From assembly GCA_025370845.1 (NCBI GenBank), contig JAMXFF010000012.1, positions 67,465 to 131,464 on the forward strand: a DNA stretch of 64,000 bases, given 5' to 3'. The notes under the pieces were generated by a model. The model saw only the letters and a program-made list of their open reading frames with translations. It had not been told where the DNA came from and made no database searches. Shown piece by piece: positions 1 to 64,000 of the stretch (the first letter of the stretch is position 1; each line of letters begins with the position of its first letter). This stretch comes from Laspinema palackyanum D2a. Its GTDB lineage: Bacteria; Cyanobacteriota; Cyanobacteriia; Cyanobacteriales; Laspinemataceae. Position numbers and translations under genes: made by a program.

Positions 1-532
1 CCGGTTTAGGGTGGCGATCGCCCGTTGGTGTTGGCCGAGTCTGGGGATACTCCAGGAGGTTAAGGCCCGGAAACGACTTTAGTCGTTACTACAAACGAAG
101 AAATTTCTTTCCTGTTCGTAATAACGACTTCAGTCGTTATCTTTCCGGTTTGGGGTGGCGATCGCCTCTTGACATTGCCAGAGTTTAGGGTTAATCCCGG
201 AAGTTAAGGCCCGGAAACGACTAAAGTCGTTACTACAAACGAAGAAATTTATCCCCTGTTCAACGTCCCGACTTTAGTGGTTTCTTCAGTTTCCACAGCA
301 ACCTACTTTAGGGGGCCTCCTTTTTCTGTGCTGTCAGGGATCAAGGCTTTCTTGCCCGTAAACTAGGGAAAGGTCCATCTCTCAGAAAAAATAGCAAATT
401 GTTAAGTTTTATTAAGAAAACCCATATTTCATCAAAACGGTAAAATATAATACAGAAATAGAGGGAAATGCAAAAAAGCGGTCCCTCTCCCAACTTTAGT
501 AAATCCACTTAATTTAGAACAGGAACACAGAT
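1..532. repeat. Tandemly duplicated ~143-bp repeat carrying AACGACTNNAGTCGTT palindromes; no gene
   Basis: No gene is visible here. A unit starting CCGGTTTRGGGTGGCGATCG occurs at 1 and again at 145. Both copies run into TTAAGGCCCGGAAACGACT (about 61 and 203) and then a palindrome AACGACTWWAGTCGTT followed by ACTACAAACGAAG. The same palindrome-plus-ACTACAAAC motif recurs at about 6335, 23700-23870 and 52830-52890, so it is a dispersed family. The last 170 bases are AT-rich and probably hold the promoter of the gene starting at 533. Confidence 0.75.
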
Positions 533-943
533 ATGAAACTAACTTATCGGGGAATTGGCTACGATTCCGAACCCCAGAGCTTTAATCTTATGGAGGCAGA
601 AATTGGGGGGAAATATCGGGGGAATGATTGGCAAGTGCGCTATCCCCGGCATATTCCTGTCCCAGCAACTCTCAATGAGTTAACCTATCGGGGCGCTCAG
701 TATAATTCTGGGGAATCTGTCAGCACTTCAGTGGCATCCGTAGCCCCCAAGACTCGGCAGGTGAGGCCCCTCATGGATGCTCAACCGGGAGACAAGGTGA
801 TGGAAGAGGTGGCCAAACTTCACCGCAATAACATTTGTCGGAGTTTAGAACGCCGGATGCAAGCGGCAAGGATGCTGGGGAATGAAAACTTGCTTGAACA
901 GCTACAAATGGAATCCCAGCAGCTCACTTGCTACCTTTATTAA
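533..943 (+). CDS. DUF4278 domain-containing protein
   Basis: Small cyanobacterial protein of unknown function, 136 aa. The N-terminus MKLTYRGIGY is the signature of DUF4278 proteins, and the Y-R-G motif recurs as KYRG near residue 28 and LTYRGAQY near residue 50. The C-terminal third is charged and looks helical, with no membrane segment or signal peptide. The start is supported by an AGGA about 9 nt upstream. A second family member, with three YRG-type motifs, lies at 34168-34410. Family membership is recognised from the motif; no function is inferred. Confidence 0.8.
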   Translation: MKLTYRGIGYDSEPQSFNLMEAEIGGKYRGNDWQVRYPRHIPVPATLNELTYRGAQYNSGESVSTSVASVAPKTRQVRPLMDAQPGDKVMEEVAKLHRNNICRSLERRMQAARMLGNENLLEQLQMESQQLTCYLY

Positions 944-949
944 GCCGCT

Positions 950-1597
950 CTAGGGGTTGCGCCGCAGCCATATCCCGCGCAAACCAGCGGCGATCGCCCC
1001 TTGATAATCATCCCGATAGCTATCGCCGATGTGCCATGCCTCTGAGGCGGCACAGCCATGTTTTTCTAAACCCGCCGCAAAAATCGGCGGGTTTGGTTTT
1101 GCAGCCCCCACCACGGTAGAAATGGTAACGGACTCAAAAAATTGAGCCAGATCCAATGCCTCTAGGACGGAGTACAGTCGGGAGTCAAAATTGGACAAAA
1201 CTCCCAAGGGAATACCTTGAGAATGCAGGGATTCGAGGGTGGGGCGAACATCGGGATAGACGAACCAAGGGTCAGCGGTGGCAAAGTAATCGTACAGTTG
1301 CTCAAAGAAGGCGGAAAAGTCGGCAAACTGATGGAAGACTCCGGCGCGTTTGAAGGTATCCGAGGCGATCTCCTCCCACCACTGAAATTCCAGGCGGGGA
1401 ATCTCAGTTTGCACAACTCCCGGAAATGCCGCCTGTTCTGTGGCGGCAAAACTGTCGAAAAATGCCTGATTTACCAGGCGATCGTCCACTTCGACCCCAA
1501 AGCGACGGGCAAAATTTCCATAAGCTGCACCGATACTGCCATGCACTCCAAAAAGAGTACCGGCGGCATCGAAAAAAATCACCGAAGGTTGCGACAT
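950..1597 (-). CDS. HAD-superfamily hydrolase, HDHD3/DREG-2-like (HAD-IA)
   Basis: A 215-aa soluble protein of the haloacid dehalogenase superfamily, usually small-molecule phosphatases. Motif I is FFDAAGTLF (nucleophile D10), motif II is the Ser in GVLSNFDS (about 136), motif III is the Lys in GAAKPNP and motif IV is HIGDSYRDD. An alpha-helical cap lies between motifs I and II, as in subfamily IA. The second Asp of the usual DxDGT motif, the general acid, is Ala here (D-A-A-G-T); this is known in the HDHD3-like branch and makes phosphatase activity uncertain. The start lies 9 nt after the ndbB stop on the same strand, so the two are probably co-transcribed. The substrate cannot be told. Confidence 0.85.
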   Translation of the reverse strand: MSQPSVIFFDAAGTLFGVHGSIGAAYGNFARRFGVEVDDRLVNQAFFDSFAATEQAAFPGVVQTEIPRLEFQWWEEIASDTFKRAGVFHQFADFSAFFEQLYDYFATADPWFVYPDVRPTLESLHSQGIPLGVLSNFDSRLYSVLEALDLAQFFESVTISTVVGAAKPNPPIFAAGLEKHGCAASEAWHIGDSYRDDYQGAIAAGLRGIWLRRNP

Positions 1598-1606
1598 CAG
1601 CTTAGG

Positions 1607-2812
1607 TTAACGGGGTAAACCGGATTGAGAGAAAAACTCACGCACGGGCTGAGTAATCCAATTTAAGCCGACTTTAAGCTGATGGTCAAATGTGGGCATC
1701 CGGTACAGATAAGCCAAACGCCGTAAGAGGTGCGCCATTTGACCATCCAATTTGACGCCCAATCCAGTTAAGGTGGCATTATCAATCCCCAAGGTCATCA
1801 TTTCCCCTAATCCTTGATATTCAAAGGGGAGAAGGGGGCGATCGCTCAAGGAGGCCCAGACATTCCAGGCGGCATAATCCGCTTGCTGCATCGCTGCTTG
1901 TGCCGTGGTGGGAACGGGTTGTCCACTGCCATCGAGACAATAGGCGAGGTCCCCGACTGCAAACAGTTCCGGATGGTCGATCGCCTGTAAGGTCCGCGTC
2001 ACTTCGATTTGACCCCGTTGCGTATGCTTCACAGGGAGGGCTTGCACCACGGAGGCGACTTGGGTTCCCACGGTCCAAATCACCAAATCTACGGGAATGG
2101 GGTCTACTTGTCCTCGATATAACAGGGAAATGCTATCGGCGGTAATTTCTTCGGTGGCAGTTTCTAAATCAATCCAAATTCCCCGTTCTTCTAAGGCTTG
2201 GGTTGCTGCTTTGCGGTTAAATTCCGTGGAGGTTCGCAGAATTTCTGTCCCCATTTCAACGAGGCGCAGACGACCTCGGTTTTTGAGGCGATCGGCCAGT
2301 TTACAAGCCAATTCCACCCCGGAATATCCGCCACCGACAACAGCGATGCGGATTTTATCTTTGTCGGATGCTTCTAGGAGGCGCAGGCGTTCTTCCAGAC
2401 GATAGGCATCGGCGATGGTGCGGAAAGGGAAGGCATAATCGGCACATCCGGGGACTAAATCTAAGGGAGTTTCTCCACCGAGGGCGACGATCGCGCGATC
2501 GTAACTGAATTCTACTCCATCCTCTAAATGGACCTGTCTATTCTCTAGGTTGATGTCACAGATAGTGCCTTGATGGAAGCGCACTCGGGTATTTGCCAAC
2601 AGTTCCGAAAACGGGGGTGCAATTTCCCAGGATTGCAATTCCCCAGTGAGCAACTCGTAGAGGAGGGGGGAGAATAAAAAGCGATCGTTGTTATCAATCA
2701 GAACAATCTCGGGGGTTCCGGATGGGTTCCAGGGTAACTCGCTCAAGCGCAAAGCGGCATACAGACCGCCAAATCCGCCGCCGAGGATACAAATTCGTGC
2801 TTTTTCTGTCAT
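1607..2812 (-). CDS. ndbB: Type II NAD(P)H dehydrogenase-like demethylphylloquinone reductase NdbB
   Basis: A 401-aa FAD-dependent pyridine-nucleotide oxidoreductase. The N-terminal Rossmann motif CILGGGFGGLY (8-18) binds FAD, a second motif VVGGGYSGVEL (about 160) binds NAD(P)H, and LFAVGDLAYC (about 285) is the FAD-binding ATG/GD motif. PTTAQAAMQQADYAAWN and the C-terminal basic segment LLRRLAYLYRMPTF match the cyanobacterial NdbB family. That enzyme reduces demethylphylloquinone before the last methylation in vitamin K1 synthesis and acts at the thylakoid membrane. Length and motif order fit the family closely. NdbA or NdbC are the alternatives, but the opening of this protein fits NdbB better. 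The HAD hydrolase gene follows within 10 nt. Confidence 0.85.
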   Translation of the reverse strand: MTEKARICILGGGFGGLYAALRLSELPWNPSGTPEIVLIDNNDRFLFSPLLYELLTGELQSWEIAPPFSELLANTRVRFHQGTICDINLENRQVHLEDGVEFSYDRAIVALGGETPLDLVPGCADYAFPFRTIADAYRLEERLRLLEASDKDKIRIAVVGGGYSGVELACKLADRLKNRGRLRLVEMGTEILRTSTEFNRKAATQALEERGIWIDLETATEEITADSISLLYRGQVDPIPVDLVIWTVGTQVASVVQALPVKHTQRGQIEVTRTLQAIDHPELFAVGDLAYCLDGSGQPVPTTAQAAMQQADYAAWNVWASLSDRPLLPFEYQGLGEMMTLGIDNATLTGLGVKLDGQMAHLLRRLAYLYRMPTFDHQLKVGLNWITQPVREFFSQSGLPR

Positions 2813-3093
2813 AAAAGTGGGCGATCGCGTCAGTTAACAAGATACTCTTTTCCACGATAGCAGGGCGATCGGTCAGAGTGGGGCGATCGGGCGGACTTCA
2901 ACAGCTCAGAATCTCTTCTGGCGGAATCAGTCTAGCCCTTTCTTCGGTCTTGTGTCCCCGGGGGGTTAAATCCTGGCTCAGGTTGGGTTCAATTTCCGGA
3001 GCAACCGATATTTTATCCGCAATAAAATTACAGGCGCTAAAACCAATTGGCAGCGTCTTTAGTACCCTAACTTTTGCCCTCCACTCTTTGATT

Positions 3094-4149
3094 ATGACCG
3101 TAACTAACGACAAGCCTAATTCCATTTTTCTGGAAATTGACAAGATTTGTCCCCTCTCCGAAGTGGCAAATAATCAAATTTTAACGAGTGAGATTCAGCA
3201 GCGCTTAACGGAGTTGCAATTACTCACCCCTCCCGTTGATGGTGTTTTTGGGGAACTGACCAACGCCGCTTATCACCGCTTTCAGAGCCTCAACGGGATT
3301 GAAGAAGAACAAGAAGCCCTGGGTCCCAAAACAATTGCAGCCCTGATGAGTGCTCAGGCCCAAACTTTATCGGTTCCCCGAATTTCCCTGAAAACCGTCA
3401 CGAAAACGATTTTAAAAACTTTACCCCTGCAATCTTCTGTACTCACTGCCAATGAGCAATTTAGTGTAGAAGTCGGTCAAAGTTTTACCTTAGCCAATTA
3501 TGAACGGGGCCATCGCGGTCATTATCGGGTTACTTTACAAGAACCGATTCGGAGTAATCGAGTGTGGTATGCCTTTGAAGAGCACGTTCAACTCATAGAA
3601 GGAAACCGCACCCTCACGCAACCGCAGCAACCGGCAGCAACGGTGCGATTAAATGTGCCTTTCAAGTCTCAGCTCGATAACTATTACAATCCCACTGGCG
3701 CTTGTAATGTGACCTCGATCGCCATGTGTTTGGAATATCTTGGCGTTCCCCGCTACGACAATCGCTATCGCCAGTTTGAAGATGAATTATATCGCTGGTG
3801 TCTCGATCGCGGATATTTTTATCAGAACCCTGAACATTTAGCGCGAGTTGTCCGAGACTATAAACGCAAAGATGACTTTACCTACTGGGGAACCATCGAA
3901 CGCTGTCAAAATCACCTGCGCGGTGGCAATCCCTGTGTGATTCACGGCTATTTCACCAGTTTTGGTCACATTGTCGTTTTAGTCGGGTTTGATGCCAACG
4001 GATTTATCGTTCATGATCCTTATGGCGAATGGTTCCCCACGGGTTATCGAAATGACAAAAGCGGCGCTTATCTGCACTACTCCTACAACTTAATCCGCCG
4101 CACTTGTATTCCGGATGGACAGTTTTGGGTTCACTATATTAGTCGTTAA
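3094..4149 (+). CDS. Peptidoglycan-binding and C39-like cysteine peptidase domain protein
   Basis: Predicted 351-aa protein. An N-terminal PG-binding-1-like three-helix domain spans roughly residues 25-90 (pattern LTPPVDGVFGELT...FQ). A linker with SH3-like strands follows, then a papain-fold C39-type domain. The likely catalytic Cys is in PTGACNVTSIAM (about C204), the His in TSFGHIVVLVG (about H292) and the Asp in FIVHDPYGEW. I chose ATG 3094 rather than the in-frame ATG at 2878, because the extra 72 residues resemble no known domain and family members start near here. No signal peptide is obvious, so location is unclear. A cell-wall or peptide-cleaving role is inferred from domains only. 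Confidence 0.8.
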   Translation: MTVTNDKPNSIFLEIDKICPLSEVANNQILTSEIQQRLTELQLLTPPVDGVFGELTNAAYHRFQSLNGIEEEQEALGPKTIAALMSAQAQTLSVPRISLKTVTKTILKTLPLQSSVLTANEQFSVEVGQSFTLANYERGHRGHYRVTLQEPIRSNRVWYAFEEHVQLIEGNRTLTQPQQPAATVRLNVPFKSQLDNYYNPTGACNVTSIAMCLEYLGVPRYDNRYRQFEDELYRWCLDRGYFYQNPEHLARVVRDYKRKDDFTYWGTIERCQNHLRGGNPCVIHGYFTSFGHIVVLVGFDANGFIVHDPYGEWFPTGYRNDKSGAYLHYSYNLIRRTCIPDGQFWVHYISR

Positions 4150-4179
4150 GCCCACCCTTATGAATCCGATAAAACTTCA

Positions 4180-4209
4180 AACACGGAACTCTTTGAGTCC
4201 GTGTTTTTT
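4180..4209 (+). terminator. Intrinsic terminator after the C39 protease gene
   Basis: ACACGGA and TCCGTGT form a stem around a short loop, followed directly by a run of six T. It sits about 30 nt after the stop codon at 4149. Confidence 0.85.
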
Positions 4210-5128
4210 CTTGTAAACCCAACTTAACTCCCATCGGTACAGGATGAGATTCCAAGGATAATGAAGCAGATTTTATCGCCCTTTCTTGGCTACAGAGTAG
4301 CAGATATTTTGTAAAGATATCCAGGTTTAAATCAGGACTTTACCGGCCCCCTAACTTCACTTGTTCTACCGCCAGAGCTACTTAACTGAGGGAAATTGAA
4401 TCACTCCCCGCAACAAAATACTCACTTATAAGAGATAGCCTAACTGGCCATTGGTCACCGCTCAGATTAAATTTGGAACCTCAGCCCTGGCACTTAAAAA
4501 CGGCGACTCAGTTGATCCCGAGCCGGAACTTGATGCCCTAAAATCCCTGACAACAGACGGAAATTCCCGATTGTCTTAGGGCTTTAAGAGTGTAATTTGC
4601 CGTTTGTCCGGTTCTCCTCCGAAAGTCTCCAGAAGCCCTGAAATTCGCCATTATTAGCCCGCTCCTGATAGAAAAGTGCGGGATAAATATCGAGGATTTG
4701 GCGGATTTTCCCGCTCATTTCTCTCATGACTCATTGAGATAGTGCTAAAATTAGATAAGTTTTCTCCCCTGGGGGTTAATTCACTGAAAATAGTAAAATC
4801 ATCCAATTTTACTGTCTTCAAAAAGTAACTTAAATGACCAGAACATAAATGATTCACTTTTTAACCGCAGCTTACAAACGAGACCCTCCCAGACCAATCA
4901 GCACTATTTTTAGGGAGGCAAACCTACCACGGAATCGAAAATAAAAAGACTTGAAAGAGAATTGAGGCAAGTCTTAGCTGGAAAAATCCAGGTTTAACAC
5001 ATCTATTTGGTTTTCCCGAATGCATAGAGATGTGTAATATCGATTTCATACTCCGCTGTTTTTATGCGGGTACTTTTGGCTATAAAACAGAAAAATCTTG
5101 ACCCTTCACCCAAAAACCAGGAAAAATA
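4210..5128. other. Long intergenic region, AT-rich, no gene recognised
   Basis: About 900 bases with only short, unconvincing reading frames. There is no tRNA, riboswitch or transposon end that I recognise. The last 100 bases before 5129 should contain the promoter of the DUF4394 gene. Confidence 0.5.
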
Positions 5129-6307
5129 ATGACCGTTTTTATTGCTTTAAATGACAACAATACCCTAGTCGCTTTTAATGCGAATAATCCAACCCAGACC
5201 GTCTCTGTGGGAGTCACTGGAATTGAGGGAACCTTACTCGGTATTGATACCAGACCGGCCAACGGTTTAATTTATGGCATCACAACCACCAATAATATTT
5301 ACTCCATTGACCCCCAGCGTCTGGGGTTCACCATTGATGCCAATGGAGCATTGAATAATACGATGACTCCGGCCACCGTATCGGCCACATTAGTCAGTAC
5401 CTTATCCCAACCTTTTGAAGGGGGAACCGTTTCGGGATTTGACTTTAATCCGGTTCCAGATCGACTGCGATTAGTGGGTGAAAATAAGCAAAATTTCCGC
5501 ATCAATGTTGATACCGGCGCAGTCATTGTGGATGGCACCCTAGCATTTGCAGCAGGGGACCCCAATGGGGCCGTTGATCCGACCATTAGTGCCTCGGGTT
5601 ATACCAATTCCTTTGCGGGAACGACTTCAACCCAACTCTACAATATCGATACTCAACTGAATACCTTGTTACTGCAAAATCCCCCTAATGATGGGACTCT
5701 GGTTACCATTGGGAATTTAGGGGTGGACTTTGGCAATTTGGCAGGGTTTGATATTGTTTCAGGGATGGCCGGGGAGAATGCGGCTTTTGCCGTTGACAAC
5801 TCGATGCTTTATTCTATTAACCTGACGAATGGTCAAGCCACTAGCTTAGGGATGATTGGGGGGAACACCGGCTTAAATTTACAAGGGTTGGCAACGGTCC
5901 CCAATTCTACGTTCCGAGACACGATTACGGGAGAAACTCAATTTAATCCGGCGCAATATTTGGCGTCTCATCGGGATTTGATTAATGCCTTTGGCTACAA
6001 CTTAGCCTCTGCCCGTCAACATTATGATATGTTTGGGATGGCCGAAAATCGAGCATTGGATACCTTTGATGAAGTGCGATATCTCGCTTCTTATGCGGAC
6101 TTGATTCAGGTGATTGGGTTTAATCCTGAGTTGGCCACAGAGCATTTTGTTGTGTTTGGTGCCGATGAAGGACGAGCCACCAATTTGTTCAATCCGGTCA
6201 GTTATCTCAATACTTATGCTGATTTAAGGGCAGCATTTGGTAATGATTTAGGGGCCGCAACTCAACATTATATCCAAAATGGATTTAATGAGGGTCGTGT
6301 TTTTTAA
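5129..6307 (+). CDS. DUF4394 protein with three C-terminal YLASY-type repeats
   Basis: A 392-aa protein. Residues 1 to about 265 form a DUF4394 beta-rich domain (FIALNDNNTLVAFN, then GIDTRPANGLIYGIT and FDFNPVPDRLRLVG), probably a beta-propeller. Residues 270-392 hold three tandem repeats of about 40 residues, of the form FNPxxYLASHRDLINAFGYN...HYxxFGxxENR. These are common at the C-termini of secreted or surface cyanobacterial proteins. No classical signal peptide is visible. GGAAAA lies just upstream of ATG 5129. The function is unknown; a surface or extracellular role is inferred from the repeats. Confidence 0.85.
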   Translation: MTVFIALNDNNTLVAFNANNPTQTVSVGVTGIEGTLLGIDTRPANGLIYGITTTNNIYSIDPQRLGFTIDANGALNNTMTPATVSATLVSTLSQPFEGGTVSGFDFNPVPDRLRLVGENKQNFRINVDTGAVIVDGTLAFAAGDPNGAVDPTISASGYTNSFAGTTSTQLYNIDTQLNTLLLQNPPNDGTLVTIGNLGVDFGNLAGFDIVSGMAGENAAFAVDNSMLYSINLTNGQATSLGMIGGNTGLNLQGLATVPNSTFRDTITGETQFNPAQYLASHRDLINAFGYNLASARQHYDMFGMAENRALDTFDEVRYLASYADLIQVIGFNPELATEHFVVFGADEGRATNLFNPVSYLNTYADLRAAFGNDLGAATQHYIQNGFNEGRVF

Positions 6308-6333
6308 ACTAAATTCGAGACACAAAACCTAAA

Positions 6334-6414
6334 GAAACGACTAAAGTCGTTACTACAAACATTGAAGTATTCCTTGAATTAATCCCTGTTTGTAGTGACG
6401 ACTTTAGACGTTCT
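6334..6414. repeat. Dispersed inverted repeat (AACGACTNNAGTCGTT family)
   Basis: AACGACTAAAGTCGTTAC plus ACAAAC on the left is mirrored by GTTTGTAGTGACGACTTTAG on the right. It lies between the convergent DUF4394 gene and the PstS-like pseudogene, where it could fold into a long hairpin. The same motif occurs at 60-260, 23700-23875 and 52830-52890. Confidence 0.75.
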
Positions 6415-6433
6415 CCAATGTTTTTCGGAACAA

Positions 6434-6996
6434 TTAATTCCTGCCGGAAAGCATAGCCTGCTGTCCTTGGGGGGAGGTTGCATAGCCTAAAAAGGCTTGG
6501 ACTGCTGGGTTGGGCGGCTGCTGGTAGGCGTAGGATAAGACGCGCTGCAAGGGATAATTGGGATGATCGGGCATCATGCCATCGATGGGGAGAGTTTTGA
6601 CGGTTTGCTGATTGGCAACTTGAGCGAAGGTGGCATATCCGATGCCATTGCGTCCGAGTTGTCGCAGCATTCCGGTGGTTTCATCTCGGGGAAGGGTGGT
6701 AATATTGGCACTATTCCCGAAATTGCCCCCATTGAGTACAATCTCTTGAAAGGCTTGATGAGTGCTACTGATACGGGGGCTGTGGAAGTGCTGGGTTCAG
6801 AGGTAGCTGGGGCCTCGGTGGGAGGGGCGATCGCACCATTGGGCGTGATTTGCGCGGTTTGTTCTTCCGAACTTAAGAACCAGTAACCGACTGCGGCTAG
6901 AATCAGAAAGGCGACAAAATAAAGAATGGGCGAAGGTCCAGTTTTGTTAGCCACGGTTTTTAGGTTTTTAGGATTAAGGCTAGAGATTGACTGCAC
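6434..6996 (-). pseudogene. PstS-like phosphate-binding protein pseudogene (internal deletion and frameshift)
   Basis: The 5' part reads, from a GTG at 6996, a cytoplasmic lead, one membrane segment (ILYFVAFLILAAVGYWFL) and a Pro/Thr-rich linker. This is the architecture of membrane-anchored cyanobacterial PstS-like substrate-binding proteins. After STSTA the family-like sequence continues in a different frame: SPRISSTHQAFQEIVLNGG, then TTLPRDETTGMLRQLGRNG, then NYPLQRVLSYAYQQPPNPAV, ending at 6434. These match the C-terminal third of PstS/SphX-type proteins. The central phosphate-binding core, of the order of 150-200 residues, is missing and the two parts are out of frame. No phosphate can be bound by what remains. 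The join near 6780 is inferred from the frame switch. Confidence 0.75.
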
Positions 6997-7098
6997 TCTT
7001 AAGAGGTATGAAGACAGTCAGTTTAATTTTGTCTTTTGCTAAGTTTTTTTATTGAGTGTAAAGGGTTCGGGTGAGTTTTTCAAGGGTCATAAATCACA

Positions 7099-7293
7099 AT
7101 GGATAGTAATACTATATTTATCATCAAGGTGATGGTGGCCTCAGCCATCGTTTCTGCTGCTATCAAATATGGAGGTCCTCTGCTGGCGATTCCAGATACC
7201 TCGCCGATCGCCTTGCTCCTCGTTTGTACACCAACCGCGATCGTATTGGGGGTCCTGAGTTGGCGACTGTATTTCCAGGATCCACAAAATTAA
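7099..7293 (+). CDS. Small conserved membrane protein
   Basis: A 64-aa protein with two predicted membrane segments (about 7-25 and 34-54), joined by a short GGPLLAIPDT loop, and a polar C-terminus. Composition and codon use look like a real cyanobacterial gene. I do not recognise the family and no function can be assigned. Confidence 0.6.
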   Translation: MDSNTIFIIKVMVASAIVSAAIKYGGPLLAIPDTSPIALLLVCTPTAIVLGVLSWRLYFQDPQN

Positions 7294-7528
7294 GGGAGCT
7301 GGGGACCCATTGGCCCTTTTCAGTTCACGGAGTGGGTAGTTTGGTGAGAAAATCCCTTTTGAGATCAGGCATTTAAGCGCCTTTAAGACAAAAAGACTCG
7401 GTTGAGGCTATATATTGAGTATCGAGTACAATCCCCGGGGTCAATCTGCTGAAGATTGAAACCTCTGATTTAGGGTCGAAAGAAAACGGGGTTAGTGGAA
7501 ATAGCTTAGATGGGAGGGAGCGATCGCC

Positions 7529-8764
7529 GTGAATTTAGGTCAATGGATGGGCTTATTAGCCATTTTTATTTCTTGCTATATTCTCTGGCAAATCCGAGAA
7601 ATTTTATTACTCCTCTTTGCCGCAGTCGTCCTAGCGACAGCCTTAAATCGACTCGCTCGCCGGTTGCAATGGTTTGGCATCAAACGGGGTTGGGCCGTCA
7701 TGGTTTCCATCCTCCTCTTACTCCTGGTTTTGGTGAGCTTTTTTTGGCTGATTGTGCCTCCTTTTGCCACTCAATTACAACAACTCACCCAACTCCTGAC
7801 TTTAGGATTTGCAGAAATTAATGATTTAATTTATCAATTTAGAACCCAAGTCCCGCCACAGTTGAAGCAATATTTACCCGATGTGGAGAGTATCGTTCAA
7901 CAACTCCAACCTTTGGCTAATCAATTAGTGGGAGGTGCTGGGGCAGTTGTGGGGGGGACTTTTGGGGGATTATTAAGCTTTCTATTAGTCTTAGTTCTGG
8001 CTTTAATGATGGTGAGCAGTCCTCAAGCTTACCGAAGTGCTTTCGTGCGACTCTTCCCCTCGTTTTACCGCTGGCGAGTTGATGGCATTCTTGACCGCTG
8101 CGATGTGGCGTTAGGCGGATGGCTGATTGGCATTCTGTTTAACATGATGGTGATTGGGGTATTAAGCTGGATTGGCCTTTTAATTTTGGGAGTTCCCCTG
8201 GCTTTAGCGAATGGAGTATTAGCGGGTTTATTAACCTTTATTCCGAATATTGGACCGGCTTTAAGTGCAATTCCGCCAATGGCGATCGCCCTGCTGGATG
8301 CACCGTGGAAATCCCTAGCCGTGCTGGGGTTGTATATTTTCATTCAGCAGTTAGAAAGTAATGTTTTGACTCCTTATGTGATGGCGGAGCAGATTTTTTT
8401 ACTGCCCGCAGTCACCTTAATCGCCCAAGTCTTTTTTGCTTCACTTTTTGGCTTTTTAGGATTATTTCTAGCCCTGCCTTTAACCTTAGTGCTTCAGGTT
8501 TGGCTTCAAGAAACGTTGGTGAAAGATATATTAGACCGATGGCGTAAACCCTTTGCAACCAGACGCTCAAGACGCTTGGAGGCGATCGCCCCGGTTGACA
8601 CCCCAGGCGAAACCAAATCAGTGCCGTTGTTGCCATCAAGTCAGGACCTATCCCCCCTAGACTATGACCCTTGGGACGATCGCCCCCAGCAGAGCGAGCC
8701 GAAACTCATTCCCCCCGAGGTCAAATCGGGACCTGACTTTCAGGAACAACCCCAACCGGAATAA
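7529..8764 (+). CDS. AI-2E family transporter (PF01594)
   Basis: A 411-aa integral membrane protein. The opening helices, ILWQIREILLLLFAAVVLA, are followed by a second hydrophobic pair, a long amphipathic segment (about 95-150) and four to five C-terminal helices including GVLAGLLTFIPNIGPALSAI. The PNIGP motif is typical of the AI-2E/PerM permease family, whose members export or exchange diverse solutes. The last 60 residues are a hydrophilic, proline-rich tail. GTG 7529 is the only start that keeps the first helix. An ATG at 7510 is in another frame. The substrate is unknown; the family name does not prove autoinducer transport. Confidence 0.85.
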   Translation: MNLGQWMGLLAIFISCYILWQIREILLLLFAAVVLATALNRLARRLQWFGIKRGWAVMVSILLLLLVLVSFFWLIVPPFATQLQQLTQLLTLGFAEINDLIYQFRTQVPPQLKQYLPDVESIVQQLQPLANQLVGGAGAVVGGTFGGLLSFLLVLVLALMMVSSPQAYRSAFVRLFPSFYRWRVDGILDRCDVALGGWLIGILFNMMVIGVLSWIGLLILGVPLALANGVLAGLLTFIPNIGPALSAIPPMAIALLDAPWKSLAVLGLYIFIQQLESNVLTPYVMAEQIFLLPAVTLIAQVFFASLFGFLGLFLALPLTLVLQVWLQETLVKDILDRWRKPFATRRSRRLEAIAPVDTPGETKSVPLLPSSQDLSPLDYDPWDDRPQQSEPKLIPPEVKSGPDFQEQPQPE

Positions 8765-8918
8765 AAGTAAAACTCCCCTAAAGGGTGGTTTTTTACCCTT
8801 ATTCTTGTCTTAAAATTGGCTTTTATACCACCAAGACCCTAACCGTAATCCGGGAGGAATTCGTTAACAATCGTCAAAAATTTATCAGAATTAATCCCGA
8901 TATTAGAGAACCCAAGCT

Positions 8919-10100
8919 ATGCGAACGATTGCCGAAATTAATGACAAAATCAGCCAGAAGAAAGCGGTCGTCTGGACTGTAGAAGAACTAAAAGCGCGGG
9001 TTTTGGAAAAGGGCATCCAGGCGGTGACAAAAGAAGTGGATGTGGTGACGACGGGGACCTTTGAACCGATGGAGTCATCTGGGGCAATTCTGAACCTAGG
9101 ACATACAGACCCCCCGATTAAAATTCGGCGATGTTGGTTAGATGGAGTTCCCGCCTATTCGGGGTTTGGGGCGGTGGATTTGTATTTGGGGGCCACCGAA
9201 GTGGCGGAAGCTCAAGATGGAGAGGAGATCCGAGAACGGGGTGGGGGTCATGCGATCGCCGATTTAATTGCGGGGAAACCGATTCATCTGCGGGCGATCG
9301 GGCAAGTCACGGATTGCTATCCCCGGGCCACCTTTGAAACCACCCTGACCAAGGACACCATTAACCAGTTTTATTTATATAATCCTCGGAACTTATATCA
9401 AAATTTTATTGTAGGCGTGAATGGGGGCGATCGGCCCTTATTTACCTACCTGGGTCCCTTACAACCCCATCTCGGGAATGCCGTCTATTCCAACCCGGGC
9501 GCTATTTCACCCCTGCTCAACGACCCCGAGCTAGACCTCATTGGTCCGGGAACCCGGATTTTTTTAGGGGGCGGAATTGGCTATGTTGCTTGGGAAGGGA
9601 CTCAGCACTTTCCCAAGCAAAAACGCCTACCCAATAAGACGCCGATTGGCCCTGCGGCCACCTTAGCCTTAATTGGAGATGCCAAACAGATGAATCCGCG
9701 ATGGGTGCGGGGTTGCTACTTCCACAATTACGGTCCCTCCTTAATGCTTGGCGTGGGGGTCCCGTTACCCATCCTCAATGAGCAAGTGGTCTTGCACTGT
9801 GCGGTGCAAGACCAAGATGTAGTTGCCCCGATCGTGGATTTCGCCATCCCCCGTCGGGTTCGTCCGACCTTTGGGTTAGTCAGCTACGCCCAGCTTAAAA
9901 CGGGTCGGATTACCCTAGAAGGTAAACCCGTGCGGACGGCACCTTTAGCCAGTATCTTCTTTTCCCGTCAAGTTGCCTTGGAATTAAAGCACTGGATCGA
10001 ATCCGGGGAATTTACCCTGACCGAATCTGTCATCCCCCTGCCGATGGACCGCTCGTTTTTACCCCAAAATTTGTGGGGGTCTCAACTGAGCTTGGAATAA
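8919..10100 (+). CDS. Homocysteine biosynthesis protein (HcyBio, DUF39)
   Basis: A 393-aa protein of the PF01837 family. Members known from methanogens are needed to make homocysteine from aspartate semialdehyde and sulfide. Recognisable blocks are the N-terminal MRTIAEINDKISQKKAVVWT, TGTFEPMESSGA, YSGFGAVDLYLGAT, the Cys in ATDCYPRAT-like IGQVTDCYPRAT, IFLGGGIGYVAWEGTQH and the C-terminal LASIFFSRQVALELKHWIE. The C-terminal CBS-domain pair of many archaeal homologues is absent, so this is the short form. It stands alone here, with no adjacent NIL/ferredoxin partner gene. The biochemical role in cyanobacteria is inferred. Confidence 0.85.
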   Translation: MRTIAEINDKISQKKAVVWTVEELKARVLEKGIQAVTKEVDVVTTGTFEPMESSGAILNLGHTDPPIKIRRCWLDGVPAYSGFGAVDLYLGATEVAEAQDGEEIRERGGGHAIADLIAGKPIHLRAIGQVTDCYPRATFETTLTKDTINQFYLYNPRNLYQNFIVGVNGGDRPLFTYLGPLQPHLGNAVYSNPGAISPLLNDPELDLIGPGTRIFLGGGIGYVAWEGTQHFPKQKRLPNKTPIGPAATLALIGDAKQMNPRWVRGCYFHNYGPSLMLGVGVPLPILNEQVVLHCAVQDQDVVAPIVDFAIPRRVRPTFGLVSYAQLKTGRITLEGKPVRTAPLASIFFSRQVALELKHWIESGEFTLTESVIPLPMDRSFLPQNLWGSQLSLE

Positions 10101-10169
10101 TCCACCGGGAGGGTTGTGCAGAGTCAAGAATTCCGCTGAGGGAATTTAAACCCAACCCTGATCAACAGA

Positions 10170-11165
10170 TTAGTCCTGATTCTGGGGTTTATTCCGCTTG
10201 ACGGGTTTGGGAAGCGGTTCGGTCCGGGGTGCGGCGGCGGTTTGCTGAACCGTCGGGTTGGGGACTGGGCGTCCAGAACTCTTGAAGGGGCGCTTGCTGC
10301 CCCCAGGCTTACCCCCTTTCCCTTTAAAGGGCTTTTTCTTTTTAGGAGCGATCGATCCCATGTCGTTCCCCTGCTCAATCCGCAGAGAATTTTCCTGACG
10401 CTTCACGTGCAGGTCCCAGAAATGACCGACGGCTTTCCCCGGTAAAGTCCCATCAAGCTGTAACTTGAAAAACTTAGGTTTGGTGTCAGAATCCTTAGGG
10501 CTTTGCTTGATTTTAACGACGATATATTCCTCGTCCTGAGATTGAAAAATTACCTCACCACGAATGGAAAAATACCCATCTTGAATCTCTAACTCGCCCG
10601 GTTCTTCCGTCTCAGAGGACTCCTGGGTGACCGTGGGGGTCGCTTCCGTCGTCTGGGCCGGGGTTTCTGAGGAGGCGGGGGTCAGTTTTTCTGGCTCCCA
10701 CACCCCCATAATTTGGACGTGCAAGGTCTTTTCTTTCTGTCTAGTGCGAGGATAAACCACCCAGAGGTGATCTTCTTCATCGCTGAGATGATTTTTGACC
10801 AAACTCATCACTTTACCCAGTAAAACCGCATCAATTGCGGTTCCTTCGGGGGTGATTAAATTTCCTCGGGTGAATTGTTCTTCCGAGGGTTGATAGCGAC
10901 CGGCGACCAATCCGATCGCCCGATATTGCTTCGGTTCAGAAGGCAGGGGAATCGGATGAGGCCGCATCACGGTCCCCTCAGTATCTTTATGAGTAGCGGC
11001 CTCGGGAGCGGGGAGGCCCTGAGATTCGACCACAGGTTTCGGTTCCGGTGATTTTGTCGGAGGGCTAGGGGAGAAGTCCGGCGGATTGGCCTGAACGCTA
11101 GGATCAGACTGGCCTACTTCTGGAGTATTAGCGGAGCTTGGAATTTGATTGGGAGAGGAATTCAT
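10170..11165 (-). CDS. Conserved cyanobacterial hypothetical protein with basic C-terminus
   Basis: A 331-aa protein in three parts: a Pro/Ser-rich disordered N-terminus (1-95), a folded core (about 100-290, with QYRAIGLVAGRYQPSEEQFT and FSIRGEVIFQSQDEEYIVVK), and a very basic Lys/Gly tail (KKKKPFKGKGGKPGGSKR). The basic tail suggests nucleic-acid or ribosome contact, but that is only inference. I chose ATG 11165, because AGGAGG lies 4 nt before it; an in-frame GTG at 11189 would add eight residues. Function unknown. Confidence 0.7.
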   Translation of the reverse strand: MNSSPNQIPSSANTPEVGQSDPSVQANPPDFSPSPPTKSPEPKPVVESQGLPAPEAATHKDTEGTVMRPHPIPLPSEPKQYRAIGLVAGRYQPSEEQFTRGNLITPEGTAIDAVLLGKVMSLVKNHLSDEEDHLWVVYPRTRQKEKTLHVQIMGVWEPEKLTPASSETPAQTTEATPTVTQESSETEEPGELEIQDGYFSIRGEVIFQSQDEEYIVVKIKQSPKDSDTKPKFFKLQLDGTLPGKAVGHFWDLHVKRQENSLRIEQGNDMGSIAPKKKKPFKGKGGKPGGSKRPFKSSGRPVPNPTVQQTAAAPRTEPLPKPVKRNKPQNQD

Positions 11166-11788
11166 AAAACCTCCTGGCGGCGGAGACACATCCGGTGACA
11201 GCTAACTTGAAAAACGCTTTATGATTCTAAACCTGAATTTGACAGGTTCTATAGAATTAAGCTCGTTGCATCCTGACTTAACATAAGGGAGGAACCCACC
11301 CACTATCGGCAGATAGGGGCTTGCTTTCCGTCAGGCTGCTGATTTTACCTAAAATGCAAGGATGCTAGGGCCGAATCCGCATGGTTTCTGCTTTTTACTG
11401 GCTCGCACAGCATTCGTACCCGTCAAATCTAGTCGATCTGGGGTACGCTCTGTCAATGCTTGCTCGTGGCGTAATGCCGGAAACTAGGGTTGTTTAATGC
11501 AGATTGGCGTGAAAACGCACTCCTGATCACGATAGCATTGAGTCGGCTTTTCTCGCTTTGGTTAGGTTGATGGAGGGGCGATCGCCCCTCCACCCGGTTG
11601 GTGAAGATTCTGGATCTTAATTTAGGATGACGGGCTACGGAATGACTTCTGAAATGATAATGGGTTCGCCGTTGTCTGGAAACTCAGTTACAATCATCAC
11701 TCTGATTCCTGGGAATTAATTCTTTATAGGAATCCCTGCGGTTACTGCCGATGTTGATTAAAATGTGCATAGAGTTAGAGGTTTTATA
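11166..11788. other. Intergenic region between divergent genes, no gene recognised
   Basis: About 620 bases separating the minus-strand gene at 10170 from the TPR gene at 11789. The middle (about 11300-11540) is GC-balanced and could be transcribed. I found no match to tmRNA, RNase P, SRP RNA or a known riboswitch by eye. Confidence 0.4.
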
Positions 11789-12727
11789 GTGACAGAAAAG
11801 CTGGGGCGATGGAAGTTGTACGTCTTGATCCTGGGGCTCGTTGCCTTTGTGGGAATTGGTCTTGCACCAATTATTACGCCGATTGTCAATGGTGTGATGG
11901 GAGCTGCACAAACCACGGGGTCTTCTAACACAGCGACAACCCCAACCACGACCCCAAATTCGCAGCAGGGGGATTTGGAAGCTCAAGCTAGGGGTTATGA
12001 ATTAGTAGTGCAGCGGGAACCGAACAATGAGACGGCCCTGCGCGGACTGTTGGAGACTCGACTTAAGTTGCAAGATATCCCCGGGGCGATCGCCGCTTTG
12101 GAAAAATTAGTGGCGATCAATCCCGAACGCACGGATTATGCAGTCCTACTGGCTCAAGGCAAGCAACAAATCGGCGATCGCGATGGGGCTTCGACGGTCT
12201 ATCGCTCGATTTTGGAAACCCAACCGGGTAATATTAATGCCCTCCAGGGTTATGTGAATCTTTTGCTGTTAGAAAGTCGTCCCGAAGCGGCGATCGGACT
12301 GCTTGAGGATACCCTCAAAACGGCTCCCCAAGCTAATCAAATTCAGCCGGGAAGCATTGATGTGGTCTCGGTGCAGGTGATTTTAGGTCAGGTCTATGCG
12401 GACCAACAGCGCTATGATGAGGCGATCGCGGTTTACGATGAAGCCATGAAAGCTGAACCGGAGGATTTTCGTCCGATCTATGCCAAGGCGATCGTCTGGC
12501 AAAATCAAGGAAAATTGGCTGAGGCTAAACCCCTGTTTGAAACAGCGGCTCAATTAGCACCGCCCCAATACCGGGATCAAATTCAGCAACAAGCGCAACA
12601 AGTTCCCCCAGCGGTTCCGGCAACCCCTCAACCGGAAGCGGCACCGGAGTCACCGGCACCGGCACCGGAAGTCGATTCTACAGCGGAACCGGAAGCCGAT
12701 TCTACAGCGGAACCGGAAGCGGAGTAG
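11789..12727 (+). CDS. Membrane-anchored tetratricopeptide-repeat protein
   Basis: Predicted 312 aa. One N-terminal membrane segment (LYVLILGLVAFVGIGLAPII) is followed by a low-complexity Thr/Ser linker and then at least five TPR units (for example DIPGAIAALEKLVAINPERT, QRYDEAIAVYDEAMKAEPED, GKLAEAKPLFETAAQLAPP). The tail is Pro/Glu-rich, with two direct repeats of DSTAEPEA. GTG 11789 has GAGG 7 nt upstream and is preferred over GTG 11765. TPR proteins like this scaffold complexes in the thylakoid or plasma membrane; the partner is unknown. Confidence 0.8.
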   Translation: MTEKLGRWKLYVLILGLVAFVGIGLAPIITPIVNGVMGAAQTTGSSNTATTPTTTPNSQQGDLEAQARGYELVVQREPNNETALRGLLETRLKLQDIPGAIAALEKLVAINPERTDYAVLLAQGKQQIGDRDGASTVYRSILETQPGNINALQGYVNLLLLESRPEAAIGLLEDTLKTAPQANQIQPGSIDVVSVQVILGQVYADQQRYDEAIAVYDEAMKAEPEDFRPIYAKAIVWQNQGKLAEAKPLFETAAQLAPPQYRDQIQQQAQQVPPAVPATPQPEAAPESPAPAPEVDSTAEPEADSTAEPEAE

Positions 12728-12736
12728 TATTTAGGA

Positions 12737-12770
12737 AAGGGGCAACAGCAGTTGCCCCTTGCTTTTTTTC
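12737..12770 (+). terminator. Intrinsic terminator after the TPR gene
   Basis: GGGGCAAC and GTTGCCCC form an eight-pair stem around AGCA, followed by TTGC and seven T. It lies 10 nt after the stop at 12727. Confidence 0.9.
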
Positions 12771-12876
12771 CCCCTCTGCCAGGGAAGCAATCCCAAGGTT
12801 AATTCAGGGGCTTAAATTCCTTTAACTCCATTTGGTGGATTCTTAATTGTTGCTGCTTTTAAATAAACTGGGTCAG

Positions 12877-13239
12877 ATGAACCCGACGGTGGCGATCGCA
12901 AGTAATCCTCAACCCCCATCGCCCTCCGAACCCCCGGTTCATCATATTGTCTTAATTAAACTCCAGCCCAATGTTACTCCAGAAGAAATTGAGCAAACAA
13001 TTGAAGATAACCGGCGGTTAATCAGTGCCATTCCCGGAGTTTTAGAAGTCTCATTAGGACCCAAAGCCCGGGATGACCGCGAGGTTCATCTCAAAGATTA
13101 TGACCTGTGACTCTATGTTAAACTCTCTAAAAATGCTGATTTAGATATCTACGGTCCCCATTCTAATCATCAAAAATTCCTGGCCCGCAACCGCTCAAAA
13201 ATTGCCAACATTCGGGTGATTGATTTCTACGGAGAATGA
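12877..13239 (+). pseudogene. Dabb (stress-responsive A/B barrel) protein interrupted by an in-frame TGA
   Basis: From ATG 12877 the frame encodes VHHIVLIKLQPNVTPEEIEQ and a typical Dabb ferredoxin-like fold, up to KDYDL and a TGA at 13108-13110. The same frame then continues LYVKLSKNADLDIYGPHSNH and IANIRVIDFYGE to a TGA at 13237. That is exactly the second half of a Dabb domain, with its conserved HxxHQKF-type segment. One nonsense codon therefore splits an otherwise full-length gene of about 120 codons. A sequencing error is possible, but the gene sits next to a decayed CRISPR locus, so inactivation is plausible. The first half alone would not complete the barrel. Confidence 0.8.
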
Positions 13240-13267
13240 TTAAATATTTATTTTTTTATTAAATAAA

Positions 13268-13372
13268 TAATACCAATTCCATTAATGGTAACTACAGATA
13301 CGGCGCTGGCTAAGCACTAAATTCGGGAGCATCAGACACGATGTGTAGAGTTATTGTCGGGAATTGGTATTA
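13268..13372. mobile_element. MITE-like element, 13-bp terminal inverted repeats
   Basis: The 105-bp element starts TAATACCAATTCC and ends GGAATTGGTATTA, perfect inverted ends. It has no coding capacity. Its left 58 bp recur in inverted orientation at 16180-16240. The right end stops 6 nt before the first repeat of the CRISPR array. Confidence 0.75.
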
Positions 13373-13378
13373 AATACT

Positions 13379-15643
13379 GTGTTCAACGCCTTGCGGCATC
13401 AGAGGTTCGAGCGGCTCTATCACAAGCGAGATAGACGGGAAAATATAGTGCTCAACGCCTTGCGGCATCAGAGGTTCGAGCGGTCCCCCCCGAACGGGTG
13501 AAGAGTTCTCAGGTAGTAGTGCTCAACGCCTTGCGGCATCAGAGGTTCGAGCGGACCAAAAATGGCAAGCCGAACAAATAGCAATGGTAAGGTGCTCAAC
13601 GCCTTGCGGCATCAGAGGTTCGAGCGGTCGTTGAACGGGGGCAATTATACGGATTCTTCAAGTGCTCAACGCCTTGCGGCATCAGAGGTTCGAGCGGCGG
13701 TTGAATTGTTCCGGCATGATGCCACGTCATAGTGCTCAACGCCTTGCGGCATCAGAGGTTCGAGCGGACCAAATCATTTGATTCTGTGTGAAAATAACTT
13801 CGTGCTCAACGCCTTGCGGCATCAGAGGTTCGAGCGGAAGAAATGGCAAGCGGAACAAATAGCAATGGTAAGGTGCTCAACGCCTTGCGGCATCAGAGGT
13901 TCGAGCGGCTGTGCTTCAACCGGCCAAGCAACCGCCCAAAAATGTGCTCAACGCCTTGCGGCATCAGAGGTTCGAGCGGATAACCGAGATGAGTTATTCG
14001 ATTATCTCAGGAATATGTGCTCAACGCCTTGCGGCATCAGAGGTTCGAGCGGACATAGCGGTAAGGCAATCTTATGAATTGATGATTATTGTGCTCAACG
14101 CCTTGCGGCATCAGAGGTTCGAGCGGATGGGTTTACTACACCTATACCACCAAAATTAGAAGTGCTCAACGCCTTGCGGCATCAGAGGTTCGAGCGGTAC
14201 AATGACAACAGAGAATAGGAGGACTCATTGAAGTGCTCAACGCCTTGCGGCATCAGAGGTTCGAGCGGGTTTTCACTTCGCCAACCATTACCAGAGGATT
14301 AAGTGCTCAACGCCTTGCGGCATCAGAGGTTCGAGCGGGTCTAAGGCTGATAGCAAAGAAGCTTGCAAAGCAATGTGCTCAACGCCTTGCGGCATCAGAG
14401 GTTCGAGCGGTACTTGCTAAACTGCAAGCAATAGCGGAATCAATTGTGCTCAACGCCTTGCGGCATCAGAGGTTCGAGCGGTCGATTGCTTGTAGGATTG
14501 GTTCCGGTAATTTACGTGCTCAACGCCTTGCGGCATCAGAGGTTCGAGCGGTCCAATCCCCCCAACAGAAAAAGGCAAGTTGGTAATGTGCTCAACGCCT
14601 TGCGGCATCAGAGGTTCGAGCGGGCCTAGGTATTGGGCATATTCTTCGTTCATGGTTAGTGCTCAACGCCTTGCGGCATCAGAGGTTCGAGCGGTAAAAT
14701 TCAGTTCGTTATTTTCGACTCGCTAACCTCGTGCTCAACGCCTTGCGGCATCAGAGGTTCGAGCGGATACAATAGCCGCGTTCCTCCTCTGCCTCCTTAT
14801 TAGTGTGCTCAACGCCTTGCGGCATCAGAGGTTCGAGCGGTGTACAGAATCACTTTTAGCCCTCACCGTGGTGTAAGTGCTCAACGCCTTGCGGCATCAG
14901 AGGTTCGAGCGGCCTCCCTCCATCCTGGAGGAAGTAGCCCTCGGGTAAAGGTGCTCAACGCCTTGCGGCATCAGAGGTTCGAGCGGGAGGAGGGATTCCC
15001 CTTCGGCTATTGCGCTAGAGAAATGTGCTCAACGCCTTGCGGCATCAGAGGTTCGAGCGGAAGATTTATAATCCAATGATAGATTTTTGGGTATCTATGT
15101 GCTCAACGCCTTGCGGCATCAGAGGTTCGAGCGGAACCGAGAAAAAGGAGGAAGAAGCGGAATTAGACGTGCTCAACGCCTTGCGGCATCAGAGGTTCGA
15201 GCGGTTCTTTTGCCTGTTTGGGCTTGGTTTCCGAGTGTTTTCCAGGTGCTCAACGCCTTGCGGCATCAGAGGTTCGAGCGGAGATAATTGAACTGCCATT
15301 TCCCGCGTTCCGGGATGTGCTCAACGCCTTGCGGCATCAGAGGTTCGAGCGGTACATCTTCCCATCGCCTCCCGATGTCCGCCAGTAACGTGCTCAACGC
15401 CTTGCGGCATCAGAGGTTCGAGCGGATCATGACAACCTATTGCATCCGATACGATATAGGTGCTCAACGCCTTGCGGCATCAGAGGTTCGAGCGGCTTGA
15501 TACTCATCATCCTGGGTATTGCATTCGTCTTTACGTGCTCAACGCCTTGCGGCATCAGAGGTTCGAGCGGAGTGCCTTGGTCAGCTTCAAAAGTAGGTCT
15601 CGCATTGGTGCTCAACGCCTTGCGGCATCAGAGGTTCGAGCGG
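13379..15643 (-). CRISPR. CRISPR array 1: 32 repeats of 36 bp, 31 spacers
   Basis: On the plus strand each repeat starts GTGCTCAACGCCTTGCGG and ends AGAGGTTCGAGCGG. Spacers are about 33-38 bp. The leftmost repeat (13379) differs by one base (GTGTTC instead of GTGCTC). Degeneracy at this end, and a cas2 remnant on the minus strand beyond the right end, indicate that the leader is at 15644-15894 and that transcription is leftwards. The crRNA repeat would then end in GTTGAGCAC. Spacer 3 (13555-13591) and spacer 7 (13838-13872) share 31 aligned bases with one mismatch. I cannot assign a CRISPR type from the repeat with confidence. Confidence 0.97.
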
Positions 15644-15894
15644 GGCGCGCCCCAGAGTCTTGAGCGGGACAAAGCTCTGAACCCATTTTACACGCACCTT
15701 GGACTGAATAATCATCCCTTCACCTCCATCCCTCGACCCTCTGGGTTCACCCATCCCTCAAACCCTTACCCTCTCTTCATTCTACCCAAATTCAAGCATC
15801 ATCACCACCCTGACACCCGCTCCAAATCTAAACCCCATCAGTCTTTCACCGCATCCCAGCAGACAACAGCCTGTCACAACCCCAGGTGCTTGCA
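15644..15894 (-). promoter_or_regulatory. Probable leader of CRISPR array 1
   Basis: About 250 bases between the last repeat and the cas2 stop codon, on the side away from the degenerate repeat. It is rich in CCCT tracts and holds no credible gene. Leader function is inferred from position. Confidence 0.5.
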
Positions 15895-16188
15895 TCAAAT
15901 CACCCGATGGGACTCCTTGGGCAAGGGCCAAGAAGCGAGATGCTTATAAGAGGCAAGGCCCTGTAAGCACGGGTTGGGTAACCGGATCAACAGCAAACTA
16001 TCCTCCTCGGCCAGCACTTGCTCTAACTCCCAACGCAATTTCTCCCTTGCCTGTTGATTCAACCAACAGCGAAACATCGAATATGGGATCCGTTCCCCAT
16101 AGCCTTGTAACAGCTTATACGCCTTCCGCCAACGCTTTGGATTCCGGATGTCATAACAAACCCAATACCCATTTTGAGTCTCCCGAAT
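15895..16188 (-). pseudogene. cas2: cas2 remnant lacking its start
   Basis: The minus-strand frame reads YWVCYDIRNPKRWRKAYKLL, QGYGERIPYSMFRCWLN, then LRWELEQVLAEEDSLLLIRL and a short tail ending at 15895. This is the ferredoxin-like fold of Cas2, the integration partner of Cas1, with its usual first-strand Asp (CYD). Upstream of NGYWVCYD there is no ATG, GTG or TTG before an in-frame TAA at 16189-16191. That stop lies in the repeat copy at 16180-16240, so the start and upstream sequence have been lost by insertion or recombination. No cas1 or effector gene flanks it. The order cas2-leader-array on the minus strand is otherwise normal. Confidence 0.85.
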
Positions 16189-16240
16189 TTAGTCGGGAGC
16201 CAGCGCCGTATCTGTAGTTAACATTAATGGAATTGGTATA
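16180..16240. mobile_element. Partial inverted copy of the 13268 MITE
   Basis: About 60 bp, ending GGAATTGGTATA, is the reverse complement of the left part of the element at 13268 with a few differences (for example GTTAAC against GTAAC). Only one terminal repeat is present; the other end stops at the truncated 5' end of cas2. Confidence 0.75.
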
Positions 16241-16242
16241 AG

Positions 16243-16314
16243 ACAAAAAACCGGGTTTCTATCTCAAATTTGTGGCTTTTTTGCCAGAGATAAAGTCAAG
16301 AAACCCGGTTTCTA
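16243..16314. repeat. Inverted repeat downstream of sdhA
   Basis: AAACCGGGTTTCT and AGAAACCCGGTTTCT form a long-range hairpin of a kind dispersed in cyanobacterial intergenic DNA. A related pair lies at about 29601-29670. It may act as a weak terminator for sdhA on the minus strand. Confidence 0.6.
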
Positions 16315-16372
16315 ATCGTTTAGGGAAGCGAAGCTTCTACCTCGCACTCCTAAATCAATCCAACGTGAGGGC

Positions 16373-18100
16373 TTAATACTTCCGTTCTTTCGGCTGGAAC
16401 TGAGTAATCGTTACGGGTCGATAGCGAATATCCACACCGGCAGGAGAATAATAGGACAAGGTATGCTTGAGGAACTGATCATCATCGCGATCGGGATAAT
16501 CCTCGCGGAAATGAGCACCTCGGCTTTCCTGGCGGTTGAGTGCACTGGCTAAAATCAATTGTCCGACTACCATTAAACTGCGTAACTCTAACGCTTCAAT
16601 AATTTCCGTGTTCCACAGTTTGCCTTTATCGTCTAAATAAATCTGCTGATACTGCTGCTGGAACTGTTCTAACTGCTTTAAACCTTCCCGCATCAGTTCA
16701 TCACTGCGAAACACGCCGCAGTGGTCACTCATGGCATCTTGGAATCCCTGACGAACAGCCCCAATGCGGTGAGTTCCAGCGAGATCGAGGAGGGATTGCA
16801 GTTCCTGTTGCGCTTGTTGGAGGTAGGGGCGATCGTCGAGGTCCGGCAATTTGCGGTTTTCCACATAGCGGGCGATCGCCGCCCCGGTGATTTTCCCATA
16901 CACCACACATTCCAGCAGGGAATTACTCCCCAGGCGATTGGCACCATGTACGGACACACAGGCGCATTCCCCTGCGGCAAAAAATCCTTCCACCAACCCA
17001 TCGGGACCGCTTCGCACCTGTCCCTCGGTATTAACGGGAATGCCCCCCATAGAATAATGCCCTGTGGGACGCACCGGCATCGGTTCATACACCGCATCGA
17101 CCCCTAACAACCGATGGGCCTCTTCCCAACAGAAGGGGATCCGGCTCATAATTTTTTCCTGTCCCATGTGTCGCAGGTCGAGGAAAACACAAGGCCCCCC
17201 GGGACGACCATCGGGATAGACCCCTCGTCCCGCGCGAATTTCCCGGGTAATTGCCCGGGAGGTAATATCACGAGGGGCTAATTCCATGCGACTGGGGGCG
17301 TAGGTTGCCATAAAGCGATCGCCCTCGCTGTTAATTAAATACGCCCCTTCCCCACGCACCGCCTCCGAAATCAACACCCCCACGGGATAGAGTCCCGTGG
17401 GATGGAACTGCACAAACTCCATATCTTGCAACGGCACTCCCGCCATTGCTGACATCGCCAACCCGTCCCCGGTAGAGGCAAAGTCATTGGAGGTGGTATT
17501 AAATACCCGTCCATATCCCCCAGTGGCAAACATCACCACTTTGGCGCGCACCACTTCCAGGCGGCCATCGAGAATATGGTACATCACCAATCCTTTGGCT
17601 TGTCCCTCTTCCAAAATCAACCGCATGACGTACCATTCTTCATAGACCTGGACCCCATAGCGGCGCAGATTATTCACCAGTTCGTGCAACATGGCATGAC
17701 CGGTTTTATCTGCGGCATAGCAGGTGCGGTTATGGGAATGGCCCCCGAAGGCCCTTTGAGCAATCCGCCCATCGGGTAACCGCGAGAAGAGAACACCCAT
17801 GTGTTCGAGGTCGATGACCACATCAGGGGCTTCCTTGGTGAGCAGTTCTACCGCATCTTGATCCGCTAAATAGTCGGACCCTTTGACGGTATCAAAGGCG
17901 TGCGCTTCCCAGCTATCGGTGGAATCGACGTTTTTGAGGGTAGCGGCGATTCCCCCTTGGGCGGCAACGGAATGGGACCGAATGGGATGGGTTTTGGCAA
18001 CTACGGCGACATCGATGCTGGGATTGATGCGCCCAATTTCCACTGCAGCGCGACACCCGGCAAGTCCGCCCCCGACGATAATGACGTCATGTTCTATCAT
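16373..18100 (-). CDS. sdhA: Succinate dehydrogenase/fumarate reductase flavoprotein subunit
   Basis: A 575-aa protein. It oxidises succinate to fumarate and passes electrons to the Fe-S subunit and the plastoquinone pool at the membrane. The FAD Rossmann motif is VIIVGGGLAGCRAA (7-20). The histidine of RSHSVAAQGG (H43) is the usual site of covalent FAD. The substrate-site segment QFHPTGLYP and the capping-domain Arg in AGRGVYPDGRPGG are present, as is the C-terminal RESRGAHFREDYPDRDD. Length is normal for the family. The Fe-S subunit gene is not nearby, which is usual in cyanobacteria. Confidence 0.92.
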   Translation of the reverse strand: MIEHDVIIVGGGLAGCRAAVEIGRINPSIDVAVVAKTHPIRSHSVAAQGGIAATLKNVDSTDSWEAHAFDTVKGSDYLADQDAVELLTKEAPDVVIDLEHMGVLFSRLPDGRIAQRAFGGHSHNRTCYAADKTGHAMLHELVNNLRRYGVQVYEEWYVMRLILEEGQAKGLVMYHILDGRLEVVRAKVVMFATGGYGRVFNTTSNDFASTGDGLAMSAMAGVPLQDMEFVQFHPTGLYPVGVLISEAVRGEGAYLINSEGDRFMATYAPSRMELAPRDITSRAITREIRAGRGVYPDGRPGGPCVFLDLRHMGQEKIMSRIPFCWEEAHRLLGVDAVYEPMPVRPTGHYSMGGIPVNTEGQVRSGPDGLVEGFFAAGECACVSVHGANRLGSNSLLECVVYGKITGAAIARYVENRKLPDLDDRPYLQQAQQELQSLLDLAGTHRIGAVRQGFQDAMSDHCGVFRSDELMREGLKQLEQFQQQYQQIYLDDKGKLWNTEIIEALELRSLMVVGQLILASALNRQESRGAHFREDYPDRDDDQFLKHTLSYYSPAGVDIRYRPVTITQFQPKERKY

Positions 18101-18176
18101 GGTTCTCTTAGCTCTCGTTGGATCTATGGGATCTAAAGGTGTTCTGGATTGGTTCGGGATCTATTTTCCCACTCAA

Positions 18177-18210
18177 AAAAAATTCCCTCCTCAAAGGTAG
18201 GGAATTTTTT
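18177..18210 (-). terminator. Intrinsic terminator between the 18306 gene and sdhA
   Basis: AATTCCCT and AGGGAATT form a stem flanked by A and T runs, so it can work in both directions. It lies downstream of the minus-strand gene ending at 18306. Confidence 0.8.
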
Positions 18211-18305
18211 AGAATCGCTCAGGCGATCGCAGATTCGCGCTTGAGGATGAACAGGGCCGCATTAAAGATTTAAAGGTTCAGGAGTCGGCTTCTGTCTCGG
18301 TGAGG

Positions 18306-18620
18306 CTAACTCGCTGCTTGGGCGGGATTAGAGTTGGGTGCAGTTCTAGAACTTGACTCCGCCGATTCTGCAGAGATTTCGACCGGCTTGAGTTCGATGT
18401 GATTGAGCAAGGTGGTGACGAAGGCAAACAGGAGAAAGGGCAGGGAGAGTACGACGATTAAACCCACTGTAGCGAGGGCGAAGATTTGACGGGCGGTACT
18501 CCACAAGGCGAGGGCGGAGGCTAAACTCAGGAAAATCACGATCAACCAAATGATGATTTGTCCGTAGATATCTCCAAAGGTCAGGGTGCAGACCAATCGG
18601 TATTTTTGCAGCTTATTCAT
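18306..18620 (-). CDS. Small conserved membrane protein
   Basis: A 104-aa protein with two membrane segments (about 20-40, IIIWLIVIFLSLASALALW, and 47-72, IFALATVGLIVVLSLPFLLF) and a polar Ser/Glu-rich C-terminus. Terminator sequence follows. I do not recognise the family; a thylakoid or plasma-membrane accessory role would be a guess. Confidence 0.65.
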   Translation of the reverse strand: MNKLQKYRLVCTLTFGDIYGQIIIWLIVIFLSLASALALWSTARQIFALATVGLIVVLSLPFLLFAFVTTLLNHIELKPVEISAESAESSSRTAPNSNPAQAAS

Positions 18621-18735
18621 TAAGGGGTTTCCTCGAAAACTATAGATTTAAGGTCAGAGTAATATGCTGTTTCTGTTTTAATAGATTTTTCAAGATTTTT
18701 GAAAGATTCGCAACATCACTTTACAATCTGGGTCC

Positions 18736-19020
18736 CTAGGGTGGAGGCAGTCGCCTGTTCTTGGGTTGGTTCGGGTTGACAGGGCGGCGATCGCTATACC
18801 CATTCAGCCTTGAGAGGCGATCGCCTTGCCAGATTTCCGGGGTTTTGACCACTCTGACTGGCGGATTGGCATCGCGCATTTCTGCCGAATGAATCCTGGC
18901 CCTTTCCTGATTGTAACGGAAATCTGCTGCTTCCATGTCATCAAAATTAAATACGAACCTTGACTTGAGTCCCCCTCTAGGATGGACCGGGCCGGGGTGG
19001 AGTTTGTGAAGATAGTTCAT
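18736..19020 (-). CDS. Hypothetical protein
   Basis: A 94-aa reading frame starting MNYLHKLHPGPVHPRGG, hydrophilic, Pro/Arg-rich at the C-terminus, without membrane segments. No clear ribosome binding site was found. It fills the gap between two minus-strand and plus-strand genes and has no overlapping better candidate. It may be a spurious frame. Confidence 0.35.
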   Translation of the reverse strand: MNYLHKLHPGPVHPRGGLKSRFVFNFDDMEAADFRYNQERARIHSAEMRDANPPVRVVKTPEIWQGDRLSRLNGYSDRRPVNPNQPKNRRLPPP

Positions 19021-19246
19021 GAATTAAGGTGAACTCAGGTTAAGTAATATAACAAAAATCGGGGAAAGTATAAAAAATTTACTAAGAAATCCTGACATAG
19101 GGCTCAAGTGAGTTATTTTAAGGAACAACAGGTTTAGGAAACCTCACCTATACTCAACCTTAAACCTTGGGGTAGGTATCGAGCTGAATGGGTCTTCAGT
19201 CATAGAAAGGACCCCTTTCCAGGAATAGCTCTGTTAGGAGATTCCA

Positions 19247-19822
19247 ATGCAAGAACAACCGTTTCATGAGTTACCTGAGATCCATCCAACGAAGTCGAAC
19301 AGGCATCAACCCCTGTTCAATCGAAAGGATAGTTTGTCAACAGAATATCAAGAGGGGGGAGAAAATTATGAGTATTGGAAGCGGGAAGGCGATCGCTTGC
19401 GGGTAGCAAAAGCCTATCTCGAAGCGATCGCCGCTTATGAATCGGCTTTACTCCAAAAACCCACCGCCTGCTATGCATGGCAGCAAAGGGGGGATCTCCT
19501 CAAACGCTTACACCGCTACGAGGAGGCGATCGCCTCTTATCGCAAGGCCCTAGAAGTCAGCGCTAATCCGATCGCCCGTTATCAAGCCTGGAATGGCTTA
19601 GGGGCCTTGTTCTTTACCCTTGAACGTTATGAGGAATCAATCTTTGCCTATAAACAAGCCCTGGCTCTGTGTCCCAATAGCATGGGTTCCCCTCATATTC
19701 TGGAAATGGAAGGCATTGCTTGGTCGCGATTAAATCGCTATTTAGAAGCCCGGGATTGTTATGAGCGCGCCTATCATCAAGCCGTAGAAATTTCAAACAA
19801 AACCGTCAAAAAAACAACTTAA
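19247..19822 (+). CDS. Tetratricopeptide-repeat protein
   Basis: A 191-aa soluble protein. After a polar N-terminus of about 55 residues come three to four TPR units (AKAYLEAIAAYESALLQKPT, RYEEAIASYRKALEVSANP, RYEESIFAYKQALALCPNS, RYLEARDCYERAYHQAVE). AGGAG lies 7 nt upstream of ATG 19247. No partner or function can be inferred from neighbours. Confidence 0.8.
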   Translation: MQEQPFHELPEIHPTKSNRHQPLFNRKDSLSTEYQEGGENYEYWKREGDRLRVAKAYLEAIAAYESALLQKPTACYAWQQRGDLLKRLHRYEEAIASYRKALEVSANPIARYQAWNGLGALFFTLERYEESIFAYKQALALCPNSMGSPHILEMEGIAWSRLNRYLEARDCYERAYHQAVEISNKTVKKTT

Positions 19823-20107
19823 CAGATTCTCCTTTCTTTGGGGAGCAAAGGTTCAATTGGGGTAATTTGATACCATTTTTAACCCACTCCCCTGAATCGG
19901 CATTCCCTATCCTTTCCTTCCCCATTGGGGATGCAATCTAATCACTCATAAATCCGTTGAAGTGGTAGCCATTTAAAATTTCTGCCGTCTAACCCTCCCC
20001 TCTCCATATCAAAACTTTCTCTGGAAGGCAATCTTTTTTCTCCCCTCGGAGGAACTTAAAAGGCCAAAAAGCGTTATAGTTACTTGGACACTTTAACCTT
20101 AGCTTTT

Positions 20108-20458
20108 ATGATGAAACCCCTTCAAAAAACCATCGCCACTACCGTAGGCTTGAGCCTTCTGTTTTGGTCCACCCCCTCGTTAGCAAACCAAAATTTGCGC
20201 TTGACTTGGGTCCGCATGAGTTCCACAAACCGGGACGGATGTGTAAGACAAGCGGTTGAAGCCATGAAATCCTCCGGATTGGAGAATGTGGAAGTCCAGG
20301 ATAATGAATTAATCCAGGGTGACACCCGCGACTTGGAAGCGAAAATTATGTGCATTGAAAGTGGACGGGAACTGCTCGCTGCGATCGCCGTTGCCAGCGA
20401 TAGTTCCAGCGAAGCACGGGAGATCCGGGGTCAATTAAGAAATTACATGAGACGCTAA
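20108..20458 (+). CDS. Small secreted/periplasmic hypothetical protein
   Basis: Predicted 116 aa with a clear Sec signal peptide: MMKPLQKTIA, hydrophobic TVGLSLLFWS, then TPSLA before the likely cut. The mature part (about 90 aa) has two Cys (GCVRQAV and IMCIESG), which could form a disulfide. ATG 20108 or 20111 is preferred to the TTG at 20084. The family is not recognised. Confidence 0.65.
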   Translation: MMKPLQKTIATTVGLSLLFWSTPSLANQNLRLTWVRMSSTNRDGCVRQAVEAMKSSGLENVEVQDNELIQGDTRDLEAKIMCIESGRELLAAIAVASDSSSEAREIRGQLRNYMRR

Positions 20459-20501
20459 ACCAATCTCTGGAAAAAATAGGAGGGTTCGCCTTCCTTTTCT
20501 A

Positions 20502-20525
20502 AGCCCGCACAAGCGGGCTATTTTG
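20502..20525 (+). terminator. Intrinsic terminator after the secreted protein gene
   Basis: AGCCCGC and GCGGGCT form a stem around ACAA, followed by ATTTTGTT. It sits between convergent genes ending at 20458 and 20561. Confidence 0.75.
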
Positions 20526-20560
20526 TTACAATTTCAAGCGATCCCCTTTCCTATGTCCCC

Positions 20561-21469
20561 TCATTTCCGGGTTGATTTTTTCCCTTTGCCCTTCTGCTTT
20601 GTTTCGGCCCTGGATTTCTTCTTAGCTTTTAATCGTTCTTTGTCTACTGCTTTCAAATCCGGCAAAAGCATCTTATAATCATCCCCTAAATTGGTCAAAC
20701 CCATCCGATAAATCTGTTCTGCTTTGTCCAAATCAACTCGTGATGGCGGACAAAAAGCAGCCTTCCAATGTACCCCTCCCCAAATTGTATAAAGGAAATC
20801 CTTGCCCGGATACCGCTTCACCAAGTTCTCAAAACAGTGATCTCCCTCTTCCACTTTTTCCAAACTAAATAAAGTCATTGCCTCTAGCATGGTTAGCTGA
20901 AGAACAGCTCGATCATCAGCATCGGGAAAAGTCGCTAAAAAATCTCGACAATAATCAATTTCTTTCTGAAAGTAGATGGGTTCTTCTTTCCCTAATTTGT
21001 CTAATTCTGTTGGAATGTCTAGTAGCCAATCAGAAACTGCATAAAGACATCCATTAAATTTTTTGTCCACCTCTGCAAACGAGAGACCCATTGGGATAAA
21101 TCTCTCTTTTAATTTTGCCCAGCATTCTAGCCATAAGTCGCAGACTTTTCGGTTTTCTCCCGCCTCTAAATCATCTAATCCTTCTTCGATCGCAACATAG
21201 AGTTGATCCGAACTGAAGCAATCTGGGGCTAATCTTTCCCATAAAACAAGTGCCCCCAGAGACACAAAATCTTTATCTCTTCCTTGGGCTGAAATTTCAT
21301 ACAGAGATTTCCATTGTTGTTTTAAGTCTGATGTTCCATAACAAGACTGAATTTGTTGTAAAAATTCTTCGGCTTTGAGAGTAATCCCCAAATCGCTTAA
21401 CTTTTGAAAAATTTCTTCTGTACTGTAATTTCGAGCTTCTTCGAGAGTCCAAAATTCATCAAAAATCAT
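20561..21469 (-). CDS. Hypothetical protein, helical, basic tail
   Basis: A 302-aa protein, mostly alpha-helical by composition (MIFDEFWTLEEARNYSTEEI; later FLATFPDADDRAVLQLTMLE and RVDLDKAEQIYRMGLTNLGD, TPR-like). It ends in a Lys-rich tail (KERLKAKKKSRAETKQKGKG). There are no membrane segments. I do not recognise the family. Convergent with the secreted protein gene and divergent from the kinase gene. Confidence 0.65.
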   Translation of the reverse strand: MIFDEFWTLEEARNYSTEEIFQKLSDLGITLKAEEFLQQIQSCYGTSDLKQQWKSLYEISAQGRDKDFVSLGALVLWERLAPDCFSSDQLYVAIEEGLDDLEAGENRKVCDLWLECWAKLKERFIPMGLSFAEVDKKFNGCLYAVSDWLLDIPTELDKLGKEEPIYFQKEIDYCRDFLATFPDADDRAVLQLTMLEAMTLFSLEKVEEGDHCFENLVKRYPGKDFLYTIWGGVHWKAAFCPPSRVDLDKAEQIYRMGLTNLGDDYKMLLPDLKAVDKERLKAKKKSRAETKQKGKGKKSTRK

Positions 21470-21650
21470 CGTTTTTACCTTCTTAAGTCAAACTGCTAAA
21501 TTAACCTAAAATAGACATGGACTCTAGCCTCCCGATGCAAACCTTGTCCTCGGGCCATCACTCCCAATCTCCTGGGGAATTTTACCCTATTTTTACCCAG
21601 GTGGGCAAAGCCATCCCCTAGAATAGAAAGGGATCGCTGCTCAAGTCAAC

Positions 21651-23657
21651 ATGATGGCCGAAAAAGTCGTGAAAACCTGGTTACAACAACTCTCCCAACG
21701 GGTTGCCGGAAATAAAGCTCCCTTGGGATTGGAGGAAGCGGGAGATTCCGGAAACGGAAGTCTGTTCTCTCTACTCAAGGGCAAGGATAACCCATCCCCG
21801 AACCCCACTGGGTCGAATCCCACCCTCTCCCCGGGTTCTAATTCGCCTCAGTTCCCGGATTGTTCTAGTCACGGATATCAAGTGCTTCAGCGTTTGGGTC
21901 AGAACTATGCCGGGGGTCGTTCGACCTATTTGGCAACCCATCTGAAAACTCAAAAACCTGTGGTGATCAAACAATTTCAGTTTGCTAAACCCGGTGCAGA
22001 TTGGTCCGCCTACAAAGCGCATGAACGGGAAATTAAAGTATTGCAGGGTCTGAGTCACCCGGGGATTCCTCGCTACCTGGATTCTTTTGAAACCTCGGAG
22101 GGATTTTGTTTAGTTCATGACTATAAAAATGCCCAATCTTTAGCGGTTTTTCGGCGTCTGGACCCGGAGAAAATTAAACAGATTGCCTTGGCGGTTCTGG
22201 AAATTTTGGTTTATCTGCAAAACCGAGTGCCTGGGGTGATTCATCGCGATATCAAACCGGAAAATATTTTAATGGGCGATCGCACCGATATTATTTACCT
22301 GATTGATTTTGGATTTGCCCGCATCGGTGGAGGTGAGGTGGCTCAAAGTAGTGTAGTTTCTGGCACACCGGGGTTCATGCCACCAGAGCAATTACTCAAT
22401 CTAAAACTCACGGAAGCGTCTGATTTATATGGGTTAGGAGTAACCCTAATCTGTTTGCTCACCCAAACCGATTCTAGTGAAATTAACCGCTTAATTGATA
22501 GTAGTTATCGCCTCAATTTTGCCGAGTTAGTCCCCCATCTCAGTGAGGAGTTTATCCACTGGTTACAGAAAATGGTGGAACCCAATAGTGGCGATCGCTT
22601 TTCTCATGCGGCAGCGGCTTTAGAGGCCCTGACTCCCATTTCGGTATGCCGGGTATTACCAGAAGCAGAATTTAGCCAAACTCGCCTGGAATTACGCACC
22701 CAAGCCGGAGAAACCCTCACCCAAACTCTCACGGTCAAAAATCCGGTGGATGATACAGTCCTAGCCGGACGGTGGGAAATTGCTCCCGACTCGAATAATC
22801 CTAAGACAAAACCCGATTGGATTTCTATAAAACCGGCAAAGTTTCAGGGGAATGAAACTGAATTTGCAATTAAAATAGATACCACAAATTTAGTCATCAG
22901 TCAAGATTACAGTCGAAATCTTTTACTTCACGCAAATACGGCGAATAAAACCCAAATTATCCCGCTTTCTCTGTCAGTTTCTCCTCGGGAAGTCGCGGCA
23001 GAATTAATAAGTCCAGAAGCGGGAAAAATTGCAACTTGGAAACAAAAAATCGCTGTGCCGTTCCCGGTTATTCTATTTGGAACGACTGTAGCGGTTCCGT
23101 TGATTTTTCTGTCTCCTTATGTGGCGGTGGCGATCGCAGTTCCCTTGGTTCTTTTATCCGGTAGAGGGTTTTCCGATAAGATTCAGGACCCGGCGATCGA
23201 GCAGGTTGCTGAATTTTCGCGAAAATGGCTGGTTGCACCCAGTTTAGTCGGATTAGGGGTATGGTCTTTTACCCTAGTCGATATTGCCTGGTTAGAGCAT
23301 CCAGAACGAAAATTATTAGGGGTTATTGTAGCAGCAATGGCAATGGGAGGCATTGGCATTGCGGTATTAGAGCTATTTAAGGCAGGCTTTAAACGGATGG
23401 TGGTATTACTGCCACTGTTGATTTTTGGTCTGTCTTTTGTGGCGATCGGAGTGGCTACGGGAATGGCGGGGAAAGTGGCAGAAGTTGGGGTGACGGGATT
23501 AGTTTTAAGCAGTACCGCCAAACAGGAAATTCAACGGAAAAACGCTGGCATAGGTGCGATCGCTCGTCAGATAGCAGTTGCCACATTAGGCATCGGTGTA
23601 GGAACCGGGTTGAGTTGGCTATTGGTGCATTATGGACTCGCTGTAGGGATGTGGTAA
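21651..23657 (+). CDS. Membrane-anchored serine/threonine protein kinase
   Basis: A 668-aa protein. After a disordered 70-residue N-terminus the kinase domain spans about 76-335. It has the glycine loop RLGQNYAGG, Lys VVIKQF (K107), Glu in EREIKV, catalytic loop HRDIKPEN (198-205), DFG (219-221) and GTPGFMPPEQ in place of APE. All key residues for phosphotransfer are present. A beta-sandwich-like region (about 350-455) follows, then six or so hydrophobic segments (about 475-668). The fusion of a kinase to a C-terminal multi-span membrane domain suggests a sensor at the membrane. ATG 21651 and 21654 are both possible. The substrate is unknown. Confidence 0.88.
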   Translation: MMAEKVVKTWLQQLSQRVAGNKAPLGLEEAGDSGNGSLFSLLKGKDNPSPNPTGSNPTLSPGSNSPQFPDCSSHGYQVLQRLGQNYAGGRSTYLATHLKTQKPVVIKQFQFAKPGADWSAYKAHEREIKVLQGLSHPGIPRYLDSFETSEGFCLVHDYKNAQSLAVFRRLDPEKIKQIALAVLEILVYLQNRVPGVIHRDIKPENILMGDRTDIIYLIDFGFARIGGGEVAQSSVVSGTPGFMPPEQLLNLKLTEASDLYGLGVTLICLLTQTDSSEINRLIDSSYRLNFAELVPHLSEEFIHWLQKMVEPNSGDRFSHAAAALEALTPISVCRVLPEAEFSQTRLELRTQAGETLTQTLTVKNPVDDTVLAGRWEIAPDSNNPKTKPDWISIKPAKFQGNETEFAIKIDTTNLVISQDYSRNLLLHANTANKTQIIPLSLSVSPREVAAELISPEAGKIATWKQKIAVPFPVILFGTTVAVPLIFLSPYVAVAIAVPLVLLSGRGFSDKIQDPAIEQVAEFSRKWLVAPSLVGLGVWSFTLVDIAWLEHPERKLLGVIVAAMAMGGIGIAVLELFKAGFKRMVVLLPLLIFGLSFVAIGVATGMAGKVAEVGVTGLVLSSTAKQEIQRKNAGIGAIARQIAVATLGIGVGTGLSWLLVHYGLAVGMW

Positions 23658-23659
23658 CG

Positions 23660-23880
23660 GGAGATGGGGAGGATGGGGGAGGATGGGGAGGATGGGGAGG
23701 ATGTTCGTAGTAACGACTTCAGTCGTTTCCGCGTGACTTGGCTTTACTCCAAGTCACGCACTCAAAGGAGGCTTAAGCTCCAGTCCCAAAACAGGTGCTT
23801 AATTCGCTCAGGGTAAGTGTCATGGCTGACGCCATGACACAAGGGCAACGACTGAAGTCGTTACTACAAACATGGACCCC
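23660..23880. repeat. GGGGAGGAT minisatellite and dispersed palindromes
   Basis: Directly after the kinase stop come about five copies of a GGGGAGGAT-type unit. Then follow AACGACTTCAGTCGTT, the palindromes GTGACTTGG/CCAAGTCAC and GTCATGGC/GCCATGAC, and another AACGACTGAAGTCGTT with ACTACAAAC. No gene is present. Confidence 0.75.
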
Positions 23881-23900
23881 ATCTCCCCTATCTCCCCTAT

Positions 23901-24155
23901 TCACAGTCCGTAAAATTGGTCTTCATGCAAGATGACCTCACCATGTTCGGGGACCCAGGCTACCCAGTCGCGATCGCCGCATTTACAGAGGAGTAAGGCT
24001 TGATCTGCACTGTATTCGCTGGGTTGTTCTAGTAACTGCACCCAGGTGTTTGGTTCGGGTTCCTGCCAAATAATTTCCCGGTGGGATGTTGGGATCCATT
24101 CGGGCGATCGCAAATAAAGTTTTTCCAATTCTTGTTTAACTAGGTCGAGTTTCAT
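23901..24155 (-). CDS. Small conserved hypothetical protein
   Basis: Predicted 84 aa, beginning MKLDLVKQELEKLYLRSPEW, acidic and Trp-rich, with CKCGDRDWVAWVPEHGE near the C-terminus. ATG 24155 is preceded by GGAA; an upstream in-frame start at 24251 would add 32 residues with no family look. There is no membrane segment. The function is unknown. Confidence 0.6.
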   Translation of the reverse strand: MKLDLVKQELEKLYLRSPEWIPTSHREIIWQEPEPNTWVQLLEQPSEYSADQALLLCKCGDRDWVAWVPEHGEVILHEDQFYGL

Positions 24156-25096
24156 AATTTTTTCCGTTTTTATGCTCAAGGTGACCCTGGATCCAAAAGC
24201 TAGATCTGGGTTGTACCTACATGGGTTATCTAATATTTTTGTCTGTAACAATTGTTACAGATATGATTTTTAGGCGTCAAGCAAAGTTAGTAGAACTTAA
24301 CAATCCTGGCCCTAACGGTGGGATATCGCGCTGAAAAATCCCCTGGTTCATGCCCGGGGAGAGGGGGTTAAAGCGCCAGGAAGTCAGGAAGGGCATGATG
24401 GGCGGGGACAAAGCTCCTGGGATGGTTCCTAAATCTAGGCAATGCCTGGACCGAACTGCCGATGAAAATGTGCGGATAAAATAAACAGTTAATAATCAAT
24501 GGATTTTTAATCACTAACTCTATATTGTGGAGATTGATAATTTTCAGTTACCAATTTCTAACTTCCCTAAAATTGCTAAAATTTTGCAATTCTTATTTTT
24601 TCGGCTGGTTTTCCCCACAGATTCCACAAAGATTTCCACAGGTTATCTGGGGTTTTCCACAGGTTAGGGAGAGTTTTCCCCAGGCGATCGCCTTCGAGTT
24701 CTCATGTTTTGGTTGAACTGGGGATTAAGGTCAAAAAATGACTCAGGGCGATCGCCTGGGGAAATTTTGTAAAGTTGTGTAACAATAAATGGCTGAAAAC
24801 CCTATTATCTCGTGGCTCTGAGGGACCCAGACCGAAAATTGTAACATTTCGCAACGTTGACAACTCCACCCCTTCTGAGCGCACAATGAAACCGCCAACC
24901 TAAAACAAAAGGGTTTCTCGTGATTGCAGCTTTTTAAAATAAGCAGCCAGCATTCTGAGCGAAGGGCTTTAGCTTGAACGAGCGAGTTCAAGGGGGATGC
25001 GGCAACCCGAATGAGAGTAACGCCAGCTTGAATCAAAGCCGGTGGGGATTGGTAAAACGTTAACAGCTACGCGGAACGCGCACGGAGGTTTCCAGA
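24156..25096. other. 940-bp intergenic region with an AT-rich stretch and DnaA-box-like cluster
   Basis: No credible gene. An AT-rich block (about 24475-24600) is followed by a run of TTTTCCACA-like sites (listed separately) and two HIP1 sites. The last 150 bases precede the DUF2811 gene. Confidence 0.6.
24605..24684 (+). promoter_or_regulatory. Cluster of DnaA-box-like sites
   Basis: Within 80 bp, all in the same orientation, are TTTTCCCCACA (24609), GATTCCACA (24620), GATTTCCACA (24631), TTTTCCACA (24653) and TTTTCCCCA (24674). TTTTCCACA is the known cyanobacterial form of the DnaA box. One reverse site, TTGTGGAGA, lies at 24525-24533, on the far side of an AT-rich stretch. The arrangement could be a replication origin, a secondary DnaA titration site or a DnaA-controlled promoter. 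No dnaA or dnaN is in the window. Confidence 0.45.
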
Positions 25097-25321
25097 ATGA
25101 ACGCAAACGTCAGCATCCTTGCAGAAATTCCAGAAGAACTGCATCAATCCCTTAAAGGGTATTTAGACTCTCACCCCGACTGGGATCAAGACCGGGTGTT
25201 TGCTGCGGCCCTGTCTCTGTTTTTGTTACAAAATGGGGATAACCGGACCCCGGAAGCCTCGAAAAACTATCACCAAGCGGCTAGAGTGTATCTGGAAACC
25301 CTGTTTCAGCATCCGGTGTAA
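25097..25321 (+). CDS. DUF2811 domain-containing protein
   Basis: A 74-aa small cyanobacterial protein. The sequence VSILAEIPEELHQSLKGYLD and HPDWDQDRVFAAALSLFLLQ is the characteristic DUF2811 block, which resembles a ribbon-helix-helix-like fold. GGAGG lies about 10 nt upstream of the ATG. Function unknown. It lies next to the DnaA-box-like cluster, with about 410 bp between. Confidence 0.85.
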   Translation: MNANVSILAEIPEELHQSLKGYLDSHPDWDQDRVFAAALSLFLLQNGDNRTPEASKNYHQAARVYLETLFQHPV

Positions 25322-25948
25322 CCGGCAAAGGTTGGGGAATCTGGGTTGATGGATGGGGAGAGGAGGCTGCTACAGAGGTAGGGATGTGATGAATCCGGGC
25401 AAACCGTTGGGGAGAGGGGGGTATCCGATTCCCAAACATTCCTAAAGCAAATGAAGAGAAAAGAGTGCAACTCGGAAAGGTCAACCGGCATGAGTGCAAG
25501 GATGAGTTGTCATGCTGCTTTGGAAGTTGGGTAAGGGGGGAACGGTAGGGCCGTTCAAGGCCGAGGGTGAAGCCATCCAGATGCATCGAGGCGATCGCAC
25601 CCCATCCCATCTCAACCCAGTGAAATTGAGCAAGAGTAGCTGCTGGGGGGTGGATCTAAAATTGTAGAGGGTCCCTGCCTCCATCAGAATTAGCTCCCCG
25701 TCAGATCCCAAATAAATGCAATAAATGCTTGCTGTTGTTTCCCGACAGAGGGGGTGCAGTCCTAAAACCACAGGTCCTTGCACAGAGAGTGAGCTGGAGA
25801 GATTGCCTAGGCCCCTCTATAGCAACTCAAACAGCCGATTCACCAACATTGGGACCCCTGGGAAAAGGCGTTTGTTTTTCGTACAGACGCCATTGAGTCC
25901 CGAATGAGAATGAATTGAAAATTAGGGACGATCACATCTAAATTTGGA
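25322..25948. other. Intergenic region, no gene recognised
   Basis: About 630 bases. A 100-codon minus-strand frame at 25481-25783 has no ribosome site or recognisable domain and I do not call it. There are no repeats of note. Confidence 0.45.
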
Positions 25949-26671
25949 CTAGATTTCCTCCGGTGCATCTTCGGAATCACCACTGTGAGCTTCAAATTTA
26001 TACCCCACTCCGCGCACCGTATGAATCAGTTTGGGATAGATGCCATCCCCTTCGATTTTGCGGCGGATTTGGCCGATATGGACATCCACCACGCGCTGAT
26101 CCCCTACATAGTCATAATCCCAAACTTCTTGAAGCAGTTCAGATCTACGCCAAACTCGGCCTGGATGAGAGGCTAAAAAATAGAGTAAATCAAATTCAAG
26201 GGCCGTTAGGAGAATGGGGCGAGCAGAGATAGTCACCTCGCGGCGCACGGGATCGATGCTCATCGTTCCGAAATCAACGGAGGGTTGTTCTGCAACCTGG
26301 ACCACCCGTTGACGCTTCAACAGCGCCCCGACTCTAGCACCGAGTTCGACGAGACTAAAGGGTTTGGTAATATAGTCATCTGCACCTAAATTAAATCCCC
26401 GGATTTTATCAGCTTCATCGGTGCGACTGGTCAGCATTAAAACGAAAACACCCGTGCGCTTTTGCATCGCTTGGCAAAGCTGATACCCCGTAGTATCGGG
26501 TAAGTTAACATCCAGAATTACTAAGTCTGGATTAAATTGCTCGAAGAGTTCGAGCGCTTTTTTTCCATCTTCAGCCGACTCCATTTGATAGTCTTGCTTA
26601 CTTAAAAAGCGATGGATTAAATTCCGGATCGCCGGATCGTCATCAACCACAAGAATCTTGGCAGAGGCCAT
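25949..26671 (-). CDS. OmpR/PhoB-family response regulator
   Basis: A 240-aa two-component transcription factor. The receiver domain (1-120) has the acidic pocket D10-D12, phospho-acceptor D54 in VILDVNLP, Thr in LMLTSR and K103 in ITKPF. The winged-helix output domain (about 130-230) has the OmpR pattern LTALEFDLLYFLASHPGRV, RVVDVHIGQIRRKI and TVRGVGYKFE. It is a conserved cyanobacterial type, but I cannot tell which named regulator it is; it is not a clear RpaA or RpaB. No kinase gene is adjacent; the receiver-kinase at 28368 is 1.7 kb away on the other strand. Confidence 0.9.
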   Translation of the reverse strand: MASAKILVVDDDPAIRNLIHRFLSKQDYQMESAEDGKKALELFEQFNPDLVILDVNLPDTTGYQLCQAMQKRTGVFVLMLTSRTDEADKIRGFNLGADDYITKPFSLVELGARVGALLKRQRVVQVAEQPSVDFGTMSIDPVRREVTISARPILLTALEFDLLYFLASHPGRVWRRSELLQEVWDYDYVGDQRVVDVHIGQIRRKIEGDGIYPKLIHTVRGVGYKFEAHSGDSEDAPEEI

Positions 26672-28367
26672 AGCTACAACTGTGCTGGTGTGAACAGGTC
26701 AAGAGTCATCATTCAGCCTGACATGATGAGTCAGATAGAGGGTCTAACTTGATTAAGCCAATCAGGGTGAATTCAAGGATCCACTATAATCCCTTTATAG
26801 AGTATTGCCCAAATGATTGATTGGCAACAAATGAGGCCAATTCTGGGAAACGGGACCCCCTCCTAACGACCCTACCTAGAGTGCTGTTGTCACTCCCTCC
26901 ACCTCCACTGGTTTAGCGGATCTTGAATCGCGAAGGGTATCGCTGACTATACAACAGATCCTGCCTCTACTACTAGAGGGATTTGCTCAATAGGAATTGG
27001 AGCAAGGAGTTCTCAATAAAATAGATAGAGGGGGAGTTAGGGAATAAAGCACTCTTTTATAGGCAATTCGGCAACTAGACCACTCCCCAAAGAAACATTG
27101 ACTAAAAACAATCAAGATGATATTCAAACCTTACGATAGCTTAAAATTTACGATTGGGGGATTAAGTTATAACAGAGAAGGGGGTCAGGACGTAGCATTT
27201 TGAGGAAGAAGTGCCAGCCGTCGCCGGTGATTCTGTCGCGCTATCAGTCGGCCTTGGGAGCCTGAGATTTGTCAAAGATGAGGGGTGGATGTAGGTTTCC
27301 CTCCTCAAATTTCTCCCGTCCATTGGTTCACACTGGTTCCCGTGCGGTTTTGAGGGAAGAGGGTTGAGGGATCCAAATCGGGTGTTCGGAAGTTCACCTT
27401 CTCAGGAAGTAACTCTGGCCGATCGCGGAAAAATGGGGGTGGCGATCGCTCTTCACAGGCCATTTAGCTTGCGGGGTAACAGTTTCGCAAATCCCTCCAA
27501 TTCCAGAGATAATAGAGAGGAGTTTTTCTAATTCCGAGGCAATTAGCGGCCAAGACTTCCTTAACAACTCTCCCTTGAACCCAGTCTAGGGACCAGTTTG
27601 GTTGGAGTCCAGTCAGGGGTTTTCTGAAAACCCCTGACTGGAGAGGATGGCGATCGCACAGGGAACTCCTATCTGCCTGAGCGCAAGCATCCTGACAGCC
27701 CCTTGGCTGCCTCTGGAACCCGGGGGTAAACCGGAAGTAGAACCGCAGGGCCCATATTGGACGACCGGGACTCGCCTCCCCCCTGAGCAATTCCCGACTC
27801 CGAACCCTGACTCATGCTCAATCCGGTTGTCAAACACCGCAGTATTTTCCTGTAGTTTTGTCCCGTCTCAAAAAAGTCAAGTCATCTGGTGTGATTCATG
27901 ACAAAATATCCTGGCACTCTTTGTCCTATCCCGCCCCTCCAACGCAACTTATAGCGCTTTGGAGTCGGCAGAAGTACAGATTGTTGATGGATTCCGTGCC
28001 TCCCTTGGGAATGTCAAATTTTTGGATTTGTACCTCATCACTCCGGCAACGGGGAGGGATGATCTCAACTGCGAAGTCCGGTTGTCGTCTTTGACAACAA
28101 CCCTCGGATTCTCACTCACCCTTAAAGGGCAAGGGATGAGCTGATCCAGGAGAAAACGGCGGAAGTTAAATCCGCCCCCTTAACCGGATAAATGTAGGCT
28201 TTAAAAGGTCTACCTTCCTAGGGACAAAAACAGTCTGAGCCAGTTTAGGTGCAACCCTAGTTTCCTGACTGATGGCACGGAATCCCCCTCGTGACAGAGT
28301 TTTGTTCTTCCCGACACTTACGCCTCGCGTGGAGTGCGGTTCTCCTAATATCCTAGTAAAAGATTAG
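26672..28367. other. 1.7-kb gene-poor region between divergent signalling genes
   Basis: No reading frame here looks coding. It contains one strong hairpin (27609-27641, listed separately). The 230 bases before 28368 hold several small inverted repeats (GGCGG/CCGCC at about 28158), which may be a structured leader for the receiver-kinase gene. I saw no known RNA or transposon end. Confidence 0.5.
27609..27641. repeat. Perfect 16-bp inverted repeat with 1-nt centre
   Basis: CCAGTCAGGGGTTTTC is followed by T and then GAAAACCCCTGACTGG. It would extrude as a tight cruciform or fold into a stable RNA hairpin. No T-run follows, so it is not a standard terminator. Confidence 0.85.
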
Positions 28368-29561
28368 ATGAATAGTAATGATTCCCAAAACAATTCTCCT
28401 TTGATTCTGCTGGTAGATGATGACCGGACAACGCGGATGATGCTGCATCGGGCGATGCACAATGAAGGGTATCGAGTGGTAGAGGCGTCGGATGGCATTG
28501 AAGGGTTGGAACTTTACAAGCAACTCAAACCCGATATGGTGCTGCTGGATGCCAAGATGCCAGGGATGGATGGTTTTAGCTGCTGTACTCAAATTAAGGC
28601 GATCGCCGGTGGGGTAGGTATCCCGGTGTTAATGATTACCAGCTTAGAAGACGAAGATTCCGTTGAGCGAGCATTTGAGGCCGGTGCCACCGACTATATT
28701 ACCAAACCCATTCATTGGGCAGTGTTGCGACGGAGGGTTCAGCGGCTTTTACAAGAAAAACAAGCCGAACGAGAAATTATCAAGGCACTGGAGCAAGAAC
28801 GAGAACTCAACGAATTGCGGTCTCGAATTGTGACAATGGTCTCCCATGAATACCGTACTCCCCTGACGGCGATTTTATCTTCCGCTGAATTGCTGGAATG
28901 TTATTGGCACAAATGGGATGAGCAAAAACGCCTCAAACATCTCGAACGGATTCAATTGGCGGCGACTCATCTCACGCAATTGGTGGCCGATGTGTTGTCT
29001 ATCAATGAGGTAGAATCGGGAGAGATGGAGTTTAATCCAGCTCCGGTGAATCTGGATCGTCTCTGCCAAGAAGCAATTGCCAATTTGCGCCTTTCTCCCG
29101 CCTCTCCCCATCAAATCAGGCTAACTCATTACGGCGATGATTTTGAGGTCATTCTTGACAGTCACTTAATCCAACAAATGTTGGATAATCTTCTCTCTAA
29201 TTCTATTAAATATTCTCCGCAAGGAGGGATTGTCGAGGTAGAATTAATTTTCTATAATCCGGGTAATCTGTCTGAAAATAACACATTCTCCTTAACCGAG
29301 GCGGAATTAAAAAATTTTGAGTCTCCTGTAACCATTGTTCGAGTAAAAGACCAAGGATTTGGAATTTTACCCCAAGAACAGGGCCAAATTTTCAATGCTT
29401 TTCACCGAGGGAGCAATGTGGGGACAATTCAGGGCACGGGTTTGGGCTTGGCGATCGCCAAAAAATGCGTGGAGTTACATCGCGGAGAAATTTCCATTGC
29501 CAGTGAAGTGGGTGTAGGCACGACGGTTACCGTCACCCTTCCTTCTAGGACTCCTACATGA
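28368..29561 (+). CDS. Receiver-histidine kinase fusion
   Basis: A 397-aa cytoplasmic protein. The N-terminal receiver (about 11-125) has DDD 17-19, D61 in LLDAKMPGMDGF and K113 in ITKPI. A short coiled-coil linker follows, then a HisKA domain with H160 in MVSHEYRTPL. The HATPase domain has the N-box DNLLSNSIKYSP, the G1 box DQGFGI, the F box and the G2 box GTGLGLAIAKKC. There is no membrane or PAS sensor, so input must come through the receiver. This receiver-kinase order is common in cyanobacterial phosphorelays. ATG 28368 is the natural start. The output partner is not adjacent. Confidence 0.9.
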   Translation: MNSNDSQNNSPLILLVDDDRTTRMMLHRAMHNEGYRVVEASDGIEGLELYKQLKPDMVLLDAKMPGMDGFSCCTQIKAIAGGVGIPVLMITSLEDEDSVERAFEAGATDYITKPIHWAVLRRRVQRLLQEKQAEREIIKALEQERELNELRSRIVTMVSHEYRTPLTAILSSAELLECYWHKWDEQKRLKHLERIQLAATHLTQLVADVLSINEVESGEMEFNPAPVNLDRLCQEAIANLRLSPASPHQIRLTHYGDDFEVILDSHLIQQMLDNLLSNSIKYSPQGGIVEVELIFYNPGNLSENNTFSLTEAELKNFESPVTIVRVKDQGFGILPQEQGQIFNAFHRGSNVGTIQGTGLGLAIAKKCVELHRGEISIASEVGVGTTVTVTLPSRTPT

Positions 29562-30190
29562 CCCCTGAACCCCGGTTAGAGCTCGAACCTTCTGAGCAAA
29601 TCAGAAACCGGGTTGTCTACCCTCTTGTGCCCTGAAATCACTCCCTGTTGTACAGCAACCCGGTTTCGACCCGGATATCAATCAATTGGCCCTAACCTCC
29701 CATTTTCCAGGCCACCTCCTGCCCTGTGGAGGGATATCATTTTTATGCAGCAGCCTCTGAGCAAGAGCTATTCCCGGTTGCGACTTATGCCTTGTAGGGA
29801 CGAAGGAGTGAGCAATCTGGGGGGGATGATATCCTCTTTCCCAGCCTCTTTCCATACCCTCAATTTGACTCTTTTAAAGTATTCTTTCTATCTTGAGCAA
29901 AAATCCCTTGATTTTTGTATAAAAATTCATACAATTAAACCAGTCCAAAAATTACGGGGTTTTTGAGTCCAGTGCATCGGGAAGGGAGCCAAACCGATCG
30001 CTCACCGAGCAAGGGTAGGAAAGAAAGGCTAATGCTTTTAGCTCGGAGGTTTCTGCAGCCATCCCCTAGGCGAAACCTGGCCCAATTTAGGGGGTTCAGC
30101 TCAAGAATAATCCCCTAGATAACCGCTATTAACCCCCGGAATCAGAGGATGACAGGGACCTTTATTGACACTTTCATAAATCGGATCACC
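29562..30190. other. Intergenic region with a long-range inverted repeat
   Basis: About 630 bases. AGAAACCGGGTTG (29602) and CAACCCGGTTTCG (29658) can pair, in the family also seen at 16243. The rest, including a 117-codon frame at 29613, shows no protein family. Confidence 0.5.
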
Positions 30191-30658
30191 ATGATGAAAA
30201 CACCTGGAAAAATTATTGTAGCGATCGCCTCAATCTTTAGCAGTTTTACCTTAACTCAAACGGTCCGAGCTGTACCTGGGAGTCAACTCAACCTTCAAAT
30301 AGAAGGCATCACCAATCCGCGAGGTAATATTTGTTTCACAATTTTTTCCCGCAGTGATGGATTTCCTCGGGATGGAGCCAAGGCACTCAAAGCCGAATGT
30401 TCTCCCCTGGAAAACCTCCCAGTGACCCTGAGCATCAATGGATTAAATGCAGGCAACTATGCCGTGGCAGTCTTTCACGATGAAAACGCGGATGGACAAC
30501 TCAACACCAATGCGGTGGGTATTCCCCAAGAAGGATTTGGATTTTCCAATAACCCCCGCATCCTGACGGGTGCTCCCAAATTTAGCGAGGCGACTTTTTT
30601 CGTTGCCGGACAAACGACAACGGTTCGGATTGCGATGAAATATTTGCTCCGACTCTAG
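30191..30658 (+). CDS. DUF2141 domain-containing secreted protein
   Basis: Predicted 155 aa. A Sec signal peptide (MMKTPGKIIVAIASIFSSFT, cut near VRA) precedes a beta-rich DUF2141 domain with the signature GNYAVAVFHDENADGQLNTN followed by GIPQEGFGFSNNP. The metal-binding-like DENADGQ loop is intact. ATG 30191 or 30194 gives a clean signal peptide; ATG 30149 would add 14 residues ahead of it. Exported to periplasm or outside; function unknown. Confidence 0.85.
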   Translation: MMKTPGKIIVAIASIFSSFTLTQTVRAVPGSQLNLQIEGITNPRGNICFTIFSRSDGFPRDGAKALKAECSPLENLPVTLSINGLNAGNYAVAVFHDENADGQLNTNAVGIPQEGFGFSNNPRILTGAPKFSEATFFVAGQTTTVRIAMKYLLRL

Positions 30659-30944
30659 GCTCGATTGTAAAATACGTTCAAAAGAGAACCGGGGGAGTTC
30701 ACTCTCACCCTGAATGCCACTCTGGCGGTTTCTTCATTCCATGAAGTGGCCTTTCAATCACAACAAGGTCCCCTGTGAAGCGCGAAGTTGTCAATTTTAG
30801 GTCCCCGGGGGGAACTGTAAGAGTCTTCCCCCGAATTGAGGCAAGGCGATTTCCAGGAGTCGCAGCAGCGTGAACCGATCTATCATTAGGGGCATCAGAG
30901 GGTAAAAGTTAGGAAAAAATCAGCAGTTGTTGGAGGCTAAATTT

Positions 30945-31946
30945 ATGCAGCCAATGTTTAAATGGCTTGGTATTGTTACAGCAATCGGGATATCGGGGAT
31001 ATCGATGCCGTTACCCGGATGGGCAATACCCGATGATCCCACAGGTGGCATGGATTCTGGACAGGTGACCACTTCTCCAGATATCCTAGAACCGCTCCAG
31101 CCTCCGGTTACCCCTAGGGCAACTCCCGAGAGACCGCCTCAGAGCCCTACACCGACCCCGAGAGCGACTCCCGAAAGCAGCCCTGCACCGGCAACCCCGA
31201 GAGTACAGCAAGAACCCGTGGAGCCAAGACCTGCATCCCAGGCGACGAGTGAGGTGGAGACGTTACTCTCTCGGGGTCAATTTTTGTTGTCGTCCAAGCA
31301 ATATGAAGAGGCGCTCAAAACTTATGACAGTGCCTTGGAGTTAAATTCTAATAATGCGGATGCCTGGATTGGTCGAGGCATGGTGTTAGAGCAGTTGGCG
31401 CGTTACGATGATGCGATCGCGGCGATTGACCGGGCGACAGAAATTAGTCCGAATTATTCTCTGGCATGGCTGAGTCGGGGGATGGTCCTCAAACAGGCGG
31501 AACGCTTTGAGGATGCATTAACGGCGTTCGATCGCGCTTTGGACGGGGATGGACAGTGGGGTGATAACCGACCCGCAGATGCAGCTCTTAACCGGGGTTC
31601 GGTCCTCTGGCAACTCGATCGCCGGGATGATGCCCTCGCTTCTTTTGACCGAGCCCTCGAACTGGATCCTCAATTTGCCCTGGCTTGGTACAACAAAGCT
31701 ACCGCACTCCTAATCCTCGGTGAATTGGAAGCAGCAGTCAGCGCTTATGATAGCGCGATTAAAAGTACCGGCGAGTGGGGTTTATCCACGGGTCCGGCTA
31801 GTGCCTGGTACAATCGCGGTTTGGCACTAGAGCAGTTGGAGCGTTACGAGGAGGCGATCGCCTCTTATGACCAAGCGTTGCGAATTACTCCGAATCATAC
31901 CAAGGCTAGACAGCAGTTGGCTCGATTGCGTCAGCAGGTACAGTAG
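30945..31946 (+). CDS. Secreted tetratricopeptide-repeat protein
   Basis: Predicted 333 aa. The signal peptide ends near PGWA. A Pro/Thr-rich linker (about 30-105) is followed by six or more TPR units (KQYEEALKTYDSALELNSNN, RYDDAIAAIDRATEISPNYS, RRDDALASFDRALELDPQFA, RYEEAIASYDQALRITPNHT). GGAGG lies 8 nt upstream of ATG 30945; the TTG at 30927 overlaps that site and is rejected. Probably a periplasmic or thylakoid-lumen scaffold; partner unknown. Confidence 0.85.
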   Translation: MQPMFKWLGIVTAIGISGISMPLPGWAIPDDPTGGMDSGQVTTSPDILEPLQPPVTPRATPERPPQSPTPTPRATPESSPAPATPRVQQEPVEPRPASQATSEVETLLSRGQFLLSSKQYEEALKTYDSALELNSNNADAWIGRGMVLEQLARYDDAIAAIDRATEISPNYSLAWLSRGMVLKQAERFEDALTAFDRALDGDGQWGDNRPADAALNRGSVLWQLDRRDDALASFDRALELDPQFALAWYNKATALLILGELEAAVSAYDSAIKSTGEWGLSTGPASAWYNRGLALEQLERYEEAIASYDQALRITPNHTKARQQLARLRQQVQ

Positions 31947-31950
31947 GCCC

Positions 31951-31989
31951 AAAAAAGGGGCGAGGGTTCCAACCCTCGCCCCTTTTTTC
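31951..31989. terminator. Bidirectional intrinsic terminator
   Basis: AAAAAAGGGGCGAGGGTT and AACCCTCGCCCCTTTTTT are perfectly complementary around CC. It serves the convergent genes ending at 31946 and 31997. Confidence 0.95.
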
Positions 31990-31996
31990 TCATGTT

Positions 31997-33505
31997 TTAG
32001 GGAAGCCAGCCCGGGCGGAGGCCCTCAAAGGGTAACTCTTCCGGTTTGTAATCTAAGGGGCGGTTGATGGAGGCGCTCGGATCCAAGGGGAGCAGCCAAA
32101 GCCGACTTCTGGCGATCGCTTCCCCGGAACTGGTCCGAACTGCATCCACTGGGCCTTGATTGGCTTGGGGGGCGACGCTGACTATTTGATCAAACAGCAA
32201 CCCTAACCCATCCGGGGCCAAACTAATATGAATCTCTCGCTGATCCGGTAGCAGGACCAGGGGTTGCAGGTCCCCGGTTTCTACATTAATGGCGGCGATG
32301 TAAGGTTCTTCTTTATAAATTTCCCCTTCCACCAATTTCGTGAGCAAACAATAGAGGGTTTTTCCTTCGGGTCCAAATTGGGCGCTGAGAAAGGAACCTT
32401 TAATGCGGAGTAGTTCTTTGTTGACTCCAGTGGTGGTGACTAAATAGAGCGATCGCGTGTAGTCGGTGTTGAATTTCACCATCGCCGCAGCGCTACCATC
32501 CGCCGAAAAACTCAACACTCGCCCAAATTGGGGGAGAAAATCTACGGGTTCGGCTTTCGGTTCTAAAGGCAAAATGGCTAGTCCCTGTCCCTGGGCGATC
32601 GCCACGGTTTGACTATCGGGAGTAATAATAAAATCCCCACCCGGTTCGTTTTCCAGGGGTTTGGGTTGCTTTCCTTCCTCTATTTTCCAGAGTCCAAATT
32701 GTCCCGGGTCCTGTTTGTTGACGCGCTGCACCAGAATGGTTTTACCATCAGGGGAGAGGTCAAAGCTGAGGTTTTGATAGTTGTCGGAGTCTAAGATTGG
32801 TTCGATTTGACCCGGTGAGTTGTCACGGCGGCGGGAGCGTTTTCCTGGGGTTTCTGGGACGATGCCGGTGGTGACGGTGAAGAGTCGTTGTTCTAAAAGT
32901 CCTTGGTTGGTAGAAAGGGAGTCGATCGCCGAAAATAAGAGGCGATCACCGTCGGGATAGGGTTTATAATCCAGGACTGTAATTTCTTTCGGGGTCAGAA
33001 TCGTTTTTTCGCTTTTGCTGAAGTTGTACAGGATTAACTGTCCCCGTTCTCCCGGAGAGACTCCGATATAGACTAAGGCGCGATCGCGGCTTTTAAACTC
33101 CCCCACAAAGGGCTCGATTAGGGTTCCCTCTTTTCCCGCTTGGGCGAACCGTTCCCGCGCTTGGCTGAGTTGCAGTTTAAATTCCATCCCATAAGGCACC
33201 CCTTGGGTAACCGTATAAGCCATCCGCCTTCCCGCCCAACTGATTTTACCGGGCACTGGGGGGTCGATTATAAGGTTGTCTTCAACACTCTGGCGATCCA
33301 TCGGACGGCTGAAGGTCATGATAAAGGCGCGATCTCGGGCACTGACTTGTTGATTTTGCCAGCTAAATTCCCGCACTCGGGGAGCGGTACTATCGCCCCC
33401 AAATAGGAGCAGGGCGATCGCCACCGTCAAGATCGCAATCAGGGCGATCGCCGCGCGATCGAGGGGTTGCGAGAATTTTTTCTGGAGTTGGTCTGCACTG
33501 AACAT
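31997..33505 (-). CDS. Membrane-anchored Ig-like/beta-propeller hypothetical protein
   Basis: A 502-aa protein. One N-terminal membrane segment (AAIALIAILTVAIALLLFGG) is followed by a bacterial Ig-like domain (about 45-140, FIMTFSRPMDRQSVEDNL) and a TolB/WD40-like propeller. The propeller blades carry repeated DG-type motifs (DYKPYPDGDRLLFSAI, SFDLSPDGKTILVQ, FSADGSAAAMVKF, SLAPDGLGLLFD). It is probably periplasmic and bound to the membrane. The family is known in cyanobacteria as hypothetical; I infer protein-protein binding only. Confidence 0.75.
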   Translation of the reverse strand: MFSADQLQKKFSQPLDRAAIALIAILTVAIALLLFGGDSTAPRVREFSWQNQQVSARDRAFIMTFSRPMDRQSVEDNLIIDPPVPGKISWAGRRMAYTVTQGVPYGMEFKLQLSQARERFAQAGKEGTLIEPFVGEFKSRDRALVYIGVSPGERGQLILYNFSKSEKTILTPKEITVLDYKPYPDGDRLLFSAIDSLSTNQGLLEQRLFTVTTGIVPETPGKRSRRRDNSPGQIEPILDSDNYQNLSFDLSPDGKTILVQRVNKQDPGQFGLWKIEEGKQPKPLENEPGGDFIITPDSQTVAIAQGQGLAILPLEPKAEPVDFLPQFGRVLSFSADGSAAAMVKFNTDYTRSLYLVTTTGVNKELLRIKGSFLSAQFGPEGKTLYCLLTKLVEGEIYKEEPYIAAINVETGDLQPLVLLPDQREIHISLAPDGLGLLFDQIVSVAPQANQGPVDAVRTSSGEAIARSRLWLLPLDPSASINRPLDYKPEELPFEGLRPGWLP

Positions 33506-33992
33506 CGGCTAAGGGTTAATATTGAGAGTCTAGATCGGAGAGTTGAGGGACCTGGTTGCCTAACTGACGCATCATTTCTATATTGATCTATATGGAGTAG
33601 GCACAGCAGTAGATGAAAGCCACCTATCCTCCGGGGTGGAATCCCCACTCTGGCATAAGTCTTCCGGTTTAACCCCAGGGGACTGAATGCCTACCCATCA
33701 GATTTGGAATGTCTATTCAACTGTTTTAATTTAACATTCCCATCTGACTCCCTCCAGATTATCCCCCTACAATTCCTCCGCTTGATCAGGCATCGTTGAG
33801 GGACCGTCTTACCAAAACCTTTGTGTTAGCACATAATTCGGGTCTGCTTACCCCGAGTGAGCAAGAACGTCACTCAAGGGTGGCGGCTCATGGGAATTGC
33901 TTCTTTCCTGGGAGGCGATCGGGTGATCGCCTCTTTTTTGCTTTTCTCTGAGATAAAACAGACTGAAACCAACTGGATGAGATATTAAGCCA
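33506..33992. other. Intergenic region with a possible small RNA
   Basis: The terminator at 33912-33938 has no upstream gene on the plus strand. Sequence from about 33700 to 33911 contains pairs such as TTCGGG/CCCGA (33837-33855) and AGTGAGC/GTCACT. This fits a short non-coding transcript, but no family is recognised. Confidence 0.35.
33912..33938 (+). terminator. Intrinsic terminator of an unassigned transcript
   Basis: GAGGCGATC and GATCGCCTC pair around GGGT, followed by six T. No plus-strand gene ends upstream; the nearest genes are on the minus strand. Confidence 0.7.
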
Positions 33993-34119
33993 TAATAATT
34001 CGGACAAGGGTCTCATGGGGGATAGGCTGACGAGAGCGTTAGGGTTTGTCCTTCAGGGAAAGACCCATCCAGAATTGCTCTTGTTGATAATCCCAGTCGA
34101 AACTTGTCCGAATTATTAC
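33993..34119. mobile_element. MITE with 16-bp terminal inverted repeats and TA target site
   Basis: The 127-bp element has perfect ends TAATAATTCGGACAAG and CTTGTCCGAATTATTA and no coding capacity. If the terminal TA is the duplicated target, the ends fit an IS630/Tc1-mariner type element mobilised in trans. It lies just downstream of the DUF4278 gene at 34168. Confidence 0.7.
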
Positions 34120-34167
34120 TGTTTTAAAGTGAGAAGCAAAGTATAATTGCTTTAAAATCTGCTATTG

Positions 34168-34410
34168 TTAACCGAAAACCGGAGACAGGGAAGTTAAGGT
34201 GACTGCCTCTTGTTTTTGCTCCATTGGGGCTGCATTCATCGGATAGGCTACTCCCCGATATCGGAGGGTAACCGCAGGAGAAGCTATGACTTCGGAGGAC
34301 GACTGCGTATAATAGCTTAGTCCCCGATACTTGGCGACAGCGGGCGCTGGGGTGGCAGGTACGCTGGCGTTTGATACTTCGTACTGAACTCCACGGTAGG
34401 ATAAGGTCAT
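34168..34410 (-). CDS. DUF4278 domain-containing protein
   Basis: An 80-aa protein with three YRG repeats: MTLSYRGVQY (1-10), AKYRGLSYYT (about 26) and TLRYRGVAYP (about 48). This is the DUF4278 pattern, as in the gene at 533. GGAG lies about 7 nt upstream of ATG 34410. A CRP-type site at 34475 is 65 bp upstream of the start, so cAMP control is possible. Function unknown. Confidence 0.8.
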   Translation of the reverse strand: MTLSYRGVQYEVSNASVPATPAPAVAKYRGLSYYTQSSSEVIASPAVTLRYRGVAYPMNAAPMEQKQEAVTLTSLSPVFG

Positions 34411-34474
34411 GAGGTTTCTCCGATGAATACATTAGGTGTTGCTACATATATAGCTTCATCGATTTTGTTAATGC

Positions 34475-34490
34475 TGTGACATCGATCACG
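34475..34490. promoter_or_regulatory. CRP/SyCRP1-type binding site
   Basis: TGTGACATCGATCACG matches the TGTGA-N6-TCACA palindrome in 9 of 10 core positions. It lies 65 bp upstream of the DUF4278 start at 34410, on the promoter side. Confidence 0.55.
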
Positions 34491-34998
34491 TTTCATACTA
34501 CACTTTATCACTTCACTTGAGTGACGATGGCTTAAGGGCAGTCACACCAGGCAGGGTCACAAGTTGAGCGACTGGGTGTAGTCCGGGTGACTAGGGGCAG
34601 AAGCTGATGATGTCTGAGTTCTAACAACAAACTTGTGACAGACCTTTGCCGTTGTCCCAACTCTGAACCCGGGGAGAACTAACGGCTTACCGGACGAGAG
34701 GCCGGAAAGTGGGTGGGGAATTGGCGTTGTTCATGGGGCATCAATTCACAAAAGTGAGAGAATTTCGGGTTGATCCAGCAATGGTCCTCAGCCCTGAGTT
34801 GGGAGGAGTAGCCACTGTACATCGTCATCTGGAATTGAAACTGCCTCTTGAGGGGCGATCGCCCCTCTCTACAACAACCTCAACCCTATCCTTTGAGAAA
34901 AGCGCCGATGATTTCCCGGTCCTAACCGTTTTAAAAGTCAGTCCATTGTCTTGTTCACCTAAGTTTTTCAAAACCTCCTTATGGGAATAGAATTCAGG

Positions 34999-35050
34999 AG
35001 TGGGAGCATCTTGTTCCCTACTCCTGAATAGAGAGCAAGATGCTCCCACT
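34999..35050. repeat. Inverted repeat, GTGGGAGCATCTTG family
   Basis: AGTGGGAGCATCTTG on the left is mirrored by CAAGATGCTCCCACT on the right. A single arm, GGGGGAGCATCTTGCTCCC, recurs at about 39162 after ndhD3. Confidence 0.8.
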
Positions 35051-35511
35051 GGGTTGAGAAATTGCCCGGTTTAGAGACACTGCTATCTATTCGGGAGAGT
35101 TTAATTTTTGAATTTGCGTAAGTATTGTTACTTATTTAGGCAGACTAAAATTTTAATTTAACCTCATATTTTACCCTAAACCTGGGGTGGTTGACCCGAG
35201 TAATCGGGCAATTTAAACTAACCATAGAGTAAAATCTATGATAAACCTTTTTAAAATCAATAGTTACCTTGGTCAGCCGATCAAGCCGCCCAAAGCCCTA
35301 TGTAGATAAGGCTATAAGCAGAAATTAGAGAACCAATTATTAATTTTTGTGCAGGAATCTCTTCCTTTTGGGACAGAATAAGGATACGCTGATCCCCAGA
35401 AGATTAAGAAAAGATAAATCTATTCCAGCCTAGGCCGAGAGCCTTCTGCGAAATTTATCACGGAAGCATCAAAGGCAGACTGTTCATTTACACACAAATT
35501 AGGAAACGCGG

Positions 35512-37371
35512 ATGGCTGATTTACTTCTGACAACCGTTTGGTTCGTGCCTGGGTATGCCTTACTCGGGGCACTCCTGGCAGGCGCTTGGTCACCGGGAAC
35601 GATCCGAAAAACAGGACCGAGACCCTCGGGCTATATTAATTTAGTCCTGACTTTTTTAGCCTTCCTTCATAGTTTATTGGCGTTACCCGCAACCTGGAAT
35701 CAACCGGCGCAACAGATATCTTGGATCTGGTTGGATGCTGCCGGGTTAACCCTAACGCTGGATTTAAAAATATCTGCCTTGACGGTCGGTGCAATGGCAT
35801 TAGTCACGGGATTAAATCTGTTGGCGCAGATTTTTGCCGTGGGATATATGGAAATGGACTGGGGTTGGGGTCGCTTCTATGCCATGTTGGGAGTATTTGA
35901 AGCGGGACTATGCGCCCTGATTTTGTGCAATTCCTTATTTTTCAGCTATGTCATTTTAGAAGTCCTCACCCTGGGTACTTATTTATTAGTCGGATTGTGG
36001 TTCTCGCAACCGTTGGTGGTGACGGGGGCCCGAGATGCTTTTTTAACAAAACGGGTGGGAGATTTAATCCTGCTGATGGGGGTAGTTGCTTTATTACCGT
36101 TAGCAGGCACCTGGAATTTTGATGAATTAGCGCAATGGGCGCAAACCGCTGATTTAGATCCCAAAGTGGCAACATTGTTGGGGTTAGCGTTAATTGCTGG
36201 ACCCTTGGGGAAATGCGCGCAGTTTCCCTTGCATCTGTGGTTGGATGAGGCGATGGAGGGACCCGTTCCCAGTACGATTTTGCGGAATTCCGTGGTGGTG
36301 GCAACTGGGGCCTGGGTGTTGATTAGATTACAGCCGCTGTTGGCGTTGTCGCAGATTGCCACAACGACGGCGATTTATATTGGGGCGGTGACAGCAGTAG
36401 GGGCTTCGGCGATCGCCATTGCCCAAATTGATATCAAGCGATCGCTCTCTTATTCCGTGAGTGCCTACATGGGGTTAATGTTTATCGCCGTGGGGACGGG
36501 GGAGACTCAAACCGCTCTGATGTTGCTCCTGTCTTACGCGGTGGCAATGGCACTCCTGGTCACCTGTACTGGGGGGCTGATCTGGAATACGATTACCCAA
36601 GACCTCACTCAGTATGGCGGATTATGGTCTCGCCGTCCGATTTCTGGGTTAGCATTTCTCGTGGGAGCGGCGGGTTTAGTGGCGTTACCTCCCTTTGGCG
36701 GATTCTGGGCGTTGCTCAAAATGGCGGAGAATCTGTGGGAAGCACATCCGGAGTTGGTGGGTGTGTTACTCGTTGTGAATGGGTTAACGACATTTAGTTT
36801 GATTCGCGAGTTCGGATTAATTTTTGCGGGGAAACCGAAACCGATGACGGTGCGATCGCCAGAAGTACATTGGCCGATGGTCCTCCCAATGGTGGTTTTA
36901 ATGGGCGTGACCCTGCATATTCCGTTAATTTTGATGGAATGTAATCTGCTGCCGGATTGGGCGAACTTGAATGTTACAGTAGCGGGCGCTTTGATTGGCT
37001 CAACCGTAGTTGGAGGTGGATTGGCGGGGTTCATTTATCTGAGCGATCGCATTTCCAAACCTGTGAAATTTGGTCCCCAATCCGTCCAAGACTTTTTTGC
37101 TTACGATTTTTATACCGCCAAATTGTACAAACTGACCATTGTATTTGCCGTGGGATTGGTTTCCCAGATTGTGTTCTGGTTTGACCGCTATATTGTCGAT
37201 GGATTGGTCAATTTAGTAGGATTATTCACCGTGTTTAGTGGCCAGAGCTTAAAATACAATGTTTCGGGACAAACCCAATTTTATGCCCTGACTATTCTGT
37301 TCGGGGTGGCTGTACTCGGGATGTTACTCGCTTGGCCCTCTTTGTCCAAGATTTTCTTAGTGTTCAACTAA
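35512..37371 (+). CDS. ndhF3: NDH-1 subunit NdhF3 of the inducible CO2-uptake complex
   Basis: A 619-aa membrane subunit of the antiporter-like NuoL/NdhF family with about 15 helices. It belongs to the NDH-1MS complex, which uses plastoquinone reduction to drive CO2 hydration at the thylakoid. Family features include ARDAFLTKRVGDLILLMGVV, GPLGKCAQFPLHLWLDEAME, GPVPSTILRNS (replacing the usual GPTPVSALIH) and DIKRSLSYSVSAYMGLM. AGGA lies 7 nt upstream of ATG. ndhD3 and cupA follow on the same strand. F3 rather than F4 is chosen mainly from the cupS-like neighbour. Confidence 0.82.
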   Translation: MADLLLTTVWFVPGYALLGALLAGAWSPGTIRKTGPRPSGYINLVLTFLAFLHSLLALPATWNQPAQQISWIWLDAAGLTLTLDLKISALTVGAMALVTGLNLLAQIFAVGYMEMDWGWGRFYAMLGVFEAGLCALILCNSLFFSYVILEVLTLGTYLLVGLWFSQPLVVTGARDAFLTKRVGDLILLMGVVALLPLAGTWNFDELAQWAQTADLDPKVATLLGLALIAGPLGKCAQFPLHLWLDEAMEGPVPSTILRNSVVVATGAWVLIRLQPLLALSQIATTTAIYIGAVTAVGASAIAIAQIDIKRSLSYSVSAYMGLMFIAVGTGETQTALMLLLSYAVAMALLVTCTGGLIWNTITQDLTQYGGLWSRRPISGLAFLVGAAGLVALPPFGGFWALLKMAENLWEAHPELVGVLLVVNGLTTFSLIREFGLIFAGKPKPMTVRSPEVHWPMVLPMVVLMGVTLHIPLILMECNLLPDWANLNVTVAGALIGSTVVGGGLAGFIYLSDRISKPVKFGPQSVQDFFAYDFYTAKLYKLTIVFAVGLVSQIVFWFDRYIVDGLVNLVGLFTVFSGQSLKYNVSGQTQFYALTILFGVAVLGMLLAWPSLSKIFLVFN

Positions 37372-37625
37372 CCCACTCGGGTACAAGCGGATGTCAAAAG
37401 TTGAGTAGATCGCGCCGTTGACGTGCGGTTTGCCCTAGAAAAAGGGAGATTTGATTTGATGTACCTTCCTCCCGCCAAAGCTTTCACCCCTACAAACCCA
37501 TCAGGTTTGGAGCTATTTTCTGAATGATTTAGAGTCGCTATATTGACCCAGGCTACTGCTAAACCGGAATGGCCTCGGTGCTGCCCTTGTTGATTCATGT
37601 TTGAGGACCTAGAAAGGATAACGCT

Positions 37626-39134
37626 ATGCTGAGTCTATTAATTGGCTTGCCCCTTTTCGGTGCAGCGCTCATTGGATTTTGGCCCTCCAAAGGGTCGCCT
37701 ACGGTGTTAAGAAATATTGCCCTAGTAGTCGCTTTTGGGATTCTAGGCTGGACCGTGGCGATCGGCACTCAGTTTGATTTAGCCTCCCCGGGAGTGCAAT
37801 TTCAGGAATATTTACCTTGGATTCCCCAGTTAGGACTGAGCTATAAATTAGGCATTGATGGGTTATCTTTCCCCCTGCTTGCCTTAAGTGCATTTCTTAA
37901 TTGCATTGCCATTTATGGTCGGGGTGAAACCGTGGAGCGCCCTCGGCTCTATTATCCCATGATTTTCCTCGTGAATGCCGGAATCACTGGGGCATTCGTC
38001 GCACAAAATTTATTATTATTTGTGCTGTTTTATGAATTAGAACTGATTCCTCTTTACCTCTTAATTGGAATTTGGGGGGGGCAAAAACGCGGATATGCCG
38101 CCATGAAATTTCTAATTTATACCGCATTATCGGGGATTTTAATCTTAGCTGCGTTTTTGGGAATTGCTTGGTTAACCCATTCGAGCAGTTTTGATATCGG
38201 TTCTATTTCCACTGAAAAATTATCCTTAACCACCCAACTGATTTTACTCACCATTCTGTTAATCGGATTTGGAATTAAAATTCCCCTGGTTCCCTTGCAT
38301 ACTTGGTTACCCGATGCTTATGTGGAAGCGTCCCCGGCAGTGGCAATTCTCCTCGGGGGAATCCTGGCTAAATTAGGGGCTTATGGGTTAATCCGGTTTG
38401 GGTTACAACTGTTCCCGGAAGCGTGGGGAGTGGTTGGTCCTGGATTGGCGATTATTGGGGTGGTGAGCGTCATGTATGGTGCCTTTAGTGCGATCGCCCA
38501 AAAGGACATCAAGCGCATGGTTGCCTACAGTTCTATTGGACACATGGGCTATATTTTAGTTGCCTCCGCTGCTGGAACTCCCCTTAGCTTACTCGGCGCA
38601 GTTACCCAAATGGTCAGTCATGGATTAATCCTCGCCATTCTCTTTTATATCGTGGGTATCATTGAGCAGAAAGTGGGCACTCGCGAACTGGATGTTTTGA
38701 ATGGATTAATGAATCCCCATCGCGGCTTACCCCTCACCAGTGCCTTACTGATTTTAGGCGGAATGGCAAGTGCAGGAATTCCAGGATTGGTGGGATTTAT
38801 TGCCGAGTTTATGGTCTTTCAGGGCAGTTTTTCGGTTTTTCCCGTGCAGACTTTAATCTGTATTAGTGCCTCGGGTTTAACGGCAGTTTATTTCGCAATT
38901 TTAATCAATCGCACCTGTTTTGGAAAGCTGGATAATCAGTTAGCATATTATCCCAAAGTTTTAGCAGCCGAACGAGTTCCGGCGTTGGTATTGGCGGTCA
39001 CTATTTTTATATTAGGGATTCAACCGGCTTGGTTAGTGCGGTGGAGCGAACCGACAACGACAGCAATGGTAGCCAATATTACTCCCGCTCATCCCGCGCA
39101 AATTGCTCAAAGAATGAACAATTTCGCACCCTAA
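37626..39134 (+). CDS. ndhD3: NDH-1 subunit NdhD3 of the inducible CO2-uptake complex
   Basis: A 502-aa proton-pumping NuoM/NdhD-type subunit with about 14 helices. Typical motifs are the Glu in VLFYELELIPLYLLIGIWG, GIKIPLVPLHTWLPDAYVEA, the Lys in GGILAKLGAYGL and QKDIKRMVAYSSIGHMGY. It works with NdhF3 and CupA in NDH-1MS. It lies 254 bp after ndhF3, a gap larger than usual for a tight operon but with no terminator seen. AAAGGA lies upstream of ATG 37626. Confidence 0.85.
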   Translation: MLSLLIGLPLFGAALIGFWPSKGSPTVLRNIALVVAFGILGWTVAIGTQFDLASPGVQFQEYLPWIPQLGLSYKLGIDGLSFPLLALSAFLNCIAIYGRGETVERPRLYYPMIFLVNAGITGAFVAQNLLLFVLFYELELIPLYLLIGIWGGQKRGYAAMKFLIYTALSGILILAAFLGIAWLTHSSSFDIGSISTEKLSLTTQLILLTILLIGFGIKIPLVPLHTWLPDAYVEASPAVAILLGGILAKLGAYGLIRFGLQLFPEAWGVVGPGLAIIGVVSVMYGAFSAIAQKDIKRMVAYSSIGHMGYILVASAAGTPLSLLGAVTQMVSHGLILAILFYIVGIIEQKVGTRELDVLNGLMNPHRGLPLTSALLILGGMASAGIPGLVGFIAEFMVFQGSFSVFPVQTLICISASGLTAVYFAILINRTCFGKLDNQLAYYPKVLAAERVPALVLAVTIFILGIQPAWLVRWSEPTTTAMVANITPAHPAQIAQRMNNFAP

Positions 39135-39316
39135 AATCCAGGGGACAATTCCTGATACCGGAGGGGGAGCATCTTGCTCCCTTATGCCGCAAGGAACCGA
39201 TACGCTACCACTCCTAAATTTTGGGTTTATCATGAGTTCGAGTTGCTATAACCCATTGAAAAATCAGCCTGATATTGCCTGTTTTTGATTGTTATCTAAG
39301 GAAAAATATCCAAACC

Positions 39317-40612
39317 ATGACAACTGCCACTTCTACCAAACTCCCCTCCTCTACCCATGAATTTGCCGATATTATTCATCGTTTAGAAGCCGGTGGCGCA
39401 ATGTTGCCGGATAGTCCAGAAAATTTGATGCAAATTATCGGCATTTATAAAGCCTACGCGGTGCCGATGGACTTCTACTGGCGAGATTTGCTTTATATTG
39501 CTGAAGAGGTGTTTTTAGAACCGTTTAACTTCTTCAAATACTTCCTGCCAAAAGAGTATTTAGACTTGCATAATCATTATGCTGGCGATGATGCAGATTT
39601 GCGAATTTGGCGGGGAGAAGCAACGGCGCATCCGGAACTCTTAGCCTTTATGGAAAAAGGGGAATTAAACCAAAAAATCCCCCGGTTGTTCCATCATTGG
39701 TTGCACGATCGCGTTAATATGGAATTTGCCGAAGCCTGTATGCGCGCGATGTATTGGCATGGCAGAGATATGGGTTGGGGAAAATTTGATGCTTATCTCG
39801 ATAGTGATGAGTATAAAGCCAATGCTGATGTTGCCATCCAAGCCTACTTTAAAGGCAATCCGGTGATGTTGGGACTCTATAAACTGTTTCCCGAAATGTT
39901 TTTAGAACAGGTGAGGCAACTTTCCTATTATAGCAATTTGGGATTGTTCTGGGAAGTGATGGCTCCGGTATTTTTTGAAATGTCGGATATGTATGATGAA
40001 GGGACTCTCACCACCGTTCCCGAAGCGATGAATTTCCTCGTGAATGGCATCTTTGCGATCGCCGGACGTCCGATTTACCATCACGCTCATATTCGCGGGG
40101 AAGTTTACGAAATTATCCCCAAATCTAAAGGCTTTACCTGGTTATATGAAGCCGCTTTACCCTACGTCGAAGCCGTCTTTTATCGCACGGCACCCTTCCG
40201 AGGCACTAAATCCTATAATGCTCAAGCGAAACAAGTGCCCGATGAGCAGAAAGACTTCCATTATGGTATTTTATATGCCGATGTCTTTCCCGTGGGAACT
40301 GCTGGAATTCCTCCGACATTATTAATGCAGGATATGCTCCATTTCCTTCCCCCCTACTTGGTAGATTATTATCGCCAATATTGCCGGGGAGAGGATGATA
40401 TGTTGATTCAGTTGGGAATTACATTCCAGCGATCGATGTATTGTGTCACTTCCGCTGTCATTCAAGCGTTACGGACTGCTTTACTCTATCCCTTAGATGA
40501 TCCAAATCCCAAGCATTTGATGGCAAATCGGCGGTTTTTTGAAAGCCAACTCGATCGGTTTAAACGTCCTGAATCCCGCATCCGGGAGATTCAGAGTCAG
40601 GATTATCGATAA
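39317..40612 (+). CDS. cupA: CO2 hydration protein CupA (ChpY)
   Basis: Predicted 431 aa, soluble, peripheral to NDH-1MS. With NdhF3/NdhD3 it converts CO2 to HCO3- on the cytoplasmic side. Highly conserved blocks are present: NLMQIIGIYKAYAVPMDFYW, FNFFKYFLPKEYLDLHNHYA, YSNLGLFWEVMAPVFFEMSD, KGFTWLYEAALPYVEAVFYR and GTAGIPPTLLMQDMLHFLPP. His and Cys residues that could bind zinc are kept. ATG 39317 is preferred to the TTG at 39275. CupB (ChpX) is the main alternative; the gene order F3-D3-Cup and the fasciclin neighbour favour CupA. Confidence 0.83.
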   Translation: MTTATSTKLPSSTHEFADIIHRLEAGGAMLPDSPENLMQIIGIYKAYAVPMDFYWRDLLYIAEEVFLEPFNFFKYFLPKEYLDLHNHYAGDDADLRIWRGEATAHPELLAFMEKGELNQKIPRLFHHWLHDRVNMEFAEACMRAMYWHGRDMGWGKFDAYLDSDEYKANADVAIQAYFKGNPVMLGLYKLFPEMFLEQVRQLSYYSNLGLFWEVMAPVFFEMSDMYDEGTLTTVPEAMNFLVNGIFAIAGRPIYHHAHIRGEVYEIIPKSKGFTWLYEAALPYVEAVFYRTAPFRGTKSYNAQAKQVPDEQKDFHYGILYADVFPVGTAGIPPTLLMQDMLHFLPPYLVDYYRQYCRGEDDMLIQLGITFQRSMYCVTSAVIQALRTALLYPLDDPNPKHLMANRRFFESQLDRFKRPESRIREIQSQDYR

Positions 40613-40630
40613 GTTTCAACAACCGGCGCC

Positions 40631-40911
40631 GTGGCAACAACCGGCAATAACCGGCAACAACCGGCGGGGGTTTAAACCCCCGCCTAATAGCTAAAGTCGG
40701 TTAAAAACCGACTAAAAATATTACTGCATAAGACTTTGAGTCAGGTTTTACTAAGTTCTTGTAACATTCTCAATTCCGCAGGGGAGATGAATTCCCCGCC
40801 TGTAGATGCGGTTAAAAACCAAGTAAAAATATCACGCCATAAGACTTTCAGTCGGTTTCAACCGACTTCAGCTATTAGGCGGGGGATTAATCCCCCGCCG
40901 GGTGTTGCCAC
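40631..40911. repeat. Palindromic dispersed repeat, copy 1 (GGCGGGGG family)
   Basis: The outer ends GTGGCAACA and TGTTGCCAC enclose CCGGCGGGGGTTTAAACCCC on the left and GGGGGATTAATCCCCCGCC on the right. Inner arms are CCTAATAGCTAAAGTCGGTT and AACCGACTTCAGCTATTAGG. It separates the convergent cupA and fasciclin genes. Related copies lie at 43740-43885 and 58401-58706. Confidence 0.85.
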
Positions 40912-40929
40912 TGGTGCAATCTCTCAGTT

Positions 40930-41331
40930 TTACCCCATTAAAATCACGTTATCAATCACATGAATCACCCCATTATCTGCTTCCACATCCGCCATAACCA
41001 CTGTGGCATTTTTGACTTCAAATCCATCGGAACAATCTATGGAAATGGGAGACCCTTCCACTGAGGTGACAGACTCTAATTTTGCTAAATCCGCTTGCAT
41101 CAATTTACCCGAAACGACATGATAGGTTAGAATTCTAGCCAATTGAGGAATATTCTGTAACAGGGTTTGAATGGTTCCTGGGGGTAATTTGGCAAAAGCG
41201 GCATCGGTGGGAGCAAAAACGGTGAAAGGACCTGGGCTTTTTAAGGTTTCGACTAAGTTCGCCGCTTGCACCGCAGCGACAAGGGTTTTAAAGGAGTCAT
41301 TGCTCACCGCAATATCGACAATATCGGGCAT
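40930..41331 (-). CDS. cupS: Fasciclin (FAS1) domain protein, probably CupS
   Basis: A 133-aa single FAS1 domain: [20 protein letters not shown] at the start, [20 protein letters not shown] in the first conserved box (H1) and [11 protein letters not shown] in the second (H2), ending [12 protein letters not shown]. There is no signal peptide, so it is cytoplasmic. Its length and cytoplasmic form match CupS, the fasciclin-like fourth subunit of the CO2-uptake NDH-1MS complex, normally encoded directly after cupA. Here it is convergent with cupA, on the opposite strand. AGGT lies upstream of the ATG. An unrelated fasciclin protein remains possible. Confidence 0.75.
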
Positions 41332-41433
41332 GGATTCACCTGGGTTTGTACAAAATGCTTTAAATTAATTGTATGATAAACAGTGAAATTGTAGGGAAGG
41401 AATAGAAAAGTTGGGGAAGGGGGAGTTAGGAAC

Positions 41434-41467
41434 AAAAAAAACCTCTCAGTGGGGACCGAGAGGTTTT
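41434..41467 (-). terminator. Intrinsic terminator after the NACHT gene
   Basis: AACCTCTC and GAGAGGTT pair around a 13-nt loop. On the minus strand the stem is followed by eight T. It lies about 160 nt beyond the NACHT stop. Confidence 0.8.
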
Positions 41468-41626
41468 TAGGAGTGCAGGAGCTACCGGAAAACAGCGAGG
41501 GTTCTTCAATAGCTAGGAAATACTCTAACGAGGGGGTATGGAGTGGAGATGACAGCGGGATGGCATTGGGGTGACAGTTGGGAAACCCTAGAGTAGAGCC
41601 GTTGCAGGCAGCGGCAGCAAGGGATT

Positions 41627-43666
41627 TTAACTCTCTGCGAGGCGATCGCGCAATAACTCATGAAGGAATCGATACTGTTGCCATCCCACGCGCTGTAAAA
41701 ATAACCGTTGGCTGACATATTCCAAAAACCGACTATAATTCCAGGGAATATCCCCCCTACGCCACAATATCACGCGCACGAGCAAGTGTTTCATCCAAGG
41801 AATAGCTGTAATCAGTCCGCAAATTAAGCCTAAAATAGGGGCGGTTGACCCTATGAAAAACAGCACCGAGAGCAAATACATTACCCAACCTCCCCGGGGG
41901 GTGACAGCGGATAAAATTGCCCCAATGAATTGAAAACTCACGAAACCGAGGAGGCACCAACTCACCGAGGCGATCGCCGACTGCCAGAGGATGCGGGGGG
42001 AGGTGGTGTTCAGTTCAATATCCGGCGCTTTTAAGGCAATAATTCCCCCACAACTTAAGGCAATAATTGCAAAAAATATCCCATAAATTCCTCCCACTTC
42101 CCATCCATAAATTAAGGCAAATAACCCAGCATATAACAGAATAAACAGCAACAACAAGGCGAGGGGATACTTTAACTGTTTTCCGGTGGGTTGCAACCGT
42201 AACTTCGGAAGAGAATCCGGTGAAAATATCCGTTGATTGCTCTGATTCATCACCCCTGCCAGCCAGCGTAACCAAAGTTTGGTTTGTTCTGCTGGGGGTT
42301 CGGTTTTGCGGGAATAAATGGGTTTCTCCATGTCCCGCGACAGTTGCCGTCGAATATAGGCATTAAAGACATAGCGCTGACGTTCTTCTCTTGTCTTCAG
42401 GCGTTTCCAGGAATGAATTAAAATTTCCTCATAAGCAACAGTCATCAGATTTAAGAATAAAGGGGTTTTGGCTAATCGGAATAATGTCGGGTCTGTTTGC
42501 AGATTTTCCCACAGTTCCCGACTGCGAGAGGCCAGCAAATATCTCTCAATTTGCTGCTTCTTCAAGGGTTGAACTCCGACTGCTGCATACAAACGCAGAC
42601 GAGTTTGGCGACTTTGGTAAGTATCCATGCGGGTACAGAGGACCAACGGCAGCGCCTGTCCATTTTGGCGTCTGGATTGGGCAATCTCTTTTAAACAATG
42701 TTCCTGTTGAGCGCCATCCAGTTCGTCCAGTCCATCTAGGAGGGGTAATAAGCGATCGTCTACCAACAATTCTCGGACCAACTTCGGGTCAACATTATAC
42801 TTATTACAAACTTCTTCCTCGATCCAGGTGAGCAAGGGGATCTGAGTTTGCCAATGTGCTAAATCTAGGACAACCGGCACGGGTTCTAGCTCATTTTGTC
42901 GGGCGCGATCGCATAAGTCCCCGGCTAATTCTAACAAGGTGCTGGTTTTACCCGAACCCGGTGCACCAAGGATTAAGACAATTCCGGCGATCGCCCCCAC
43001 TTCCAAAGCACCGGTTTCGGGGTCCGCACGCACTCCCACCGCATTCAGCGCTTCTACCCCCGCTTGCTGGGGTGCTGCCACCTGTAACCCCTCCAGAATC
43101 CCTTGTTCCGGTGCGAGTTTCCGTCTCGGGTGCTTGCCAATTTTCACCTCCACATCCCACAACCGGGGGAGTGCCTCCGTGAGGGGTTCGCGCACCAAAT
43201 AGCGCTGCACTGCATAATGTAACGACTGCTGCTGGCGGGCGATCGCTTCACTTTCAACGGCTGCCAGTAATCCGGAACGTAAGGCGATCGCCGAAGATTG
43301 CCAGCGCTGCCACCGTTGCCATAGAATTAACACCGTCGGCAATCCCGTCCCCAACCCCCACAACAACACCGATGCAGCGCTTAAATTTCCCTGAAAAGCG
43401 GGATTAAGGGACTCACTGACAAACAGGAAGTACACCGACACCGCCGCAATCAGAGGCAGAACCCCAAACAGCCAAAAACCCCGTTCCACCCTGCCACCGG
43501 GTAACCAACAGGTTAAGGCGCATAATAGTCCACATCCGAGGGTCAAAACCCCCAGCAAAATGCCGAGACTCGGTGGGGACGCCGCCGTGATGGCGATCGC
43601 CATACAGAAGAACCCATTTACCAATACAGTCAAAATCAAAATGAACGCCGGACTAATTTTTGGCAT
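41627..43666 (-). CDS. Membrane-bound NACHT-domain NTPase
   Basis: A 679-aa protein. Two to four N-terminal membrane segments (about 5-115) precede a cytoplasmic NACHT module. Walker A is LILGAPGSGKTST (232-243) and Walker B is LLPLLDGLDEL (306-316) with the double acidic DGLDE of the NACHT class. A sensor-like LVLCTRMDTY and a helical region follow, then five C-terminal membrane segments (about 500-640) and a basic tail ending FLHELLRDRLAES. No LRR, WD40 or effector enzyme domain is visible. STAND-class NTPases of this form are common in filamentous cyanobacteria. Signalling, programmed death or defence have been proposed for the class; none is shown here. Confidence 0.85.
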   Translation of the reverse strand: MPKISPAFILILTVLVNGFFCMAIAITAASPPSLGILLGVLTLGCGLLCALTCWLPGGRVERGFWLFGVLPLIAAVSVYFLFVSESLNPAFQGNLSAASVLLWGLGTGLPTVLILWQRWQRWQSSAIALRSGLLAAVESEAIARQQQSLHYAVQRYLVREPLTEALPRLWDVEVKIGKHPRRKLAPEQGILEGLQVAAPQQAGVEALNAVGVRADPETGALEVGAIAGIVLILGAPGSGKTSTLLELAGDLCDRARQNELEPVPVVLDLAHWQTQIPLLTWIEEEVCNKYNVDPKLVRELLVDDRLLPLLDGLDELDGAQQEHCLKEIAQSRRQNGQALPLVLCTRMDTYQSRQTRLRLYAAVGVQPLKKQQIERYLLASRSRELWENLQTDPTLFRLAKTPLFLNLMTVAYEEILIHSWKRLKTREERQRYVFNAYIRRQLSRDMEKPIYSRKTEPPAEQTKLWLRWLAGVMNQSNQRIFSPDSLPKLRLQPTGKQLKYPLALLLLFILLYAGLFALIYGWEVGGIYGIFFAIIALSCGGIIALKAPDIELNTTSPRILWQSAIASVSWCLLGFVSFQFIGAILSAVTPRGGWVMYLLSVLFFIGSTAPILGLICGLITAIPWMKHLLVRVILWRRGDIPWNYSRFLEYVSQRLFLQRVGWQQYRFLHELLRDRLAES

Positions 43667-43739
43667 GGTAGATGCCTCTGTGCAGGTTATCGATTCTCAA
43701 TTTACCCTCTTCTTGTCAAATAGTCCCCCCGAAGGAAGG

Positions 43740-43885
43740 CAACACCCGACGGGGGATAAATCCCCCGCCTAACAGCTCAAGTCGGTTGAAACCGACTGAA
43801 AAAACCACGGGATAAGACTTGCAGTCGGTTTTTAACCGAATGCAAGCTATGAGGCCGCCAATCGATTTATCCCCCGCCGGTGTTG
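43740..43885. repeat. Palindromic dispersed repeat, copy 2 (GGCGGGGG family)
   Basis: Starts CAACACCCGACGGGGG and ends CCCCCGCCGGTGTTG; inner arms CAGCTCAAGTCGGTT and GTCGGTTTTTAACCGAATGC. At 146 bp it is the shortest of the three copies. It lies between the divergent NACHT gene and the first AIM24 gene. Confidence 0.85.
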
Positions 43886-44040
43886 AGAATGGTGCAAGAT
43901 GTCGGTACCTCATAACCGTTGGAAACGCTATATCTCCCCTTCCGGAGATATCTTGCTTTTTGTTACAGAATAGAGACTTCCCGCTAAATCTTGCCACACT
44001 GGTAAATAATCCTAACCCTGAGAAACAAGGGAGTTCTACC

Positions 44041-44703
44041 GTGGAATATGAGATTCGTTACAAACCCTCCTTTGCCACCCTCTTTGTCACCCTTAGTCCC
44101 GGCGAATCCATCACCGCCGAACCTGGTGCTGCCATCTCAATGGATAGTCGGATTGCCATGAAAACCCAATTTTCCGGGGGGTTCTTCTCCGGTTTTTTAA
44201 AAAAATGGTTTGGGGGAGAGAGTCTCCTGGTTAACGTCTTTCGCAATCCCACCACTCACCGGTTAGAAGTGGTCCTCAGTCAAGCCACTATTGGGGATAT
44301 AGCTTGCATTGAACTCACCCAATCTAGTATCTGCTTGCAACCGGGCGCTTATATTGCTCATACCCCAGGGGTAAAAATCACCCTCGGTTGGGCGGGGTTT
44401 GCGAGTTGGTTCGCCCGGGAGGGACTGTTTAAACTCAAATTAACCGGCACCGGGCGCGTATTTTTCGGGGCTTATGGCGGCTTGACTCCCAAACGAATTA
44501 ACGGCGAATTTATCGTGGACAATGGTCATTTAGTCGCCTACGAACCGACGATTAAAATGGGAATTTCCATGTCCGGAGGCTTGTTTAGTTCCATCTCATC
44601 CGGGGAAGGATTTGTCAATCGCTTAAAAGGGCAGGGAATTATCTACTTACAATCCCGAAGCGTGGAAGGCTTAGTCAATTTTTTAAACCCCCAATTTCGG
44701 TAA
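44041..44703 (+). CDS. AIM24/TIGR00266 family protein 1
   Basis: Predicted 220 aa from GTG 44041, which has AAGGGAG about 8 nt upstream. The longer frame from 43819 would run through the palindromic repeat and is rejected. The beta-helix-like AIM24 fold shows ATLFVTLSPGESITAEPGAA, GGFFSGFLKKWFGGESLLVN and the C-terminal FIVDNGHLVAYEP. It is first of three tandem paralogues. Function in bacteria is unknown; a tryptophan-RNA-attenuation-like fold has been noted for the family. Confidence 0.85.
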   Translation: MEYEIRYKPSFATLFVTLSPGESITAEPGAAISMDSRIAMKTQFSGGFFSGFLKKWFGGESLLVNVFRNPTTHRLEVVLSQATIGDIACIELTQSSICLQPGAYIAHTPGVKITLGWAGFASWFAREGLFKLKLTGTGRVFFGAYGGLTPKRINGEFIVDNGHLVAYEPTIKMGISMSGGLFSSISSGEGFVNRLKGQGIIYLQSRSVEGLVNFLNPQFR

Positions 44704-44728
44704 GTTTAGCGGGAATACTGAGACAACT

Positions 44729-45415
44729 ATGAAAATTAATATTTTACATCAACCGGACTGTGCGATCGCCCATCTCATCCTCAAACCCGGTGAAGATATC
44801 TTAGCCGAAGCCGGTTCTATGATTGCCATGAATGGGGATATGCAAGTCAGCACCACCCTGCGCCGAGGCAAAGGTGGCGGCATCTTCGGCGGATTGAAAC
44901 GCAGCCTCGCTGGTGAATCTTTATTTTTAAGCGTCTTTCGTGCACCTTCCACCGGCGGTGAAATCTTCCTATCCCCGAAAATGTTAGGGGATATTTTCCA
45001 CTATCAACTCCGAGAAACCGGCTTAATTGTCCAAGCCACCTCTTACCTCGCCTGTAGCGCTCAAGTCATCCTAGATATCGGCGTTCAAGGCTTTAAATCC
45101 TTCTTTTCTGGAGAAAGTTTCTTTTGGCTTGATATCAGCGGTCGCGGTGACCTGCTGTTAAGTTCCTTTGGGGCTATTTATGAAATATTTGTTGAAGGTG
45201 AATATATCGTAGATACCGGCCATATTGTCGCCTTTGAAAAGAGCTTAACCTTTGAAATCACCAAACCCCCGGGAAGCAACTGGGTGAGCGCATGGTTGAG
45301 TGGAGAAGGGGTAGTTTGCCGGTTTAAAGGCAGAGGTCGTCTCTTTTGTCAAACCCATAATCCCCAGGCTTTCGGCCAACTCATCGGGTCTCAGTTATCC
45401 GCACGCACTGAATAG
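44729..45415 (+). CDS. AIM24/TIGR00266 family protein 2
   Basis: A 228-aa paralogue of the gene just upstream, 25 nt apart and probably in the same operon. Signature blocks: AHLILKPGEDILAEAGSMIA, GGIFGGLKRSLAGESLFLSV, FKSFFSGESFFWLDISGRGD and YIVDTGHIVAFEKS. No membrane segment. Function unknown. Confidence 0.85.
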   Translation: MKINILHQPDCAIAHLILKPGEDILAEAGSMIAMNGDMQVSTTLRRGKGGGIFGGLKRSLAGESLFLSVFRAPSTGGEIFLSPKMLGDIFHYQLRETGLIVQATSYLACSAQVILDIGVQGFKSFFSGESFFWLDISGRGDLLLSSFGAIYEIFVEGEYIVDTGHIVAFEKSLTFEITKPPGSNWVSAWLSGEGVVCRFKGRGRLFCQTHNPQAFGQLIGSQLSARTE

Positions 45416-45445
45416 CAACAGCTTTTTAAAATTGTCCTCAAGGAG

Positions 45446-46189
45446 ATGAAAATGAGTCGTTCTATTGCCTATCAAATTGAACATTCACCGTCCTATGCCT
45501 CCTTGCGCCTTGACTTGGAGCCCGACCAAACGGTATTTGTTGAATCGGGAGCAATGGCAGCAATGGATACCTGCATTAAAATGAAGTCAAAAATCAAAGG
45601 AGGATTGATAAAAGGATTAGGCAGGATGGTGAGTGGAGAATCCCTATTTATTAGCGAATTTACGGCAGAAAGAAAAGCCGGTCAGTTATTTGTATCCCCT
45701 GCTGTTCCCGGAGATATTCAACATTATGTTTTGCAGGGCAATAGTTTATTGATTCAATCCTCGGGATTTTTAGCCTCTAGTCCTACTGTTGTAATTGACA
45801 CCAAGTTTCAAGGATTTAAAGGCTTTTTTAGTGGGGAATCTTTATTTTTAGTTCGGGCAACTGGGGAGGGGGATTTGTGGTTCAACTCCTATGGTGCTAT
45901 TGTAGAAATTCCTATTGCCGGGGACTATATTGTTGACACCAGTTATATTGTTGCCTTTGAAGATACTCTGGACTATCGGGTTGAAGTTTTAGGCGGATTA
46001 TCCTTTCGGGGATTAAAAACGGGTATTATGGGAGGGGAAGGGTTAGTCTGTCGCTTTCAAGGCACCGGGCGCTTGTGGGTGCAGTCCCGCAGTGTGTTCC
46101 CCTTCCTGAATTTTTTAAATCCGTTTCGCCCGGTGCAAAGTAGTAGCAGCAGTGGCAGTAGTGCCAGTGACAGCAGTGGTGATGAATAG
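45446..46189 (+). CDS. AIM24/TIGR00266 family protein 3
   Basis: A 247-aa third paralogue, 30 nt downstream, with AAGGAG before ATG (an ATG two codons on, at 45452, is also possible). Family blocks are ASLRLDLEPDQTVFVESGAM, KGLGRMVSGESLFISEFTAE, FKGFFSGESLFLVRATGEGD and YIVDTSYIVAFEDT. It differs from the other two in a Ser-rich C-terminal tail (QSSSSSGSSASDSSGDE) encoded by an AGTAGC-like microsatellite. Function unknown. Confidence 0.85.
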   Translation: MKMSRSIAYQIEHSPSYASLRLDLEPDQTVFVESGAMAAMDTCIKMKSKIKGGLIKGLGRMVSGESLFISEFTAERKAGQLFVSPAVPGDIQHYVLQGNSLLIQSSGFLASSPTVVIDTKFQGFKGFFSGESLFLVRATGEGDLWFNSYGAIVEIPIAGDYIVDTSYIVAFEDTLDYRVEVLGGLSFRGLKTGIMGGEGLVCRFQGTGRLWVQSRSVFPFLNFLNPFRPVQSSSSSGSSASDSSGDE

Positions 46190-46371
46190 CCTTTTCATCC
46201 AGGGGGGGAAATCAAGGGCCCTGGATGGGCTATTTCGAGACGCCTCGTTCCTCTCCCCCGGCCCTCAAACCCACGGAAAATCAAGGGATTCGGGAATCAT
46301 AAAATTTTTTTTTAAAAGGGCTAGACAAATCTAAAAATTGTGCTACAGTAATAAAGGTGAAAAAACACCAA

Positions 46372-46445
46372 GGCTCAGTAGCTCAGTAGGTTAGAGCAGG
46401 GGACTCATAAGCCCAAGGTCGCAGGTTCAAATCCCGCCTGAGCCA
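46372..46445 (+). tRNA. tRNA-Met (CAU)
   Basis: GGCTCAG and CTGAGCC form the acceptor stem, GCTC/GAGC the D stem, and TTCAAAT the T loop. The anticodon CAT is at 46406-46408 in loop CTCATAA. No CCA is encoded. Two positions pair poorly: A with C in the T stem (GCAGG/CCCGC) and G with A at the base of the anticodon stem. It looks like an elongator tRNA. An integrase remnant begins 130 bp downstream. Confidence 0.85.
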
Positions 46446-46575
46446 TTTACTCCATAAGCGTTTCAGCCTCCATCCTCATTGGGTGGGGGCTATTTAACGT
46501 CACTCGACAGAATGCGGGTTGTAGCGTTAACTTACTCTATCTGACGGGAAAATTTAGGGCAAATTTAGGACAGCG

Positions 46576-46937
46576 ATGAAAAGCCAGGAAGAGACGCTTA
46601 ATGCAACCAACGCCGAACTCAAAAGAGCCAAAGTAGGAATCAGTATCAGAAAAAGGGGCGATCGCCTCAGTGTTCGTGGCACCTTCCCTCCAAAACAGGT
46701 AGCGGCAAAACCAAACCCTATGAATAAGACATCGCCCTGAACATCTACGCCAATCCCGTCGGATTCAAACGAGCCAAATCTGAAGCCTTGCGTGTTGGGG
46801 GTCTCCTTGATTGTAAGCAATTTACTGGGTCGGAATGGTTGGAGCCAGAACCACAATCTGATTCCATCCCTATAGAAGATGGGTTAGATTATTTTGAAGA
46901 AGACTATCTCAACAAACGAGCTAACATGAACCTCTAG
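46576..46937 (+). pseudogene. Tyrosine-recombinase (phage-type integrase) N-terminal remnant
   Basis: ATG 46576 opens a frame with AKVGISIRKRGDRLSVRGTF, then after FPPK the similarity moves to another frame: TGSGKTKPYE, a TAA stop, DIALNIYANPVGFKRAKSEA, LRVGGLLDCKQFTGSEWLEP, ending at TAG 46937. This is the N-terminal arm typical of cyanobacterial XisA/XisC-like and phage integrases. One frameshift near 46695 and one nonsense codon disable it, and the catalytic R-H-R-Y domain is absent. Lying just after a tRNA gene, it marks an old integration site. Confidence 0.75.
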
Positions 46938-47285
46938 GGCAAAATTGTACCACGGGTCTAGTCCAGTTATATCTTAACTCGGGGCCTGAGAGGCGATCGG
47001 CAACACGCTTACCACCCAGGATAAGAAGAACTGCAATTACTTCCCATCCCCGATTAACCCAAAACAGCACCCTGCCTAAACCCCAACAAATCGACCTTGA
47101 ACGCCCACCCCTCTACAAGAGCGCAAATCACCTCATCCGCTGATCGGCGGGAAGACTGGCCTGCTCCATCCTACCTCTCCAGTCGAACCGGCCAGGGTCG
47201 GCTTGTTTTCACAAGAGGACGGAATCGGGCCGGTCAAATGGGGAAAAGGAGTTGCGTGGGCACTACTCTTTTAGCAATGGCTGAG
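46938..47285. other. Intergenic region inside the tRNA-Met island
   Basis: About 350 bases, GC-richer towards the right. A 93-codon plus-strand frame at 47097 overlaps the real minus-strand gene and has no domain. No repeat recognised. Confidence 0.4.
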
Positions 47286-47531
47286 TTAATCAATCCACAT
47301 TTCGGGGGGAGTTGTTGCTGGCACATAAGTCGTGGACGGACTGTAACTGGCGAGGTTAAACCACCCGACTGCCAGTAGGAGACCGAACCCACAGCCCAAC
47401 AAAAAAGTCCAGGCGTGAGACGAATCGAGCACGCAGAGCAGGCGGCGATCGCCGTTATATACCTGCACTAGCCAGCCTTCGCTGGTGTTGTCAAATTTGG
47501 TCCCCAGTTTAGTTGAGTCAAAATTGTTCAT
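47286..47531 (-). CDS. Small single-span membrane protein
   Basis: Predicted 81 aa from ATG 47531, with GGAG about 8 nt upstream; an upstream start at 47615 is less likely. Residues about 1-32 are polar (TKLGTKFDNTSEGWLVQVYN), followed by one membrane helix (AWTFLLGCGFGLLLAVGWF) and a short exposed tail. It lies in the island 0.4 kb downstream of sbtB on the same strand, but a link to bicarbonate uptake is only positional. Confidence 0.65.
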   Translation of the reverse strand: MNNFDSTKLGTKFDNTSEGWLVQVYNGDRRLLCVLDSSHAWTFLLGCGFGLLLAVGWFNLASYSPSTTYVPATTPPEMWID

Positions 47532-47731
47532 GATGTCCGCTCCATGCTGATCGAATATGTGTGGCTGTGGCGGGCAAGTGCCCGCCGCTACTGAAACACC
47601 TGTTGTGAAATTCACCCGTGAATGGAGAGTGTCTCACGCAGAGAGACTGGGACACTCAAACTTAACATTGATGTCGAACAGAAGATAAACATCTAGGCTT
47701 TCGCCTTGAACGATATTCTTAAGTTAATATT

Positions 47732-47832
47732 ACAGGACTTACGCAATCTGTAAGATTAACCCTTAAATGTAGAGGCAATTCGCTTTGTTCCCTCTACATT
47801 TAAGGTAGTCTCAAAATCTGCGTAAGTCCTGT
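47732..47832. mobile_element. MITE-like element, ACAGGACTTACGCA ends, copy 1
   Basis: The 101-bp element has perfect 14-bp ends ACAGGACTTACGCA and TGCGTAAGTCCTGT. An inner palindrome is built from AAATGTAGAGG and CCTCTACATTT. A related copy is at 52944-53040. It lies between the small membrane gene and sbtB. Confidence 0.8.
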
Positions 47833-47911
47833 CTCAGATGTCATTACAATACCGAGATTCCCAGTGCTTGAACAACTTCTTGCCAAAATGAGAATTGCTA
47901 GGGTTTCGAGA

Positions 47912-49041
<1,130 letters not shown>

Positions 49042-49179
49042 ATGGAAAAAAATTTCTATCCCATGACTCGTCGGCGATCGCTCGCCGGAGAGAAACCTGA
49101 TCTTCCAGTACAAGATGCACCGGGATGCAGAGGCATTCTTAGTGGCGGATTGACTCGCTGCTCACCCGGATGCGTATAG
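49042..49179 (+). CDS. Small ORF upstream of sbtA, 45 aa
   Basis: ATG 49042 has a strong AAGGAGG five nucleotides upstream and reads MEKNFYPMTRRRSLAGEKPD to a C-terminus with three Cys (GCRG, TRCSPGCV). It stops 78 nt before sbtA and could be a leader peptide or a free small protein. I do not recognise it. The strong ribosome site is the main support. Confidence 0.45.
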   Translation: MEKNFYPMTRRRSLAGEKPDLPVQDAPGCRGILSGGLTRCSPGCV

Positions 49180-49257
49180 CCGCCAGCCACCCAGGATTCG
49201 AGGCCACGCTTGCTTGCTGTCTTAACCCCTAATATCTAAATTAAGGAGAATTACAAC

Positions 49258-50430
49258 ATGGATTTTTTGTCTTATTTCTTTATGGACTTCGTGGGGCAGT
49301 TGCAGTCCCCGACACTCGCCTTTCTGCTCGGTGGTATGATCATCGCCGCCCTCGGTAGCAAACTGGAAATTCCAGATGCGATCTATAAGTTCATTATCTT
49401 CATGCTGCTGATAAAAGTTGGCCTGAGCGGCGGTATTGCGATCCGCAATGGCAATCTGGTGGAAATGCTGTTGCCCGCCCTGTTCGCCGTGGTAATGGGT
49501 ATCCTAATTGTATTCATCGGGCGCTACACGTTGGCCAAGCTGCCAAACGTTAAAACCGTGGATGCCATTGCGACTGCGGGCTTGTTCGGTGCGGTGAGTG
49601 GTTCTACTATGGCCGCCGCCCTGACGGTACTGGCAGAGCAAGACATATTTTACGAGCCCTGGGCCGCCGCACTGTATCCCTTCATGGACATCCCAGCGCT
49701 CGTAACTGCGATCGTCGTGGCCAGCATTTATACCAGCAGCAAGAAGCGGGATGCCGCAGGGGATGAGCTCAGCAAGGAGGAGTATCTCAGCAAGCAGGAG
49801 TATCTCAGCAAGCAGTCGGTTGCCGCTGGTGAGTATGGCAGCCAGCCGCAGTATCCCACCTCCAGGCAGGAGTATCGCAGCCAGCAGCGCATTACCGCAA
49901 GCGGGTATCCCAGCAAGCAGCGCGAGCGGGTCAAAATATGGCCGATCGTGAAGGAAAGCCTTGAGGGTTCTGCCCTATCGGCACTGTTGCTTGGCCTCGC
50001 TCTAGGCATCCTAACCCGACCGGAAAGTGTCTATGAAAGCTTCTACGACCCCCTCTTTCGCGGCCTGCTTTCGATACTGATGCTGATCATGGGTATGGAG
50101 GCTTGGTCACGGGTTGCCGAGCTGCGGAAGGTGGCCCAATGGTACGTCGTCTATGCCCTGGTGGCACCGCTGCTACATGGCCTTATCGCCTTCGGTTTTG
50201 GCATGATTGCTCACTACGCCACGGGATTCAGCCTGGGTGGTGTCGTGATCCTGTCCGTCATCGCTGCCTCCAGTTCCGATATCTCCGGGCCTCCCACTTT
50301 ACGAGCCGGTATCCCGTCGGCCAATCCCTCCGCCTACATCGGGGCGTCCACAGCCATCGGCACGCCGATTGCGATTGGCGTGGGAATACCGCTCTATATC
50401 GCGATCGCCCATGCGCTGATGGGGGGCTGA
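49258..50430 (+). CDS. sbtA: SbtA, sodium-dependent bicarbonate transporter
   Basis: A 390-aa plasma-membrane protein with ten predicted helices. It takes up HCO3- with Na+ at high affinity and supplies the carboxysome. Two halves with the internal repeat are visible: AFLLGGMIIAALGSKLEIPD, ATAGLFGAVSGSTMAAALTV (first half), and ALSALLLGLALGILTRPESV, VIAASSSDISGPPTLRAGIP (second half). The Gly/Ser motifs SGSTMAA and SSSDISGPP line the substrate site in the known structure. The central cytoplasmic loop (about 160-225) contains EYLSKQ repeats and is rich in Ser and Gln. AAGGAG lies upstream of the ATG. The DNA is GC-richer than the flanks, which fits recent transfer. SbtB is encoded divergently. 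Confidence 0.93.
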   Translation: MDFLSYFFMDFVGQLQSPTLAFLLGGMIIAALGSKLEIPDAIYKFIIFMLLIKVGLSGGIAIRNGNLVEMLLPALFAVVMGILIVFIGRYTLAKLPNVKTVDAIATAGLFGAVSGSTMAAALTVLAEQDIFYEPWAAALYPFMDIPALVTAIVVASIYTSSKKRDAAGDELSKEEYLSKQEYLSKQSVAAGEYGSQPQYPTSRQEYRSQQRITASGYPSKQRERVKIWPIVKESLEGSALSALLLGLALGILTRPESVYESFYDPLFRGLLSILMLIMGMEAWSRVAELRKVAQWYVVYALVAPLLHGLIAFGFGMIAHYATGFSLGGVVILSVIAASSSDISGPPTLRAGIPSANPSAYIGASTAIGTPIAIGVGIPLYIAIAHALMGG

Positions 50431-50498
50431 TCCCAGACGGGTCGCGGTCTGCCGGTGCTCCCCTGCCCCGGCGACCAAGGCGGCTGCTCTGTCAAGGT

Positions 50499-50690
50499 CA
50501 TAAATTTAATAGCAGTCTTATTGATGAAGTTAAAACCGCTTTAAAATTTGCAGAAACGATGATAGGGAAGGAGAATAACCCCCAGTTTAAGTTCGTTACT
50601 CCAACCTATCCCAATGGAATAGAGTTGACGAAAAAAGAAATGGAAAAGATTGATAACAAGCTAAATCGATGGACAACTGCTGACCGATAA
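50499..50690 (+). pseudogene. Probable C-terminal remnant of a transposase
   Basis: A 64-codon open segment reads SSLIDEVKTALKFAETMIGK and TYPNGIELTKKEMEKIDNKL, resembling the tail of cyanobacterial ISAzo13-like transposases. It has no start of its own and is joined to GC-rich sequence after sbtA. The abrupt composition change near 50495 suggests an island edge. The family call is from memory of the motif and is weak. Confidence 0.35.
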
Positions 50691-50872
50691 AATCAGCCTA
50701 ACTTAGGCAAATGGTTTGGAAATATCCTCTATAATCCTGTTTAGGGTATGAGGATTTTATTTTTGGGAACTTCCTTAAAGGGAAAAGGTGCTGAAACGTT
50801 AAAAATTGGGGGGACTTATGGAGAGTCTTGATAAGTATAAGCCCCCCCTAAAATTCCTGGACGGCGAACCCA

Positions 50873-52690
50873 TTACGGGTGAGATTGCCAATTTTCGTTA
50901 TCAATCACACTGGGGCGATCGGCCCGATTGGGAAACAATTCTCCGAACCCCCGTTCCCGTTGAGTTGGCGTTTCATCGGACCAACTCCACATACTTTCAT
51001 AGAAAAAGAAAGAGACTCCGGCAAATCCTTTTTCCCGAACCACTTCTACCTGTTCTTGAATTTGGCTCATGGGAATAGGGCGACCCCGTAACCCACTGAG
51101 AATCCCGATTCCCACGGGAATATTGCGTCGGGCTGCTTGCACTTCGGGGCGGTCTAACTCCTCAATAAACACATTAATATCATTCCGATACAGTTGCAAG
51201 ACGATTTCTTCCACTAATCCCTTTTGTTCCCAGGTTGCCCAGTCTGCTAAATAGTATTCATAGGAGAACTGTTGGGGATTGGGAGATAAACTCACGATCG
51301 CCTTGGGATTGCGCGCTTTAATTTCTCGGAACATCCGTTCTTTAAATGCCGTGATTTTATCGGCCCGCCAGCGTAACCACTCCGGGTCTTTCGGGTCTTT
51401 CGGGGGAGAATTGCCGTTATGTTCTTGTTTGTAGAGGCTGACGGTATAATCATCATAGCCATATTCTGAAGGTAACCCTAAATGGTCATCCAGTTGGATG
51501 CCATCTACCTCATAATTGGTGACAATTTCTAGGAGCAAATCTAGGATAAATTGCTGGACTTCGGGGTGAAAGGGATTCAGCCACACCCGAGGATGTTCTC
51601 CTTCCATTGTGACTTCAGTCCCATCACTGCGTTCCGTCAGCCAGTGGGGATGACGACGGGCTAATTCTGAATCTGCCGGGGCCATAAAGCCAAATTCAAA
51701 CCAAGGAATCACCCGCAATCCATTTTTTTTACCTTCGGCGATCGCCTCTTTGAGCATATCCCGTCCTTGTCCCAAATTGGGGTCATGATCGTGATCAATT
51801 GGCGGGACCAACTGCATTGATTTCCCCGTCACCCGTTGCGCTACCTGACTCGGATATAAGGTATATCCCCAATTCCAAACTGTGGGATAAACTGTGTTAA
51901 AATTAAGGTCAGCCAGTCGTTTCATCCCCCGTTCCAGATTGCGCTTAGAAAAGAGGACATCACTATCAATATTGGTTAACCACACCCCACGAATTTCTGA
52001 ATTTGGGATAGGAATAGGCGCAAGGGCAACATAGTCGGAAGACAGAGGAGAAGTACGTCCCATCAGGGCTTGACAGAGGAAAGCCGAGACATCTGCACGA
52101 GTGGCAGGACGATCGCTATTTAAACGCCGGAGATTAGGATAATTAACAATCAGGCGTTTTTCCGTTGCTGCTGCGATCGCATTTCGAGCATAACTCGGAA
52201 TTTGTCCCGCATCATCAAACATCTCAGTTAACAACTTTTGGGGTTCTCCTTGCGGAGAATAATTTAACCCACTCACCAAACTCACCCAAGCCTGAACCCG
52301 AGGAATATTTTCCGTAGGATTAAATCGATTCCCTGGATATCCTGATAAAAATCCTCGTTGATAAGCAGTCCGAATCGCCGGAGTTGCCCAATAACTATTA
52401 GGAACATCCGTAAAACCAACCGCATCTCGTCCCGCTGTCGCATTCGGAAAAGCCACATCCAACATCGTTGCAAATTCCGCCCGCGTCACTGGCGCATTCG
52501 GACGAAATGTCCGGTCCTCATACCCATTAATAATCCGCCGAGTTTTCAGGGTTTCAATGCAAGATTCCGCCCAATGTCCTTGCACATCGGTAAAAGAAGA
52601 CTGCGCCCTTGCCGGTAGCGTTGCCAAGGGGATTAGAGACAGACTCAGCAGGAATACTCGGAGACATTGCCAATTCTGGAAGTTAAACAT
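50873..52690 (-). CDS. Secreted GH10-like (PF02638) family protein with SLH domains
   Basis: A 605-aa exported protein. The signal peptide ends near LPARAQS. Three S-layer-homology repeats (about 32-210) follow: FTDVQGHWAESCIETLKTRR, INGYEDRTFRPNAPVTRAEF and FTDVPNSYWATPAIRTAYQR. These anchor proteins to the cell wall or outer membrane. From about 230 a TIM-barrel of the glycosyl-hydrolase-like GHL10 family begins: EIRGVWLTNIDSDVLF, IPWFEFGFMAP, VDGIQLDDHLGLP and LSPNPQQFSYEYYLADW. Acidic residues in QLDDH are the likely catalytic site. The substrate is probably a cell-wall or surface polysaccharide. Confidence 0.88.
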   Translation of the reverse strand: MFNFQNWQCLRVFLLSLSLIPLATLPARAQSSFTDVQGHWAESCIETLKTRRIINGYEDRTFRPNAPVTRAEFATMLDVAFPNATAGRDAVGFTDVPNSYWATPAIRTAYQRGFLSGYPGNRFNPTENIPRVQAWVSLVSGLNYSPQGEPQKLLTEMFDDAGQIPSYARNAIAAATEKRLIVNYPNLRRLNSDRPATRADVSAFLCQALMGRTSPLSSDYVALAPIPIPNSEIRGVWLTNIDSDVLFSKRNLERGMKRLADLNFNTVYPTVWNWGYTLYPSQVAQRVTGKSMQLVPPIDHDHDPNLGQGRDMLKEAIAEGKKNGLRVIPWFEFGFMAPADSELARRHPHWLTERSDGTEVTMEGEHPRVWLNPFHPEVQQFILDLLLEIVTNYEVDGIQLDDHLGLPSEYGYDDYTVSLYKQEHNGNSPPKDPKDPEWLRWRADKITAFKERMFREIKARNPKAIVSLSPNPQQFSYEYYLADWATWEQKGLVEEIVLQLYRNDINVFIEELDRPEVQAARRNIPVGIGILSGLRGRPIPMSQIQEQVEVVREKGFAGVSFFFYESMWSWSDETPTQRERGFGELFPNRADRPSVIDNENWQSHP

Positions 52691-53316
52691 AGGTATAGCA
52701 GTCCTGAACCATCCAAAACAGAGAGATTTCAGACTAAATGCAACCGGGGAATCCCCTTAAACGATAGTCCTGCCACTATTAGACACCACTTTAGACCCAA
52801 TTTCGGGATTCACCACATTTATTCTTCCATAAGTTCGTAGTAACGACTTGCTGTCGTTCTCTTCAATAGTTCGTAGTAACGACCTCAGTCATTCTTAATT
52901 TACCCTTTTATTCTCAAAACTTTCATAAAAAACATCCTCTCAAAACTTACGCAAATGTTGAAAATTCACCTTTAAATGTAGAGGCGATTCTCCAATCGCC
53001 TCTACATTTACAAGTTAATATTAAAAAGTGCGTCAGTCCTAACCCCGAAAGCAGAGGGCCATTCAAAGGTCCGGTGGAGGTTGGGAAGAGGCATCCCGAG
53101 TACAGAAGTTCACCGAAGGGAGTCAGCAGGCACTGTCCTGATTTAAAATAAACTATTCTATGGGGTTGGCACAGCGGTGAGAAACCGGGGTTCTTCACCG
53201 CTGTGCCCATCCGCACCCCAGGAGGCCCAGAAACTGGTTTTCTGGTCCCGTTGATGGAAGAGTGACCCGGGAGTTCTCGGCGAGATTGGATGATCACCCC
53301 TGACACTGTAGGAATC
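52691..53316. other. Intergenic region rich in dispersed repeats
   Basis: Two GTAGTAACGAC-type repeats lie at about 52830-52890, and a MITE-like element at 52944-53040. From 53041 to 53280 is non-repetitive sequence with no credible gene. Confidence 0.6.
52944..53040. mobile_element. MITE-like element, copy 2
   Basis: Starts ACTTACGCAAATG and ends TGCGTCAGTCCT, with inner arms AAATGTAGAGGCGATT and AATCGCCTCTACATTT. It resembles the element at 47732-47832, but the ends have diverged. Confidence 0.75.
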
Positions 53317-54927
53317 ATGACAGGCTACAACATTGGACTCGATTTCGGTACGACTAACTCGATCGTCTCCTACATGGGTCCGAATGGAGAACTGGATGCT
53401 TTCCAATATGGGGGGCCAGACGGTCATAAATATGTCCCTTCCTTTATCGCCTACGATGAGGGATTTGTGGAAATTGGCATGGCGGCGCGCACCACGGCAG
53501 CGAATCATCCGGAGGTGGAAAGTTATGGCAATTTTAAGATGCGGTTGCCGTTGGCTGATTTTTCCGAGTATTTTGCGGGAAATCGGACGCCGAGTACGGT
53601 GACGGCAGATTACCTGCGGGAACTGCTGATTTCTGAGGAGAATCCCTATAGTTTTATCAACCAACAAGGGGCGGTCAATGCTTTGGTGGTTTCGGTTCCA
53701 GAAATTTGGCAGCGAGATATTTATAATCGAGGCCGGGAATCGCTCCAAATGTTAATTAAACAGTTAGGATTGCCGCTAATTCATCTAGTGAGTGAACCGG
53801 TGGCAGCAGCGGCTTATTATGCTTGGGAAATCCAACGCCGCGCTCGACAAGAGGGAGTTGCTCCTTTTAGTGGAAATTTGCTGGTTTGTGATATGGGAGG
53901 CGGGACTTTTGATGTGAGTTTGTGCCGGATTTATGGGGATAAAAAGGTGGAGGTGCTGTATTTTGATGGAGAAGGCGATCGCGGCTTAGATTCTGCCGGA
54001 GTTGCCTTCGATCGCCACTGTGTCCAACTCGCCTACCAACGCAAGCAGGGTCACCCCTTAGATGAAACCGACCCGGAATTCCTGCGCTTACTCCGAGAGT
54101 TTGAAACGGTGAAAATTGGCTCTCATAGCCGAGGAACGCGCAAACTCATCAACTGTTTAAAAGAACCGGATATTTATGGCGATCGCGATTTATATGTCTT
54201 TGCTGGCGGCTACAGCGTCAGCTTCGCCGAAGTCCTAGAAGCTTTTACTCCCATTTCCGCCGGAATTCACCGGGTGATGAACCGTTTAAAAGCCTGGTTA
54301 CAGCAAGAGAACCTAGAAATTGACCGACTCTTTTTAGTCGGCGGATTCTCCCAATTTCTCCTCGTCCAACGCACCATTTCCGAAGCTTTAGCCATCAATG
54401 AAGCCGACCCGCGCTTTGACCAAACTTTTAATATTACCAATAGTGCTTATGCCATCTCTTACGGAGCCTGTTTAATTGCCAATCAACTCGTAGAACCGAC
54501 CGAAAAATATGTTCATACCCTGGGAATTGTGGTAGATACCATTAATCCCCAAGCGGAACGAGAACAGCGATTTATTCCGATTATTAAAGGCGGTTCGGGT
54601 TTAGATGAATTGGCGAAACCTCAGTTTGCCGATATTCCCCCCTTAGTCACTTTTCAAAATGATACCCCCCTGAGTTTAACCCTCTGGGTTGACCCCCAAT
54701 CTAAGGGCATCAGATTGAAAGAATCGCTACCGGATATGGTGAAACTTCCCAGTTATGAATCTCATGATTCATGGCGAGTGGGGATGCGAGTGGATCGGTC
54801 TCAAATTGCTTATTTAGTGATAGAAGATATCCCCGGAGAAAAACGAATTGAATACGAGCTAGGCAATGCGATCGCCAAAATGTTTCCCGGTTTTGTCTTA
54901 ATTGATGAGGGGGCACCGGATAATTAA
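53317..54927 (+). CDS. Hsp70 (DnaK)-like protein
   Basis: Predicted 536 aa from ATG 53317; ATG 53290 would add nine residues. The actin-like ATPase domain has phosphate-1 NIGLDFGTTNSIVSYMG (about 4-20), VVSVPEIWQ, EPVAAAAYYAWE and phosphate-2 LVCDMGGGTFDVSLCRI. The adenosine motif is FLVGGFSQFLLVQ. The C-terminal region (about 430-536) is short and beta-rich, unlike the peptide-binding plus lid of DnaK. It is therefore a divergent Hsp70, possibly with a special client. No co-chaperone gene is adjacent. Confidence 0.88.
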   Translation: MTGYNIGLDFGTTNSIVSYMGPNGELDAFQYGGPDGHKYVPSFIAYDEGFVEIGMAARTTAANHPEVESYGNFKMRLPLADFSEYFAGNRTPSTVTADYLRELLISEENPYSFINQQGAVNALVVSVPEIWQRDIYNRGRESLQMLIKQLGLPLIHLVSEPVAAAAYYAWEIQRRARQEGVAPFSGNLLVCDMGGGTFDVSLCRIYGDKKVEVLYFDGEGDRGLDSAGVAFDRHCVQLAYQRKQGHPLDETDPEFLRLLREFETVKIGSHSRGTRKLINCLKEPDIYGDRDLYVFAGGYSVSFAEVLEAFTPISAGIHRVMNRLKAWLQQENLEIDRLFLVGGFSQFLLVQRTISEALAINEADPRFDQTFNITNSAYAISYGACLIANQLVEPTEKYVHTLGIVVDTINPQAEREQRFIPIIKGGSGLDELAKPQFADIPPLVTFQNDTPLSLTLWVDPQSKGIRLKESLPDMVKLPSYESHDSWRVGMRVDRSQIAYLVIEDIPGEKRIEYELGNAIAKMFPGFVLIDEGAPDN

Positions 54928-54989
54928 AAAGGTGACCTAATTCCCTTTCCCTTACAAGAATATGTTTTTAGGCTCATGGTAATTCACCT

Positions 54990-55315
54990 CACATCTAAGT
55001 ACACCTCCGGTCCCCTCCCCTTGGCAAGGGGAGGGTTAGGGTGGGGTCCCTCTTCGCCGATTCCCTACGGGATAGCTCCGCTTACCGCCACCTCACGCAC
55101 TCTTGGAGGCGATCACACCTTTATGGAGTCTGGGGAAACCTCTTTCCTCGTGACGTGCGATCGCTACGGCAGAAGAACCCCACCCTAACCCTCCCCTTGG
55201 CAAGGGGAGGGGACCGGAAGTGCACTTAAATGTGGATGAGATCGCTACGGCAGAAGAACCCCACCCTAACCCTCCCCTTGCCAAGGGGAGGGGACCGGAA
55301 GTGCACTTAAATGTG
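54990..55315. repeat. CCCCTCCCCTTGGCAAGGGG palindromic repeats and a ~78-bp tandem duplication
   Basis: The palindrome CCCTCCCCTTGGCAAGGGGAG occurs in part three times (about 55014, 55192 and 55274). The last two lie in a direct repeat of about 78 bp that begins CGGCAGAAGAACCCCACC and ends AAGTGCACTTAAATGTGG. A degenerate copy lies at 55000 in the other orientation. This is a common dispersed cyanobacterial repeat. Confidence 0.8.
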
Positions 55316-55366
55316 GAAATGTTCCTCTTATTAAGTTCAATAAATTCCCTTAAAAACAACCAAGTT

Positions 55367-55756
55367 ATGACCCAAGCAATAACCGAAGAACTCGCACAAC
55401 TAACCCAAGATTTACTCTGGATGAGTGAAGCAGATTATCCCTGGGAAGTTGTTTCTTATGATTGTTCTAATATCACCCCCGAGCAACTCTTAGAACAGAG
55501 TAATCTTCCCTCAGATACCCCCGTTGAAACCGTGACAATCGCTCGCTTCTTTGCCCCCGTACTCCGGGAACAATCCTGGCATAACGAAGAGGAACGAGCA
55601 ACCCGAACCCGTTATCAAGAGTTATTTAATTTCCTGAATGAGCAATTGAATGACTTAATTGTTTATCGCCTAGGAGAGGTTGAAATTGATGTTTATGTGT
55701 TGGGAACTGTTGAAGATAAAACCGTAGGAATCAAGACAACCCTGGTAGAAACCTAA
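55367..55756 (+). CDS. nuiA: NuiA-like nuclease A inhibitor
   Basis: Predicted 129 aa from ATG 55367; the longer frame from 55220 runs through the palindromic repeat and is rejected. The protein matches the NuiA family (PF07924), a small cytoplasmic protein that binds and blocks the NucA nuclease: LLWMSEADYPWEVVSYD, VETVTIARFFAPV, then LNDLIVYRLGEVEIDVYVLG and a Thr-rich end KTTLVET, whose terminal Thr/Glu contact the nuclease metal in the known complex. The nucA homologue lies 185 bp away, convergent. Confidence 0.88.
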   Translation: MTQAITEELAQLTQDLLWMSEADYPWEVVSYDCSNITPEQLLEQSNLPSDTPVETVTIARFFAPVLREQSWHNEEERATRTRYQELFNFLNEQLNDLIVYRLGEVEIDVYVLGTVEDKTVGIKTTLVET

Positions 55757-55783
55757 CCCCATCAGGACAAGGCACTGCCTTGT

Positions 55784-55848
55784 ACTTTGTCATTTGTCCC
55801 TTGTCCCTTGTCCTTTGGGGTTTGTCCTTTGTCCTTTGTCCTTTGTCC
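55784..55848. repeat. TTTGTCC heptamer tandem repeat (STRR type)
   Basis: About eight copies of a 7-bp unit, TTTGTCC or TTGTCCC, lie between nuiA and the MITE. Such short tandemly repeated heptamers are typical of filamentous cyanobacteria. Confidence 0.85.
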
Positions 55849-55858
55849 TTTTCTAATC

Positions 55859-55943
55859 ATTAGACCTCTTGCAAAATTCTTTAAAGCCCCCCTTCTTAAG
55901 GGGGGTTGGGGGGATCAATCCTTTTTTTTGCAAGAGGTCTATT
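55859..55943. mobile_element. MITE with TAGACCTCTTGCAAAA ends
   Basis: The ends TAGACCTCTTGCAAAA and TTTTGCAAGAGGTCTA are perfect inverted repeats 16 bp long around a CCCCCCTT/AAGGGGGG stem. The element is about 81 bp and non-coding. It is placed between the convergent nuiA and nucA genes. Confidence 0.8.
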
Positions 55944-56775
55944 AAAGATTGTCTACCCGACTCTCGATCGCCTCTTGAATTCTTCCCGGCAGATTAGATA
56001 GGAAATCATATCCGGTTGCAGCTTCCAACACATCGATAGAAACTCGATAATCTCGCCATGCCGTATTTGCCACCCGTTGCGTATTCGGCATTCGGACAGC
56101 GATCGCCCGCGTATCTGCCGTAATGTCCCTCAATCCACTCCCTGGGCGATCGATGACTACGATAATTTTCCAAGTATAGCGCGGCACCGTAACTCGACCA
56201 TTGGCGATCGCCTTGCTTCGCCCTTCCGGTCCCGCAATAATATATAACTCCTTCCCCTCTTCCACCAACTTGCGGGAATATTGTTCTAATTCGTTCCACA
56301 CCTCCCGATTATTCGCCGCCGATTGGGGAATCATATTGGTCATTACAAATGTCGAGGAATTGTCCTCATAAGAAGCAGTGCGATCGCCCGAAGGCACCAG
56401 ATGCCCGCGATCATATCCACTCCCCCGATAATCCGTCGGTCTCACCGCATAAAACCCTTCCGGCAACGATTCATCCGGTCTAAAATCATCTTGGCGGTCC
56501 GCACTCCCCAACCAGGATGAATTCAACTGCCAACTCGCCCAATTTGCTGTACCCAGACTACGATTATAGGACAACACATATTGCGGCTTTTCCATCAAAT
56601 AATTATCCGCATTCCCTGGATCCCAAGTTGCATTACTCGGATTCCCCAGCAGCAGATGAGCCTCCAGACCCGTCGGCGGTCCGAACAACAACGGACAACC
56701 CGCCAAAATGACCGCCACACAAAAGGCGATCGCTGCCAAAAAAACCTGCCGAAATCCGGAATTACGATTAGACAT
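55942..56775 (-). CDS. nucA: NucA-like secreted DNA/RNA non-specific endonuclease
   Basis: Predicted 277 aa from ATG 56775; GTG 56802 is possible. The N-terminus has a membrane-targeting segment and a lipobox-like LAGC (C27), so it may be a lipoprotein. The beta-beta-alpha-Me nuclease core has DRGHLVPSGDR (122-132), with H125 as the general base, and the metal ligand Asn in SAANNREVWNELE (about N156). NucA cuts DNA and RNA without sequence preference and is exported. nuiA, its likely inhibitor, is convergent 185 bp away. Confidence 0.9.
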   Translation of the reverse strand: MSNRNSGFRQVFLAAIAFCVAVILAGCPLLFGPPTGLEAHLLLGNPSNATWDPGNADNYLMEKPQYVLSYNRSLGTANWASWQLNSSWLGSADRQDDFRPDESLPEGFYAVRPTDYRGSGYDRGHLVPSGDRTASYEDNSSTFVMTNMIPQSAANNREVWNELEQYSRKLVEEGKELYIIAGPEGRSKAIANGRVTVPRYTWKIIVVIDRPGSGLRDITADTRAIAVRMPNTQRVANTAWRDYRVSIDVLEAATGYDFLSNLPGRIQEAIESRVDNL

Positions 56776-56951
56776 CCCATCAACCCCCAAACAGATCTCC
56801 ACCCATTTTACGCCCCTCCCCCTTCATCTCCACCCCATCCCTCCGTGAAAATCTGTGAAATCCGGGGTTACTTCCCTCCCAAGAAGTAGCCACCTACACA
56901 AAAATAAAGTTATGCTATAAATTATTGAGAAATGTTAAGAAAATAAGCCCC

Positions 56952-58388
56952 ATGCTAACTTCCCCGACGAATGGAGCCAAAATCAAAACCTTAATAAAAG
57001 AGAAACTCTTATTTGGGAACGAGCCTACTCCTGAATTAGTTGCCATTTTGCTCGTGTACTTCGTGCAAGGCATCTTAGGATTAGCGCGCTTAGCCGTGAG
57101 TTTCTTCCTAAAAGACGAACTTGGGCTAGGTCCTGCGGAAGTTTCAGCCTTAATGGGGATTGCTGCCTTACCCTGGATTGTCAAACCCCTCTTTGGATTT
57201 ATGTCCGATGGGTTACCCATTTTCGGGTATCGCCGACGACCCTATCTCATTCTGTCGGGGATATTTGGCGCAGTCGCCTGGATTGGCATGGCAACCGTTG
57301 TCAACACGGGATGGCAAGCGACTGCCTTAATGTTACTCAGTTCTCTGTCTGTTGCTGTCAGCGACGTGATTGTAGATTCCCTCGTCGTCGAACGTGCCAG
57401 AAACGAGTCCCTAAGTAATGCGGGTTCCCTGCAATCCTTGTGTTGGGGCTCCTCGGCACTCGGAGGATTGATTACCGCCTATTTAAGCGGTTCCCTGCTG
57501 GAACATTTCAGCACCCAAACGGTGTTTTTAATGACGGCAACCTTTCCTCCCATCGTCTCCGCCGTCGCCTGGTTGATTGCCGAGGAAAGAGTGGGGGAGG
57601 ATGCGACTGGGTTGGTGCAAGTCAAAGAACAAGTGATTCAACTCAAACGGGCGATCGGGCAAAAAGCGATTTGGTTACCCACTGCGTTTCTGTTTATCTG
57701 GCAGGCAACGCCATCGAGTGATTCCGCCTTCTTTTACTTCACCACCAACGAACTGGGATTTCACCCCGAATTTTTAGGGAAAGTGCGACTGGTTACCAGT
57801 CTGGCATCCCTGGTGGGGATTTGGCTATTCCAACGCTTTTTTAAAACCATTCCCTTTCGCACAATCTTCCGATGGTCCACCCTGCTTTCTGCGGTGTTAG
57901 GGATGACAACCTTGTTACTGGTGACCCATACCAACCGGGCGATCGGCATCGATGACCATTGGTTTAGCATCGGCGATAGCTTGATTCTCACCGTCATGGG
58001 ACAAATCGCCTATATGCCAGTCCTAGTCCTAGCTGCCAGACTTTGCCCCCCAGGAGTTGAAGCCACCTTATTCGCCCTGCTGATGTCCGTTACCAACCTA
58101 GCGGGATTGCTGTCATACGAAGAAGGTGCATTGCTGATGCATCTGTTGGGAGTGACAGAAACCAACTTTGACAAACTCTGGCTGTTAGTGGTAATTACCA
58201 ACCTCACCACCCTATTACCGTTAATCTTCATCAAATGGCTACCCGACGGTGATGCCGGAGACAATCCCTATGCCTCATCGGAAGACAATCGGCGGTATGA
58301 CGATATGCCGAGATTAAGTCCGGATCATGCAGGGGCGATCGAACCCTTACAACCGGAACAAGTCCCAGAATTAGAACCCTCTGCTTAA
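56952..58388 (+). CDS. Folate/biopterin transporter (FBT/BT1 family, MFS)
   Basis: Predicted 478 aa from ATG 56952 (a TTG at 56925 is in frame). Twelve membrane segments. FBT motifs are VYFVQGILGLARLAVSFFLK, ALPWIVKPLFGFMSDGLPIF, GYRRRPYLILSG, SDVIVDSLVVERAR and PSSDSAFFYFTTNELGF. Cyanobacterial members move folate or related pterins across the plasma membrane. The C-terminal 50 residues are acidic and disordered. No operon partner. Confidence 0.9.
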   Translation: MLTSPTNGAKIKTLIKEKLLFGNEPTPELVAILLVYFVQGILGLARLAVSFFLKDELGLGPAEVSALMGIAALPWIVKPLFGFMSDGLPIFGYRRRPYLILSGIFGAVAWIGMATVVNTGWQATALMLLSSLSVAVSDVIVDSLVVERARNESLSNAGSLQSLCWGSSALGGLITAYLSGSLLEHFSTQTVFLMTATFPPIVSAVAWLIAEERVGEDATGLVQVKEQVIQLKRAIGQKAIWLPTAFLFIWQATPSSDSAFFYFTTNELGFHPEFLGKVRLVTSLASLVGIWLFQRFFKTIPFRTIFRWSTLLSAVLGMTTLLLVTHTNRAIGIDDHWFSIGDSLILTVMGQIAYMPVLVLAARLCPPGVEATLFALLMSVTNLAGLLSYEEGALLMHLLGVTETNFDKLWLLVVITNLTTLLPLIFIKWLPDGDAGDNPYASSEDNRRYDDMPRLSPDHAGAIEPLQPEQVPELEPSA

Positions 58389-58400
58389 TTCGTTAAGTAG

Positions 58401-58706
58401 CACAGACCGGCGGGGGTCCGGCGGGGGTTCAAACCCCCGCCTAATAGCTAAAGTCGGTTAAAACCGACTGCGAAAATGAACAAGATTAAGGGAGATTTAT
58501 TAGGGAAATTAGATTTTTTGTGGATTACAGTCCGATATGGTATCCTTGAAAATAACCTAAAAAAACATCTTTTTCTTATTAAATTTATTAACCCTTCTTC
58601 AAAACTCTCCTATTATTCTTTTGAACTTAAACCGCCAACCTTTTCTTCAGTCGGATTCATCCGAATTTAGCTATTAGGCGGGGGTTTGAACCCCCGCCGG
58701 TCTGTG
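58401..58706. repeat. Palindromic dispersed repeat, copy 3 (GGCGGGGG family)
   Basis: Perfect 16-bp outer ends CACAGACCGGCGGGGG and CCCCCGCCGGTCTGTG. Inner arms CCTAATAGCTAAAGTCGG and CCGAATTTAGCTATTAGG. The centre holds about 170 bp of AT-rich sequence with a 64-codon frame (58476-58670) that does not look like a gene. At 306 bp it is the longest copy. Confidence 0.85.
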
Positions 58707-58768
58707 GTACTAACCCAAATTAAACTCGGCTACCTAACCCAAATTTAACCTTATAACCTCTCAAACTC

Positions 58769-60265
58769 ATGCAACTCCAAAACCGTCAACCCCAAAACAT
58801 CTCCTCCAACAAATCCTATAGTCGCCAAGACTGGCAAAAAGGCTACGAATCCCAACCTAGGGAATTTGACTACTGGATTGAAGACATCGAAGGAGAAATC
58901 CCCCCCGAACTCCAAGGAACCTTCTTTAAAAACGGTCCTGGACTCCTCGATATTAATGGCGAATCCATCCATCACCCCTTCGATGGCGATGGCATGATTT
59001 CCAAAATTGCCATCAACCAAGGACGCGCCCACTTTAGCAACCGCTTCGTCCAAACCGAAGGCTACCTCGCCGAAAAAAAAGCCGGTAAAATCCTCTATCG
59101 CGGCGTCTTTGGCACCCAAAAACCCGGGGGATGGTTAGCCAATATCTTTAACTTCAACATTAAAAATATTGCCAATACCAACGTCATTTATTGGGGAAAC
59201 AAACTCCTCGCCTTGTGGGAAGCCGCCCAACCCCATCGCCTCGACCCTCATACCCTAGAAACCCTAGGATTAGACACAATTCAAGGCACATTAAACCCGG
59301 GAGATGCCTTCGCCGCTCATCCCCGCATTGACCCCCATTCTCAACAAGATGGCGGTGCACCTTGCCTCGTCAACTTTGCCGTTAAACCCGGACCCTCCAG
59401 CACCATCACCATTTATGAACTCAACCCCACCGGGGAAGTGGTGCGACAACATTCCCACATCATTCCTGGGTTTGCCTTCCTCCATGACATGGCAATCACC
59501 CCCAATTACTGTATCTTTTTCCAAAATCCCGTCCGGTTTAATCCCCTACCTTTTTTACTGGGATGGCGCAGTCCCGGGCAATGTATTGACTTTAATCCCC
59601 ATGAAAAAACCCAAATTATTTTAATTCCTCGGGATGGGAAATCAGCAGTCAAAATCATCGAAACCGAACCTTGCTTTGTCTTCCATCACGCCAATGCTTG
59701 GGAAGAAAATGGGGATATTTTGATTGATTCGGTCTGTTATGACTCCTTCCCCTCCGTTGACCCCGATGGAGATTTTCGTGAAGTTGATTTTGATACCGTT
59801 CCTGCCGGTCAGTTGTGGCGATTTCAGGTGAATTTAGAAACCGAAACCGTGCAGCATCAGGTCATAGAAACCCGCTGCTGTGAGTTTCCTTGCCTGCATC
59901 CAGAGCAAGTAGGCCGACCCTATCGTTACTTGTATATCGGCACCGCCCATGCAACCGAGGGAAATGCCCCCTTGCAGGCAGTGTTAAAGCTAGACTTCCA
60001 AACCCAAACCCAACAGATTTGGAGTGCCGCCCCTCGTGGATTTACTGGGGAACCCGTGTTCGTTCCGCGTCCTGGGGGAACCCGGGAAGATGACGGATGG
60101 TTGCTGGTGCTCATCTATGATGCGGCACACCATCGGTCCGATTTGGTGATATTAGATGCGGAAGATTTGACCCGAGGACCGACTGCCCGATTGCACCTGA
60201 AACATCATGTTCCTTATGGATTGCATGGCAGTTTTACCCCTGAATGGTTCGGTCCAAAGGGATAA
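58769..60265 (+). CDS. Carotenoid cleavage oxygenase, apocarotenoid 15,15'-oxygenase-like
   Basis: A 498-aa non-haem iron enzyme of the RPE65/CCD family, a seven-bladed propeller. The four Fe(II) histidines are at H184 (FAAHPRIDP), H239 (FLHDMAITP), H306 (FVFHHANAW) and H486 (YGLHGSF). Second-shell Glu residues are kept. Length and ligand spacing match cyanobacterial ACO (Diox1), which makes retinal from apocarotenoids. The N-terminal FFKNGPGLLDI and DGDGMI blocks are typical. A hairpin spans the stop codon. Confidence 0.9.
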   Translation: MQLQNRQPQNISSNKSYSRQDWQKGYESQPREFDYWIEDIEGEIPPELQGTFFKNGPGLLDINGESIHHPFDGDGMISKIAINQGRAHFSNRFVQTEGYLAEKKAGKILYRGVFGTQKPGGWLANIFNFNIKNIANTNVIYWGNKLLALWEAAQPHRLDPHTLETLGLDTIQGTLNPGDAFAAHPRIDPHSQQDGGAPCLVNFAVKPGPSSTITIYELNPTGEVVRQHSHIIPGFAFLHDMAITPNYCIFFQNPVRFNPLPFLLGWRSPGQCIDFNPHEKTQIILIPRDGKSAVKIIETEPCFVFHHANAWEENGDILIDSVCYDSFPSVDPDGDFREVDFDTVPAGQLWRFQVNLETETVQHQVIETRCCEFPCLHPEQVGRPYRYLYIGTAHATEGNAPLQAVLKLDFQTQTQQIWSAAPRGFTGEPVFVPRPGGTREDDGWLLVLIYDAAHHRSDLVILDAEDLTRGPTARLHLKHHVPYGLHGSFTPEWFGPKG

Positions 60266-60280
60266 ATTTATTCCCTTTGG
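60253..60280 (+). terminator. Hairpin over the carotenoid oxygenase stop codon
   Basis: CCAAAGGGA and TCCCTTTGG pair around TAAATTTAT. It includes the TAA stop. There is no T-run, so termination is uncertain. Confidence 0.5.
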
Positions 60281-60348
60281 AGGGGATGAAATCTGCCGAT
60301 AGATGGATTTAGGCTGAGGGGAAGACGACTTACAACTAAGGCAGCTTA

Positions 60349-60405
60349 AATTAGGAGCGAATACGGGTGAGCCATGCATCGCCTAGAGTATTCGCTCCTA
60401 ATTTG
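60349..60405 (+). terminator. Perfect 17-bp inverted repeat upstream of the DUF2231 gene
   Basis: AAATTAGGAGCGAATAC and GTATTCGCTCCTAATTT enclose 22 nt. It may be a terminator for the oxygenase gene or a regulatory hairpin for the DUF2231 gene 30 bp on. Confidence 0.7.
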
Positions 60406-60434
60406 TTAAAAATTGACAGTTAACAAAAGAGATT

Positions 60435-60977
60435 ATGGCAACAAGCGAAAGAAGAATATCCCCTTATCCAAATATTCCCCCGGTGATTGAAACCAAAGAT
60501 GAAGAGTATTTGGATTCCGGTGTGACCAGCAAATTATCCATTGCCGGTCATCCGATCCACCCCGTCATTGTCACCATGCCGATCGGGTTACTGATTTCTG
60601 CTTTAATTAGTGATGTGGTGTATTGGGGAACAACGGATTTATTTTGGGCCCGAGCGTCATTTTGGCTGATTGTCGGAGGAATCATCAGTGGATTCGCTGC
60701 GGGTCTCACAGGAATGTTTGACTTCGTAAAAGTCAAACGAGTCCGAGCTCGCAGCGCCGGATGGATTCACATGATTGGCAATATCGGCGTGTTGCTGCTG
60801 AGTATCATCAATATGTGGACGCGACTAGGAGACCCTGCCGCACCGATTGTACCTTGGGGATTGGTTCTTTCACTGATTATTGCCAGCTTATTGGGAGTAA
60901 CCGGCTGGTTTGGAGGAGAACTCACATTCCGTCACAAAATAGGGGTAATTGGGGCAGGTCCAGAGAACTTACCCTAA
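60435..60977 (+). CDS. DUF2231 membrane protein
   Basis: A 180-aa protein with four membrane segments and the DUF2231 signature GHPIHPVIVTMPIGLLISA (about 38-56), whose His residues could bind a metal or haem. Later blocks: SGFAAGLTGMFDFVKV and the C-terminal GVTGWFGGELTFRHKIG. Function unknown. ATG 60435 is preceded by a weak ribosome site. Confidence 0.88.
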   Translation: MATSERRISPYPNIPPVIETKDEEYLDSGVTSKLSIAGHPIHPVIVTMPIGLLISALISDVVYWGTTDLFWARASFWLIVGGIISGFAAGLTGMFDFVKVKRVRARSAGWIHMIGNIGVLLLSIINMWTRLGDPAAPIVPWGLVLSLIIASLLGVTGWFGGELTFRHKIGVIGAGPENLP

Positions 60978-61081
60978 TTTAGGGAAAAGTGAGAATGAGC
61001 ACCGGGGCGATCGCAGTCTGAGAAGAGGGATTTGGAGGGATTTGGAGGCGATCGGTCCGGTGTTTTCATGTCATCACCGAT

Positions 61082-64000
61082 GTTTCAATCCCTGAAAGGG
61101 ATTAGGGGTCATTGGGACGGGGAATTTCTCCCACAGAGAATGGGTGATTTGCGTTTCAATCCCTGAAAGGGATTAGAGGTCATTGGGACCATTCACGGAG
61201 CTGGATTCCCGCATTTCCAACGTGGAATCTGTTTCAATCCCTGAAAGGGATTAGAGGTCATTGGGACAGAAACGGCGCGTGGGAGAAGAAACCCAATGAA
61301 GGTTTCAATCCCTGAAAGGGATTAGAGGTCATTGGGACAAGGATGCGAGATGTCTCTGGATCCTCCTGTTGCTTGGTTTCAATCCCTGAAAGGGATTAGA
61401 GGTCATTGGGACGGGCTGTTGCCTACCCAATCGGCGATCGTCGGCGTTTCAATCCCTGAAAGGGATTAGAGGTCATTGGGACCTTGGTCAAAATTTTCCT
61501 GCACCAAACCAGCCTTTTGTTTCAATCCCTGAAAGGGATTAGAGGTCATTGGGACCTTCTGCTTCTTCCTGCTATGTTTATGCTGCCTCATTTCAGTTTC
61601 AATCCCTGAAAGGGATTAGAGGTCATTGGGACTTGGGCAAAGTGCCGCTAACCAGGTTGGTAAAGTTTCAATCCCTGAAAGGGATTAGAGGTCATTGGGA
61701 CAGCCCACGAATATTATAGGGTTGCCTTGGAAAATGTTTCAATCCCTGAAAGGGATTAGAGGTCATTGGGACTTTTTCCTCTGCGGGCCTAAACATATTT
61801 TCAGAGGTTTCAATCCCTGAAAGGGATTAGAGGTCATTGGGACCAGGGTTGGATATTAGGCATTTATCCTATAAGGGGTTTCAATCCCTGAAAGGGATTA
61901 GAGGTCATTGGGACCAGCTATATTGGACTCTATCAGTTCTGGATACTCCTCGTTTCAATCCCTGAAAGGGATTAGAGGTCATTGGGACACTGGCTGAATC
62001 CAGGGGAGTTGACAGGAAAGAAATTGTTTCAATCCCTGAAAGGGATTAGAGGTCATTGGGACGTTTTGATGTGGTCGGGTAAAATCTCGGGATTTTCCGT
62101 TTCAATCCCTGAAAGGGATTAGAGGTCATTGGGACCTCATGATTGCATTCTCCTGATTGTGGTATAGGGCAGATGTTTCAATCCCTGAAAGGGATTAGAG
62201 GTCATTGGGACTTAAAAGCGAGAAGAAACGGCGCGTGGGAAACGAGTTTCAATCCCTGAAAGGGATTAGAGGTCATTGGGACTGTAGCAACACAGACCCC
62301 TAAGCATCCATAAAAAAGTTTCAATCCCTGAAAGGGATTAGAGGTCATTGGGACCAGGGTTTGGCGATCGCATCTTGGGAGGAAAAGTCGGTTTCAATCC
62401 CTGAAAGGGATTAGAGGTCATTGGGACGCTCAGTTCGAGGCACTGGTCTCGGAGAGAGGTGTTTCAATCCCTGAAAGGGATTAGAGGTCATTGGGACAGT
62501 ACCCGCCGACCTCTTGACCGCACCACCCGCACGTTTCAATCCCTGAAAGGGATTAGAGGTCATTGGGACATGGGGGCCGCGCTCTTTCTGAAATTCTAGG
62601 CTACTGCGAGGTTTCAATCCCTGAAAGGGATTAGAGGTCATTGGGACGGAGTATCAATTTATATTCCTGTCCAAAAGTCCAGTTTCAATCCCTGAAAGGG
62701 ATTAGAGGTCATTGGGACCCTTTTCCTCTTGGGTTAGGCGTGAGTCTCCGAGGTTTCAATCCCTGAAAGGGATTAGAGGTCATTGGGACCCAATGGGAGT
62801 AGCCCGATCGCCAGTCAATCCCCGTTTCAATCCCTGAAAGGGATTAGAGGTCATTGGGACTCGTCTCGAAAAATATTGGGAGATACTTCTTTTCTCGTTT
62901 CAATCCCTGAAAGGGATTAGAGGTCATTGGGACTTAAAAGCGCCAGCAGGCGGACGCCTTAGACTCTCAAGAGTTTCAATCCCTGAAAGGGATTAGAGGT
63001 CATTGGGACAAGAAGAGATTACGGACCAGTTAATTCTCATCAAGTCCGTTTCAATCCCTGAAAGGGATTAGAGGTCATTGGGACAAGGAGGCCGGTAAAG
63101 CCCCTTACCAACTTTTTCTCTTGTTTCAATCCCTGAAAGGGATTAGAGGTCATTGGGACATCAGGCGATCGCAAGAGTTTTCTACTCTGATTGGGTTTCA
63201 ATCCCTGAAAGGGATTAGAGGTCATTGGGACCGATCGCACTCTGTGATCGTATGATCACGCTCCGTGTTTCAATCCCTGAAAGGGATTAGAGGTCATTGG
63301 GACTCCCCAGGACTCCTGACAGTTTGAAAATAGGAAATTTGCTGTTTCAATCCCTGAAAGGGATTAGAGGTCATTGGGACAAAGCCGGTTGAGTAGCAAC
63401 CAAAAGAAATACAAAAGTTTCAATCCCTGAAAGGGATTAGAGGTCATTGGGACTAGAAACAGGAAGAGAGGAAAGGCGAGAGCGGAGTTTCAATCCCTGA
63501 AAGGGATTAGAGGTCATTGGGACGTTGGGCCGCCAATTGCTCCTTATCCTCCTGACTTGTTTCAATCCCTGAAAGGGATTAGAGGTCATTGGGACATCAC
63601 CCCAACCTAGGATGCGAGCTAGAGTATTTCGCGTTTCAATCCCTGAAAGGGATTAGAGGTCATTGGGACGAGGACACGGGAGGGAGGCTGTGCCGCACAA
63701 CCGGGTTTCAATCCCTGAAAGGGATTAGAGGTCATTGGGACCAATCCGGTAGGTCTGTTCAGGGAGGAAGGAAAGTGTCCGTTTCAATCCCTGAAAGGGA
63801 TTAGAGGTCATTGGGACCTATTCCCACCTAGACAACCTAGGGGAAGAGGATGTTTCAATCCCTGAAAGGGATTAGAGGTCATTGGGACAAGCGTGCTGGC
63901 ATTAACCGGGATGATGCCAAAAAATTGTTTCAATCCCTGAAAGGGATTAGAGGTCATTGGGACTAGGCCCTGCCACTGTTATGGTTGAGGGATTTTTATG
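61082..64000 (-). CRISPR. CRISPR array 2: at least 40 repeats of 37 bp, continuing past the window
   Basis: On the plus strand each repeat begins GTTTCAATCCCTGAAAGG and ends GAGGTCATTGGGAC. Spacers are about 33-41 bp; 39 are complete and a partial one follows the last repeat (63927-63963). The first repeat (61082) has one changed base (AGGGGTC for AGAGGTC), so this is the old end. Read on the minus strand the repeat ends GGGATTGAAAC, the usual 5' tag of cyanobacterial type I-D and III crRNAs. The leader and any cas genes should therefore be to the right, beyond 64000. Spacers at 61268 and 62212 share AGAAACGGCGCGTGGGA. Confidence 0.98.

Follow-up and report, generated by a model that had tools for sequence, protein, structure and literature searches.

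Orphan or trans-served CRISPR arrays have a leader, lack working cas genes, and carry the repeat of a complete locus in the same genome, and how such arrays became separated from their cas genes is rarely visible. The question is raised by the window analyzed here, a 64,000-nucleotide stretch of Laspinema palackyanum D2a (G000:C24:67465-131464, from a draft genome of 7.41 Mb in 116 contigs), in which an array without functional cas genes of its own lies between two copies of a small inverted-repeat element. Quite probably, the 2,968-bp segment bounded by the two inverted MITE-like ends inserted as a single composite transposon with a CRISPR leader and array as cargo; leader and repeats would be served in trans by C105, a complete type I-B locus elsewhere in the genome (G000; other G numbers are relatives). 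One genus thus displays together a likely vehicle, a landing site, and a parent-type system that still exists, making it testable whether mobile mini-elements spread immune memory. The features of the cassette and its surroundings are as follows.

12877 to 13239, plus strand: left neighbor, a gene named Dabb in an earlier reading of the sequence alone; its codon 78 is an in-frame TGA in G000
13268 to 13270, plus strand: left TAA beside the composite, equal to 16239 to 16241 and proposed as a target-site duplication
13271 to 13369, plus strand: element 1, a complete 99-bp MITE-like element with ends TACCAATTCC / GGAATTGGTA; full relatives in G002, G003, and G007
13370 to 13378, plus strand: spacing between element 1 and the oldest repeat, made up of a TTA triplet and AATACT (6 nt); unlike the trailer of C105 or G003
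13379 to 13414, minus strand: oldest CRISPR repeat, a variant with GTTGAACAC in place of GTTGAGCAC
13379 to 15643, minus strand: CRISPR array, 32 repeats of 36 nt and 31 spacers of 33-41 nt, leader at the high-coordinate end
13555 to 13591, minus strand: spacer 29, near-identical to spacer 25
13838 to 13872, minus strand: spacer 25, near-identical to spacer 29
15644 to 15895, minus strand: leader, 252 nt, with 6 private changes
15896 to 16178, minus strand: cas2 remnant without its first codons, apparently a decayed pseudogene
16180 to 16238, minus strand: element 2, the inverted outer 59 bp of element 1, truncated on the cas2 side and carrying an in-frame TAA
16239 to 16241, plus strand: right TAA triplet
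16373 to 18100, minus strand: right neighbor, a gene named sdhA in the same earlier reading; its end, with the flank, served to anchor the empty site

Read on the minus strand, the order between the two elements is cas2 remnant, leader, and 32 repeats, of which 31 are identical and one, at the trailer end, is a variant. An earlier sequence-only reading of this DNA had placed cas2, leader, 32 repeats, and 31 spacers between the element copies, and the layout is as it claimed, although its junctions could be sharpened. The 105-bp element that it described 6 nt from the oldest repeat does have perfect 13-bp inverted ends (13268-13372), but comparison with relatives gives a transposed unit of 99 bp (TACC...GGTA, 13271-13369), with the outer TAA and TTA as flanking triplets and a gap of 9 nt to the oldest repeat. 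The inverted partial copy fused to the 5' end of cas2 with an in-frame TAA is likewise present, measuring 59 bp rather than 58 and separated from the cas2 homology by a single extra A (16179); it is identical to element 1 at 54 of 59 positions. The frame read from element 2 into cas2 meets the TAA within the element and then no ATG, GTG, or TTG before the start of the conserved Cas2 homology. This start-less, decayed gene is the only cas gene in the cassette. Two open reading frames of at least 100 aa (117 and 169 aa) lie inside the unit, on the other strand, overlying the array, leader, and cas2 tail.

The pairing of the two elements is not a matter of chance, because in all 7.4 Mb of the genome AATACCAATTCC is confined to the two ends of element 1, and the 105-bp query matches two places only, element 1 and element 2 (E<=0.001). 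When the search was extended to relatives, as had been suggested with the earlier reading, matches were found in 6 of 14 family genomes at the same threshold: complete elements occur once each in G000, G002, G003, and G007, fragments occur in G000, G001, G003, and G004, and no match was obtained in G005, G006, or six other family genomes. Across the order, 20 of 388 genomes match, and outside the genus the matches are mostly 32-37 bp at one end (two candidates scored per genome). Being short (99 bp), non-coding, and bounded by terminal inverted repeats, the element is of the MITE type.

The element family is mobile and makes a 3-bp duplication. In G002, TCA stands on either side of the copy, whereas G000 and G004 lack the element at the corresponding position and have a single TCA; in G005 and G006 other DNA occupies the site. 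More broadly, of eight complete MITE-size copies lying outside the window, seven are flanked by the same triplet on each side, and all the triplets have the form TNA (TGA/TGA for the G002 copy, which is TCA on the other strand; TTA/TTA in G003; TTA/TAA in G007; and equal triplets at all five of the order loci L068, L072, L073, L075, and L079). The order loci in this count come from 15 loci that were read (L063 of G004 and L067-L080), which gave five MITE-size pairs and two IS-size pairs (L069 and L070), the other eight being left out of the triplet count for having one end only or unclear partners.

To place the cassette itself, the synteny of the Dabb-sdhA junction, another check suggested with the earlier reading, was compared among relatives. 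DNA of the sdhA end is present in 12 of 14 family genomes, including all eight of the genus. Dabb adjoins sdhA in G000, G002, G004, and G007, and other DNA lies there in G001, G003, G005, and G006 within the stretch compared. The G002 gap is continuous across the joined window flanks (13270 joined to 16242), with three 1-base gaps in the alignment, two of them at the junction. A clean empty site is found in G002 only, and G004 and G007 carry other DNA in the gap, with a different filler in G004. G007 has the same right flank, base for base, as far as the break (AAATAAGACAAAAAACC); beyond it to the left, some 0.8 kb is occupied by other DNA. The break itself reads AATAAGAC, with one TAA, in G007 and AATAGA, that is, TAG and not TAA, in G002. 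From the G002 and G007 alignments, the missing segment therefore starts and stops at the outer element ends, with TAA on each side.

The composite is flanked by TAA/TAA, whereas element 1 alone is flanked by TAA/TTA, which is the pattern expected if the outer ends moved together, although chance matches of 3-bp triplets are fairly frequent in AT-rich DNA. The cassette thus consists of cargo enclosed by a pair of elements whose outer ends are intact, is absent from a relative with breakpoints at those ends, and is bordered by equal triplets in the window. The suggestion that the segment may have moved as a unit fits the G002 empty site, which breaks at both outer ends, and the observation that would have spoken against it, the same cas2-array at the same place without the elements, was not found among the eight genus genomes. 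We infer movement as a unit from this one insertion. No second copy of the composite was detected in 148 relatives (up to four candidates scored per genome), which lowers the claim of an active composite, but not that of a past insertion.

The parent-type locus, C105, comprises cas6-cas3-cas8-cas7-cas5-cas4/1-cas2, with cas4 and cas1 fused, followed by a leader and 59 repeats (57 within three mismatches), and is classed as type I-B / MYXAN with PADLOC and NCBIfam models. Its repeat is identical to that of the orphan array, and the two cas2-leader stretches agree at 534 of 572 positions (93%), the alignment starting where element 2 ends. The orphan array therefore has the repeat and leader of a type I-B locus, and both the proposal that the segment was cut from a full cas locus and the search for the same repeat adjoining intact cas genes led to C105. 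Like other orphan arrays, the one in the window has a leader, no working cas genes, and the repeat of a complete locus; unlike them, it shows a likely physical vehicle of its relocation. G003 carries a 74-repeat array of the C105 type. The stretch compared reaches from inside cas8 over the cas4/1 fusion and cas2, and it matches C105 there and for roughly 7 kb past the array. Because this match extends beside and beyond the array, C105 looks like the settled site and C24 like an extra one.

Of 388 order genomes, two contain the exact 30-nt repeat core, namely G000 and G003. The variant repeat carrying GTTGAACAC is the last repeat in C24, repeat 53 of 59 in C105, and repeat 72 of 74 in G003, positions that suggest shared ancestry of the trailer side or, possibly, recurrent mutation. 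No spacers are shared between C24 (31) and C105 (58), or between C24 and G003 (73). A recent copy of C105 as the direct source was rejected, because none of the 31 spacers recurs there and the two cas2 sequences are 10% different.

What was lost from the cassette, and when, admits more than one account. The whole type I-B locus may have arrived as a larger composite and then lost its cas genes on site, through a deletion between the interior of element 2 and roughly codon 5 of cas2; we regard this as a serious contender, if somewhat short of an even chance. Element 2 retains its outer end and has lost its inner end where cas2 begins, as an internal deletion would leave it, and the drift of cas2 suggests that its loss of function is old. 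Against this, no genome with a larger version was found among 148 relatives (up to four candidates scored each) or, by exact repeat, among 388 order genomes, and the order of move and deletion is not readable from one copy. This account is a sub-case of insertion as one composite, and the probabilities of the two overlap.

The fate of cas2 and the leader bears on whether the array is still in service. In a three-way comparison, 24 changes in cas2 (283 nt) are private to C24, compared with 3 each in C105 and G003 and one site where all differ, although the C24 count may include stem changes common to C105 and G003, since the cas2 tree leaves C24, C105, and G003 as a trio without resolved branching and outgroup polarization is mixed. 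In the leader (252 nt), the private changes number 6 in C24, 3 in C105, and 13 in G003, again with one site where all differ. The contrast between cas2 and leader within C24 has p=0.007 (281 cas2 nt and 220 leader nt). At the protein level, C24 Cas2 breaks 5 of 37 positions at which 22 other Cas2 sequences, two of them identical, never vary; when each of the 22 was left out in turn, 17 broke none, three broke one, one broke two, and one broke three. Among other Cas2 sequences, that of L031 breaks three otherwise invariant positions, and the signal of decay is thus not unique in kind.

By these comparisons, the orphan cas2 looks like a pseudogene while the leader has held, and we read this difference as continued use in trans. 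The array is likely still read in trans and possibly still extended, to judge from its sequence. Gene conversion with C105 could, however, preserve the similarity of the leader without use. The opposite reading, rather doubtful in our view, is that the cassette moved but is a dead relic, neither transcribed nor extended, and that the similarity of its leader and repeats reflects youth or such gene conversion. Several searches are in keeping with a relic: the array has no match among phages; the 5 of 31 spacers covered by four scans of viral contigs (the core of spacers 25 and 29, and spacers 1, 2, and 3) gave no match; and a promoter scan yielded no site on the array strand. A relic would not, however, account easily for 24 private changes in cas2 beside 6 in the leader, for 31 exact repeats out of 32, or for 31 spacers distinct from those of C105 (58) and G003 (73), which indicates that the array grew separately. 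A decaying cas2 beside a preserved leader offers a natural contrast for asking whether an orphan array stays in service.

It is improbable that the array arrived by ordinary recombination and that two MITE copies later inserted beside it independently. These elements do insert at TNA, which is frequent in AT-rich gaps, but the element is rare, with two places in 7.4 Mb, element 1 has no matched triplet of its own, and there is no array-linked DNA outside the elements; homology picks up again at the element ends, with G002 on both sides and with G007 on the right. An assembly artefact joining unrelated contigs is barely credible even for a draft genome in 116 contigs, as the cassette is internal to a 154-kb contig, both flanks are continuous with the gap of the sister G002, and 38 differences over 572 positions show that the orphan is not a mis-assembled copy of C105.

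Insertion as one composite would need a transposase, and a candidate source is found in insertion sequences with the same ends. Element ends are shared with transposase-bearing elements at L088 of G006 and at the order loci L069 and L070. In L088, the arrangement is TAA, then TACCAATTCT...AGAATTGGTA, then TAA, around two transposase-like open reading frames, the second of which is 75% identical to its L070 counterpart. The transposase of L070 is in two parts, each of which matches IS630 models (NF033545, 135.9 bits against a cut-off of 100, and DDE_3), and in L069 the second part is shorter. As in IS630-family insertion sequences and the MITEs derived from them (NF033545, PF13358), the G006 element, L069, and L070 share TACCAATTC.../...GAATTGGTA ends with the element in the window, and L069 and L070 additionally share a nearby CTACAGAT / CTACAAAT stretch. 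One of the three IS-size copies has equal triplets (TAA/TAA at L088; TAA/TTA at L069 and L070).

IS630 elements usually duplicate TA. This typical duplication was not observed here, where the one empty-site comparison, of a MITE copy, gave 3 bp (TCA); the element is called IS630-like because of its ends and the associated transposase, not because of its duplication. The anatomy of the cassette would be explained by the following steps: (i) an IS630-type transposase, supplied in trans, would have cut at the two outermost ends; (ii) a deletion from the middle of element 2 to about codon 5 of cas2 would have eliminated the remaining cas operon, whether ahead of the move or following it; and (iii) the leader and repeats would stay working through C105, whose Cas1-Cas2 would extend the orphan array and whose Cas6 and Cascade would process it. 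Using the L070 transposase half as query, some match was found in seven of the eight genus genomes, mostly weak, and none was found in G000. As no relative of this transposase is detected in the genome now, the cassette is probably stuck at its present site.

MITE-bounded composites are already known, and what appears to be new here is CRISPR memory as cargo. In Acinetobacter, such composites carry class 1 integrons or bla genes, and in the parts of these reports consulted (PMC3934969, PMC6382973, PMC10969869), as here, two non-autonomous copies bracket the cargo and truncate it at a junction, and a short duplication flanks the whole. The Acinetobacter MITEs described there are identical 439-bp copies in direct orientation, flanked by 5-bp duplications and carrying resistance genes, whereas here the ends are about 100 bp, inverted, with one truncated, and the flanks are a 3-bp triplet around a CRISPR array. 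Small transposable elements also occur inside cas genes or arrays (PMC10359306; Haloquadratum HqIRS37, PMC3119063), and the present pair resembles them in being placed in or beside CRISPR-cas DNA; as far as the sections consulted go, however, those elements break a locus in place, whereas this pair bounds a cassette at a new site.

CRISPR-associated transposons (CAST; Tn7-like; PMC11656645, as covered in the portion consulted) likewise hold CRISPR parts within a transposon. In contrast, no transposase subunit, transposase-sized gene, or Cascade gene was found among open reading frames of at least 100 aa in the present unit, and guided insertion is not implied. By term count, neither MITE nor orphan occurs in that review of CRISPR in mobile elements (PMC11656645), and no MITE-bounded CRISPR array as a unit appears among the matches listed from titles and abstract beginnings in the open-licence literature, which is weak evidence of absence.

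We tentatively raise, as a conjecture that we would not ourselves favor, a guide-only transposon, in which CRISPR memory itself is the mobile cargo and orphan arrays are partly the landing scars of such units. If true, an IS630-type mini-end pair around a leader and array would make a movable spacer bank, readable and extendable by any cell with a matching Cas set.

Parts of the cassette were also compared with other sequence sets. The repeat core matched no viral contig, and a scan for promoters and terminators gave no more sites than shuffled sequence did. Against plasmids, the element had no match, the cas2-leader stretch matched distant cas2 only, in five records, and the array matched 11 records, with most matches stepped like those to another CRISPR array. 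Among relatives, the array had matches in at least 26 of 148. The single array match in G004 (E 2.3e-6) may be a protospacer or a stray repeat. Within the array itself, the near-duplication of spacers 25 and 29 fits repeated sampling of one target family.

The source genome (G000) probably houses several coexisting CRISPR systems, because six Cas2 matches were found across it, two on contig C24, which holds the window, and one each on contigs C39, C48, C52 and C105. A Cas2 hit lies at C24:132389, shortly beyond the window edge and near a second array whose repeat is of a different type from that of the orphan array:

about 61060-64000, second CRISPR array, repeat GTTTCAATCCCTGAAAGGGATTAGAGGTCATTGGGAC, 40 copies within the searched stretch

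An identical single-base repeat variant was found trailer-ward in three arrays: in the orphan array (window 13379-13414), in repeat 53 of the C105 array and in repeat 72 of the array in the genus-mate G003. The spacers adjoining this common variant were not alike among the three arrays. Between the full-type arrays of C105 and G003, a single related spacer pair was detected (C105 spacer 6 and G003 spacer 14; local score 23), and the likeness of these non-identical sequences hints at a common target. The orphan array gave one match (2.3e-6) in G004, a genus-mate without the exact orphan repeat. Repeat 33 of the 59 in the C105 array (G000:C105:79996-80031), an internal one, carried clustered changes in its opening bases (TTACTAAAACC...), a pattern distinct from that of the single-base variants.

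While IS630 elements are expected to duplicate TA, the empty-site comparison at the G002 MITE revealed a 3-bp duplication, and the IS630-type insertion sequences and MITEs here lie between TNA triplets (L088, an insertion sequence on G006:C28; locus L059; and the IS-size loci L069 and L070).

The Dabb gene adjoining the insertion (12877-13239) contains an in-frame TGA at codon 78 (window 13108-13110), where G002 and G007 encode glycine. Judged from sequence, the gene looks like a pseudogene in G000, or the TGA like a sequencing error.
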